43,824 nucleotides of DNA from Bacteroidia bacterium (lineage in GTDB: Bacteria; Bacteroidota; Bacteroidia; Flavobacteriales_D; JAUILH01): positions 1-43,824 of the forward strand of contig JAUILH010000017.1 in NCBI GenBank assembly GCA_030433115.1, written 5' to 3'. Made by a program: the position numbers and the translations under genes. Numbering within the stretch: the stretch's first letter is position 1; each line of letters begins with the position of its first letter. Below are positions 1 through 43,824 of this stretch, piece by piece. The notes under the pieces were generated by a model. It worked only from the letters and a program-made list of their open reading frames with translations. It was not told where the DNA came from and ran no database searches.

Positions 1-3000
1 GCCCTACAGCGGCATTCAATTTTCCACAACCCTGGTGTCTCGCCAATGCCATTGCATTCACAGATGCCAGTAATGGAAATGGAGGCACCATCAATCAATG
101 GGCCTGGGATTTTGGAGACGGAAATACATCTACAAATCAAAATCCTAACCACACCTACGGGACAGCTGGTCCGCACAATGTGTCTTTAACTGTTACAACT
201 GCAAATGGCTGTTCTAACACCTTAGTGCAAGCAGTGACTTTAGAACCAGATCCTACACCGGATTTTGTGTTTAATGCTGGATGCCCTGGACAACCATCTT
301 CTTTTACAGATGCTTCAGTAGCCGGTGGTACTGCCACAATCAATCAGTGGGCCTGGGATTTTGGCGATGGAAATACCTCTACGCAACAGAATCCAAATAA
401 CAGCTATGCGGCAGCAGGAAATTACAACGTGACTTTAACTGTGACATCTTCTACAGGATGTGTAAACACTGTGGTCATTCCAGTCGTGGTGCCTTCCGGA
501 CCGACGGTTGATTTTACTTACAGCCCAACTTGCGATGGTCAGGCAATGACATTCACAGATGCTACTGTTGTTCCCGGTGGAAGTATAACTGCCTGGGCAT
601 GGGATTACGGTGATGGAAACACTGGAACTGGAAATCCAGCGAACCACACATATGGAGCAGCAGGAAACTACAACGTGACTTTGACCGCAACCACAAACGC
701 AGGATGTACAGGGTCTGTTACACTTCCTGTAACAGTGAATCCTAATCCAATCGCAGATTTCACTTTCCCTAACCCGTTTTGTGCAGCTGATCCACTTCCA
801 TTTACGGATGCCAGCAATGGCAACGGTGGAACTATCAACCAATGGGATTGGGACTTTGGTGACGGAGGAACAGATAATACTCAGAATCCAACTCACAACT
901 ACGGTGGAGCTTTAGGGCCATTCAATGTGACATTAACTGTGACAACCACTGATGGATGTACAGGGAATGCGACCTATCCAGTTACTTTGGAGCCCGCACC
1001 AACACCAGATTTCACTTTCAACCCTGATTGCCCCGGATTTGCCACTACTTTTAATGACGCGTCTGTAGCAGGAGGAACGGCTACTATCAATTCATGGACC
1101 TGGGATTTCGGTGATGGAAATACTTCCACTCAACAAAATCCATCAAATATTTATACGAATCCTGGAACCTATAATGTTCAATTAGATATTGTGTCTTCTA
1201 CAGGATGTTCAAACACAATCACGCTTCCGGTTAACGTGCCTTATGAACCGATTGCTGAAATTGATATGCAGAATGTGTGTGATGGCGTAGTAGGGACCTT
1301 TAATGATGTGTCTACAGTTAATGGTGGAACTGTTGTTTCCTGGGGATGGGATATGACGACTGATGGCACAGTAGACTACACAACTCAAACTGTAAATCAT
1401 TCATATGGAGCCAGTACTTATACAGTGACTTTAACCGTTACCAGTGATCAAGGCTGTGTGGATGACACGGCTATGTCGGTGACCATCTTCCCGAACCCAA
1501 TTGCGAATTTCTCACCAACAACAGTATGTGAAGGCTACCCAACAGTGATGAATGACCTGACCAATGCGAATGGTGGTGTTTTGGACACCTGGAACTGGGA
1601 TATCGGTGATGATGGGACAGTTGAGTACAACACTTTGAATCCAACGCATAGTTTTCCAGCTGCTGGAACCTACAATGTAGAGTTAATGGTAAATACGGTA
1701 AACGGTTGTGCCGATTCAATTGTATTGCCAGTTACGGTGGACCCAACACCGGTTCCTGATTTTACTTTTGTTGTGGCATGTCCTACTTTGTCGACCACTT
1801 TTACTGATGCTTCTGCAATTGGTGGTGGCGCAACAATTACAAACTATGCCTGGGACTTTGGTGATGGAAATACATCCACTGCCCAAAATCCAAGTAATGC
1901 ATACGCGGGGCCCGGCACCTACAATGTGCAGTTAGTTGTAACTGGTTCTTCAGGATGCATGGATTCGATAACTTATCAGGTGATCATACCGGAAATTCCT
2001 GTTGCTTCTTTCACCTTAGCCAACGTTTGTGACGGTGTTGCTGGTAATTTCAATGATGCATCCGTTGTTGGAGGAGGAGCCACTATAACGAACTGGGATT
2101 GGGATATGGAAAATGATGGTAACGTGGATTACACTACTCAAAATGTTACACATACTTATCCAACTAACAATACCTATGCGGTTCATCTTACAGTAACAAG
2201 TGACCAGGGCTGTGTGGATGATACCATTGCAAACGTGACCATTTATCCTAACCCAACAGCAGATTTCACTGCCTTGGCGGTTTGCGATGATGAGGACATG
2301 TCTTTTGCAGATAATTCTAATGGAAATGGAGGAACCATTAACCAATGGAGTTGGGATATGGACGGAGATGGGAATGAGGACTACAATGTTCAGAACCCGG
2401 ATCACTTATTTCCAGGAGATGGTAATTACAATGTTGATTTAACTGTAACCACAACAAATGGTTGTTCAGGCACGATTAATTTACCTGTGACGGTTCATCC
2501 GTTGCCAACAGCTAACTTCAATTTGACCAACATATGTGAAGGACAAAATGCCAACTTCACGGATGCCTCCGTTGTAGGAGCTGGTGCCATTACCGGATGG
2601 GACTGGGATTTTGGAAATGGAAATACATCTACTTTACAGAACCCAACTGAAACCTATGCTACGGAAAATGTATATACTGTGGAATTAATAGCCACAACGG
2701 ATCAGGGTTGTAAAGACACCATAACTCAGACCATTGACGTGTATCCTAACCCAGTGGCTGATTTCAGCCCTCAAGCTGTTTGTTTGAATGTGCCGGTTAA
2801 TTTCATGGATCAATCAACAGTGTCAAATGCCAATACAGTGAACAATATTGTCAACTGGGATTGGGACCTGGGCGATGGCACTACCTATACCGGTGTTCAG
2901 AATCCGCCAACACATATATACAATCCAGCTGGGGCGTATACAATTGATCTTACTGTGACAACAGATCACGGTTGTACGGATAACTTGTCTGTGACACTGG

Positions 3001-4270
3001 ATATTTATGAAAAACCAGTCGCTGATATTTTAACAACAGATAATTGCGTGGATCTTCAGGCAAACTTTACTGATAATTCGAGTGTTGTTGGAGCGGCTAT
3101 TGCAGATTGGGAGTGGGACTTTGGAGACGGAAATACATCATCTGTTCAAAACCCATCACACCAATATGGTTCTGCTGGAACCTATACTGTTCAGTTGATC
3201 GTGACATCAAGCTTTGGATGTGACGATACTGCTACAGTGCAAATTACACAGTTCCCATTGCCTGTAGCTAACTTCACGTATTTGGATGAGTGTGTATACG
3301 ACTCTTTATGTTTTACAAATACATCTAATGTGGCAGCGCCATCTACAATCATCTCACAAGTATGGAGTTTTGGTGACGGTAGTCCATTGAATACAGCGCA
3401 AAACCCTTGTCATTTATATGGTGCAGAAGGGACTTACAATGTGCAATTGATCAGTACATCTGATCAAGGTTGTGCCGATGATACCACCATTACTGTTACT
3501 GTACATCCTCAGCCTAATGTTGATTTCACGGGAACTTCAGTATGTATTAATCAGCCACCGTCTGTATTTACGAATAATTCTAACATAGTCTCCGGTTCTA
3601 TATTACAGTGGAACTGGGATTTTGGAGACGGTTCTTCTCCATCAGCTTTACAAGATCCAACGCATAACTATGGTGCTGCAGGAACATACAATGTGACTTT
3701 GATTGGAATTTCTGACCAGGGTTGTCAGGATACCATTATAAGGTCTGTATCCGTATTTGAGAAACCAATTGCTCAGTTTGGATCTGATGTTACTGAAGGA
3801 TGCGATCCACTGGAAGTTGATTTTATGGACATGTCTACGCACAATGCCAATAACATCACCAATTGGCAGTGGGATTTTGGAAATGGAGCTACCTCCAATC
3901 TTGAAAATCCTGTTGGAATTACTTTTGTTGGATCGGGAACCTTATCGGTTATGAATTATGACGTGTCCTTGATTGTGACAAACGACAATGGTTGTTCAGA
4001 CACAGTTTCCACAACCAGCTACATAACGGTTCACCCAGATCCAGTTGCGGATTTCATGTTTACGCCTGAAGAAACTGATGAGCATAATGCACAAATAGAC
4101 TTCACAAATCTGTCGGTGAATGGTGAGTCGTATTTGTGGGACTTTGGTGATGGTGCTACTTCATTCGATGAAAATCCAGGACATTATTACCAGGATACCG
4201 GTGTGTTTGAAGTCATGTTGGTAGCATACACACAATATGGATGTGCGGATACCGCTTATGGCTATCCTCA
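1..4270 (+). repeat. Array of about 17 PKD-domain repeats (protein-level)
   Basis: Units of roughly 240 bases recur through the gene with recognisable landmarks: a Cys near the first strand, FTDAS, W-x-W-D-F-G-D-G-N-T-S, QNP, a Y-x-V-x-L-x-V strand and a closing G-C. The nucleotide copies are diverged, so this is an old protein repeat and not a recent DNA expansion. The last unit (near 4045-4270) lacks the first Cys. Confidence 0.85.
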
Positions 4271-4571
4271 GATCAACCCAGTACCGGAAATTTATGTGCC
4301 AAACGCATTTACTCCTGATGGAGATGGTGTCAATGATGAATTTAAACCTGTTCTATACGCTTATAATGATGCCCAATACGAATTCTACATTTTCGACAGA
4401 TGGGGTCAAATTATTTTCGAGAGCTTCAGTCCTAATTATGGTTGGGATGGAACATATAAAGGTCAACAGGCCACTGAAAAAACAGATGTATTTGTTTGGA
4501 AAGTGGTGTTAAGACCAAATAATTCAGGTGACACGAAAGAGTATGTTGGGCACGTCACATTGCTCAAGTAA
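1..4571 (+). CDS. Secreted PKD-repeat protein with T9SS type B (gliding motility) C-terminal domain, 5' end missing
   Basis: The reading frame is open from base 3 to the TAA at 4569-4571, so the start lies left of the window; a GTG at 180 is inside a PKD unit and is not a real start. About 17 PKD units follow one another, each about 80 residues, with the core W-x-W-D-F-G-D-G and usually one Cys near the start and one in a final G-C. The last 90 or so residues form a CHU_C/type B sorting domain (VPNAFTPDGDGVND, then FDRWGQ, then YVGHVTLLK). PKD arrays are beta-sandwich stalks of surface or secreted proteins; the C-terminal domain is the usual T9SS signal. Inferred role: cell-surface or extracellular scaffold or adhesin; ligand unknown. 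The downstream gene is a paralogue whose PKD order matches this one. Some units carry acidic D-x-x-x-D-G loops in place of the FGDG turn. Confidence 0.9.
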   Translation, partial: PTAAFNFPQPWCLANAIAFTDASNGNGGTINQWAWDFGDGNTSTNQNPNHTYGTAGPHNVSLTVTTANGCSNTLVQAVTLEPDPTPDFVFNAGCPGQPSSFTDASVAGGTATINQWAWDFGDGNTSTQQNPNNSYAAAGNYNVTLTVTSSTGCVNTVVIPVVVPSGPTVDFTYSPTCDGQAMTFTDATVVPGGSITAWAWDYGDGNTGTGNPANHTYGAAGNYNVTLTATTNAGCTGSVTLPVTVNPNPIADFTFPNPFCAADPLPFTDASNGNGGTINQWDWDFGDGGTDNTQNPTHNYGGALGPFNVTLTVTTTDGCTGNATYPVTLEPAPTPDFTFNPDCPGFATTFNDASVAGGTATINSWTWDFGDGNTSTQQNPSNIYTNPGTYNVQLDIVSSTGCSNTITLPVNVPYEPIAEIDMQNVCDGVVGTFNDVSTVNGGTVVSWGWDMTTDGTVDYTTQTVNHSYGASTYTVTLTVTSDQGCVDDTAMSVTIFPNPIANFSPTTVCEGYPTVMNDLTNANGGVLDTWNWDIGDDGTVEYNTLNPTHSFPAAGTYNVELMVNTVNGCADSIVLPVTVDPTPVPDFTFVVACPTLSTTFTDASAIGGGATITNYAWDFGDGNTSTAQNPSNAYAGPGTYNVQLVVTGSSGCMDSITYQVIIPEIPVASFTLANVCDGVAGNFNDASVVGGGATITNWDWDMENDGNVDYTTQNVTHTYPTNNTYAVHLTVTSDQGCVDDTIANVTIYPNPTADFTALAVCDDEDMSFADNSNGNGGTINQWSWDMDGDGNEDYNVQNPDHLFPGDGNYNVDLTVTTTNGCSGTINLPVTVHPLPTANFNLTNICEGQNANFTDASVVGAGAITGWDWDFGNGNTSTLQNPTETYATENVYTVELIATTDQGCKDTITQTIDVYPNPVADFSPQAVCLNVPVNFMDQSTVSNANTVNNIVNWDWDLGDGTTYTGVQNPPTHIYNPAGAYTIDLTVTTDHGCTDNLSVTLDIYEKPVADILTTDNCVDLQANFTDNSSVVGAAIADWEWDFGDGNTSSVQNPSHQYGSAGTYTVQLIVTSSFGCDDTATVQITQFPLPVANFTYLDECVYDSLCFTNTSNVAAPSTIISQVWSFGDGSPLNTAQNPCHLYGAEGTYNVQLISTSDQGCADDTTITVTVHPQPNVDFTGTSVCINQPPSVFTNNSNIVSGSILQWNWDFGDGSSPSALQDPTHNYGAAGTYNVTLIGISDQGCQDTIIRSVSVFEKPIAQFGSDVTEGCDPLEVDFMDMSTHNANNITNWQWDFGNGATSNLENPVGITFVGSGTLSVMNYDVSLIVTNDNGCSDTVSTTSYITVHPDPVADFMFTPEETDEHNAQIDFTNLSVNGESYLWDFGDGATSFDENPGHYYQDTGVFEVMLVAYTQYGCADTAYGYPQINPVPEIYVPNAFTPDGDGVNDEFKPVLYAYNDAQYEFYIFDRWGQIIFESFSPNYGWDGTYKGQQATEKTDVFVWKVVLRPNNSGDTKEYVGHVTLLK

Positions 4572-4595
4572 CCAAATTGTTAAATTTCAGATAAG

Positions 4596-4630
4596 AAAGG
4601 TCGGTATGTGTTATGCATACCGACTTTTTT
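4596..4630 (+). terminator. Rho-independent terminator after first PKD gene
   Basis: A perfect 9-bp stem GTCGGTATG/CATACCGAC (4600-4608 and 4616-4624) closes a 7-base loop, is extended by A-T pairs, and is followed by a T-run starting at 4625. It lies 25 bases after the stop codon of the first PKD gene. Confidence 0.85.
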
Positions 4631-4719
4631 ATTGTTTTTCATTAAAAGTTTGTTTTTTTTGTTGATAAGTTGGCAACCTCATTGAAAACCAGCCGTCTTA
4701 CATACAAATACCTACGAAA

Positions 4720-7700
4720 ATGAATTTGAACAAAGCCACACTAATATGTCTTCTCTCCGCACTCTTCATGTTTGCAGGTCAAAAGAAGGCAGAAGCATGT
4801 CACGCCATTGCATTGGTCAATTTTACTCAACAAACGATTGGTGCGACCAGCATTTTTGTTAACGCAGCTTCCGACAGTCCAACATGTGGATGTGATGTTT
4901 ACTGGTTAGATTGTGAAGTACGTTGTTTAAATGAACCATTTGATGCGGCACCGTTTGCACCAGGGTTTCATGGTCCACTTGCTACATATCCTTATTTCCA
5001 ATCTGCGGATATGACCAAGAATAACTGTGTAGTGCAGAACTATCCGGGAATTACCATTCCTTTTGCCAACCTCTGTCCGGGTATGACATATCAATACAGA
5101 ATGAGAGAAAATCACCACGGTCAGGTAGGTCCTTGGTGTGCTGTGCAGACATTCACGGTTCCTGGAGCAACCCAACCAATTGTAGCTGGAGCAAATGCTT
5201 CTCAAACTACTATCTGTGCTGGTGATTGTGTTAATTTAACATCCAGTGTTGTGCAGGGATGTGGATTGGCAGCTGCCTATAACTGGGATAATGGTTTAGG
5301 TGCTGGGCAGAATCAAAACGTATGTCCTAACGTAACTACAACCTATACTGTTACTATCGATGAGCAGTGCAGTGGATTTCAAGATCAGGCGTCTGTTACA
5401 GTAAATGTTGTTCCTCCACCAGTTGTTGGTGTTGCGAACATTTCTGCGACAAATATCTGTGCTGGTACGCCAATTACTGTGGATGTAGCTGGTCAGCAAG
5501 GAACTATTCAATGGCAATCCGCCCCCGGAGCAGGAGGTCCGTGGACCAATATTGCCGGAGAGACGAATCCAACATATACCGATCCAAACCCTCAGGCCAG
5601 CACATGTTATCGGGCCGAAATAACGGGATGTGCCCCGCCCCCGGCAGGTATTCAACAGCTCTATTCAAATGTAGTCTGTGTGACAGTCGATCCGGCACCA
5701 ACGGCAGATTTTACATATGTACCAGCCTGTCCTGGCACAAATACCACTTTTACTGATAATAGCAATGGAAACGGAAACGCAATTACCAATTGGGATTGGG
5801 ATTTTGATGGCGACGGAAACATTGATGATACCAATCAAAACCCAAGCGTTATGCTCCCTGGAGCTGGTCCATGGAATGTGACATTAACGGTAACTATTGG
5901 TACTGGTTGTACACACACTGTGACTCTCCCTGTAAATCCAGCGCCTGGACCTACGGCTAACTTTAACTATGTACCAGGTTGTCCGGGTGCCCCAACTAAC
6001 TTTACTGACGCGACTGCCGTTGGCGGTGGTGCAGTGATTACTGGCTATGACTGGGATTTCGATGGAGATGGAAACACAGATGCAACTACCGCGAACCCCA
6101 ACTATTCATTCCCCACTTCAGGAAATCATAATGTAACGCTTACAGTTACTACCAATGGAGGGTGTTCAAATACAATCACTTTGCCTGTTACCATTCCGGA
6201 ATTGCCGGTGGCGTCATTCACCATGCAAAACGTATGTGATGGTGTTGTAGGAAACTTTAATGATGCCAGTGTTGTTGGTGGTGGTGCAGCCATAACCAAC
6301 TGGGATTGGGATATGGACAATGATGGTAATGTGGATTACACGACTCAAAATGTAGCCCACACTTACCCAACAAATAATACTTATACGGTACAATTGACCG
6401 TGACAAGTGATGCAGGTTGTGTTGATGACACCATTCAAAATGTTCAGATTTATCCAAACCCGGTTGCTGACTTTACAAGTAATGTAGTGTGTGCTGGATT
6501 GGCTACGGATTTTACAGATCAAACCAATACCAATGGAGCCACAATGGGAACCTGGGATTGGGATATGGACGGAGATGGAAACCCTGACGTTACAGGAGCT
6601 AATCCTTCCTACACTTTCCCGGCTGCTGGAAACTACAACGTTACCTTGGTGCCAACCACCACTAACGGATGTACTCATTCTGTTACATTACCTGTTACCG
6701 TGGAGGCTCAGCCAACTGCCGATTTCAACTTTGTCAATGCATGTGATGGTCAGGCTATCAATTATACAGATGCATCTGCACCAAACGGAAGCATGATTAC
6801 AACTTGGGAATGGGATTTCGATGGTGATGGTAACATTGATGATATGACCGCCAATCCATCAAACACATTTCCATCAGAGAATGTATACAATACTGTATTG
6901 ATCATCACCTCAGCTACTGGCTGTAAAGACACCATTGACTATAACGTGAATGTGTATCCTAATCCGGTCGCAGATTTTACACCTCAATCAGTATGTTTAA
7001 ATGTACCTGTGAATTTCGCAGATGCTTCAACTGTGTCAAATACCAACACAGCGAATAATATTACCGGATGGGCTTGGGATTATGATGGAAACCCTGGCAC
7101 AGATAATACCAATCAAAATCCTCCAACTCAGACATACACGGTTGCGGGTCAGTATAACATTTCGTTAACCGTTACCACGGATAATGGATGTACCAACACC
7201 TTAACTGTGCCTATTGATATTTTTGATAAACCAGTTGCAGATTTTAGTTTCACGGATGACTGTGTAAATTTAGCTGCTAATTTCAATGACCTTACAGTTG
7301 TTGGTGGCGGAGGCGTAATCAATGACTGGTCTTGGGATTTTGATGGCGATGGCGTAGAAGACGATAACGTTGCCAACCCGTCGTATAATTATCCTAACGC
7401 TGGCACCTATAATGTTACTTTAATAGCTGGTTCTGGAAGCGGATGCTCTGACACAGTTACTCACACAATTACAAGATACCCAATGCCAACGGCCATCTTT
7501 TCTGTGGCAGATGAGTGTGTCTATGATTCAGTGTGCTACAATGACATGAGTGTTGTGCAAGCTCCAGACGTGATCAACTCTCATATTTGGACCTTTGGTG
7601 ATGGTTCACCATTAAATGCCGCTCAAAGCCCTTGTCATAAATTCAGTACTGAAGGACAATACAATACCTGTTTGATTGTTACTTCAAATAACGGTTGTGT

Positions 7701-8796
7701 TGATGATACATGTGTCAATGTTACTGTTCATCCTAAGCCAAGTGTGAGCTTTACGGCAAGTTCAGTATGTGAAAACGAACCACCAACCGTGTTTACAAAC
7801 ACATCCAACATTAGTTCTGGGGTGATTTCACAGTGGAACTGGACATTTGAAGCTGGTGGAGTACCTTCCTCGCTTGAAAATCCGACTTACCAGTACGGTG
7901 CCGCAGGAACGCACAATCCGGTATTAATTGGAATCAGTGATTTTGGATGTAGTGACACAGCGACGATTCCAGTGGATGTTTATGCTGTTCCTGTTCCTAT
8001 TGTAAGTGCGGATGTGACAGAAGGTTGCCCTGACTTGTGTGTTCAATTTGGAGCTGACCAGTCCGTGTCCAATGCAGGAGCCATTACTGCCTGGGAATGG
8101 AATCTTGGAAACGGCAATACTGCTGCAATCAATAATCCAACCACTTGTTATGGAAATTTGAGCAACCTTACTGATGCACAGTACTCAGTACAATTAATCG
8201 TAACAAATAACCTGGGTTGTTCGGACACGGTATTGATGAATAATTTCATTACGGTTCACCCAAATCCAATCGCAGATTTTACGGCTACACCGCCTACAAC
8301 CAATGAGTATGATGCAAACATTGCTTTCACGAACTCATCACTTGGAGCTGATTCTTACTTCTGGAATTTTGGTGATATGGCAACATCAGCCGAAACTGAT
8401 CCTGAGCATTGGTACAACGACATTGGAGACTATGATGTATGGTTGTATGCCTATACACAGTTCGGTTGTGTGGATTCAACTAACATGATTATTCCAATTA
8501 CACCTGTGCCATCTGTATATGTGCCAAACGCCTTTACTCCGGACGCTGATGGTGTTAACGATATGTTTACTCCAGTGCTCTATGGATGGGAAAATGCAGA
8601 ATATGAATTCTATGTATTTGACAGATGGGGTCAAATCGTATTTGAATCATTCTCTCCGGGAGAAGGATGGGATGGCGGAATTAACGGTATCCAGGTAGAT
8701 TCTAAAACGGATGTATTCGTTTGGAAACTCATCCTTAGAAGCGGAGACTCAGGAGACAAAAAAGAGTACGTGGGTCATGTGACCCTTCTCAGATAG
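4720..8796 (+). CDS. Secreted PKD-repeat protein with T9SS type B C-terminal domain
   Basis: This 1358-residue protein starts with a Sec signal peptide (hydrophobic core LICLLSALFMFAG, Ala-x-Ala type end near residue 26). Residues about 27-320 are Cys-rich and Ig/fibronectin-like (W-x-x-Y-x-x and T-T-T-Y-T-V-T-I strands) and have no equal in the visible part of the upstream gene. Eleven PKD units follow to about residue 1265, then a CHU_C/type B sorting domain (VPNAFTPDADGVND, FDRWGQ, YVGHVTLLR). Many units contain D-F-D-G-D-G-N-x-D-D loops resembling dockerin/TSP3 calcium loops. The last ten or so PKD units and the tail match the upstream gene unit by unit, so the pair arose by tandem duplication. 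Inferred role: secreted or surface-attached scaffold or adhesin; the partner is unknown. Confidence 0.92.
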   Translation: MNLNKATLICLLSALFMFAGQKKAEACHAIALVNFTQQTIGATSIFVNAASDSPTCGCDVYWLDCEVRCLNEPFDAAPFAPGFHGPLATYPYFQSADMTKNNCVVQNYPGITIPFANLCPGMTYQYRMRENHHGQVGPWCAVQTFTVPGATQPIVAGANASQTTICAGDCVNLTSSVVQGCGLAAAYNWDNGLGAGQNQNVCPNVTTTYTVTIDEQCSGFQDQASVTVNVVPPPVVGVANISATNICAGTPITVDVAGQQGTIQWQSAPGAGGPWTNIAGETNPTYTDPNPQASTCYRAEITGCAPPPAGIQQLYSNVVCVTVDPAPTADFTYVPACPGTNTTFTDNSNGNGNAITNWDWDFDGDGNIDDTNQNPSVMLPGAGPWNVTLTVTIGTGCTHTVTLPVNPAPGPTANFNYVPGCPGAPTNFTDATAVGGGAVITGYDWDFDGDGNTDATTANPNYSFPTSGNHNVTLTVTTNGGCSNTITLPVTIPELPVASFTMQNVCDGVVGNFNDASVVGGGAAITNWDWDMDNDGNVDYTTQNVAHTYPTNNTYTVQLTVTSDAGCVDDTIQNVQIYPNPVADFTSNVVCAGLATDFTDQTNTNGATMGTWDWDMDGDGNPDVTGANPSYTFPAAGNYNVTLVPTTTNGCTHSVTLPVTVEAQPTADFNFVNACDGQAINYTDASAPNGSMITTWEWDFDGDGNIDDMTANPSNTFPSENVYNTVLIITSATGCKDTIDYNVNVYPNPVADFTPQSVCLNVPVNFADASTVSNTNTANNITGWAWDYDGNPGTDNTNQNPPTQTYTVAGQYNISLTVTTDNGCTNTLTVPIDIFDKPVADFSFTDDCVNLAANFNDLTVVGGGGVINDWSWDFDGDGVEDDNVANPSYNYPNAGTYNVTLIAGSGSGCSDTVTHTITRYPMPTAIFSVADECVYDSVCYNDMSVVQAPDVINSHIWTFGDGSPLNAAQSPCHKFSTEGQYNTCLIVTSNNGCVDDTCVNVTVHPKPSVSFTASSVCENEPPTVFTNTSNISSGVISQWNWTFEAGGVPSSLENPTYQYGAAGTHNPVLIGISDFGCSDTATIPVDVYAVPVPIVSADVTEGCPDLCVQFGADQSVSNAGAITAWEWNLGNGNTAAINNPTTCYGNLSNLTDAQYSVQLIVTNNLGCSDTVLMNNFITVHPNPIADFTATPPTTNEYDANIAFTNSSLGADSYFWNFGDMATSAETDPEHWYNDIGDYDVWLYAYTQFGCVDSTNMIIPITPVPSVYVPNAFTPDADGVNDMFTPVLYGWENAEYEFYVFDRWGQIVFESFSPGEGWDGGINGIQVDSKTDVFVWKLILRSGDSGDKKEYVGHVTLLR
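5690..8500 (+). repeat. Array of 11 PKD-domain repeats (protein-level)
   Basis: Eleven units of about 250 bases each begin with F-x-(x)-x-x-C and end in G-C-x-x-T. The units with C-V-Y-D-S (near 7510) and T-E-G-C (near 8020) carry an additional Cys pair. Confidence 0.85.
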
Positions 8797-8815
8797 ATTT
8801 TTTAAGCTAAGTTTT

Positions 8816-8852
8816 GAAAGCGCGGTGCCATATGGTATCGCGCTTTCTTTTT
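8816..8852 (+). terminator. Rho-independent terminator after second PKD gene
   Basis: A stem of about 14 pairs with two G-T wobbles (arms GAAAGCGCGGTGCC and GGTATCGCGCTTTC, four-base loop) is followed by TTTTT. It lies 20 bases after the PKD stop codon and separates that gene from acs. Confidence 0.88.
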
Positions 8853-8882
8853 ATATTAGAAGGGAAATTATAATTGACCTCT

Positions 8883-10775
8883 ATGATACCCAAAATAAAC
8901 TCCCTAAAAGATTACAAAGCAGCTTATAGAAAGAGTGTTGAAGATCCTGAAACTTATTGGAGTGATCTTGCCAAAACCTTTCAGTGGAAAAGACCCTGGG
9001 AAAAAGTGTTGGAGTGGAATTTTGAAGAACCCAAGGTCCAATGGTTCATCAATGGTACTCTGAATATCACGGAGAACTGTATTGATCGTCACCTGGCAGA
9101 CAAAGGAAATAAAACAGCCATACTGTGGGAACCAAATGACCCAAGCGAACGGGCTATCAAAATTACCTATGCAGAATTGCATGAAAAAGTGAATCAGTGT
9201 GCCAATATGCTGCTGAATCTCGGCGTACAAAAAGGCGATCGGGTTTGTTTATACATGCCAATGGTGCCGGAATTGGCCATAGCAACCTTGGCATGTGCCA
9301 GAATTGGAGCAGTCCATTCAGTGGTGTTTGCCGGGTTTTCTGCCAAAGCATTGGCTGACAGAATAAATGATTGTGATTGCAAGGTATTGCTCACCGCAGA
9401 TGAAGGGTTGAGAGGAGCCAAAACGGTTGATCTTAAAAAAATTGCTGATGACGCATTGGAGAATTGTGAGTGCATAGAAAAATGTGTTGTTTTTAAACGC
9501 ACTGGTGCTCAGGTCAACATGCTACCTGGAAGAGACGTCTGGTGGCATGACGAAATAGCTCATAGCAGCAAGGAACATTCGGCCCAGGAGATGGGTTCTG
9601 AGGACCCATTATTCATTTTATACACTTCCGGTTCAACTGGGAAACCAAAGGGAGTGGTGCACACCACAGGAGGTTACATGGTGTATGCCGAGTATTCGTT
9701 TAGAAACGTCTTTCAATATGAGGAGAACGATATTTATTGGTGTACGGCAGATATTGGTTGGATCACAGGTCATTCCTATATTGTTTATGGCCCCTTGCTG
9801 GCTGGTGCCACTACCGTGATGTTTGAAGGCGTGCCTACCTGGCCTGATGCAGGTCGTTTTTGGGAAGTGGTGGAGAAGCACAAAGTCAATTTGTTTTACA
9901 CTGCTCCTACTGCCATTCGTGCACTGCAGGCTTTTCCTGAGGACCTGGTTACAAAGCACGACCTAAGTTCCTTAAAAGTACTAGGCTCTGTTGGAGAACC
10001 CATTAACGAAGAGGCCTGGCATTGGTACAATAGCGTGGTAGGCAAAGAAAAATGTCCTATTGTGGATACCTGGTGGCAAACCGAGACTGGAGGGATCATG
10101 ATTTCACCTTTGGCGGGCATTACACCACTCAAGCCAAGCTATGCTACCTTGCCACTTCCGGGAATCCAACCTTGTTTGGTAGATTCCAATGGTCATGAAA
10201 TAGAAGGTAATGATGTTGAAGGTAATCTTTGTATCAAATTTCCCTGGCCAAGTATGCTTAGAACAACCTGGGGTGATCACGATCGTTGTAAACTGACCTA
10301 TTTCTCAACATATAAAGGCTATTATTTCACCGGTGATGGATGTAAACGAGATGAAAATGGCATGTACCGAATAACCGGTCGAGTAGATGATGTCATGAAT
10401 ATTTCCGGACACAGAATTGGAACTGCAGAGGTTGAAAATGCCATTAATGAGCATGAGGCTGTTATTGAGTCGGCTGTGGTCGGGTATCCGCATGATATCA
10501 AAGGTCAGGGAATTTACGCCTATGTGATTTGTTCTGGTAATTTGGATGATGAGCAGATGAGGCGGGAAATTTTGAATGTGGTGACCCAAGAAATTGGTCC
10601 GATCGCCAAACCCGATAAAATTCAGGTAGTTCCTGGTTTGCCTAAAACCAGATCTGGTAAAATCATGAGACGCATTCTTAGAAAAATTGCTGAAGGCGAT
10701 ACTTCAAACCTGGGTGATACTTCTACTTTACTGGATCCAAGTGTGGTTGAAGCAATTAAAAGCAATGCACTCTAA
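8883..10775 (+). CDS. acs: Acetyl-CoA synthetase (AMP-forming)
   Basis: Acs activates acetate with ATP and CoA to acetyl-CoA through acetyl-AMP, in the cytoplasm. Seen here: the ACS N-terminal cap (residues 1-60), the AMP-binding P-loop YTSGSTGKPKG near residue 247, the DTWWQTETGG motif, the hinge region ITGRVDDVMNISGHR near residue 497, and the C-terminal PKTRSGKIMRR containing the lysine that is acetylated for control in this family (near residue 592). The length of 630 residues is slightly short of the usual 650 but complete. I start at ATG 8883; the TTG nine bases earlier is in frame but unlikely. The stop overlaps the next ATG (TAATG), suggesting translational coupling. Confidence 0.97.
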   Translation: MIPKINSLKDYKAAYRKSVEDPETYWSDLAKTFQWKRPWEKVLEWNFEEPKVQWFINGTLNITENCIDRHLADKGNKTAILWEPNDPSERAIKITYAELHEKVNQCANMLLNLGVQKGDRVCLYMPMVPELAIATLACARIGAVHSVVFAGFSAKALADRINDCDCKVLLTADEGLRGAKTVDLKKIADDALENCECIEKCVVFKRTGAQVNMLPGRDVWWHDEIAHSSKEHSAQEMGSEDPLFILYTSGSTGKPKGVVHTTGGYMVYAEYSFRNVFQYEENDIYWCTADIGWITGHSYIVYGPLLAGATTVMFEGVPTWPDAGRFWEVVEKHKVNLFYTAPTAIRALQAFPEDLVTKHDLSSLKVLGSVGEPINEEAWHWYNSVVGKEKCPIVDTWWQTETGGIMISPLAGITPLKPSYATLPLPGIQPCLVDSNGHEIEGNDVEGNLCIKFPWPSMLRTTWGDHDRCKLTYFSTYKGYYFTGDGCKRDENGMYRITGRVDDVMNISGHRIGTAEVENAINEHEAVIESAVVGYPHDIKGQGIYAYVICSGNLDDEQMRREILNVVTQEIGPIAKPDKIQVVPGLPKTRSGKIMRRILRKIAEGDTSNLGDTSTLLDPSVVEAIKSNAL

Positions 10776-11239
10776 TGTCGCAAAACGACTTGCCTCCATC
10801 TAATTTTGATGATGATCGATTAAGAGAAGTCATTGATTACGCTTTGAGGGAAGATCCTGAAGCGGAAGAAAGAAGGGGTTTGAAAAAAAGATCTAAGAGG
10901 CTTTGGAAAGGCGTCAAAACCACTGCTAGAAAAGTTAAAAAAACGGCGAAAAGAGAACGCGAAGAAACCATCATTGCTGCTCAAATTCTCAGAAGATATA
11001 TGAGAGACAAAGACAGTGTGAGTGCAGAGGAGCTGGCTTTTCTCAAAGATCAGTCCATCGATATCATGAGAATTTTGCCCATTGTTGCAGTGCAGGCTTT
11101 TCCTGCGCCAGTGCCCATTACGCCATTTTTAATTGCACTTGGATCTAAAATTGGCATCAACCTGGTGCCCAAAGAACAGGTTCATCCTGATGAATACAGG
11201 GAACGCGTGCCAAAGGACAATCAAGGCAGACAAAATTGA
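10775..11239 (+). CDS. Small LETM1-like protein, overlapping acs
   Basis: This 154-residue protein has an acidic N-terminus, a strongly basic middle (K/R-rich, about residues 35-70), then a helix pair and a short hydrophobic stretch (RILPIVAVQAFPAPVPITPF, about 105-125) followed by INLVPKE. That order (basic helix, E-E-L-x-F-L-K, I-L-P-I-V-A-V-Q-A-F-P, L-P) resembles the short bacterial LETM1-like proteins. I recognise it by pattern only. There is no signal peptide. Its ATG shares a base with the acs stop, so it is almost certainly co-transcribed with acs. The function is unknown; membrane association is plausible. Confidence 0.8.
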   Translation: MSQNDLPPSNFDDDRLREVIDYALREDPEAEERRGLKKRSKRLWKGVKTTARKVKKTAKREREETIIAAQILRRYMRDKDSVSAEELAFLKDQSIDIMRILPIVAVQAFPAPVPITPFLIALGSKIGINLVPKEQVHPDEYRERVPKDNQGRQN

Positions 11240-11367
11240 ATTTTTATCGCATTTAATCTTCCTGTAACATGGCTAACTTCTTTTTAACCTAAGCAGTTTA
11301 ATGATGTAATACGACCGTAATTTTCTTCTAATCCATCCACTCTAGTTTCGCTAAAAAAAATCGAAAC

Positions 11368-14300
11368 ATGAGAAAATTGTACACAGCTTGCTTCTTATTG
11401 ATCGCTATGTGTGGTGGTGAAAATCTGAGAAGTCAAACAACAAAACCTGTCGAAATTCGACATATTGGAAGTTATCACACAGGAATATTTGATGGTGCTG
11501 CCGCAGAAATAACCGCATATGATGAGATTGGAAAAAGATTGTTTTTCACCAATGGCTCGGCAAATACTGTAGAAGTACTGGATATTTCTGATCCCAACAA
11601 TCCTGCCCACGTCAACTCAATAGATTTGAATGCGTACGGAGATGTGATTAATAGTATTATTGTTTGGGATGGTTTTCTTGCAGCGGCTATTCAAAATAGC
11701 AATGCTCAATTGAATGGTGTGGTTGTTTTTATGGATACCGCTGGCATGGTTTTAAATCAACTTACGGTTGGACCATTACCAGATATGATCTCAATATCTC
11801 CTGATCACAATAAAATTGTAGTTGCGAATGAAGGAGAGCCAGATGACGATTATTTAGTAGACCCAAATAGCTCAATTTCAATCATAGATGTAAGTAGTGG
11901 GAATATTGTTGGTTTGACATCAGCCAATGTAACCACCATAGATTTTACTTCATTCGAGAGCTACCGTCAAAGCTTTGAATCATCCGCCATCGATAATTGG
12001 AACTATACTTTAACACCTACAAGCTATGCCACAGAAACCGATAGCATTATTGATGGTAATGAGGATATCTGGGGCGTCATTCAGGAGTTTACAGGTGATA
12101 TTGACAATGCTTGTCATGGAGATTTGTTTATTGGTGGTCAGGATTTAGACAACGGAAATGGTGGTGGATCTTTTGTGCACACCATAGATTTTGACCCAGT
12201 TGCTTTGGTTAATACCAATCAAGCATATTTGTCATTTAAATACCAGACGATTGGATATGACGGTACGGATAGTGCAGGTTATTATGTAGAATTCGATAAC
12301 GGTACAACATGGAACAACTATACAGCTCTGAGTAAAGACACTACCTGGAATAAAGTAAGCATTGCGATTCCTCTCGGATCAACCCATATTAGACTTAGAC
12401 TGGCTGCTCGCCAAAATGGTTCAACCGACTACATTGGTTTTGATGACGTTGAATTAAGATTTTTTGATGAAAGTGTCAACATCTACGGAGCCAATCGTTT
12501 CGCGTCTGTTGCTCAGGATTTGGAACCAGAATATGTGTGTATTGACGGTAACTCGCAGTTAGCGCATGTTACGCTTCAAGAAAATAATGCTTTCGCAACC
12601 ATAGATTTGAATACAGCGCAAATTATAAGCGTAACTGGCTTAGGGTATAAGGATCATTCACTACCCGGAAATGGTCTGGATGCCAGTAATACTAACCCAA
12701 CGATTAACATTACAAATTGGCCAATTAAAGGGATGTACCAACCAGACGCCATGAGCTGCTATGAGGTGGCAGGCACAAAATACTATGTATTTGCCAATGA
12801 AGGAGATTCCAGAGACTATGACGGTTATTCCGAAGAAGAAAGAGTGAAGGATGTGACTTTGGATGCCACCGTATTCCCTAATGCCGCAACACTTCAATTA
12901 GATGACGAGTTGGGGAGACTCAAAATTACAAGTTCAAAAGGAGATATTGATTGTGATGGTGAATACGAGGAAATCTACAGCTACGGAAGCCGGTCGTTTT
13001 CAATTGTTGATGAAAATGGCAACCTGGTGTACGACAGTGGTGATGATTTTGAGCAAATTACTGCAACCGAGTATCCCTTGGATTTCAACTCAACAGATGA
13101 TGACAATACCAGCTTCAAGAATAGAAGTGATGACAAAGGTCCGGAGCCAGAAGGTTTGGCAATGGCAAAAATCAACAACCGTCACTATGCATTTATTGGA
13201 TTAGAGAGAATAGGAGGCATTATGGTATATGATGTTTCTGACCCAACAGCTCCACAGTATTTGCAATATCTTAATAGAAGAGACTTCTCACAAAATGAAA
13301 CGGATTCTGCTGCTCTGGATTTAGCACCTGAAGGATTGGTGTTTATTCCGAAGGCGAAAAGCCCCAATAAAAGAGACCTTTTGGTTGTGTCGAATGAGAT
13401 AAGTGGAACTGTAAGCATTTATCAAATCGACATTAACAATACAATTAATGGCCCAATTGCGCTGGACACATTTGGCTTGAATTCACCTGATACAATAGGA
13501 ACCTATGGTCAGATGATTTATGAAGGTGGAATTTCTGGCTTACTCCCAAAACCAGGAACAAATGATCAATACTTTCTCATCACAGATAGAGGACCAAACG
13601 TATCTGCTGTAAATCACAATTTGGCAACCGGAATGAATGAAAAATTGTTTCCCTTTGTCAATTATGCGCCTAAAGTAATTGAGGTGACAGCGAATGCTGG
13701 TGTGCTTGCGGTGGACTCATCATATAGTTTAAGCAGACCTTCAGGAACAAATGTTACAGGTTTGCCATTGCCTGCCGGACTTGGCAATACCGGTGAAACA
13801 GCCTGGTCGGATACATTGGCCAATTTAGCTGGAACTGATGCATGGGGAATCGATTCAGAAGGTCTGACGATAGACAATCAAGGCAACTATTGGGTATGTG
13901 ATGAATATGGTGCTTCCGTATGGCAACTAAACTCAAATTTTCAAGTCATAAAAAGGTACACACCTTTTACAAATGAATTGGAAGATGTTCAGCTGGATAC
14001 TATGGCTGGAAAAAGACGCCCCAATAGAGGGTTTGAAGGAGTGGCATACACACCAAATGGAAAAGTATATGCCATTCTGCAAAGTCCGGTTTACAACCCA
14101 GGCAGTGTAGCATCAGATAATTCCCGAATTCATAGAATCATCGAGATCGACCCTGCCACTGGCGATCAAAATACATACGCATATGAGCACAACGAACCAA
14201 TTGGAGATATTTTGAACAAGGATTGGAAATTGGGAGATTTGGTTGCGATCAATAACACAGAGTTTTTAGTAATTGAACATGCACAAAAGGGTGCCTGGAA

Positions 14301-15348
14301 TTATAAGGATGTTTATAAAATTGATATCTCCGGTGCTACACCAATTACTGTTGAAGATTTTGGAGGTCTGACATTGGAAGAACTTCAAGACTCAGTGGGT
14401 CTTGACATGAACGGGATTACAGTAGTTGAAAAAACACATGTGTTAGACTTGCTTGAGAATGGCTGGGATTTGAACCATGATAAACCAGAAGGGATTGCAG
14501 TTTTAAACGATACCACGATCGCATTGGTGAATGACAATGATTATGGGATTAGTTCACCAAATTCAGACGGTAACGTGGCCTTTACGGGTGCAACAACTAG
14601 ATTATATCAGTATACTTTACCCAATAGTTTAAACTTGGTTTCTCCATTTTGTGAGGTGGAAATTTTGACGGCAGATACAACGATTTGTCCTGGTGACCTG
14701 GTAACTGTGGATGCAGAAGCTGGTTTTGCCAGCTACGATTGGAATGATCTGCAAACAGGAAGCTCTGTTAATTTTGGAAACGCAGGTCAATACTATGTAA
14801 ACGCTACAAATGCGAATGGATGTGTGGCCAGTGACACCTTCAATTTAAGCGAACACACTTTGCCAGGAGTGGCTCTGGGAACCGATCAAATAATCTGTAT
14901 CAATCATGACATTACACTTGATGCCGGTGCAGGATTTACTGATTATGATTGGAGTACTGGTGGAACCTTACAAACAGAATTGATTACAGGAAGTTCTTTG
15001 GGTGTGGGCGTGCATACCATAGACGTGCTAGCCACAGACATGAATGGGTGTAACAATTCCGATACTCTGGTTCTCACAGTTGACGCCTGTACTGACATTG
15101 ATCAACCAGAAGGATTTAAGATGAATGTCTATCCTAATCCAGTGTTGACTAATCTAAATCTGGAGAACAAAGGGCAGGCTCCATTTAACGTACAGTTGAT
15201 CAATATTTTGGGAGAGACCATTCAAACTATGAGGGTGGATGGACAGAACACACAAAGTATTGATATGACAGCTTTTGCCTCAGGTACTTATTTTATTAAA
15301 GTATTTGATGGTGAGAAAGAACATACCCTAAAGCTGTTGAAGCTGTAA
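11368..15348 (+). CDS. Secreted choice-of-anchor I / esterase-like phytase-type protein with T9SS type A sorting domain
   Basis: 1326 residues with a signal peptide (TACFLLIAMCGG). Domains in order: a choice-of-anchor I beta-propeller (about 30-190 and 370-690; typical strings VANEGEPDDD, QDLEPEYV, GYKDHSLPGNGLD, ANEGDSRDYDGY); an insertion of about 175 residues (195-370) with a jelly-roll look (SFKYQTIGYDG, IGFDDVELRF); an esterase-like-activity-of-phytase domain (about 715-1090; ITDRGPNVSA, DSEGLTID, FEGVAYTPNGKVYA, KPEGIAVLND); two short Ig-like units (about 1095-1245); and a type A sorting tail with MNVYPNPV and a final KLLKL. The family is often annotated as alkaline-phosphatase-like, so a secreted phosphoester hydrolase is plausible but unproven. 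It is flanked by its own 130-base leader region and a terminator. Confidence 0.88.
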   Translation: MRKLYTACFLLIAMCGGENLRSQTTKPVEIRHIGSYHTGIFDGAAAEITAYDEIGKRLFFTNGSANTVEVLDISDPNNPAHVNSIDLNAYGDVINSIIVWDGFLAAAIQNSNAQLNGVVVFMDTAGMVLNQLTVGPLPDMISISPDHNKIVVANEGEPDDDYLVDPNSSISIIDVSSGNIVGLTSANVTTIDFTSFESYRQSFESSAIDNWNYTLTPTSYATETDSIIDGNEDIWGVIQEFTGDIDNACHGDLFIGGQDLDNGNGGGSFVHTIDFDPVALVNTNQAYLSFKYQTIGYDGTDSAGYYVEFDNGTTWNNYTALSKDTTWNKVSIAIPLGSTHIRLRLAARQNGSTDYIGFDDVELRFFDESVNIYGANRFASVAQDLEPEYVCIDGNSQLAHVTLQENNAFATIDLNTAQIISVTGLGYKDHSLPGNGLDASNTNPTINITNWPIKGMYQPDAMSCYEVAGTKYYVFANEGDSRDYDGYSEEERVKDVTLDATVFPNAATLQLDDELGRLKITSSKGDIDCDGEYEEIYSYGSRSFSIVDENGNLVYDSGDDFEQITATEYPLDFNSTDDDNTSFKNRSDDKGPEPEGLAMAKINNRHYAFIGLERIGGIMVYDVSDPTAPQYLQYLNRRDFSQNETDSAALDLAPEGLVFIPKAKSPNKRDLLVVSNEISGTVSIYQIDINNTINGPIALDTFGLNSPDTIGTYGQMIYEGGISGLLPKPGTNDQYFLITDRGPNVSAVNHNLATGMNEKLFPFVNYAPKVIEVTANAGVLAVDSSYSLSRPSGTNVTGLPLPAGLGNTGETAWSDTLANLAGTDAWGIDSEGLTIDNQGNYWVCDEYGASVWQLNSNFQVIKRYTPFTNELEDVQLDTMAGKRRPNRGFEGVAYTPNGKVYAILQSPVYNPGSVASDNSRIHRIIEIDPATGDQNTYAYEHNEPIGDILNKDWKLGDLVAINNTEFLVIEHAQKGAWNYKDVYKIDISGATPITVEDFGGLTLEELQDSVGLDMNGITVVEKTHVLDLLENGWDLNHDKPEGIAVLNDTTIALVNDNDYGISSPNSDGNVAFTGATTRLYQYTLPNSLNLVSPFCEVEILTADTTICPGDLVTVDAEAGFASYDWNDLQTGSSVNFGNAGQYYVNATNANGCVASDTFNLSEHTLPGVALGTDQIICINHDITLDAGAGFTDYDWSTGGTLQTELITGSSLGVGVHTIDVLATDMNGCNNSDTLVLTVDACTDIDQPEGFKMNVYPNPVLTNLNLENKGQAPFNVQLINILGETIQTMRVDGQNTQSIDMTAFASGTYFIKVFDGEKEHTLKLLKL

Positions 15349-15363
15349 ACTATATACCGCAAG

Positions 15364-15398
15364 AAAAAAAGCCGTTTCTGAAAAGGAACGGCTTTTTT
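15364..15398. terminator. Bidirectional terminator between convergent genes
   Basis: A run of seven A, the arms GCCGTTTC and GGAACGGC around a short loop, then six T, form a hairpin with a U-run on either strand. It lies between the stops of the secreted hydrolase-like gene (rightward) and tyrS (leftward), so it can serve both. Confidence 0.88.
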
Positions 15399-15416
15399 GA
15401 ATTCTATTTTCTGGGT

Positions 15417-16700
15417 TTAAACCACAGTGATCACAAAGTGCTTCTTCTTACCCTTTGACACCACCATGTATCTGCCATTAATGAAGTCATCCCTAGACAC
15501 TGTTTTATCCAAACCAATCTTAGCTTTATTGATGGACATCATGTTCTGTTGTAAAGAACGTCTGGCTTCACCATTGGACGTACAAATCTTGTTTTGAGTT
15601 AAACCTGCTAAGAACTGAATGGCATCCACTGCTCCAGCTAATTCTGCAGACGATACTTCAATTTGCTCGAAGGACTGTGTGGCAGACATGAATTCAGCTT
15701 CTGGCATGGCATGTAACTCATCCTTACCAATAGATCGGTCAAACATAATGTTGTTATCCAATGACAAACCGTCGTAATCGGCTTGAGAATGCACCCGGAT
15801 TGTAATGTCTTTGCCCAATTCTTTTTGTAGCAATTTCTTATCAGGGTTTTTGGCGTGCTCTGCTTCAAGCGTTTCAATGTTTTCTTTGGTCTTCAGCGTG
15901 AAGATTCGAATGTATTTGGCAGCATCCTCATCCGAAGAATTCAACCAATACTGGTAAAAGTCCCTAACACTGGTTCGGTTTTTATCTAACCAAACATTGC
16001 CACCTTCTGTTTTACCAAATTTACTGCCGTCTGCTTTTTTAATTAAGGGTGTGGTTAATGCAAAAGCTTCTCCACCATCTTTCCTGCGGATCAACTCAGT
16101 TCCCGTGACAATATTTCCCCACTGGTCAGAACCGCCCAATTGAATTTTAGCGCCTTTGTGTTTCCACAAGTAATAAAAATCGTAACCCTGAACCAGTTGG
16201 TAAGAAAATTCGGTAAAAGATAAACCTGTTTCCAAACGTGTCTTAACTGAATCTTTTGCCATCATGTAATTGATGGAAATATGCTTGCCAACATCTCTGA
16301 TGAAATCAAGAAAACTCATATCCTTGAACCAGTCGTAATTGTTGGCCATTTCAGCTGAATTATCACCACAATCAAAATCCAGAAACTGTTCCAGTTGTTT
16401 TTTAACGGCATTTAAATTGTGATTTAAAGTATCACTGTCCAACAAATTTCTTTCAGCTGATTTTCCGGATGGATCTCCCACCATCCCTGTAGCACCACCA
16501 ACCAAGGCAATGGGCTTATGGCCACATCTTTGGAAATGTACCAAGGTCATAATTTGAACCAGACTACCAATGTGAAGTGAATCGGCTGTTGGGTCAAAAC
16601 CAATATAACCGGCTGTGGTGCCCTGGTTTAGCATTTCCTCAGTTCCGGGCATCATATCATGAATCATCCCGCGCCATGTCATTTCTTCTACAAAGTTCAT
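15417..16700 (-). CDS. tyrS: Tyrosyl-tRNA synthetase
   Basis: Charges tRNA-Tyr with tyrosine in the cytoplasm (class I synthetase). The 427-residue length fits the bacterial TyrRS family. Signature HIGS at residues 43-46 (HIGH-like), tyrosine-pocket strings QGYD (171-174) and GGSDQWGN (189-196), and the KMSKS-type loop as KFGKT (227-231). The C-terminal 80 or so residues look like an S4 RNA-binding domain (GEARRSLQQ, INGRYMVVSKGKKKHFVI). A Bacteroidota promoter box lies 19 bases before the ATG, and the epimerase gene diverges from the same short region. Confidence 0.98.
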   Translation of the reverse strand: MNFVEEMTWRGMIHDMMPGTEEMLNQGTTAGYIGFDPTADSLHIGSLVQIMTLVHFQRCGHKPIALVGGATGMVGDPSGKSAERNLLDSDTLNHNLNAVKKQLEQFLDFDCGDNSAEMANNYDWFKDMSFLDFIRDVGKHISINYMMAKDSVKTRLETGLSFTEFSYQLVQGYDFYYLWKHKGAKIQLGGSDQWGNIVTGTELIRRKDGGEAFALTTPLIKKADGSKFGKTEGGNVWLDKNRTSVRDFYQYWLNSSDEDAAKYIRIFTLKTKENIETLEAEHAKNPDKKLLQKELGKDITIRVHSQADYDGLSLDNNIMFDRSIGKDELHAMPEAEFMSATQSFEQIEVSSAELAGAVDAIQFLAGLTQNKICTSNGEARRSLQQNMMSINKAKIGLDKTVSRDDFINGRYMVVSKGKKKHFVITVV

Positions 16701-16719
16701 CGGTACAAAAATTAGGGGT

Positions 16720-16727
16720 CAAAGATA
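16720..16727 (-). promoter_or_regulatory. Predicted -7 box of tyrS promoter
   Basis: The minus strand reads TATCTTTG, an exact match to the Bacteroidota housekeeping -7 consensus TAnnTTTG, 19 bases before the tyrS ATG. No clear -33 TTG is seen; TTCG is the closest. This predicts a 5' leader of roughly 15 bases. Confidence 0.5.
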
Positions 16728-16771
16728 GCGTTATATTCAATAAACGAACTTAAGCCAAACACAATAAATCC

Positions 16772-16779
16772 TACATTTG
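16772..16779 (+). promoter_or_regulatory. Predicted -7 box, leaderless, of epimerase gene
   Basis: TACATTTG matches TAnnTTTG exactly and ends four bases before the ATG at 16784. With the usual spacing, transcription would start on or next to the A of ATG, giving a leaderless mRNA. Confidence 0.5.
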
Positions 16780-16783
16780 TGCT

Positions 16784-17788
16784 ATGATTTTGGTAACGGG
16801 TGGTACTGGATTGGTTGGAAGTCATCTCCTCATGAAGTTGTATCATGAAGGACAATCTGCCAGGGTATTGAGTAGACAAACAACATGGCCGAATCATATG
16901 GATAAAGTGCTTGATTACTACCAAATCGATCCAAATTCATTCAAGGAAAAGTTTCAGCTCTACCAGGGAGATGTCACAGATATCGTAAGTCTGGGAGGCG
17001 CTTTTGAAGGCATCAAAAAAGTATACCACTGTGCTGCGCTGGTGTCGTTTAAGCAATCCGATTATTATAAAATGATGGACATCAATGTAAACGGAACCAG
17101 CAATGTAGTGAATATGTGTTTAGATGCGCAAATTGGCAAGTTGTGTTATGTGAGTTCTACGGCGGCCATTGGAAAAAAAGGAAATGAGACCATTATAGTT
17201 GAAGACGGCGAATGGGTGAGAGAACTGAATAGCAGTAATTACGCTAAAAGTAAGTTTTTGTCTGAACGAGAGGTTTGGAGAGGGCAGGAAGAAGGTTTAG
17301 ATGTGGTCATTGCCAATCCATGTGTGGTTTTGGGACCAGGAAACTGGGAGGAATCCAGCGCTGCATTGTTCAAACAAGCTTCAAAGGGATTGAAGTTTTA
17401 CACTGGTGGAAGCAATGCTTTTGTAGATGCAAGAGACGTGGGTGATTGCCTATATCAATTGATGGAATCTGAGATCAAAGGTGAGCGTTTTCTGGTGATT
17501 GGACACAATTTGACATTTAAGGTTTTATTCGACAAATTGTCTGTGGCATTTGGACATAAAAAACCGAGCAAACAAGCGCCACGTTGGTTGAGCAATATTG
17601 GCTGGCGAGTGGAAGGTGTTCTTGCCTGGTTGACCAGAAGAAAACCTAGAATTACCAAGGAAACTGTGGCGAGTGCTTATACCAATGTTTCATATTCAAA
17701 CGAGAAGATTAAATCAGCGCTGAACATGGACTTCAGGTCCATTGAAGATACTGTTGAGCATGGGTTAGGATTTTATAAATCTAATTGA
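16784..17788 (+). CDS. NAD-dependent epimerase/dehydratase (extended SDR)
   Basis: This 334-residue protein has the nucleotide-binding Rossmann motif TGGTGLVGSH at residues 5-14 and the extended-SDR catalytic arrangement: SSTAAIG followed by Y-A-K-S-K, in which Tyr and Lys are the active pair. The closing third is shortened and basic (WLTRRKPRITKET). The family acts on nucleotide sugars, or on dihydroflavonol-like or sterol-like substrates. The exact substrate cannot be read from the sequence. It has its own promoter and overlaps the convergent DUF4296 gene by eight bases at its 3' end. Confidence 0.88.
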   Translation: MILVTGGTGLVGSHLLMKLYHEGQSARVLSRQTTWPNHMDKVLDYYQIDPNSFKEKFQLYQGDVTDIVSLGGAFEGIKKVYHCAALVSFKQSDYYKMMDINVNGTSNVVNMCLDAQIGKLCYVSSTAAIGKKGNETIIVEDGEWVRELNSSNYAKSKFLSEREVWRGQEEGLDVVIANPCVVLGPGNWEESSAALFKQASKGLKFYTGGSNAFVDARDVGDCLYQLMESEIKGERFLVIGHNLTFKVLFDKLSVAFGHKKPSKQAPRWLSNIGWRVEGVLAWLTRRKPRITKETVASAYTNVSYSNEKIKSALNMDFRSIEDTVEHGLGFYKSN

Positions 17789-18107
17789 ACCCCTCTTTCT
17801 CCAACTTCCTCAAGCGTTTCTGAACCTTTTCGAAAATGGTTTTCATTCTATTGAGGTCCTCCGAATAATGGTCATAGGATTTTTCGAATTCTTCTTTGGT
17901 AACGCCATGCTTCTCAAAGACCTCCGTATAGTAGCCCTGAACACTGCGCAGAGCATCCATGTCTTTTCCCAATTCGTAGCTCACCACGGCATCTGCCAAA
18001 TGAATGTCGGTTAAAATTTCTACAAATTTATCTTCTTCAATGTAGCCTTCATCAGGATTGGAGCACCCTATGGATATCAGCAATATGGCGCCTAGGAACC
18101 ATTTCAT
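17781..18107 (-). CDS. DUF4296 lipoprotein
   Basis: 108 residues with a short hydrophobic leader and a lipobox-like I-S-I-G-C placing the lipidated Cys at residue 15. The remainder is helical and charged (FVEILTDIHLADAVVSYELG, then YYTEVFEKHGVTKEEFEKSY), which is the pattern of the Bacteroidota-specific DUF4296 family; its function is not known. It is the last gene of a three-gene operon, and its ATG overlaps the dihydroorotase stop by four bases (ATGA). It is probably anchored in the outer or inner membrane facing the periplasm. Confidence 0.88.
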   Translation of the reverse strand: MKWFLGAILLISIGCSNPDEGYIEEDKFVEILTDIHLADAVVSYELGKDMDALRSVQGYYTEVFEKHGVTKEEFEKSYDHYSEDLNRMKTIFEKVQKRLRKLEKEGFN

Positions 18108-19441
18108 CTGTCAAATGTCAAACGAGCTCCCTGACCGTACTCTATAATTTGTCCTTTGTCGTAAGCCAGGTTTCCGTTAATGAATGTACTCACAATACTA
18201 GATTTAAAAGTATGGCCTTCAAAAGGAGACCAGCCACATTTATATAGTAAGTTGTCTTTAGAAACGGGGTAGGGTTTATTCAAATCAAGCAATACCAAAT
18301 CTGCAAAATAACCTTCTCGTATATATCCTCTTTCCGCGATATCAAAACACTCAACCAGCGCATGAGATGTCTTGTGAACAATCGTTTCCAAGCTGATCTT
18401 CCCCTGGTGATACAGATCAATTAAACTCTGCACAGCATGTTGAACCAATGGCCCACCAGATGGTGCGTTGAAATAAGACTGACTCTTTTCTTCAATGGTG
18501 TGTGGTGCATGATCCGTTGCGATCACATCAATTCTATTGTCTAAAACTGCCGCTAAAATGGCATCTCTGTCCGACTTACTTTTAACCGCAGGGTTCCATT
18601 TGATGTGTGTGCCCTTATCTGCATATTGGCTATCGTCAAACCAAAGGTGATGAACGCAAGCTTCCGCTGTAATCCTTTTTTCAGTGAGTGGAATGTCATT
18701 TCTGAATAAGTCCAGTTCTTTGGCAGTACTGATGTGCAAAATGTGCAATCTTGTACCGTGCTTTTTAGCCAAGGCAGATGCCTTGGACGATGATAGATAA
18801 CAGGCTTCAGTGTCTCTAATAACGGGATGTTGGTCGATGGGTACATTCTCACCGTATTTGGCTTTCGCGATCTCAACATTTCGTCTGATTGTGGCTTCAT
18901 CCTCACAATGAGTGGCAATGAGCATATCGCATTTAGAAAAAATCGACTCCAATACAGATTCTTCATCCACTAACATGTTTCCGGTAGACGATCCCATGAA
19001 TACTTTTACCCCACAGACATTGGACTTGTTTGTTTTCAGAACCTCTTCAATATTGTCGTTACTGGCTCCCATGAAGAAGGAATAATTGGCCAGCGAATCC
19101 TTACTGGCAATGTCGTACTTGTCTTGAAGTAATTCCTGAGTTAGACTCTGAGGTTTGGTATTGGGCATTTCCATAAAGGAAGTAATACCACCAGCTACAG
19201 CAGCTCTTGATTCAGTGCGAATGTTTGCTTTGTGAGTGAGCCCAGGTTCTCTGAAGTGCACTTGATCGTCAATCATTCCAGGGATCAAATGAAGCCCTTC
19301 TCCATCTATTTCTGTACAATTCGAATCATTGTGAATGGGCGTTGAACTGATTTGTTCAATCCTTTGGTTTTTGATGTGAACATCCTTAACGCTTTGTTCA
19401 CCTTCATTGACAACGGTGACGTTTCTGATAATTGTACTCAT
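18104..19441 (-). CDS. pyrC: Dihydroorotase (class I type)
   Basis: Catalyses the third step of pyrimidine synthesis, cyclising carbamoyl-aspartate to dihydroorotate. Of 445 residues, the recognisable motifs are VHFREPG (residues 61-67), the bridging-lysine region KVFMGSS (Lys146), THCEDE (His178), LHILHIST (His236) and ATDHAPH (Asp310). Where most class I enzymes have H-x-H, this protein has Gln60-Val-His62. I start at ATG 19441, because it overlaps the upstream glycosyltransferase stop as ATGA and begins with the family-typical strand; an in-frame ATG 45 bases upstream lies inside the previous gene. Confidence 0.94.
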   Translation of the reverse strand: MSTIIRNVTVVNEGEQSVKDVHIKNQRIEQISSTPIHNDSNCTEIDGEGLHLIPGMIDDQVHFREPGLTHKANIRTESRAAVAGGITSFMEMPNTKPQSLTQELLQDKYDIASKDSLANYSFFMGASNDNIEEVLKTNKSNVCGVKVFMGSSTGNMLVDEESVLESIFSKCDMLIATHCEDEATIRRNVEIAKAKYGENVPIDQHPVIRDTEACYLSSSKASALAKKHGTRLHILHISTAKELDLFRNDIPLTEKRITAEACVHHLWFDDSQYADKGTHIKWNPAVKSKSDRDAILAAVLDNRIDVIATDHAPHTIEEKSQSYFNAPSGGPLVQHAVQSLIDLYHQGKISLETIVHKTSHALVECFDIAERGYIREGYFADLVLLDLNKPYPVSKDNLLYKCGWSPFEGHTFKSSIVSTFINGNLAYDKGQIIEYGQGARLTFDR

Positions 19442-20160
19442 TTGATTTTTTTGATCTTTTTTCGTCTCATTTTCCAAACGCCCCAAAAAGCTTCTTTGAA
19501 AATAGACATGCTCATTTTCGATTCACCAAACTCTCTGTCGATAAATGTAATCGGCACCTCAACCACATTAAACCCTAACCGCTTGGCTGTATATTTCATC
19601 TCAATTTGAAAGGCGTAGCCAACGAACTTAATTTGACTCATGTCGATTGCTTCCAAGACCTCTCTTCTATAGCATTTAAAACCGGCAGTGGTGTCTTTGG
19701 TATTAATCCAAAGAATAGTTCTTACATACAAACTGGCACCGTAAGACATCAACCAGCGCATAAACGGCCAGTTCTTAACCTTTCCTCCCTTGCAATAGCG
19801 ACTGCCAACCGCCACATCTCCACCATCCACACAGGCTTGCCTCAACCGGGGTAAATCCTTTGGATTGTGGGAGAAGTCTGCATCCATTTCAAAAACATAG
19901 GCATAATCACGTTCCAAAGCCCATTTAAAGCCATGGATATAGGCGGTTCCCAGACCTTGTTTCCCTGTTCTCTCCTCGATGAAGAGGCGTTCGGGAAATT
20001 CCTTTTGTAGCTCCTTCACAATGTCTGCTGTGCCATCAGGTGAGCCATCATCAACAATTAAAACATTGAAGTCCACCTCAAGGTCAAATACCGCACGAAT
20101 AATATTTTCGGCGTTTTCCTTTTCATTGTAGGTTGGTATGATGACTAAACTATCGCTCAT
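19438..20160 (-). CDS. Glycosyltransferase family 2, polyprenol-phosphate mannose synthase-like
   Basis: 240 residues with a GT-A fold: the IIPTYNEKEN start, IVDDGSPDGTAD (DDGS at 37-40), the metal-binding D-A-D at 93-95 in FEMDADFSHNP, GSRY, and a basic C-terminus (KMRRKKIKKIK). No transmembrane segments follow, as in the short, soluble DPM1-like class that moves mannose or glucose from a nucleotide sugar to polyprenol phosphate. The substrate is inferred from the family. It is the first gene of the GT2-pyrC-DUF4296 operon; the stop overlaps the pyrC start by four bases. Confidence 0.93.
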   Translation of the reverse strand: MSDSLVIIPTYNEKENAENIIRAVFDLEVDFNVLIVDDGSPDGTADIVKELQKEFPERLFIEERTGKQGLGTAYIHGFKWALERDYAYVFEMDADFSHNPKDLPRLRQACVDGGDVAVGSRYCKGGKVKNWPFMRWLMSYGASLYVRTILWINTKDTTAGFKCYRREVLEAIDMSQIKFVGYAFQIEMKYTAKRLGFNVVEVPITFIDREFGESKMSMSIFKEAFWGVWKMRRKKIKKIK

Positions 20161-20255
20161 AAAGGACTGCTAAGATAATAATCACGCTTGTATAATGAGA
20201 TATTGTTTTTGCGACTTTCTCAATTTAACAAGATTTAAGAAACTGTAACTTTCTT

Positions 20256-20276
20256 CGCTTCAAACATTATGAAGCG
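20256..20276. other. Inverted repeat in divergent intergenic region
   Basis: CGCTTCA and TGAAGCG form a perfect 7-bp inverted repeat around a 7-base spacer, in the 192-base region between the divergent glycosyltransferase and VWA-OmpA genes, and 20 bases upstream of the predicted promoter box of the latter. No T-run follows, so a protein-binding site is as likely as a hairpin. Confidence 0.35.
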
Positions 20277-20295
20277 GACGCGTTTAAATTAGAAT

Positions 20296-20303
20296 TAGTT
20301 TTG
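20296..20303 (+). promoter_or_regulatory. Predicted -7 box of VWA-OmpA gene
   Basis: TAGTTTTG is an exact match to TAnnTTTG, 49 bases before the ATG at 20353. This implies a leader of about 45 bases, unlike the leaderless cases in this window. Confidence 0.4.
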
Positions 20304-20352
20304 TGCTTAGGTAAAAATGGTCTTTGGTCCGGTTTTAGATGCCATTGAATAG

Positions 20353-23187
20353 ATGAAGTTGATCATGTATGTGTTATTTTTTTTGATGCTGGCTTTCGGC
20401 CAATCAACTCTGCATGCTCAGGAAATGAGAAAATTTAGTCCGGATGGTGCTTTTTTATTGAACTACAACGGACCGGAGAATACAGAATCCGGAAACACAC
20501 GTCATACGATCAAAATATACAGTTCTAAGCACAATTGTACCATGCAAACCATACAATTGTTCTCAAGAACAGAAGAAACTATCGTCGATATCAATATCAG
20601 TACCAATGGTGCTTTACTTGTGATCAAAACGGATCAAATTCAACGGATCTATAATGTGCGCAATGGAGATTTAATTATGGCGAGTGAGCTGGGGAAGGAA
20701 ATCGCTCTGAGTAATCAGTCCAGTACGTTCATTGTAAGAGGAGAAAAGTATTTGATCGAATACAATGTTTATGCTCAGGAGGTTTTCCAATACAAAACAC
20801 CGAAACGCCTCAGTGTGAAAGACTTCTTTTATTTTCCTTCTGATGAAGGGTTTGCAATTATTAGCAACAGGAAGCAATACTATATTTTCGGAAGAAACAA
20901 ACCAAACTTCATGCGAAAGGCCTTTGGCAACTCACATGTGATCGATCCATATAATAAACAATGCCATATTTTTAATTTGCTGGGAAGCAATGGAACAGTT
21001 TTAACGGTGAATTATACGGCTATTCGCAAGCAGCGCATGCTCACTACCACCAAACTCTTTAAACAATACGTGAAGGAAGAATCAAAAGATAAGGATAAAA
21101 AAATCAGTGCACCACGACTCATCAAAGGATATACAAAGTTGAGCTCGAATGGGTCTTACATTGCATATGCTGTGCAAACCGGCGATCATGAAAAAATGGC
21201 ATTGATTCATCACCTCAATTCAAATAAAATCATTCATACACTCGAATTTGAAGGAAACAAAGATTATCCTGAATTAACCTGGATGAATGATTCCCTGCTC
21301 GCTATTAGAAAATCTCCATTGTCTTATGATATCATGCATGTGCCATCTGGTCGCATTCAAAACCAACTCAACTATACATTTAAGTTTCCGGAAGGTGATA
21401 AGGGGATTGGAGATAAGAAACTGGCGAAACAAATTCAAATCTCCAATAACATGAGGTATGCCTATGTTTCGAGCAAAAAATCAACTTTCTTCAGTTTGGG
21501 AGCTATTCGTCAATTGAGGTCCTATTCTGAGAAAACAAAACCTCTGTTCTTTGATGCTTCTTCAAGCCACATTTTAGTTGAAAAAGATGGTCAACTTGGC
21601 TTAATAAAGACGGCAGATATTGAAATGGATTTGGGCAATGATGAAATCAGATTTTACCCATTGAACGATTCTTGTGGCTTCAAACCTGAAGATGTTTTGG
21701 GAGATGCTGAGCCACCAATTGCATATGACTACCCTAAGTTTGAACGAATCAAACACATTTCAGAGGTGAGTGATACCACTGAGTTAAAAATGGTGCTCCA
21801 AACCTTATCCAATAAAGACACGATCACGGAAGTAGAATTCCAGATTATGGACAAGTATGGCAATTACTATACGGGTGCGGCTGATAAGGAACACAGGCAT
21901 TTGTGGTGTAATCTGGTACGCCAATATGCCAAAGAAAATCCTGAGCAACTTACCGACTTTACGGTAGCGGAAATGACTGATGACACACCCATGAAACTGG
22001 CCATATCTGTTGTATTGGATTACAGTGGATCCATGGGGATGGGAAGAATCATTGCATTGGAGGATGGCTTGAAAACTTTCTTTGAGAGCAAAGCAGAGAC
22101 AGATGGCGTGAGCATTGTGAAGTATGATTATACTGTAGATGCACAAGGACCTTTGAGCACAGAGGTGGCTATGTTGAAAAGCAATTTGGATAAGAAATCT
22201 TATGACGAATATGGTGGCGCAACAGCCCTGCTGGATGGTACCAGATTAGGAATAGAGCAGGTGCAACACGAAACTGAATTTGATGAACGCATTGTGATTG
22301 TAATTACAGACGGGAATGAGAATTCATCCTTCAGTTCCAAAAACGGGGTGATTGCCCAGGCGATTGAACAAGGCGTAAAGGTGTATACCATTGGATTTGG
22401 AGATTTTATTAGCGAATCGTATCTCAAAGGAATTGCCTACAACACCAATGGTGGTTACTATCGAATTTATCGATCTAATGAGTTGCGCTGGATTTACCAG
22501 GATATCTACCAAAAGGTGAAGCATTACTACAAAATACGTTATGTGAGTCCCGAATACGGCAAGTACAAAACACTGGTGAAACTGTGCCCGGAAACAGCAA
22601 AATCAACTTCTTTAAGTGTGAGCTATGACAATACGCCGGTCGATTTATCTAAGATCGACTTGAGTGGAGAAGATGGTTTCGAGATTCCGTTTGAGAATAT
22701 TTCAAGTTCTAAGAAAGAAGTGTCTCAATTGGAAAATGTCAAGAATATTGAGGATTTTACCCAAATAAATTTTGCCGATATCAAGACAATTCATCGAAGA
22801 AGTCCTAACACAAATCAAGAAATGATTTCCAAGGAGAGACAAGAGTTCGATACCTTGTCGCTGCCTAAATTTGAATTTGTTTTCGACAAAACCATCATCA
22901 CCAATGATCCGGCAGAAGAGATTGCGATGGTGCTTGATTTTATGAAAAAATATCCTCACGTGTCTCTTGAGATCGTTGGGCATACAGACAATGAAGGCGG
23001 GGAAGATTACAACCTTAAGTTGAGTAAGGACCGTGCTGAAAAAGTAAGAAAACTGCTCATTTCCAGGGGGGCAAATGAAGCCCGACTCTTATCTATCGGT
23101 ATGGGGGCTACTGATCCTCTTGTATCCAACGATACTGAGGAGGGAAGACAAACTAATCGGCGTGTTGTGTTTGTTTTGGTGGAGTAA
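20353..23187 (+). CDS. Envelope protein with WD-like N-domain, VWA domain and OmpA C-terminal domain
   Basis: 944 residues with a signal peptide (MYVLFFLMLAFG core, cut after HA near residue 22). Residues about 25-440 look like a beta-propeller (repeated short strands, IKIYSSKHN, KLSSNGSYIAYAV, ILVEKDGQLGL). A von Willebrand A domain spans about 548-735 with an intact MIDAS (D-Y-S-G-S, a later Thr in GGATALLDG, and VIVITDGNEN). An OmpA-like peptidoglycan-binding domain closes the protein (about 835-944; GHTDNEGGEDYN, LSKDRAEKVRKLL, TNRRVVFV). This predicts an outer-membrane or periplasmic protein held to the cell wall, with a metal-dependent ligand site. No partner is evident. The start is supported by the signal peptide. 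Confidence 0.9.
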   Translation: MKLIMYVLFFLMLAFGQSTLHAQEMRKFSPDGAFLLNYNGPENTESGNTRHTIKIYSSKHNCTMQTIQLFSRTEETIVDINISTNGALLVIKTDQIQRIYNVRNGDLIMASELGKEIALSNQSSTFIVRGEKYLIEYNVYAQEVFQYKTPKRLSVKDFFYFPSDEGFAIISNRKQYYIFGRNKPNFMRKAFGNSHVIDPYNKQCHIFNLLGSNGTVLTVNYTAIRKQRMLTTTKLFKQYVKEESKDKDKKISAPRLIKGYTKLSSNGSYIAYAVQTGDHEKMALIHHLNSNKIIHTLEFEGNKDYPELTWMNDSLLAIRKSPLSYDIMHVPSGRIQNQLNYTFKFPEGDKGIGDKKLAKQIQISNNMRYAYVSSKKSTFFSLGAIRQLRSYSEKTKPLFFDASSSHILVEKDGQLGLIKTADIEMDLGNDEIRFYPLNDSCGFKPEDVLGDAEPPIAYDYPKFERIKHISEVSDTTELKMVLQTLSNKDTITEVEFQIMDKYGNYYTGAADKEHRHLWCNLVRQYAKENPEQLTDFTVAEMTDDTPMKLAISVVLDYSGSMGMGRIIALEDGLKTFFESKAETDGVSIVKYDYTVDAQGPLSTEVAMLKSNLDKKSYDEYGGATALLDGTRLGIEQVQHETEFDERIVIVITDGNENSSFSSKNGVIAQAIEQGVKVYTIGFGDFISESYLKGIAYNTNGGYYRIYRSNELRWIYQDIYQKVKHYYKIRYVSPEYGKYKTLVKLCPETAKSTSLSVSYDNTPVDLSKIDLSGEDGFEIPFENISSSKKEVSQLENVKNIEDFTQINFADIKTIHRRSPNTNQEMISKERQEFDTLSLPKFEFVFDKTIITNDPAEEIAMVLDFMKKYPHVSLEIVGHTDNEGGEDYNLKLSKDRAEKVRKLLISRGANEARLLSIGMGATDPLVSNDTEEGRQTNRRVVFVLVE

Positions 23188-23218
23188 TTTGCAAGTGCAT
23201 TTATCTGTTCTTTTTCAG

Positions 23219-23249
23219 TTGTATCTTCAGTCTAAAAACGATACATTTG
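23219..23249 (+). promoter_or_regulatory. Predicted promoter (TTG, 20-bp spacer, TACATTTG), leaderless
   Basis: TTG at 23219-23221, a 20-base spacer and an exact TACATTTG at 23242-23249 match the Bacteroidota -33/-7 arrangement. The box ends four bases before the ATG at 23254, predicting a leaderless transcript. It is the best-formed promoter in the window, because the -33 element is present. Confidence 0.6.
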
Positions 23250-23253
23250 AGTC

Positions 23254-23691
23254 ATGACACACAACGACCTAAAAACGCTCGTACAGAGCATAGCCGATAA
23301 ATGGAAATATAAACTTGAAGAACTGGAAGGCGAGAAACTCCGATTGGATGTGGCCATTAAAATGAAGGACGACACCTGGCGCTACCAGTTTGTGTATTTA
23401 TGGATCAAGGTACAGGGAGACCACTCCTATGTTTACATGAACAGTAGAGTAGGTCAGTACGATAGACGCGTGGATCTGTATAAATTATTGGTGGAGTCGG
23501 GGTATGGTCGTTACTGTGCGGTCACCATTTTACCAGATAAATTAGATGGCAGAGATGTGGAGAGCATTTGTGTATCAGCTTGTCCACATGCCAAGGTGGT
23601 GAACGAGGAGCTGCTTGATCAGATTATTTATGATGTGGCTTTCAATGCGGATTATTTAGAAAAGATGTTGTTTGGGGAGGATAAACATTAG
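23254..23691 (+). CDS. Small cytoplasmic protein, YbjN/secretion-chaperone-like fold suspected
   Basis: 145 residues, no signal peptide, acidic. The order helix, sheet (RLDVAIKMKDDTWRYQFVYL), YVYMNSRVG, helix (LYKLLVESGY), sheet (CAVTILPD), sheet (ICVSACPHA) and a final helix ending VAFNADYLEKML resembles the YbjN/type III-chaperone alpha-beta fold, which binds other proteins. This is shape recognition only and I cannot name a family. It has its own promoter and lies between two envelope-protein genes. Confidence 0.82.
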   Translation: MTHNDLKTLVQSIADKWKYKLEELEGEKLRLDVAIKMKDDTWRYQFVYLWIKVQGDHSYVYMNSRVGQYDRRVDLYKLLVESGYGRYCAVTILPDKLDGRDVESICVSACPHAKVVNEELLDQIIYDVAFNADYLEKMLFGEDKH

Positions 23692-23703
23692 TCTTTCCTA
23701 AGT

Positions 23704-25065
23704 ATGAAGAGAATTGTCACACTGATTCTGTCTTTTTTCATGCTCGCTCAAGGAGTTTGTCAGAACGAGCAGAGTGATGGTACTGAGATTTTCATGTTTT
23801 ACCCTGTGGCATTTCAATGGGATGATTCAGATGCTCTTCCTGATTCGCTTTTGATGCAACTTTGTTATTATTATGATCCAGGTATTCCACATGACTTAAC
23901 GCTTGGATCTTTTTCCAAAGAGGCTCATGATGTTCTGTTGAAAACTGTCTCCAGATCAATTGAAAAGAAGCATTTGAGACGTGATCATGAAGACCTTTTA
24001 ATGAATGCTGGAGATCTCAACTTCTTCAATTATTCTGAAGAAGACAATTACCTGACTGCGGATTTACATCAACTTCAAAGAATTTCTGAGTTAATCGGAA
24101 CTTTCAAAACGCACGAACTGGTCATTAGTGATACGGCAAATGAGTTGAGTGATATTGTCATTCAAGGCGGAAGATATAGAGTGCAGTACCGAATGGATAC
24201 TACAGTAGCACCAGTGGGACATGATAATCAAGGATTCCCCATTTACGCGCAAGCTGACCTGGATATTTTCGGTGCTCCCAAAAATTATGTGCTTCATTGG
24301 TCGGAGCCTCACAGAATAAACGCACTTTCTTTTTTTGAGAAATGGACCCTGGATGAATCGGGTCTTACAAAAGAAATAAAAGGCTACAGTTTACCAAGTT
24401 CTCCAAATCACAGAGATTTTTGTTATGCCGCCGAAAGTTCCGCCAAAGGTCCTTTGTTTAAGTCAAATGTTTGTTATACAAGTTTGTTAAGTGTTCCAGA
24501 GTACAAACCAGGTCGGTCTCATCCGGCAGAAATGGAAAAGATTAAATACTTCACAGAGTTCATCTTTGAATTATTGAACCAGGCCAAAAAAGGAAGCTAT
24601 GATCTGTATGATGTCTCAAAATTGATAGAAGAAGACACCAGTCGTTTGAATGACCTGAGTTATATTGATGAACAGATATCCCAAAACAATGTGGCACCAA
24701 GTTCATGGAATAGCTTATCAACACCAGATGAATCCCATACCATGTTTTTTCATACATCTCAAAAGTATGATTCAACTGCCAGTCCAATAATGTCTGATGA
24801 TCCGTGGGACGACGGAAGATATCGACCGGAAGATCTTGATGAAAAAGGTCAACCCAAAATTTTTGAAGCTTACAGATATCAAGTACTCAATTGGAAGGAG
24901 CATTTGATTGGTTTTCGTTTCCTTGAAGATTGGTATTTAAATGAATCAACGGGATCTTTTATCAAGGAAGTGAAAGGTATGAGTTTACAATTTGAACTGG
25001 TTCAGCCAGCCTGGTCTCCTTATCCACCGGAAACTCGGGAAGTGTACATTCGCTTCAAAGATTAA
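23704..25065 (+). CDS. Secreted protein with duplicated GldN-like motif, function unknown
   Basis: 453 residues with a signal peptide (IVTLILSFFMLAQG). Two segments look alike: about residues 160-230 (YRVQYRMDTT, then LHWSEPHRINALSFFEKWTL, then LTKEIKGYSL) and about 375-440 (YRPEDLDEKGQ, then EHLIGFRFLEDWYLNESTGS, then FIKEVKGMSL). The pattern W-x-x-(D/N)-x-S-x-x-x-x-(K/R)-x-I/V-x-G-x-S/A resembles the periplasmic T9SS/gliding protein GldN. I see this by eye and rate it weak. It begins 12 bases after the small gene upstream, so they may share a message. Its stop overlaps that of the convergent gene by three bases. Confidence 0.85.
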   Translation: MKRIVTLILSFFMLAQGVCQNEQSDGTEIFMFYPVAFQWDDSDALPDSLLMQLCYYYDPGIPHDLTLGSFSKEAHDVLLKTVSRSIEKKHLRRDHEDLLMNAGDLNFFNYSEEDNYLTADLHQLQRISELIGTFKTHELVISDTANELSDIVIQGGRYRVQYRMDTTVAPVGHDNQGFPIYAQADLDIFGAPKNYVLHWSEPHRINALSFFEKWTLDESGLTKEIKGYSLPSSPNHRDFCYAAESSAKGPLFKSNVCYTSLLSVPEYKPGRSHPAEMEKIKYFTEFIFELLNQAKKGSYDLYDVSKLIEEDTSRLNDLSYIDEQISQNNVAPSSWNSLSTPDESHTMFFHTSQKYDSTASPIMSDDPWDDGRYRPEDLDEKGQPKIFEAYRYQVLNWKEHLIGFRFLEDWYLNESTGSFIKEVKGMSLQFELVQPAWSPYPPETREVYIRFKD

Positions 25066-25712
25066 CCTCTTCTGCGTTCCAAAAGTACCATCATCATAAA
25101 AGATAAGAGCATTCTGTCGTCTTCACCGCCATCTTCAAGTTCACCGAGTTTTTCCAGTTTGAAGCGTCTGCCCCAAAAGGATTTTTCTTTAGACAGACGA
25201 GCTACTAAGGTGCCATCCGGTCTTTTTAGAGTATACCTTGGATTACACATATATCCGGTAAAGAAGTTGACGACTGGGATTTCCCCCAAGAGGGCATCTC
25301 CCATCTTTGCCCATGGATTTTCTTCCTGAATGGTAAATTCCTGATTGTCGTGCTCATCGAAAACATTGTATGTGGCTTTCCACAGAGACTTCATTCCTTT
25401 TCTACCCACCTTCCCAAGGTTTTCTCCGGCAGCATTTTTGAAACCATAGCAGGCTCTGAAATCAATGATTCTGTCCGCAGCAATGGTGTACAAAACGTCC
25501 TTTTTGGAATCGTCGGTGAAAATTTGAACGGCTTCTTTGAATTTGAAGAGCTTTTGACGTACATAGGCAATTGTTTTCCCACCTGCATCCCGCGCAATGA
25601 AATCGTTTGATAAAGTTCCAATCTTAAATTCCAGTTCCAACGGAAAGTTAAATTCCTTTGTAGGGACTACTTCTTTGGCCAGTATACCATCATCAATCAC
25701 ACCTTCTTCCAT
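25062..25712 (-). CDS. LURP-one-related / phospholipid-scramblase-like fold protein
   Basis: 216 residues without a signal peptide. Strand-rich pattern typical of the tubby-like/LOR fold: LSNDFIARDAGGKTIAYVRQ, LFKFKEAVQIFTDD, YTIAADRIIDFRACYGF, LGKVGRKGMKSLWKATYNVF, then a hydrophobic helical segment near 140-155 and a C-terminal tail (SFMMMVLLERRRG). In eukaryotes the fold binds lipids; in bacteria the function is unknown. The ATG at 25710-25712 is the first in frame. The gene sits between a convergent neighbour and a hairpin-bearing intergenic region. Confidence 0.8.
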   Translation of the reverse strand: MEEGVIDDGILAKEVVPTKEFNFPLELEFKIGTLSNDFIARDAGGKTIAYVRQKLFKFKEAVQIFTDDSKKDVLYTIAADRIIDFRACYGFKNAAGENLGKVGRKGMKSLWKATYNVFDEHDNQEFTIQEENPWAKMGDALLGEIPVVNFFTGYMCNPRYTLKRPDGTLVARLSKEKSFWGRRFKLEKLGELEDGGEDDRMLLSFMMMVLLERRRG

Positions 25713-25729
25713 GAGCTTATTTTTTTAGA

Positions 25730-25779
25730 CACTGTGCTAGAATTTGGTTGTTTTGTGATTTTCTAGAACAGTGTTTTTT
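25730..25779 (+). terminator. Hairpin with rightward U-run, upstream of leftward gene
   Basis: The arms CACTGTGCTAGAA (25730-25742) and TTCTAGAACAGTG (25761-25773) pair over 12 of 13 positions around an 18-base loop, and TTTTTT follows at once on the plus strand. In form it is a rightward terminator, yet no rightward gene ends nearby: the closest stops at 25065. The rest of the 195-base gap (25713-25907) shows no ORF that I would defend and no exact TAnnTTTG box. Confidence 0.5.
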
Positions 25780-25907
25780 CATCAATATAATGTTTTTACC
25801 TAAAGTCTGGAAATCCTTTTTTATCTGATTTTAACCTGATTCAGTATGCACCATGCCACGCTCCCAAAACTTTTACTAATGCACCGGCTAACGCGACAGC
25901 ACAGGCT

Positions 25908-28121
25908 TTATACGCGAACGCCTATTACACAAACATCATCTAACTGTTCAATGTCTCCCTTCCATTGATTGAATGCGTCAATTATTTGCTGTCTCTGCGC
26001 TGCCATAGTCTCATGTTGAATATTTAGAAGCAGCCTTTTGAAGTTGGCAGCCTTGAATTTCTTTCCTCTAGGTCCTCCGAACTGATCGGCATACCCATCT
26101 GAAAAAATGTAAAACGTATCTCCTTTATTGAGTTCTATTGTATGAGAGGTATAGGGTTTAGGTTCTGCATATTTACCAATAGGCTGCTTGTCTGCTTTAA
26201 TTTCCTCGATTTCTTCTGAACCTGCGCGGATGATCCATAATGGGTTGTTGGCACCTGCATATTTAACCGTTTTGCCTCCAGATAAAGAATGTTGCAAAGA
26301 ACAAAGCGCAATGTCCATTCCGTCCTTAACTTCCTCTTCCGACTTTTCGAATTCTTCAATTACAATTTCTCTGGTTTTGTCTAAAATTTGACCAGGATCA
26401 TTTAAACCGTATTCGCGCACGGACCTATTGAGTCCATTGTTACAGACCACACTCACCATGGCGCCTGGAACACCATGACCAGTACAATCAGCTGCGGCAA
26501 ACAAAACTTTATTCTCCTGCGGCTCCATCCAATAAAAATCTCCTGCCACAATGTCTTTAGGCTCGTACATGATGAAGGAGTCAGTTAAATACGCTTTAAC
26601 CAATTTATTGGGAGGTAATATGGCCGTTTGAATTCGTTTTGCATAATTGATGGAATCTAAAATTTCTCGATTTTGTTCTTCCACCTGAGCCTGTCGGTCC
26701 TCCGCCAATATTTTTTGTTCGTTAGCAAAATCTCTTTGTGCTTCTACTTCTTTTTTTTGCGACAGAATGATGTCGTTATCTTTTTTCTTCTGGCGAATGC
26801 TTCTGAATAGAACCAAGGCAAGGCAAATTGCCAATCCGAGCCCACCAAACAACATGTATTTTTGTGCTTTCTCCTTTTCTGCGTGTGCTTTTTCCTTATC
26901 GATTTGGTTCTGTTTTCGGTCAATCTCCTTTTCGTTCAGCGCTTGTGTAAGGTTCAGATTTTTGATCTCAGTTTCCTTCTTCTCAGTTTCATACTTGGTT
27001 TCAAGCTCTTTCATGATTTTTTCATTTTCATCTTGGTCCAGACTGTCCTGAAAAGCAACCATTTGCTTGTAATGCACAAAGGCATTTTTTGGATCGTCTT
27101 TTTTCTCATAGATGATTGACAAAAATTCATGGATGTATCTGAGGTGATAGAACGATTTAAATTCTTGAGCCAATTCTAAGGCTTCTTTTCCATAAGAAAT
27201 ACCGGGAGACACATTGTCGGATTGGCTGTAATTATAAGTAGCAGAGGTGAGCGTATTCAAAATGCCCATTCGATCGTTGAATTTTTTTTGAATTTCCAGC
27301 GCCCTATCCAGCTCAGCTTTAGATGCGTCAAATTGTCCCATCTCCGCATATACCAGTGCCATGTTTATGATGACAGTCGTGGCTTTCAATGAATCTCCCC
27401 GTTCCATCATGAGGTCTCTGGATTTCTTGAAATACTCAATACACTTATCAAAATCATCTTTTAATTTATAGTGAACTCCCAGGTTGTTATAAGCACTGTT
27501 GAGGTAGTTGGGATGATCATGTTCCAGAGATATTTCAATGCACTTTAGGTAGGCTGCTTCAGCCTTATCATGATGTTCCATTTCTGTTTCAATGGATCCA
27601 ATGTCTAAGAGCAGTTCGGCATGTTGTTCATGCTTGCCCAATTCTTCAGTGAGTCTGAGTGCTTCAAAATAGGCCTGTAATGCCTTAGTTTTATGATCTG
27701 CCACAGATTCCATCCTTCCTCTGGTATGGTAGGCCTTTCTCAACCAATTTTTATCACCAAGCTCCTTAAATATGCGAATGGCTTCATCTGAATATGGAAT
27801 ACCTTTCTCATATTCACCGATATATACGTAACAATCGCCAATTTTTCTACTAGCTGTGGCGATACCCTTTTGAGAGCCGTCTTTAGTGGCACTTTCCAGA
27901 GCATATTGGAAGATGTAAAGTGCGGTATCGTACGCCTCCTGGTCAAAATACTCATCTGCATAAGCATACACTGACTTGAAACGACTTTTGGGGTCTGTTT
28001 CTTCCAGAAGTTTCTTTACCTTTTGCACAATGTCTTCAGAAGATGCTTGCGCATCAGAATTGAAACTATGTCCTAACGATAAAGTAATCAGGCATAAAAA
28101 AAATAGCTTAGTCAAATCCAC
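25908..28121 (-). CDS. TPR-containing membrane protein with SpoIIE-type PP2C phosphatase domain
   Basis: 737 residues: a signal peptide (FFLCLITLSLGHSF), about seven tetratricopeptide repeats (residues 30-330), a coiled coil (about 370-420, KETEIKNLNLTQ), one transmembrane helix near 421-441 (LFGGLGLAICLALVLF), a second coiled coil, and a SpoIIE/PP2C serine phosphatase (about 500-737) with IVAGDFYW, AAADCTGHGVPGAMVS, KDGMDIALC and FSDGYADQFGG carrying the metal-binding Asp residues. The layout suggests an outward-facing TPR sensor and a cytoplasmic phosphatase, as in Bacteroidota partner-switch-like signalling. No anti-anti-sigma gene is adjacent. The only in-frame start with the full signal peptide is GTG at 28121; a stop lies three codons upstream. 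Confidence 0.92.
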   Translation of the reverse strand: MDLTKLFFLCLITLSLGHSFNSDAQASSEDIVQKVKKLLEETDPKSRFKSVYAYADEYFDQEAYDTALYIFQYALESATKDGSQKGIATASRKIGDCYVYIGEYEKGIPYSDEAIRIFKELGDKNWLRKAYHTRGRMESVADHKTKALQAYFEALRLTEELGKHEQHAELLLDIGSIETEMEHHDKAEAAYLKCIEISLEHDHPNYLNSAYNNLGVHYKLKDDFDKCIEYFKKSRDLMMERGDSLKATTVIINMALVYAEMGQFDASKAELDRALEIQKKFNDRMGILNTLTSATYNYSQSDNVSPGISYGKEALELAQEFKSFYHLRYIHEFLSIIYEKKDDPKNAFVHYKQMVAFQDSLDQDENEKIMKELETKYETEKKETEIKNLNLTQALNEKEIDRKQNQIDKEKAHAEKEKAQKYMLFGGLGLAICLALVLFRSIRQKKKDNDIILSQKKEVEAQRDFANEQKILAEDRQAQVEEQNREILDSINYAKRIQTAILPPNKLVKAYLTDSFIMYEPKDIVAGDFYWMEPQENKVLFAAADCTGHGVPGAMVSVVCNNGLNRSVREYGLNDPGQILDKTREIVIEEFEKSEEEVKDGMDIALCSLQHSLSGGKTVKYAGANNPLWIIRAGSEEIEEIKADKQPIGKYAEPKPYTSHTIELNKGDTFYIFSDGYADQFGGPRGKKFKAANFKRLLLNIQHETMAAQRQQIIDAFNQWKGDIEQLDDVCVIGVRV

Positions 28122-28175
28122 CTCAAATTATTTGAACTAAATCTAAGTAAAAACCAGGAGGATAAGAAACTTGTT

Positions 28176-29576
28176 TTAAGAGTTAGGACAAACAAATTCA
28201 GTGATTGGCGTATCCGTTTTCAAAATTGCTTGAATACCACCTGTTACATCAGACAATTCTTTGTATCCAACTCTCATTAAAAGGGAAATGGCAACAACTG
28301 ATCGGTAGCCACTCTTACAATGCACCAAATAATGGGTGTCTTTATCTAAATCAGCAGTATGTTGATTGATAAAGTCAAGCGGAAAATTGCTGGCACCCTC
28401 CACGTGTTCAGATTCGTATTCAGACGGCTTTCTAACATCCAAAACATGGTGTTTGTCCTTGGCATTTTCTTCATTTAGTTCCCCAGCAGCGACCTGACGA
28501 ATGGTATTTAATTCACCACCCGCTTGAGTCCAGGCATCAACGCCTCCTTCAAGGTAACCCAGGCAATTGTCGTAACCAACTCTGGCCAGTCGCATCACCA
28601 CTTCTTCTTCTCTGCCTTTGTCGGCAACCACCACAATGGCTTGGGATAAATCTTCTATAAGTGTACCAACCCAAACTGCAAATCCACCATCAATTCCAAT
28701 AAAAATTGAACCGGGAATGAAGCCTGATTTAAAATCGTCTTTACCTCTTGTATCTAAAATGATGGCACCTTCAGATAAAGCGGTCTTAAGTTGGTCAACG
28801 GAAAGGTTGATGTTGGCGTTTTTCAATACTTCATCAATGTCCATGTATCCGTTCTTGTTCAACTGAACGGCTTTTGGGAAGTATTGAGGCGGAGGTAAAA
28901 TGCCTGTTGTTACCTCTTTAATAAAATCGTCTTTACTCAAATCTTCGGCAAGTGCATAATTGGTCTTTTTCTGGTTGCCGAGTGTATCGAAAGTTTCACT
29001 GCTCATGTTTTTTCCACATGCTGATCCTGCTCCGTGCGCAGGATATACCAGAATATCGCCAGGAAGTGGCATGATTTTGTTTCGAAGAGAATCATATAAC
29101 AACCCTGCCAAATCTTCCTTACTTAAGTCACTTTTAACGGCTAAATCAGGTCGACCTACATCTCCAATGAACAAGGTGTCTCCTGAAAATATACAGTGCT
29201 CTTTTCCATTTTCATCAAACAAGAGATAGGTACTTGATTCCGGTGTATGTCCCGGTGTGTGCAATACTTTCAAAGTCAGTTTTCCAATTTTGAAGGTTTC
29301 TCCGTCTTTGGCGATATGTGAGTCAAATGAGGTCTCAGCTTTTGGTCCAAATACAATGGTGGCTCCGGTTTTCTTTGCCAAATCCACATGACCACTTACA
29401 AAATCTGCATGAAAGTGCGTTTCAAAAATGTATTTAATGCGCGCATTTCTTTCCTTGGCCTTGTTGATGTAAGGTTCGGTTTCTCTCAAAGGATCGATTA
29501 TGGCGACTTCACCTTCAGATTCAATATAGTAGGCAGCTTCTGCCAGACAGTTGGTATATAATTGTTCGATATACAT
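28176..29576 (-). CDS. Persulfide dioxygenase-like MBL hydrolase fused to two rhodanese domains
   Basis: 466 residues. The MBL domain (1-240) has THFHADFVSGH (metal-ligand His54, His56, Asp58, His63), HTPGHTPES (His110) and FSGDTLFIGDVGRPDL, as in ETHE1/Blh-type enzymes that oxidise glutathione or other persulfides to sulfite. Rhodanese domain 1 (about 255-350) has VADKGREEE where the active loop should be and lacks the Cys, so it is probably catalytically dead. Rhodanese domain 2 (about 370-460) has the active loop C-K-S-G-Y-R-S with Cys420. This fits sulfide/persulfide detoxification in the cytoplasm. It is the last gene of the sulfur block, with its own predicted leaderless promoter in the 19-base gap after the TauE gene. 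Confidence 0.93.
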   Translation of the reverse strand: MYIEQLYTNCLAEAAYYIESEGEVAIIDPLRETEPYINKAKERNARIKYIFETHFHADFVSGHVDLAKKTGATIVFGPKAETSFDSHIAKDGETFKIGKLTLKVLHTPGHTPESSTYLLFDENGKEHCIFSGDTLFIGDVGRPDLAVKSDLSKEDLAGLLYDSLRNKIMPLPGDILVYPAHGAGSACGKNMSSETFDTLGNQKKTNYALAEDLSKDDFIKEVTTGILPPPQYFPKAVQLNKNGYMDIDEVLKNANINLSVDQLKTALSEGAIILDTRGKDDFKSGFIPGSIFIGIDGGFAVWVGTLIEDLSQAIVVVADKGREEEVVMRLARVGYDNCLGYLEGGVDAWTQAGGELNTIRQVAAGELNEENAKDKHHVLDVRKPSEYESEHVEGASNFPLDFINQHTADLDKDTHYLVHCKSGYRSVVAISLLMRVGYKELSDVTGGIQAILKTDTPITEFVCPNS

Positions 29577-29580
29577 AATG

Positions 29581-29588
29581 CAAAATTA
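29581..29588 (-). promoter_or_regulatory. Predicted -7 box, leaderless, of persulfide dioxygenase gene
   Basis: The minus strand reads TAATTTTG, exact TAnnTTTG, ending four bases before the ATG at 29576. It lies entirely in the short gap after the TauE gene, so the dioxygenase gene can be transcribed alone as a leaderless message. Confidence 0.5.
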
Positions 29589-29595
29589 CTTAATT

Positions 29596-30399
29596 CTATG
29601 CTAAATAGGTTTGTATAATTCTTTCTATCAGGATGATTAAACCCATGGTGAGCACGAACCATCCAAAAATGGGTTTTAGTTTTTTACCGGGAATGGAGTG
29701 GGAGAGGTAGATGCCTAGAAAAATACCAACCACCGCCAGTCCACTGAATTTCATTAGGAACAACCAATCAATATGAATTCCTGAAGAGATGTCTCCTGAA
29801 AAACCAATGAGGCTGTTGGCCATGATCAAAGCCAGGGAGGTTCCAATGGCTCTTTTAATCGGCATTTTGAATAATTTCACCATCACCGGAATGATCACAA
29901 AACCACCACCCGCGCCAACCAAACTTGTTAGAAAACCAACAATCATGGCGATAATAATCACTATGGGATAATTGACATTATTGGACACCTCAGTTTCCTC
30001 TATGTCTCTCCCTTTAATCATGATGCGTGCTGCCCCGATCATCATAATGGCAAATAAGACCATGATGAACAAATCTTTTTCCAATTCGAATTCTCCAATA
30101 GACACAATGGGATCAGGAATTTGATGAATGATGTAATAACGATTCACCCAAACTGAGATGCTCGCAGGAATGCCAAAAACAAGAAGTGCCTGGATGTTAA
30201 CGAGTTTCTCTTCAAGGTATTTAAAGGTGCCTGCAATACTTGATACGCCCACCACGAATAAAGAGTAGGCGGTTGCTTTTTCAGACGGAATGCTGAATAA
30301 GTAATATAAAATCGGGACACATAAAATGGATCCTCCACCACCGAGTAAACCCAGACTCAGTCCAACAGCAATCGCAGATATGTATCCAATAATTTCCAT
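29596..30399 (-). CDS. Sulfite exporter TauE/SafE family protein
   Basis: 267 residues, mostly transmembrane (about eight helices), with the family-typical glycine-rich repeats GLLGGGGSILCVP near the N-terminus and SLVGAGGGFVIIPVMVKL in the second half, i.e. two halves of the same fold. The family moves sulfite, sulfoacetate or related small anions through the inner membrane. I start at ATG 30399, three bases after the DUF6691 stop. An upstream in-frame ATG at 30546 would add 49 Cys-rich residues that overlap the neighbouring gene and look non-coding. It would export the sulfite made by the persulfide dioxygenase. Confidence 0.93.
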   Translation of the reverse strand: MEIIGYISAIAVGLSLGLLGGGGSILCVPILYYLFSIPSEKATAYSLFVVGVSSIAGTFKYLEEKLVNIQALLVFGIPASISVWVNRYYIIHQIPDPIVSIGEFELEKDLFIMVLFAIMMIGAARIMIKGRDIEETEVSNNVNYPIVIIIAMIVGFLTSLVGAGGGFVIIPVMVKLFKMPIKRAIGTSLALIMANSLIGFSGDISSGIHIDWLFLMKFSGLAVVGIFLGIYLSHSIPGKKLKPIFGWFVLTMGLIILIERIIQTYLA

Positions 30400-30401
30400 A
30401 A

Positions 30402-30815
30402 TTAATGTGGCAATTTGTGCTTTGTTTTGAGGTAAGTGTATGCACCGATCAATGCAAAGATCAAAACAATTATGAAAATAGACGTTCCGGTTGCAATGTG
30501 AATCATAATCGGAGCAGGGCAGGCGCCTGTAAGCGCCCAGCCACAACCAAAGAAAGTACCACCTATCAAAGCTCTTTTTAAAGAGGGATCTTTCTTTGGA
30601 ATGGCAATCATTTTGCCGTCTGACGATTTGGTTTGAAGCACTTTCATGATCTGAAGTCCGATAATGCCTGTGACAACAGCAGAGCCAATCACGCCATACA
30701 TGTGAAATTCCTTAAACTCGAACATGTCCAGAATTCGATACCATGAAATAACTTCACTTTTGTACAGAACCATACCAAATGCAGCCCCCAGCGATACCCA
30801 AATAAACTGTCTCAT
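30402..30815 (-). CDS. DUF6691 half-size YeeE/YedE-type sulfur carrier
   Basis: 137 residues with four hydrophobic helices, the start MRQFIWVSLGAAFGMVLY, and the motif CGWALTGACPAPI, whose cysteines match the pattern used by YeeE/YedE to pass thiosulfate or sulfide across the membrane. It is one half of a two-gene transporter; the other half lies immediately upstream. ATG 30815 is chosen because it follows the upstream stop by one base; an earlier ATG (30875) would overlap that gene. Confidence 0.9.
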   Translation of the reverse strand: MRQFIWVSLGAAFGMVLYKSEVISWYRILDMFEFKEFHMYGVIGSAVVTGIIGLQIMKVLQTKSSDGKMIAIPKKDPSLKRALIGGTFFGCGWALTGACPAPIMIHIATGTSIFIIVLIFALIGAYTYLKTKHKLPH

Positions 30816-30816
30816 A

Positions 30817-31278
30817 CTAAAATAGAATTGGATAAATGATGTGTACAATGAAAAGTCCGCCCGCAAAGAACCCAATCACAGCAATAAGTGAAGGCAGTTG
30901 AAGGGAGCTCAAACCAGTGATCGCATGTCCGGAAGTGCATCCACCTGCATACCGCGCGCCAAATCCTACCAGAAAGCCTCCAACTGCCAGAATCAACCAG
31001 TTTTGCCACTGATCTAAGCTATTCCAGTTGATGTTTTCGGGAAACAGAGATTGTGTGTTTGGATCGACCTGCGCGATTAATGCTGCCCCCAGCATCATCC
31101 CTAAAATGAAGAGGTAGCGCCATTGATGTTTTTCAAAGGACTGTTTCCAAGCATTGCCCTTTTTGGGCTCGATTTCACAAAGATTTTGGAAAACACTAGA
31201 TACACCAAAGCTCTTTCCAAAGTATGTGATTGCTAAAAAGATTAGACCAATCAAAGGTCCGGCAAAATACCATTCCAT
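30817..31278 (-). CDS. YeeE/YedE half-size sulfur carrier
   Basis: 153 residues with four hydrophobic segments and the family motif GARYAGGCTSGHAITG (about residues 103-118), whose Cys lines the transport path in the YeeE thiosulfate transporter. With the following DUF6691 gene it should make a complete carrier for thiosulfate, sulfide or a related sulfur species. A promoter box (31293-31300) and a palindrome (31303-31317) precede it, so the carrier genes can be expressed apart from the regulator gene. Confidence 0.93.
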   Translation of the reverse strand: MEWYFAGPLIGLIFLAITYFGKSFGVSSVFQNLCEIEPKKGNAWKQSFEKHQWRYLFILGMMLGAALIAQVDPNTQSLFPENINWNSLDQWQNWLILAVGGFLVGFGARYAGGCTSGHAITGLSSLQLPSLIAVIGFFAGGLFIVHIIYPILF

Positions 31279-31292
31279 GTTGTAATTTTTGA

Positions 31293-31300
31293 CAAAGGTA
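31293..31300 (-). promoter_or_regulatory. Predicted -7 box of YeeE/DUF6691/TauE unit
   Basis: The minus strand reads TACCTTTG, exact TAnnTTTG, ending 14 bases before the ATG at 31278, so the leader would be about 10 bases. No TTG is seen at the -33 position, which is occupied by a palindrome. Confidence 0.55.
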
Positions 31301-31302
31301 CA

Positions 31303-31317
31303 TCCTTAATTTAAGGA
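31303..31317. promoter_or_regulatory. 15-base perfect palindrome, candidate operator
   Basis: TCCTTAA, a central T and TTAAGGA form a perfect inverted repeat three bases upstream of the -7 box, so it covers the spacer between about -17 and -31. It lies between the Crp/Fnr gene and the carrier genes. The position suits repression, or an unusual mode of activation, by the adjacent regulator. It does not match the classical CRP or FNR half-sites. Confidence 0.5.
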
Positions 31318-31329
31318 GGTTTGTGACTA

Positions 31330-31935
31330 TCATCGCATAAGTAGTTCAATTTGCCCTCTACTGGTTTTCAAGAGGGCTTTCTGTTCCAAACTGTGGAGTA
31401 AACGTGTAACCACTTCTCTACTGCTGTTGAGGTCTCTTGCAATTTCGCTGTGCGTAATTTTAATATGATTGCTTTGATAGAAAACCGTTTTCTTTTTAAG
31501 ATATGCCAGAAGTCGGTCAGATAAATCTCCAAAAATGGTATGATCCAGTTGTTCCATGAGTTCTTGAATCCGGTCATTCAATTTTTCAATAACGAAACGA
31601 AACCATTCCTCAGACAATTGACATAAGGGGTAGATTTGGTCAACCGGAATCATCAAAAGTCGGGTATTGCCTTGAGCATAGGCTCTAACAACGCTGGTTC
31701 TGCTATTTAGACAGCACTTGAGTCCGATGGCACACATGTCTTCTTGCGGTACGCTGTACAAAAAACCTTCCCGGTCTTCACGATCTATGTAGATGTCTAA
31801 GCGACCTTCAAGTGTGATTGGCAGGAAGTTGAGTTGTTCGCCAATATCCACAACAATATCTCCGTCTTCAAAAGACGCTTCTTGTCCAATTTCTTGGAGT
31901 TTTTGGATCAGAATCTCATCCTTAAAGTGAATCAT
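31330..31935 (-). CDS. Crp/Fnr family transcription regulator
   Basis: 201 residues: an N-terminal cyclic-nucleotide-binding-like beta-roll (about 15-110) and a C-terminal winged helix-turn-helix (about 150-200, ITHSEIARDLNSSREVVTRL) with E-V-V-T-R as the usual recognition helix. No nucleotide-binding arginine/serine motif is obvious in the roll. Cysteines sit at 68, 74, 75 and 105, which in this context could sense persulfide or redox state (inference). It starts two bases after the TonB receptor stop and precedes the sulfur carriers, which it most likely controls. Confidence 0.93.
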   Translation of the reverse strand: MIHFKDEILIQKLQEIGQEASFEDGDIVVDIGEQLNFLPITLEGRLDIYIDREDREGFLYSVPQEDMCAIGLKCCLNSRTSVVRAYAQGNTRLLMIPVDQIYPLCQLSEEWFRFVIEKLNDRIQELMEQLDHTIFGDLSDRLLAYLKKKTVFYQSNHIKITHSEIARDLNSSREVVTRLLHSLEQKALLKTSRGQIELLMR

Positions 31936-31937
31936 AC

Positions 31938-34334
31938 TTAGAAGTCTATTCGGTAATAGAAAATGGGCAGGAACCCCAGTTGGTAATTTTCTCTGAAATC
32001 TCTGCCGTCTGGTTGATTAGGTGTGTAGCTGAGCCCTAAAATATTTTGTTGTCCGGTTATGTTCACAAGGTCCAGGGCAATCTCGTGGGTCACCTTTTTG
32101 GCGTTGATTTTATAGTTGATTTTCAAATCAGCCCTGAAGTAATCTCTGAATTGAAATTCGTTGAAATCCTGATCCAAAAATATCAACTCATTTTGAGCGT
32201 AGGAGGCTGTTGTGTCTACTCTGCCATAACGTTGACCTCCTCCCCAGGTTACTTTACCACCAATAGACAGGACGTTCTTTTTGTTGATGGCAAATTCTTT
32301 TCCACCTAGTATATTGGCGATATAGTTCCCGTTGAAATTCGTATTTCTTTCAATGCTATCGCTGCCTTTGTATTTTGAATCAAATAAACTGGCGGTTATC
32401 AGGAAAAAGAAGCTATTGTCAAAGAATTTTTCAACTGTGAGTTCAAGACCGTAGTTGTTTCCGGTTCCTGTATTTTGGAGTGAATCTGGGAAAAATCGGG
32501 CAAATCCTGATCCTTGGTTGACCAAAGAAAATGCGGACGATTCGACTTCAACAGGTACATTGTACAAGTATTGGTAAAACACTTCAGACTTGATTCTCAC
32601 GTTGCTTTTGAAACTTTTGTTGTACCCGAGAACTAAATGTGCACTTTTTGTAACGTCCATGTTCTCGTTATGGTAAATCTTTTCATCGTTGGGTCCGGTT
32701 TTGTGATAGAAGTAGGTGTATAGCGGTTGTATTTGACTGTGAAGTCCGGCCCCGAAATTGATGCTTTGGCTCCTGTCAAGACTATATTTCATTCCGAATC
32801 TGGGTTCAAAAAATGAAAACGAATTACTCTGTTCAAAATAAAGTGCGTGGAGTCCGGTTGTAAGCACTAAATCATCAGTGGCTTTGTATTTCCATTGTAC
32901 GTATGGCTGGATAAGGAAGGTGCTTCCCTTAGCATCCCAGCGTTGGTTAAATTGGGTGTGTGTTGCTTCCAAAGCACTGTCCAGATATTCATAAAGGATC
33001 ATGTCAGCAGTAAGTCCATATTTGATCACATGTTGACGAGTGAGCTTTTTTGTAATGTTTGATGCCAGTTGAATTCTACTACTTTGAAAAACATATCCCA
33101 TCAGTGGATATAAAGAGTCTACTACAAATTCATTAGTGGTGGAGTCTACATGTCTTGCCACATAATCATGGTTCGCATGATTGTTTTCATGACTAAAGGC
33201 CAAAGTAGTGGCGAAATAAGTGTCTTTGTTCAGAGTCTTGGAAAACCTGGTTCCCAAAACACCCATGCCTGTTCCAAAATACTGGTCACGATCGTTGTCT
33301 CCATAAAATTCCAGTGACGCTTCTTTTTGATCAGAAATTTTGATGGCAATGTCACTAATTCCGCCAACACCAAAAATGCCCCAATGCCCCTGGTTTTTTG
33401 TTGGTAGAATTATTTTGAAAGCGGCATCCTGATATCTGGGAATGGCATCTGTACCCACATCAATTCCTGCGGCTTGAAAGATACCAAGCGTAGAGTAGCG
33501 GTAGTTAGCGAGATAAGAAGAGCCTTTTTGCTTGTTGATTGGTCCCTCTGCGTTTAGTTCCATGCCTAACACACCAAATTGACCAGTGAATTCGTGATTG
33601 AGATTATTACCGTTTCTGAAGTTAAGATCAAATACAGCAGAGATGCTGTTGCCATACTCCGCGGGAAAGGCACTCGTGAAAAAATCACCATTAGAGAGGA
33701 CCTTGTTGTTCAATATGCTCTGTGGTCCGCCCTGAGAACCTGCGATTGCGAAATGGTTGGGGTTTGGGATTTGAATGCCCTCCACTTGCCACAAAATACC
33801 AATAGGAGAATTACCTCTTACTACAATGTCATTTCTGGAATCATCGGTACCCTGAACACCCGCATAATTGGATGCCATTCTTGCGGGGTCTCCACGACTG
33901 CCTGCATACCGGTCTGTTTCTTCTACGGAGAACCTTCGAGCACTTACCATCGCCATTTCGTTGCCGGCTTCACCTCTTGGGGTATCATCTTTAATGACTA
34001 AATCCCCCATATCGGATACGGATTCTTCCATTTCAATGGTGAGCAGTACTTCCTTTCCTGAATAGAGATTGATGTCCGTAATAAAATCTCTGTAGCCCAC
34101 GTAAGTGCATATCAAAGTGTGTTTTCCAATTGGAACATCAGAAATAATAAACGAACCGTCCATTTCTGTGCCGACTTTGAAGAGAACTGTAGAATCTTTA
34201 ACGATCTGAACTTTGACACCAATTAATGCGCCTCTTGTCTCTATGTCAACCACCTTGCCCCGTATATTTTGAGTGATCTGCGCTGAAACAGATATACTGA
34301 ATAAAATGACGAGTACCGTGCTAAGAATTTTCAT
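31938..34334 (-). CDS. TonB-dependent outer-membrane receptor with carboxypeptidase-like regulatory domain
   Basis: 798 residues: a signal peptide (STVLVILFSISVSAQ), a carboxypeptidase-regulatory-like beta-sandwich (about 22-105, GKVVDIETRGALIGVKV, GTEMDGSF), a plug (about 120-250, RNDIVVRGNSPIGILWQVEG, SAFPAEYGNSISAVFDL) and a 22-strand-type barrel ending in an aromatic residue (FYYRIDF). No SusD partner is adjacent, so a polysaccharide system is unlikely; the substrate is unknown. It is the first gene of the leftward block, two bases from the Crp/Fnr gene, with a predicted leaderless promoter. Whether it serves sulfur uptake or only shares the regulator is open. Confidence 0.93.
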   Translation of the reverse strand: MKILSTVLVILFSISVSAQITQNIRGKVVDIETRGALIGVKVQIVKDSTVLFKVGTEMDGSFIISDVPIGKHTLICTYVGYRDFITDINLYSGKEVLLTIEMEESVSDMGDLVIKDDTPRGEAGNEMAMVSARRFSVEETDRYAGSRGDPARMASNYAGVQGTDDSRNDIVVRGNSPIGILWQVEGIQIPNPNHFAIAGSQGGPQSILNNKVLSNGDFFTSAFPAEYGNSISAVFDLNFRNGNNLNHEFTGQFGVLGMELNAEGPINKQKGSSYLANYRYSTLGIFQAAGIDVGTDAIPRYQDAAFKIILPTKNQGHWGIFGVGGISDIAIKISDQKEASLEFYGDNDRDQYFGTGMGVLGTRFSKTLNKDTYFATTLAFSHENNHANHDYVARHVDSTTNEFVVDSLYPLMGYVFQSSRIQLASNITKKLTRQHVIKYGLTADMILYEYLDSALEATHTQFNQRWDAKGSTFLIQPYVQWKYKATDDLVLTTGLHALYFEQSNSFSFFEPRFGMKYSLDRSQSINFGAGLHSQIQPLYTYFYHKTGPNDEKIYHNENMDVTKSAHLVLGYNKSFKSNVRIKSEVFYQYLYNVPVEVESSAFSLVNQGSGFARFFPDSLQNTGTGNNYGLELTVEKFFDNSFFFLITASLFDSKYKGSDSIERNTNFNGNYIANILGGKEFAINKKNVLSIGGKVTWGGGQRYGRVDTTASYAQNELIFLDQDFNEFQFRDYFRADLKINYKINAKKVTHEIALDLVNITGQQNILGLSYTPNQPDGRDFRENYQLGFLPIFYYRIDF

Positions 34335-34338
34335 GATT

Positions 34339-34346
34339 CAAAATTA
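34339..34346 (-). promoter_or_regulatory. Predicted -7 box, leaderless, of TonB receptor gene
   Basis: The minus strand reads TAATTTTG, exact TAnnTTTG, ending four bases before the ATG at 34334. No convincing -33 TTG is seen at 17-23 bases upstream. Confidence 0.5.
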
Positions 34347-34383
34347 CCCAAAGTGACCGGATTCGATTTACGGAATATCGCAA

Positions 34384-35319
34384 TTACTCCATCATCGCTT
34401 TCTCCTTACTCTTGTATACACTGCCCTCCGTGAATTTAATTCCGAGCATTAATTCATGAGTTCCTGTGCTGTAATTTCTGAGATTGGTGGTTGTGAAATC
34501 GTAAGAATAACCAATTTCAAGGCTGCCTTTGTGGTTATAACCAATCATTGCTGACCAGGCATCATTAGTCCTGAAGGAACCTCCAATCCAAACGGCTTTT
34601 TTATAAATGGCTCTTACGCCGGCGTCCAATTTGAGAGGAGCGGGTGTGACGTACTTCACTAAAAGATTGGGTTCAACCTGAAAGTCTTCTCCAAGATCAA
34701 ATTTATAGGCTCCATGAACTAAAAAGTGTCTTTCCAAACGACTCAATGCAGAGGTCTGATAATTGAAGAAATACAACTTGTTTCCCAATAAATTCGGAAT
34801 GGCCGCACCAAAATGCCACTTATCATTTTGATAAAGGTAGATGCCAAATTTTGCATCAAATACGGTTGAAGATTGCAAGCCTTCACTTATTACTGCATCC
34901 GCTGGATTTTTTAATCTGATTTTAGAACCATCAACGAGCCATTGCAATACACCGGCAGACAATCCCATAGAAAGTTTGATGCTTTCATCTCCGTTGTCAT
35001 TCAATTTCAAATGATAGGCATATGAGGCTTGAGCGCCAATTCTTCTGGTGGGACCTACAATATCTGTATAAACGAATCCTCCATAGCCCATTTTTCGGTT
35101 TTTGCTAGGACCGGAAACTGAGACGGTATAGGTTCTTGGTGCATCTGTAATACCTACCCATTGATAACGGTTGTTGGACCTCACATCATAGTAAGGCAAA
35201 CTTCCTGCAAACGCCGGGTTGAAGGCATATTGATTAAACATGAATTGACTGTACTGCGGAAGTTGCTGAGCCTTCACCATGCCGCACATAAATACTAATA
35301 TGACAAGTAAGCTTTTCAT
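34384..35319 (-). CDS. PorP/SprF family type IX secretion membrane protein
   Basis: 311 residues with a signal peptide (LLVILVFMCGMVKAQ) and the family hallmark just after it: LPQYSQFMFNQYAFNPAFAG, followed by R-x-Q-W-V-G-I. The remainder is an amphipathic beta-barrel pattern, as expected for an outer-membrane barrel. In gliding bacteria SprF is encoded directly after SprB and is needed to move the adhesin to the surface through T9SS; type B substrates generally have such a partner. Its ATG overlaps the adhesin stop by one base (TAATG), so it is co-translated with it. Confidence 0.94.
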   Translation of the reverse strand: MKSLLVILVFMCGMVKAQQLPQYSQFMFNQYAFNPAFAGSLPYYDVRSNNRYQWVGITDAPRTYTVSVSGPSKNRKMGYGGFVYTDIVGPTRRIGAQASYAYHLKLNDNGDESIKLSMGLSAGVLQWLVDGSKIRLKNPADAVISEGLQSSTVFDAKFGIYLYQNDKWHFGAAIPNLLGNKLYFFNYQTSALSRLERHFLVHGAYKFDLGEDFQVEPNLLVKYVTPAPLKLDAGVRAIYKKAVWIGGSFRTNDAWSAMIGYNHKGSLEIGYSYDFTTTNLRNYSTGTHELMLGIKFTEGSVYKSKEKAMME

Positions 35320-36977
35320 TATCTCAGTATGGTTATTGGTCCGGTAAACGGTTCGGGATACAGCGGATGATTTAACTCAATTACATAATAATACGTGCCA
35401 ACGGGGAGAGGTTTGTTGTTGTATTGACCATCCCATTCTTCAACATAACCAACAGATCTGAATAGTAAGTCTCCCCATCTATTGTAAACTTCAACGACAC
35501 TTTCGGGAAACTCCTGAATAAAGTCGATTTCCCAGGTTTCATTAACACCATCTCCGTTTGGAGAGAATCCATTAGGGAAAATAATATCCGGGAAGACGTT
35601 CACCGTCATGGTGTCTTTGTTCTCACAGCCATTCACATCAACTACTGTTACAATGTATTGAGTGGTAGTGTCAGGATCTACTGTTGGATTGAATTCGGTG
35701 GAGTCAGACATCCACATATTAGGTTCCCAGGCAATGGTAGATCCCGGAGGTCCGGTAGGCGATCCGCCGATATTGGTTTCTTCACCTTTGATGATATCTA
35801 TGTCTGGTCCGGTATCTGCTACAGGCAGAGGATTTACCGTAATAACCACTGTGTCTTGATCCACACAAAGCCCTTCAACCGCTTCAAAAATATAGGTGTA
35901 AGTTCCAGCGGGTTCATTAACAGTCAAAAGACTATCTGAATCTATCACGTTCCCTTGATCATCATACCAGGTATAACTCAGGTTATTTGAGCCAGTTCCT
36001 TGTCCAATGATGTCGAATGTGTTACCTACACAATAACTCGTATCCGGACCAGCATCTGCAAGAACCACAATCATGGTGTCAACGGCAATGGTATCCGTGA
36101 ATGTACAGTTATTATTGTCCGTCACGGTGACTATATAATTCATCGGCAGCAAGTCTGTTGGATCTTCGTCTGTTGAAGTAAATCCAGCAGGATCGGATGT
36201 CCAACTATAATTGTATCCAGGTGTTCCTCCCGACATAGTAATCTCAATGAAGCCATCGTCTGAATCCTTACACAAGGCGTCATGAACAGAGTCAATAGCA
36301 ATTGCCATTGGGAGTGGTTCATTGATGTTAATGGTTTGTTGAGCGGTGCACCCATTGCCATCTGTTACATCAACAGTATACACACCACTTGCCAAGCCAG
36401 TAGCGTGAGAAGTGCCTTGTCCTGCGCCAGGAGCAGGACTCCATGTATAGCTGTATGGCAGTGTTCCACCAATTACAACTGCATGAGCTTCTCCATCTGC
36501 GGAGCCACTGCAAAGTGCATCAAATTCTGTTGGAATGCTAAATTGGAATCCACTTGGTGCAGTGATTTCAGCTTGAGCAAATGCCAGACAACCAGCCCCA
36601 TCAGTTACTTGTAATATGTATTGGCCTGGGCATAAACCGGTGGCAACATCAGAAGCTTGTCCGATGGACGTCCCTGTAAAATCTTGCCAGTCATATGTCA
36701 TTGGTTGTGTGCCCCCCGTTGTATCAGATGAAATTGATCCGTCACAAGCGCCATCACAACTTGCATCAGTAGGTTCCAGAGTGAGCGTTGGTCCATTCGA
36801 TCCGTTTATTGGGAATGCAAACGTTTCAACACAGCCGTTGGCGTCTTCAATATCAACAAAGTAAATACCTTCGCACAGGTTGTTGATGCTGGGTGCCAGG
36901 TCCGTGTGACCAGGTGTAAATGTATGGAGCGGTTCCACCATCGCCTTGAGTTGTGATTTCTCCGTCACAAGCGCCAC
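35319..36977 (-). CDS. C-terminal part of giant SprB-repeat adhesin, after frameshift, with T9SS type B domain
   Basis: The open frame runs from ATG 36977 to TAA 35319 (552 residues), but homology to the repeats begins only near 36893, where it takes over from the upstream frame. It holds the second half of repeat 29 (SINNLCEGIYFVDI), repeats 30-32 (D-A-S-C-D-G-A-C-D-G and similar), two Ig-like units with Y-T-W and V-x-V-x-D-x-N-G-C patterns, and the type B sorting domain IIFPNGFSPNGDGVNE...VYNRWGDLLF. By itself it has no signal peptide, so it is most likely the tail of the upstream frame, not an independent gene. Confidence 0.8.
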   Translation of the reverse strand: MALVTEKSQLKAMVEPLHTFTPGHTDLAPSINNLCEGIYFVDIEDANGCVETFAFPINGSNGPTLTLEPTDASCDGACDGSISSDTTGGTQPMTYDWQDFTGTSIGQASDVATGLCPGQYILQVTDGAGCLAFAQAEITAPSGFQFSIPTEFDALCSGSADGEAHAVVIGGTLPYSYTWSPAPGAGQGTSHATGLASGVYTVDVTDGNGCTAQQTININEPLPMAIAIDSVHDALCKDSDDGFIEITMSGGTPGYNYSWTSDPAGFTSTDEDPTDLLPMNYIVTVTDNNNCTFTDTIAVDTMIVVLADAGPDTSYCVGNTFDIIGQGTGSNNLSYTWYDDQGNVIDSDSLLTVNEPAGTYTYIFEAVEGLCVDQDTVVITVNPLPVADTGPDIDIIKGEETNIGGSPTGPPGSTIAWEPNMWMSDSTEFNPTVDPDTTTQYIVTVVDVNGCENKDTMTVNVFPDIIFPNGFSPNGDGVNETWEIDFIQEFPESVVEVYNRWGDLLFRSVGYVEEWDGQYNNKPLPVGTYYYVIELNHPLYPEPFTGPITILR

Positions 36978-39900
36978 AATCCGTTGGGGTTATGACTGTA
37001 ATGTCTGTTATAGGCGCAGGGTCTGCAATGTTAACTTCAACCGTTCTAATACATCCGTTGGCATCTGTGATTTGCAAGAAATAGGTTCCGGCTGATAAGT
37101 TAGTAATGGAGTTGGACGTACTGTTATCGTGTAACCATAAGAAGTCGTAAGGAGCCGTTCCACCAATTGGTGTCACGCTGGCATCACCATCAGATCCTCC
37201 ATGGCAACTTGGGCTATTGACTGTTATTGATTCTCCAGTTGGTCCCCCAATGTTCGTAACTGCAGCCACCAAATTAACAAGACAGCCATTATCATCAGTG
37301 ATGTCAACCGAGTAGGTTCCAGGGCAAAGGTTGCTGATATTGTTTCCAGTTTGACCTGTGGTCCAGATGAGACTCAAGCTCCCAGTACCTCCACTAGCAG
37401 TGGCAGCAATTTCTCCATCGCACAAACCGCACGTTGCATCTGTCACATTAAAACTGGCTGTGATTTCCAATGGCTCATTGATTTGAATGGTTTCAAAGGC
37501 AATACATCCGGCAGCGTCTGTAACCTTTACAGTGTATGAACCGGCAGTAACTCCAGCCAAATCTTGTCCAACCTGCCCGCCAGGATTCCAGACATATTGG
37601 AAAGGTGAGCTAACTCCCGTCACACTGATATCTATCGATCCGTTATTGCCTCCAAAACAGCTCACATCAACCACATCATCAACTGAGATGATAGGTGCGT
37701 CAATGTTGCCAATGTTCGCCTGCACAATCTCCGAACAACCAGCATTATCTGTGATTTCTACAAAATAAGTCCCTGCAGCTACTCCGCTGAGTGTTGGGTT
37801 GGTTTCACCTGCCAAAGGAGTCATCGTATCATCAAACCATTGGTAAGTGTAATTTGGCGTGCCTCCACTAGGTGTAGCTGTCGCTTCACCATCAGGTGTG
37901 TTACAACTAGCATCATTCACATTAATCACTGCATCAATGATGTCTGGAGTTTCTATATTAAAGTTAAGAGGGCCTACTGAACACCCATTTTGATCGAATA
38001 CTTCAACCGTATACACATCTTCACACAAGCTGTTGGCTGAATTGCCGGATGCTCCCGAAACGGATTGTCCTTGAGAATCTAACCAATTAAATAAGTAGGC
38101 GCCTGTTCCTCCGTTAACTGTTACTAATGCTGTGCCATCACATAGGCCATCACAGGTGCCATCTGTGGCGGCAACACTGGCAGTTAATTGGGGAGGTTCT
38201 ACGATAGTCACGGTTGGTGTGGTGAATGAACACCCATTGTTATCTACCACAATTGCAAAGTAGTCACCTGCACAGAGATTAGTAGCACTGGTTCCTGTTT
38301 GTCCGATGGCCTGACCTCCACCATCAAACCAATTAATAGTATATGTGGCGGTACCTCCCGTAATGACTATGTCAGCAGTTCCATCGCATGCGCCAAAACA
38401 ATTCATGTCTGTTGAGCTAATGGTTGCTGATAATGCGATTGGCTCATCTATGGTAGTTGGTCCAACAGTGATAGAGCATCCGGACAAATCGGTAACAATT
38501 ACTGAGTAGTCATCAGGACCGGCTCCGGTGATGGTAGAGTTAGTCTCTCCTGGAATTGGTGTCATTGTGCCATCCAGCCATTGGAAGGTATATGGGAATG
38601 AGCCTCCAGTCGGAATCACTTCTGCAGTTCCATCATTGGCACCATTACAAAGAATATCTGTTGAACTGATAGTAGCCGTGATAGGATTTGGGGCGTTGAT
38701 CGTGAAAGTGAAAGTGGAATCACAACCGTCAGAATCAGTAATAAGTACACTCCACTGACCAGCACCTAAACCTGTTGCAGTTGGTGTTCCCTGCCCGCCG
38801 CCTGGAGCAGGTGACCAAGTATAGGTAAAGCCTGCACCGGTTCCTCCAGTTGGGGCCACTGTAATCTGACCATCTGTGTCACCGTCACAAGTTATAGATG
38901 TGATGGTTTCATTGGCTTCAAATTCTGTTGGTTCGTTCACGGTTACCTGAGCTACGCTGATACAACCAGAGTTATTGGTTACCTGAACAAAGTAATCTCC
39001 CCCGTCAAGTCCAGTTGCAGTCAATCCGGTTTGTCCAATGGGATTGCCCTGATCATCAAACCACGCTTGTGTACATCCGGGATCGTTGCAAGTATAGATG
39101 ACATCAGCTGTACCATTGTTGGAATCAAAACAGGTCGCGTCTGTTGATGATGTTGCCAAAACTTCCGCTCCTATATCAGATACGGTCACACCGAAAGTTT
39201 CAGTACAACCTCCTTGATCAGTTACATCCACAGAATAGATTCCGGCACACAATTGTGTAGCAACTTGAGTACCTTGTCCGCCCCCTGGAGCAGGCGACCA
39301 TGTGAAATTAAACCCACCGTATCCACCAACCGGGGAAATTGATGCACTGCCATCACACTGTCCGCAGGTAGAGTTATTTGAAACGAAGGTTGCGGTAATT
39401 TCGGTTGGTTCAATTAGGGTAATGGTGGTGTCGGTTAAACAGCCATCACTGTCCTGAATATTTACTGTGTAAGTTCCATCGCCCAAACCAGATATACCTG
39501 GAGTTGTTTCTCCATTTGGTGTCCAGTTGTAGATGTATCCGCCAGAACCTCCTGATACACTGGTAGAGATTGCACCATCATTGTCACCATTACACGTGAT
39601 TTGAGTGATTGTAGCATTGGCAAGTATTTCACTTGGGGAATTAATGGTAACGGAGATGGTAGTATCACATCCCGCAAAATCTGAAATAAGAACGGTATAG
39701 TTACCTGCACACATTTGAGAGGCATTTGCAGTTCCTTGTCCTGCTCCTGGTGCAGCCGACCAAGTGAAGTTGTAAGGTGCAGTTCCACCTGTAACTGTGA
39801 GTGAGGCGGTTCCGTCACAAACCCCAAAACAGGAAACATCCGCTACACTTGAACTGATGTCGAAAGCCGCTGGCTCATCAACATCTATTGAGCTAATGAG

Positions 39901-42900
39901 TTCTGTACAACCATTTAAATCCGTAATCTCAACAGAGTAGGTGCCACCGCAAAGGTTAGTAATGATGTCACCAGTTCCTCCGGCAATAGGATTGACCCCA
40001 TCGAACCACTGGAAGTCATAATTATTGATTCCGCCAACTGGATTTACTTGAGCAGTTCCATTACAGTCACCGTTGCAAGTGACATCAGTCGCACTTAATG
40101 TTCCCGTTAATTGAGCAGGCTCGATGATGTCAACACAGACAGATGTTTGAGCGCAATTAGATTGATCCGTCACAACGACATAGTAGCTTCCCGCACCTAG
40201 TCCAGTGGCTTGTTGTCCTGTTTGACCAACGGGTACATCAGTAATGCATTCGAACCACTCATAAGTATAGGGACCTACCCCACCAGTAGGTATAACAGTA
40301 GCGACTCCATCTGTTAAGCCAAAACATGAAATATCTGAACTTGAAATGTCGCTTACATCCAACACCGGTGGATCAGTTAGTGTGAAGCTTTCAGTAGCGG
40401 TACAGCCATTCACATCTGTTACAGTTACATCCCAGTTGCCTGCAGTCAGGCCAGTTGCAGTGTTTGTACCCTGACCGCCAAGAGGTGCAGGTGACCAGTT
40501 AAATCCGAAACCACCAGCTCCACCAGTAGGATTTACTGTGGCGGTTCCGTTTACATCTCCAGCACATTGCGGTTGAGTGAAAGAGGAGGTCAACAAAATC
40601 TCATCTCCTTCATTGATAGTATATGCTTGAGTGGATACACATCCGGAATTATTGGTGACTTCAACAAAGTAGTCTCCAGCACACAACGAGCCAATGTTGT
40701 CGTTAGTTTCTCCTGGAAGAAAAACACCATTTCCATCAAACCACTGGAAAGTACAAACTGGGTCTGAGCAAACCACAGTAGCAGTTGCCGTGCCTGTACA
40801 ATCTCCAAAGCAAAGTACATCTGTAGATGAAGGCGTGATGACCTCCGAAACCACATCTGTGACCACGACTGGAACGGTTTCAGTACAACCAACATCATCA
40901 GTGATGATCACACTATACACCCCGGCACACATGCTAGTTCCATTAGGAGTGCCTTGTCCGACACCTGGAGCAGGAGTCCATTGATAATTGGTAAAATTGC
41001 CTGACCCACCAGCTGCTGTTATGGTAGCTGTTCCGTCACAGAGTACACAATTGGATTGTGTGGAGTTGATATTGGCAGTAATTTCGGGGTTTTCACTGAT
41101 GGTGAAGTTTGGAGTGGTTGCCGTACATCCTGCCTGATCAGTAACAACTGCAAAATAATCGCCAGCACACAGGTTGAAAGTGCTTAGGCCGGTGCCCAGA
41201 GAAGATCCATCAGACGCGTCAAACCATTCAACGGTATAGTTAGGTGTTCCCCCGTTCACAGTGGCTGTGGCTGAACCAGTGCAGTCTCCAAAACATGTCG
41301 CGCCGCTACTGTTAACTGAGATAGTTAAGGGTTGAGGTGCTGAAATTGTGATTGGAATAATGGAGTCGCATCCATTTAAATCGCTGACAGTAACGTTGTA
41401 GTTTCCGGCACAAAGACCATTGGCTGTTGGGTTAGTCTGACTTAATGGGTCATCCCATTGGAAACTGTAACCTGGGGTTCCTCCGCTATTGACGGTTACG
41501 GTGGCAGTACCGTCGCATACACCATCGCAAGTGGCATCTGTAAATGAAGTGCTTAGATCATATGGAGCAGGTTCTGTAATGGTACCGGAACCGTTTACAG
41601 TACATCCATTGTCGTCAGTAACATCTACATCATAGGTGCCTGCGCACAGATCACTGATTGTGCTGGTTCCCTGACCAGTTGGTGGGTTGTTGGTCCAGTT
41701 GAACTGCAATGTTCCAGTTCCACCATTGGCGTTAGCCTGAATCACGCCTTCGCAGTCCCCATTACAATCATTATCGGCAACAACAGTCACTGTTAGGTTA
41801 ATTGGACTTGCCGGATTAATGGTAAAGCTGAAAGTCGAATCACATCCTCCTTGGTCACTTATGGTACAGGTATATGTGCCGGGACAGAATCCAGAGGCAT
41901 TTGGAGTTCCTTGACCAGTGATGCCAGCTCCAGGCGCATAGGTGAATGAAATGGGGGCTACTCCTCCACTGTTTAATGTAATATCAATGCTACCATCACA
42001 ATCTCCTGTACACGTTTCATGAGTAATGACGCTTGTAAAATCGTATGGCGAGGGTTCGTTAATGACAATAACGGTGTCAATAAAACATCCCAGACCATCG
42101 GTGATATTCAAATCGTAGGACCCAGCACACATTTGGGTCGCATTGGGGTTTCCTGCTCCGGATGGTGGGGCTGGTGTCCATGTGTAAGTGAAGTTGCCAT
42201 CTCCACCAGCGGCATTAACGGTTGCAGTTCCGTCACAATCTCCATTACAGGAGGCATCTGTTGTTGTAACATTTGCAGTTATTGGGGGATTTCCGTTGAT
42301 GGTAAATGGAACAGGAGCAGAAGCACAACCATTGTCATCGAACACCTGTACGGTGTAATCACCTGCGCACAAACCTCCGATATTGTCCAAAGGACCTGAT
42401 AGAATGGTGGTGCCAGAAGAGACTTCAACCCATTCGTATGTATACGGCGCTGTTCCACCTGCCGGAACAACACTTGCCGATCCATCACACACACCATCAC
42501 ATGTGGCGTCATTTGGCGAGACAACCCCTGTAACCAAAATTAAATCGTTGATCGTGAATACTGCTGTGGTATCATCACATCCATTGTCGTCTGTAGCGAC
42601 AGCATAATAGGTGCCTGTGCACAAGGTATTGATAGTGGTGCCAGTTCCTACGACTGCATCAGTTACTGCGTTGTGCCAATTTATGGTGATTGATCCTGTG
42701 CCGCCCAAAGTGGAGGCAGTAGCCGATCCATCACATGCACCGCCACATGTGGCATCAGTGGTGTTTGTTATTGAAACCGAAAGCGGAGCTGGGTCTGCGA
42801 AAGTAATACATGAACTGGCATTGTCGATTGTACAGCCATTGTCGTCTGTTACTTCAACCGAATAACTTCCCGCACACAAGCCATTGATGGTTGGATTGGT

Positions 42901-43824
42901 TTCACCCGGAATAACTGCTGGTGGCGCACATGTCGACCATACATATGAATATGGTGCCACACCACCTCCGGCATTCGCATCAATGCTTGCATCACAGCTG
43001 TTAAAGCAGTTTATATCGGTTGTGATCGGGTTAAGGGTAAGTGGATCTGGTTCGTTTATTGTGAAAAATGCAGTATCATCACAGGAGTTGTCATCAATGG
43101 CTACCACAAAATAATCACCAGCACACAAAATATTGCCCGTTGTTAGGGCTGTTCCAGACGAAATTAAACCTGTGGTGGTGCTATGCCATTCTATGGTATA
43201 ATTCCCTGCGACTGATCCGCCAACTGGGTTTGCAGTGGCAGAACCAGTACAATCACCAGCACACAGGATATCGGCAGGCGTTACTGTCACAGTGAGTTCA
43301 GTTGGTTCGTTGATGGTGAAAGGTGCAGATTGTATGGTGCATGCAGATTGATCGGTCACTTCTAAAATGTAATCTCCTGCGCATAGATTTGAGATGTTAG
43401 GTCCGTTTCCTTGATTAACGCCTCCCGGAGAAGAAATCCAGGTGAAGTTGTACCCGGGATTTCCTCCAATGGCACTTGCAGCAGCACTTCCGGAACAATC
43501 ACCGAAACAACTTACATCAGTTGGCGTGATGGTTGGAATGATTTGATCTGGTTGAGTAATGGTGAAATTATTGGATTGGAATGTACACCCATTATCGTCT
43601 GTTACAATGACATAATAATCACCTGCACACAAGTTTTCAGCAAGTCCGTCAGTATCTTGTCCAGCAACGGGTGTATTGGTATTGGCATCAAACCACTGAT
43701 AAGTGAAGGGAGCAGTTCCATTACTCGCGGAAACTTCAATCTCTCCAATGCATTCGCCAAAGCAGGTAAGGTTCACTTGATTGATAGTAGTTACAATCAT
43801 TGGAGTGGGTTCTGTGATGGTGAT
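36853..43824 (-). CDS. Giant SprB-repeat cell-surface adhesin, N-terminal part, gene start beyond right edge
   Basis: The frame is open to the window edge (the last eight codons read ITITEPTP), so the ATG at 43800 is internal. It encodes 29 SprB-type repeats of about 75-80 residues: T-x-x-x-C-x-G-x-C-D-G-x-A, G-G-T-x-P-Y-x-Y-x-W, L-C-A-G-x-Y-x-V-x-V-T-D-x-N-G-C, then T-I-x-E-P. SprB is the mobile adhesin of gliding flavobacteria, exported by T9SS and moved along the cell surface. Adjacency to SprF supports that class, although a non-motile adhesin of the same build is possible. The frame runs into a stop at 36853 soon after a frameshift near 36890, just before the rest of the protein. With the tail the protein exceeds 2800 residues in this window alone. 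Confidence 0.85.
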   Translation of the reverse strand: MTITEPTPMIVTTINQVNLTCFGECIGEIEVSASNGTAPFTYQWFDANTNTPVAGQDTDGLAENLCAGDYYVIVTDDNGCTFQSNNFTITQPDQIIPTITPTDVSCFGDCSGSAAASAIGGNPGYNFTWISSPGGVNQGNGPNISNLCAGDYILEVTDQSACTIQSAPFTINEPTELTVTVTPADILCAGDCTGSATANPVGGSVAGNYTIEWHSTTTGLISSGTALTTGNILCAGDYFVVAIDDNSCDDTAFFTINEPDPLTLNPITTDINCFNSCDASIDANAGGGVAPYSYVWSTCAPPAVIPGETNPTINGLCAGSYSVEVTDDNGCTIDNASSCITFADPAPLSVSITNTTDATCGGACDGSATASTLGGTGSITINWHNAVTDAVVGTGTTINTLCTGTYYAVATDDNGCDDTTAVFTINDLILVTGVVSPNDATCDGVCDGSASVVPAGGTAPYTYEWVEVSSGTTILSGPLDNIGGLCAGDYTVQVFDDNGCASAPVPFTINGNPPITANVTTTDASCNGDCDGTATVNAAGGDGNFTYTWTPAPPSGAGNPNATQMCAGSYDLNITDGLGCFIDTVIVINEPSPYDFTSVITHETCTGDCDGSIDITLNSGGVAPISFTYAPGAGITGQGTPNASGFCPGTYTCTISDQGGCDSTFSFTINPASPINLTVTVVADNDCNGDCEGVIQANANGGTGTLQFNWTNNPPTGQGTSTISDLCAGTYDVDVTDDNGCTVNGSGTITEPAPYDLSTSFTDATCDGVCDGTATVTVNSGGTPGYSFQWDDPLSQTNPTANGLCAGNYNVTVSDLNGCDSIIPITISAPQPLTISVNSSGATCFGDCTGSATATVNGGTPNYTVEWFDASDGSSLGTGLSTFNLCAGDYFAVVTDQAGCTATTPNFTISENPEITANINSTQSNCVLCDGTATITAAGGSGNFTNYQWTPAPGVGQGTPNGTSMCAGVYSVIITDDVGCTETVPVVVTDVVSEVITPSSTDVLCFGDCTGTATATVVCSDPVCTFQWFDGNGVFLPGETNDNIGSLCAGDYFVEVTNNSGCVSTQAYTINEGDEILLTSSFTQPQCAGDVNGTATVNPTGGAGGFGFNWSPAPLGGQGTNTATGLTAGNWDVTVTDVNGCTATESFTLTDPPVLDVSDISSSDISCFGLTDGVATVIPTGGVGPYTYEWFECITDVPVGQTGQQATGLGAGSYYVVVTDQSNCAQTSVCVDIIEPAQLTGTLSATDVTCNGDCNGTAQVNPVGGINNYDFQWFDGVNPIAGGTGDIITNLCGGTYSVEITDLNGCTELISSIDVDEPAAFDISSSVADVSCFGVCDGTASLTVTGGTAPYNFTWSAAPGAGQGTANASQMCAGNYTVLISDFAGCDTTISVTINSPSEILANATITQITCNGDNDGAISTSVSGGSGGYIYNWTPNGETTPGISGLGDGTYTVNIQDSDGCLTDTTITLIEPTEITATFVSNNSTCGQCDGSASISPVGGYGGFNFTWSPAPGGGQGTQVATQLCAGIYSVDVTDQGGCTETFGVTVSDIGAEVLATSSTDATCFDSNNGTADVIYTCNDPGCTQAWFDDQGNPIGQTGLTATGLDGGDYFVQVTNNSGCISVAQVTVNEPTEFEANETITSITCDGDTDGQITVAPTGGTGAGFTYTWSPAPGGGQGTPTATGLGAGQWSVLITDSDGCDSTFTFTINAPNPITATISSTDILCNGANDGTAEVIPTGGSFPYTFQWLDGTMTPIPGETNSTITGAGPDDYSVIVTDLSGCSITVGPTTIDEPIALSATISSTDMNCFGACDGTADIVITGGTATYTINWFDGGGQAIGQTGTSATNLCAGDYFAIVVDNNGCSFTTPTVTIVEPPQLTASVAATDGTCDGLCDGTALVTVNGGTGAYLFNWLDSQGQSVSGASGNSANSLCEDVYTVEVFDQNGCSVGPLNFNIETPDIIDAVINVNDASCNTPDGEATATPSGGTPNYTYQWFDDTMTPLAGETNPTLSGVAAGTYFVEITDNAGCSEIVQANIGNIDAPIISVDDVVDVSCFGGNNGSIDISVTGVSSPFQYVWNPGGQVGQDLAGVTAGSYTVKVTDAAGCIAFETIQINEPLEITASFNVTDATCGLCDGEIAATASGGTGSLSLIWTTGQTGNNISNLCPGTYSVDITDDNGCLVNLVAAVTNIGGPTGESITVNSPSCHGGSDGDASVTPIGGTAPYDFLWLHDNSTSNSITNLSAGTYFLQITDANGCIRTVEVNIADPAPITDITVITPTDCGACDGEITTQGDGGTAPYIYTWSHGPGTQHQQPVRRYLLC
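36889..36900 (-). other. Frameshift site in giant adhesin gene
   Basis: On the minus strand the upstream frame reads Y-I-Y-T-W-S-H-G-P-G-T and then leaves the repeat pattern, while the next frame reads S-I-N-N-L-C-E-G-I-Y-F-V-D-I, the proper second half of a repeat. One extra base, for example in the CCC at 36891-36893, or two missing bases would restore one frame. Confidence 0.85.

Follow-up and report, generated by a model that had tools for sequence, protein, structure and literature searches.

Linked cysteines within and between SprB repeats suggest disulfide-stapled adhesin stalks

Results

The window, i.e., the whole stretch of 43,824 nucleotides that was analysed, carries on its minus strand an adhesin gene followed directly by a gene for a PorP/SprF family membrane protein. 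The adhesin contains an array of 32 SprB (PF13573) units (~36084..43785), whose PF13573 matches (567 and 78.2 bits) lie above the Pfam gathering score (cut-off 28). The contig stops at 43824, inside the gene, whose 5' end is thus missing, and as assembled the gene is frameshifted within unit 29, where two frames overlap (36853..36977, minus strand). The first half of this unit lies in the frame 43824-36853 and the second half in the frame 36977-35319; the halves were tabulated separately. On the same strand, an Ig_7-like domain lies directly past the array (35823..36071, ends approximate), followed by a final domain without an A-B-loop Cys (35592..35816, ends approximate) and the CHU_C/TIGR04131 type B T9SS C-terminal signal (35319..35582), which exceeds the cut-offs of both models (TIGR04131, 70.9 bits against 35; CHU_C, 91.7 bits against 27). 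The downstream gene (34384..35319, minus strand) was confirmed as the adjacent PorP/SprF partner by PF11751 (256.4 bits) and TIGR03519 (268.5 bits), and its product (P0003) has a single Cys, located in an N-terminal signal-like region. Tandem Repeats Finder reported no array between 30000 and 43824.

Two cysteines are constant in the window's array and two come and go together. Our recount reproduced the pattern described by the first-pass annotation: Cys1 and Cys4 occur in all 32 units, while 21 units have both Cys2 and Cys3 (units 1-13, 16, 17, 19, 23, 24, 27, 29, and 30) and 11 have neither (units 14, 15, 18, 20, 21, 22, 25, 26, 28, 31, and 32), with no mixed unit. The chance of such a perfect match is 7.8e-9 when 11 absences are placed randomly, which is not a strict probability because the units share ancestry.

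The same linkage holds in relatives. The comparison set spans 57 genomes of the phylum plus three MAG contigs and contains 2104 units, of which 319 have both Cys2 and Cys3, 1767 have neither, and 18 have just one of the two; the abundance of single-Cys repeats that would have refuted the first-pass annotation's reading was not seen. Among 843 non-overlapping nearest-neighbour unit pairs with >45% identity outside the Cys columns, which served as the relatedness control, Cys2 or Cys3 differs in 94, and both change in 88 of these. Covariation between the two positions (columns 15-51) ranks first of 2701 intra-unit pairs. The proposal that Cys2 and Cys3 form a repeat-internal pair is therefore well supported by linked presence, linked change in close relatives, top covariation, and a predicted common pole in the structure models. 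The mixed units comprise 13 with Cys3 only and five with Cys2 only. In seven of the former, Cys2 is replaced by a Cys from the post-Trp loop, and four of the latter have a lone A-B-loop Cys that was called as Cys2. Five further mixed units are related to one another and share a lone Cys at column 52, the mixed unit of L141 does not resemble SprB, and that of L033 fits none of these explanations.

The presence of Cys1 is matched in the following unit rather than in its own. Across 1884 distinct adjacent pairs, Cys1 of unit n and Cys4 of unit n+1 agree in 1875, being both present in 1854 and both absent in 21, with single losses in 6 + 3 (Fisher 6e-41). Within one unit (the first of each pair), both are absent once and one is absent in 26 + 47 cases (p 0.5). 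The reverse register, Cys1(n+1) with Cys4(n), was rejected, with only four double losses against 40 + 44 single ones (p 0.02). When unit order was permuted within arrays, 24 observed co-losses of Cys1(n) and Cys4(n+1) compared with a mean of 8.8 and a maximum of 15 in 2000 permutations. These co-losses are confined to few lineages, as 11 of the 21 come from two genomes of one genus, and one is in L136, which is not SprB. Without L112, L142, and L136 the association remains at p 7e-21, and additionally without the single-break group at p 1e-7. Over all 2104 units, 2000 have both Cys1 and Cys4; five of the 104 units with a loss lack both, all of them non-SprB domains of one protein (L136), and with these included the within-unit table gives p 0.012. 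The spacing from Cys4(n) to Cys1(n+1) is tight (median 25 residues, IQR 24-25, sd 1.7, n=1800) compared with repeat length (sd 4.8, n=1810).

Exceptions to the neighbour rule were read individually after having been seen. Strict calling left nine single losses among 1884 pairs; under relaxed calling there were 14 among 1904 pairs, together with 22 double losses. The Cys is shifted upstream by an A-B-loop insertion in L122 (twice), L123, and L124, and shifted inside the F-G region in L112 and L142, while a linker Cys serves as substitute in L102, L108, and L140. The exceptions in L033, L136, and on the plus strand of the window are not SprB units; L096 is a contig edge, and L145 is an ambiguous call.

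Array ends follow the same register. Among the last domains matched by the profile, 28 of 29 lack the A-B-loop Cys (Cys1) and keep Cys4. On reading 39 C-termini, the A-B-loop Cys was missing in 36, and in the other three a spare Cys occurs in the linker that leads to the CTD. L116 and L123 run counter to this rule, having a linker Cys ahead of the CTD although they lack the A-B-loop Cys. Eleven of 39 rows fitted the CTD pattern yet kept Cys1, and on reading ten were internal units and one was L101. A second protein set covered 120 of 1591 matching proteins, nearly all from one Algoriphagus family. Among the matches listed there, all 111 first units lack Cys4 and keep Cys1, each of 105 stretches of ~95 residues preceding the CTD motif has one Cys, and only one of 666 internal pairs lost Cys4 alone. 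The N-terminal end rule is weak in the first set, where a heuristic on 18 ORFs found five lacking both the upstream Cys and Cys4, seven with both, five with Cys4 and no upstream Cys, and one the reverse.

The predicted fold places the constant cysteines at opposite poles of a domain. AlphaFold2 modelled units 22-25 of the window (2, 4, 4, and 2 Cys; 37687..38691, minus strand) as Ig-like domains with a mean pLDDT of 96.9 and a pTM of 0.79; the C-terminal model reached a pTM of 0.57. In all four units, the A-B loop is predicted to hold Cys1 and the F-G turn Cys4. In units 23 and 24, Cys2 is predicted to join Cys1 in the A-B loop, with Cys3 placed at the E-F turn; Cys2 and Cys3 share this predicted pole of the domain. 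The two models agree on all these positions. The fold is also matched by many Ig tandems (titin, Robo, and NCAM), and such a match says only that the protein is an Ig-like chain.

Covariation over 1968 unit pairs (Cys1, column 11; Cys2, 15; Cys3, 51; Cys4, 65) ranks Cys1(n)-Cys4(n+1), 11-65', first of 5901 inter-unit pairs, and the in-unit Cys1-Cys4 pair (11-65) 191st of 2701. Without the break lineages, the in-unit pair climbs to ranks 68 and 57 of 2701. When the second unit was drawn randomly from the same array, 11-65' still ranked second (score 1.25 vs 4.85), and with unit n+2 as partner it ranked fourth; part of the covariation signal is therefore array-level. After removal of the Cys couplings, 17-26', 10-63', 13-26', and 17-63' were within the 30 best inter-unit pairs, which would place the A-B loop of unit n facing the B-C and F-G turns of unit n+1. 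Within the unit, column 11 adjoins the parallel G-strand columns 73-75 by covariation, some ten residues from Cys4.

Discussion

The constant bond of the SprB stalk likely lies between neighbouring units, given the co-loss of Cys1(n) and Cys4(n+1), the end rules, the covariation, and the opposite poles. We consider it likely, from sequence comparison and models, that a disulfide joins Cys1 of unit n to Cys4 of unit n+1, with a predicted additional Cys2-Cys3 disulfide in the 21 four-Cys units, and that pulling force would bypass the domain cores. As Cys1 and Cys4 are invariant across the 32 window units, the inter-unit bond of the window itself would rest on its end domains and on relatives. 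There, Cys1 of unit 32 (36270..36272, minus strand) has as its predicted partner the F-G-turn Cys of the Ig_7-like domain (35865-35867, minus strand), whose A-strand-end Cys (36030-36032, minus strand) would in turn pair with the F-G-turn Cys of the final domain (35625-35627, minus strand).

We infer both that disulfides form from these cysteines on the cell and how the stalk would respond to force. Each staple would connect the predicted A-B loop of unit n with the predicted F-G turn of unit n+1, and in four-Cys units the Cys2-Cys3 disulfide would sit at the pole shared with the junction. With every unit bonded to the following one, the array would contain two interleaved covalent paths. In each path, disulfides would link short segments of 24-25 residues that comprise G-strand(n), the linker, and A-strand(n+1) and are extended according to prediction. 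The B-F cores would hang as rungs between the two paths, and force on the tip would load the paths and leave the cores folded. With force carried in this way, a T9SS type B stalk on its PorP/SprF anchor would therefore keep near-folded length. Absent staples may act as hinges; one protein lacks the staple at each third junction, and another lacks it at a single junction. Whether SprB stalks of tens of domains are in general force-proof, disulfide-braided cables tuned by omitted staples (every third junction; one 20-24 units from the C-terminus) is, in our judgement, an even call.

Three other explanations were weighed. Both bonds could lie within a unit, with Cys1-Cys4 bridged in every unit and Cys2-Cys3 added in 21 of them, giving doubly and singly locked independent modules, as the first-pass annotation had proposed. 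The Cys2-Cys3 half of that proposal stands, and Cys1 and Cys4 do occur together in most units. Its constant Cys1-Cys4 bond is contradicted, however: no SprB unit has lost both cysteines, Cys1(n) is lost with Cys4(n+1) instead, first units keep Cys1 without Cys4 (111 of 111 among the matches listed), last domains keep Cys4 without Cys1 (28 of 29), and column 11 lies beside columns 73-75 rather than beside Cys4. Co-loss, end rules, and topology lead us to reject the in-unit Cys1-Cys4 bond, leaving the fully in-unit model very improbable and the annotation's disulfide reading, as a whole, partly supported.

The predicted gathering of all four cysteines at one junction would also suit a metal site built from Cys1, Cys2, and Cys3 of unit n and Cys4 of unit n+1, with no disulfides. 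Yet the cysteines behave as two separate pairs: Cys3 of unit n is missing at 1533 kept junctions and present at 321, Cys3 is retained in three of 21 lost junctions, and units with extra Cys mostly have two or four, so that we hold a metal site to be most unlikely. Inheritance offers a reading with no bond at all, in which the four-Cys units descend from copies of a single subfamily and block duplication produced the register. The units are indeed related, and some breaks recur at like places in related proteins, but in 88 of 94 discordant close pairs Cys2 and Cys3 change together, a post-Trp loop Cys stands in for Cys2 in seven of the 13 Cys3-only units, and copying of units explains neither the end rules nor the way the pattern extends into non-SprB domains; we give this reading scant probability. 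Inter-unit staples with an in-unit Cys2-Cys3 bond thus remain our preferred explanation.

Stapled stalks raise the question of the oxidant where no usual disulfide oxidase is found in the genome. Against the disulfide reading, DsbA, DsbB, VKOR, and Thioredoxin_4 had no match in the window's own genome (93.7% complete), and among 40 relatives of the same order VKOR was matched in one and the DSBA family in 18.

The window adhesin resembles several known stalk proteins. Aureispira grappling hook protein A (GhpA) is a heptamer. Its tandem Ig-like stalk (cryo-EM 9fls, 9flu, 9flx, and others) is homologous to the window adhesin. Judged on parts of its sequence, the GhpA domains look nearer to Ig_7 than to PF13573. 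Flavobacterium johnsoniae SprB is a gliding adhesin with PF13573 repeats, and its system shares with the window these repeats, the type B T9SS signal, and a PorP/SprF-family neighbour. A twin-Cys motif in the C-tail of SprF is reported to bond SprF to GldK (PMC12635249), and the window's PorP/SprF protein differs in lacking such a tail. The window adhesin is therefore not filed as a gliding SprB.

Isopeptide and ester bonds of stalk domains sit within a domain, whereas the predicted SprB staples would connect successive domains. Isopeptide or ester bonds in stalk domains are reported to act as covalent cross-links against mechanical stress (PMC12617251, PMC8382745). RTX adhesins, which are reported to have Ca2+ in their linkers (PMC7493085), also form long tandem beta-sandwich stalks with individually stiffened junctions, by Ca2+ coordination there and by predicted covalent Cys pairs in the SprB stalk. 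No description of domain-to-domain stapling of such stalks was found in the open literature, a search that leaves subscription papers mostly uncovered. In SprB-type adhesins and other type B T9SS stalks, very long chains of domains must bear pulling force, and a staple per junction with a core-skipping load path, if true, would explain how such chains resist unfolding.

Extra cysteines are often paired as well, at positions that fit the predicted fold. Extra cysteines number two or four in 147 of the 219 units that carry any; the other 72 units have an odd number, which counts against the disulfide reading. The pairs lie exactly at columns 56-70 in 70 units and at 54-72 in 19, forming an F-G ladder. 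In the window, units 4, 13, 15, and 20 have two extra Cys each and unit 8 has one. Besides the column 52 Cys of the five related units, a lone extra Cys occurs at column 57 in 30 units, perhaps including unit 8 of the window.

The adhesin gene and its relatives

Positions 43824 to 35319 of the minus strand encode the C-terminal portion of a very large surface protein, whose gene is incomplete because the contig ends within it. Its 32 SprB units (PF13573; 567 and 78.2 bits in the two frames, cut-off 28) are followed first by an Ig_7-like domain, then by the last domain and finally by a type B T9SS signal. As assembled, the frame changes inside unit 29 (36853-36977, minus strand), which is either real or an assembly error, and a gene matching the PorP/SprF family lies downstream. 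The repeats and the signal are common to the gliding adhesin SprB; the best structural and sequence match is GhpA, the Aureispira grappling hook, for which solved maps exist. The SprF-like neighbor lacks the twin-Cys tail of the gliding-system SprF, described in PMC12635249. In a scan of named genomes, two window units had three relatives (31-42% identity), all MAGs, from Vicingaceae, Flavobacteriales and Bacteroidia.

A second large open frame, truncated by the contig start, occupies 1-4571 of the plus strand with several SprB-unit profile matches, some partial. The genome holds at least 150 SprB-repeat matches on many contigs (150 of 282 candidates scored), and its contig C146 has a 4013-residue open frame among such matches. 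No match to DsbA, DsbB, VKOR or Thioredoxin_4 was found in this genome, though predicted disulfide proteins abound. Searches of the open literature, which covers few subscription papers, turned up no account of disulfides in SprB repeats, and the word disulfide is absent from the main texts of the two papers there that use the phrase "SprB repeat".

Cys2 and Cys3 are coupled within the unit

The first-pass annotation proposed disulfides inside the unit, Cys1-Cys4 in all units and Cys2-Cys3 where both are present, and its cysteine table is exact: Cys1 and Cys4 occur in 32/32 units, and Cys2 and Cys3 are both present in 21 and both absent in 11. We surveyed 2104 units that cover everything from Cys1 to Cys4, in arrays picked for high scores. 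Besides the window, the 105 sources comprised 20 stretches plus one locus from its own genome, stretches from 56 other genomes, and three MAG contigs. The linked presence of Cys2 and Cys3 extends to these genomes, with both in 319 units, neither in 1767, Cys3 only in 13 and Cys2 only in 5. Of the 13 units with Cys3 only, seven carry a replacement Cys in the loop that follows the conserved Trp, apparently a switch of partner. Among close-relative unit pairs, both cysteines were altered in 88 of 94 changes, and alignment columns 15 (Cys2) and 51 (Cys3) rank first in covariation among 2701 intra-unit pairs. Extra Cys pairs also occur across the F-G hairpin at many loci (columns 56-70 in 70 and 54-72 in 19 of the 2104 units), and 30 units have a lone column-57 Cys without an evident partner.

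Cys1 and Cys4 are predicted to join neighboring units

The survey speaks against a Cys1-Cys4 bond inside one unit: one of the two is absent in 99 units and both in five of 2104, all five being non-SprB domains of a single locus, L136. Among 1884 distinct adjacent pairs, loss of Cys1 in unit n is instead linked to loss of Cys4 in unit n+1 (21 double versus 6 and 3 single losses, p 6e-41), whereas Cys1 and Cys4 of the pair's own first unit show one double loss versus 26 and 47 single losses (p 0.5). When unit order was shuffled within arrays, co-losses reached at most 15 in 2000 trials versus 24 observed, a count that ignores gaps. The independent loss events are confined to few lineages: 11 of the 21 double losses fall in loci L112 and L142, two in L117, one in L121, one in the non-SprB L136 and the rest in six arrays with one break each (L031, L143, L081, L088, L096 and L145). 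Linkage persists without L112, L142 and L136 (p 7e-21), and also without the single-break group (3 double and 6 single losses, p 1e-7).

Covariation and predicted structure point to the same register. Between units, Cys1 of n and Cys4 of n+1 (11-65') rank 1 of 5901 pairs with a z of 25. The pair remains at rank 1 without L112, L142 and L136, and at rank 2 once the single-break group is also dropped. Random partners from the same array gave a weaker, symmetric signal (rank 2, z 8), and partners at n+2 put the pair at rank 4 (z 6); some of the signal is therefore background. Even when the Cys couplings are left out, coupling persists between the A-B loop of n and two turns of n+1, B-C and F-G. 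In an AlphaFold2 model of units 22-25 (63-row alignment; mean pLDDT 96.9, pTM 0.79), every unit has Cys1 in its A-B loop and Cys4 in its F-G turn; Cys2 shares the A-B loop in units 23 and 24, where Cys3 sits at the E-F turn. In Ig-like folds, the pole toward the next domain carries the A-B and E-F ends, and the opposite pole, toward the previous domain, carries the F-G turn. Covariation also indicates parallel A-G pairing (columns 9-73, 12-75 and 8-74). By this pairing Cys1 sits next to columns 73-75, some 10 extended residues away from Cys4 of the same unit at column 65.

The ends of the chain, as read from sequence, agree with a Cys1(n)-Cys4(n+1) register. A last domain has no following neighbor and is expected to keep Cys4 and lack Cys1, as found in 28 of 29 last domains matched by profile and, by reading, in 36 of 39 C-termini. 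In the three C-termini that do keep an A-B-type Cys (L101 twice, L129), the linker leading to the signal holds a spare Cys; in L116 and L123 the linker Cys is present and the A-B-type Cys is absent from the last domain. Across 18 aligned C-termini, C89, C144, C169, C224 and C304 are invariant and the last domain lacks an A-B-loop Cys. In the C-terminal model (pLDDT 91, pTM 0.57), the cysteines of units 31 and 32, the Ig_7 domain and the last domain occupy places equivalent to those in units 22-25. In the window, the register continues through two domains outside the SprB family, with predicted partners unit 32 Cys1 and the Ig_7 F-G-turn Cys, then the Ig_7 A-strand-end Cys and the last domain's F-G-turn Cys; the 18 aligned C-termini retain these cysteines. 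Conversely, a first unit, having no preceding neighbor, should keep Cys1 and lack Cys4. This was the case in 111/111 assessable first units of a second set (120 of the 1591 proteins retrieved independently; almost all of the 120 belong to a single Algoriphagus family), in which internal Cys1/Cys4 pairs were complete in 665/666; the N-terminal test in the first set had a mixed outcome.

Proposed mechanics of the stalk and missing predicted staples

Some mechanics of a stalk with these predicted staples can be inferred. From Cys4 of one unit to Cys1 of the next there are 24-25 residues in 30 of the 31 window junctions and 28 in the other; over 1800 junctions the median is 25 with a standard deviation of 1.7 (4.8 for the repeat). 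With Cys1(n)-Cys4(n+1) bonds, the covalent path would enter via the A strand, pass through the disulfide into the F-G turn of the following domain, descend that domain's G strand into the A strand of the domain after, and repeat. Each two domains would thus contribute one extended segment of ~26 steps plus a disulfide, or ~9 nm. By textbook lengths this is near the span of two folded Ig domains, against ~58 nm for the full two-unit chain; a stalk with its staples intact should therefore have next to no slack. A Cys2-Cys3 bond would anchor the domain core at the same pole.

Junctions without the inter-unit Cys pair follow two patterns. In L112 and L142, from two genomes of one genus (G060 and G282), every third junction along most of the SprB-type array lacks the pair (junctions 1, 4, 13, 16 and 19, and also 10 in L142; partial matches elsewhere fit), and units would form covalent triplets. 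In the six single-break arrays, representing four families (f1, f3, f6 and f11), 20-24 detected units separate the break from the C-terminus, and the unit before the break carries an extra Cys pair in 6/6. If staples stiffen the stalk, such breaks would act as hinges.
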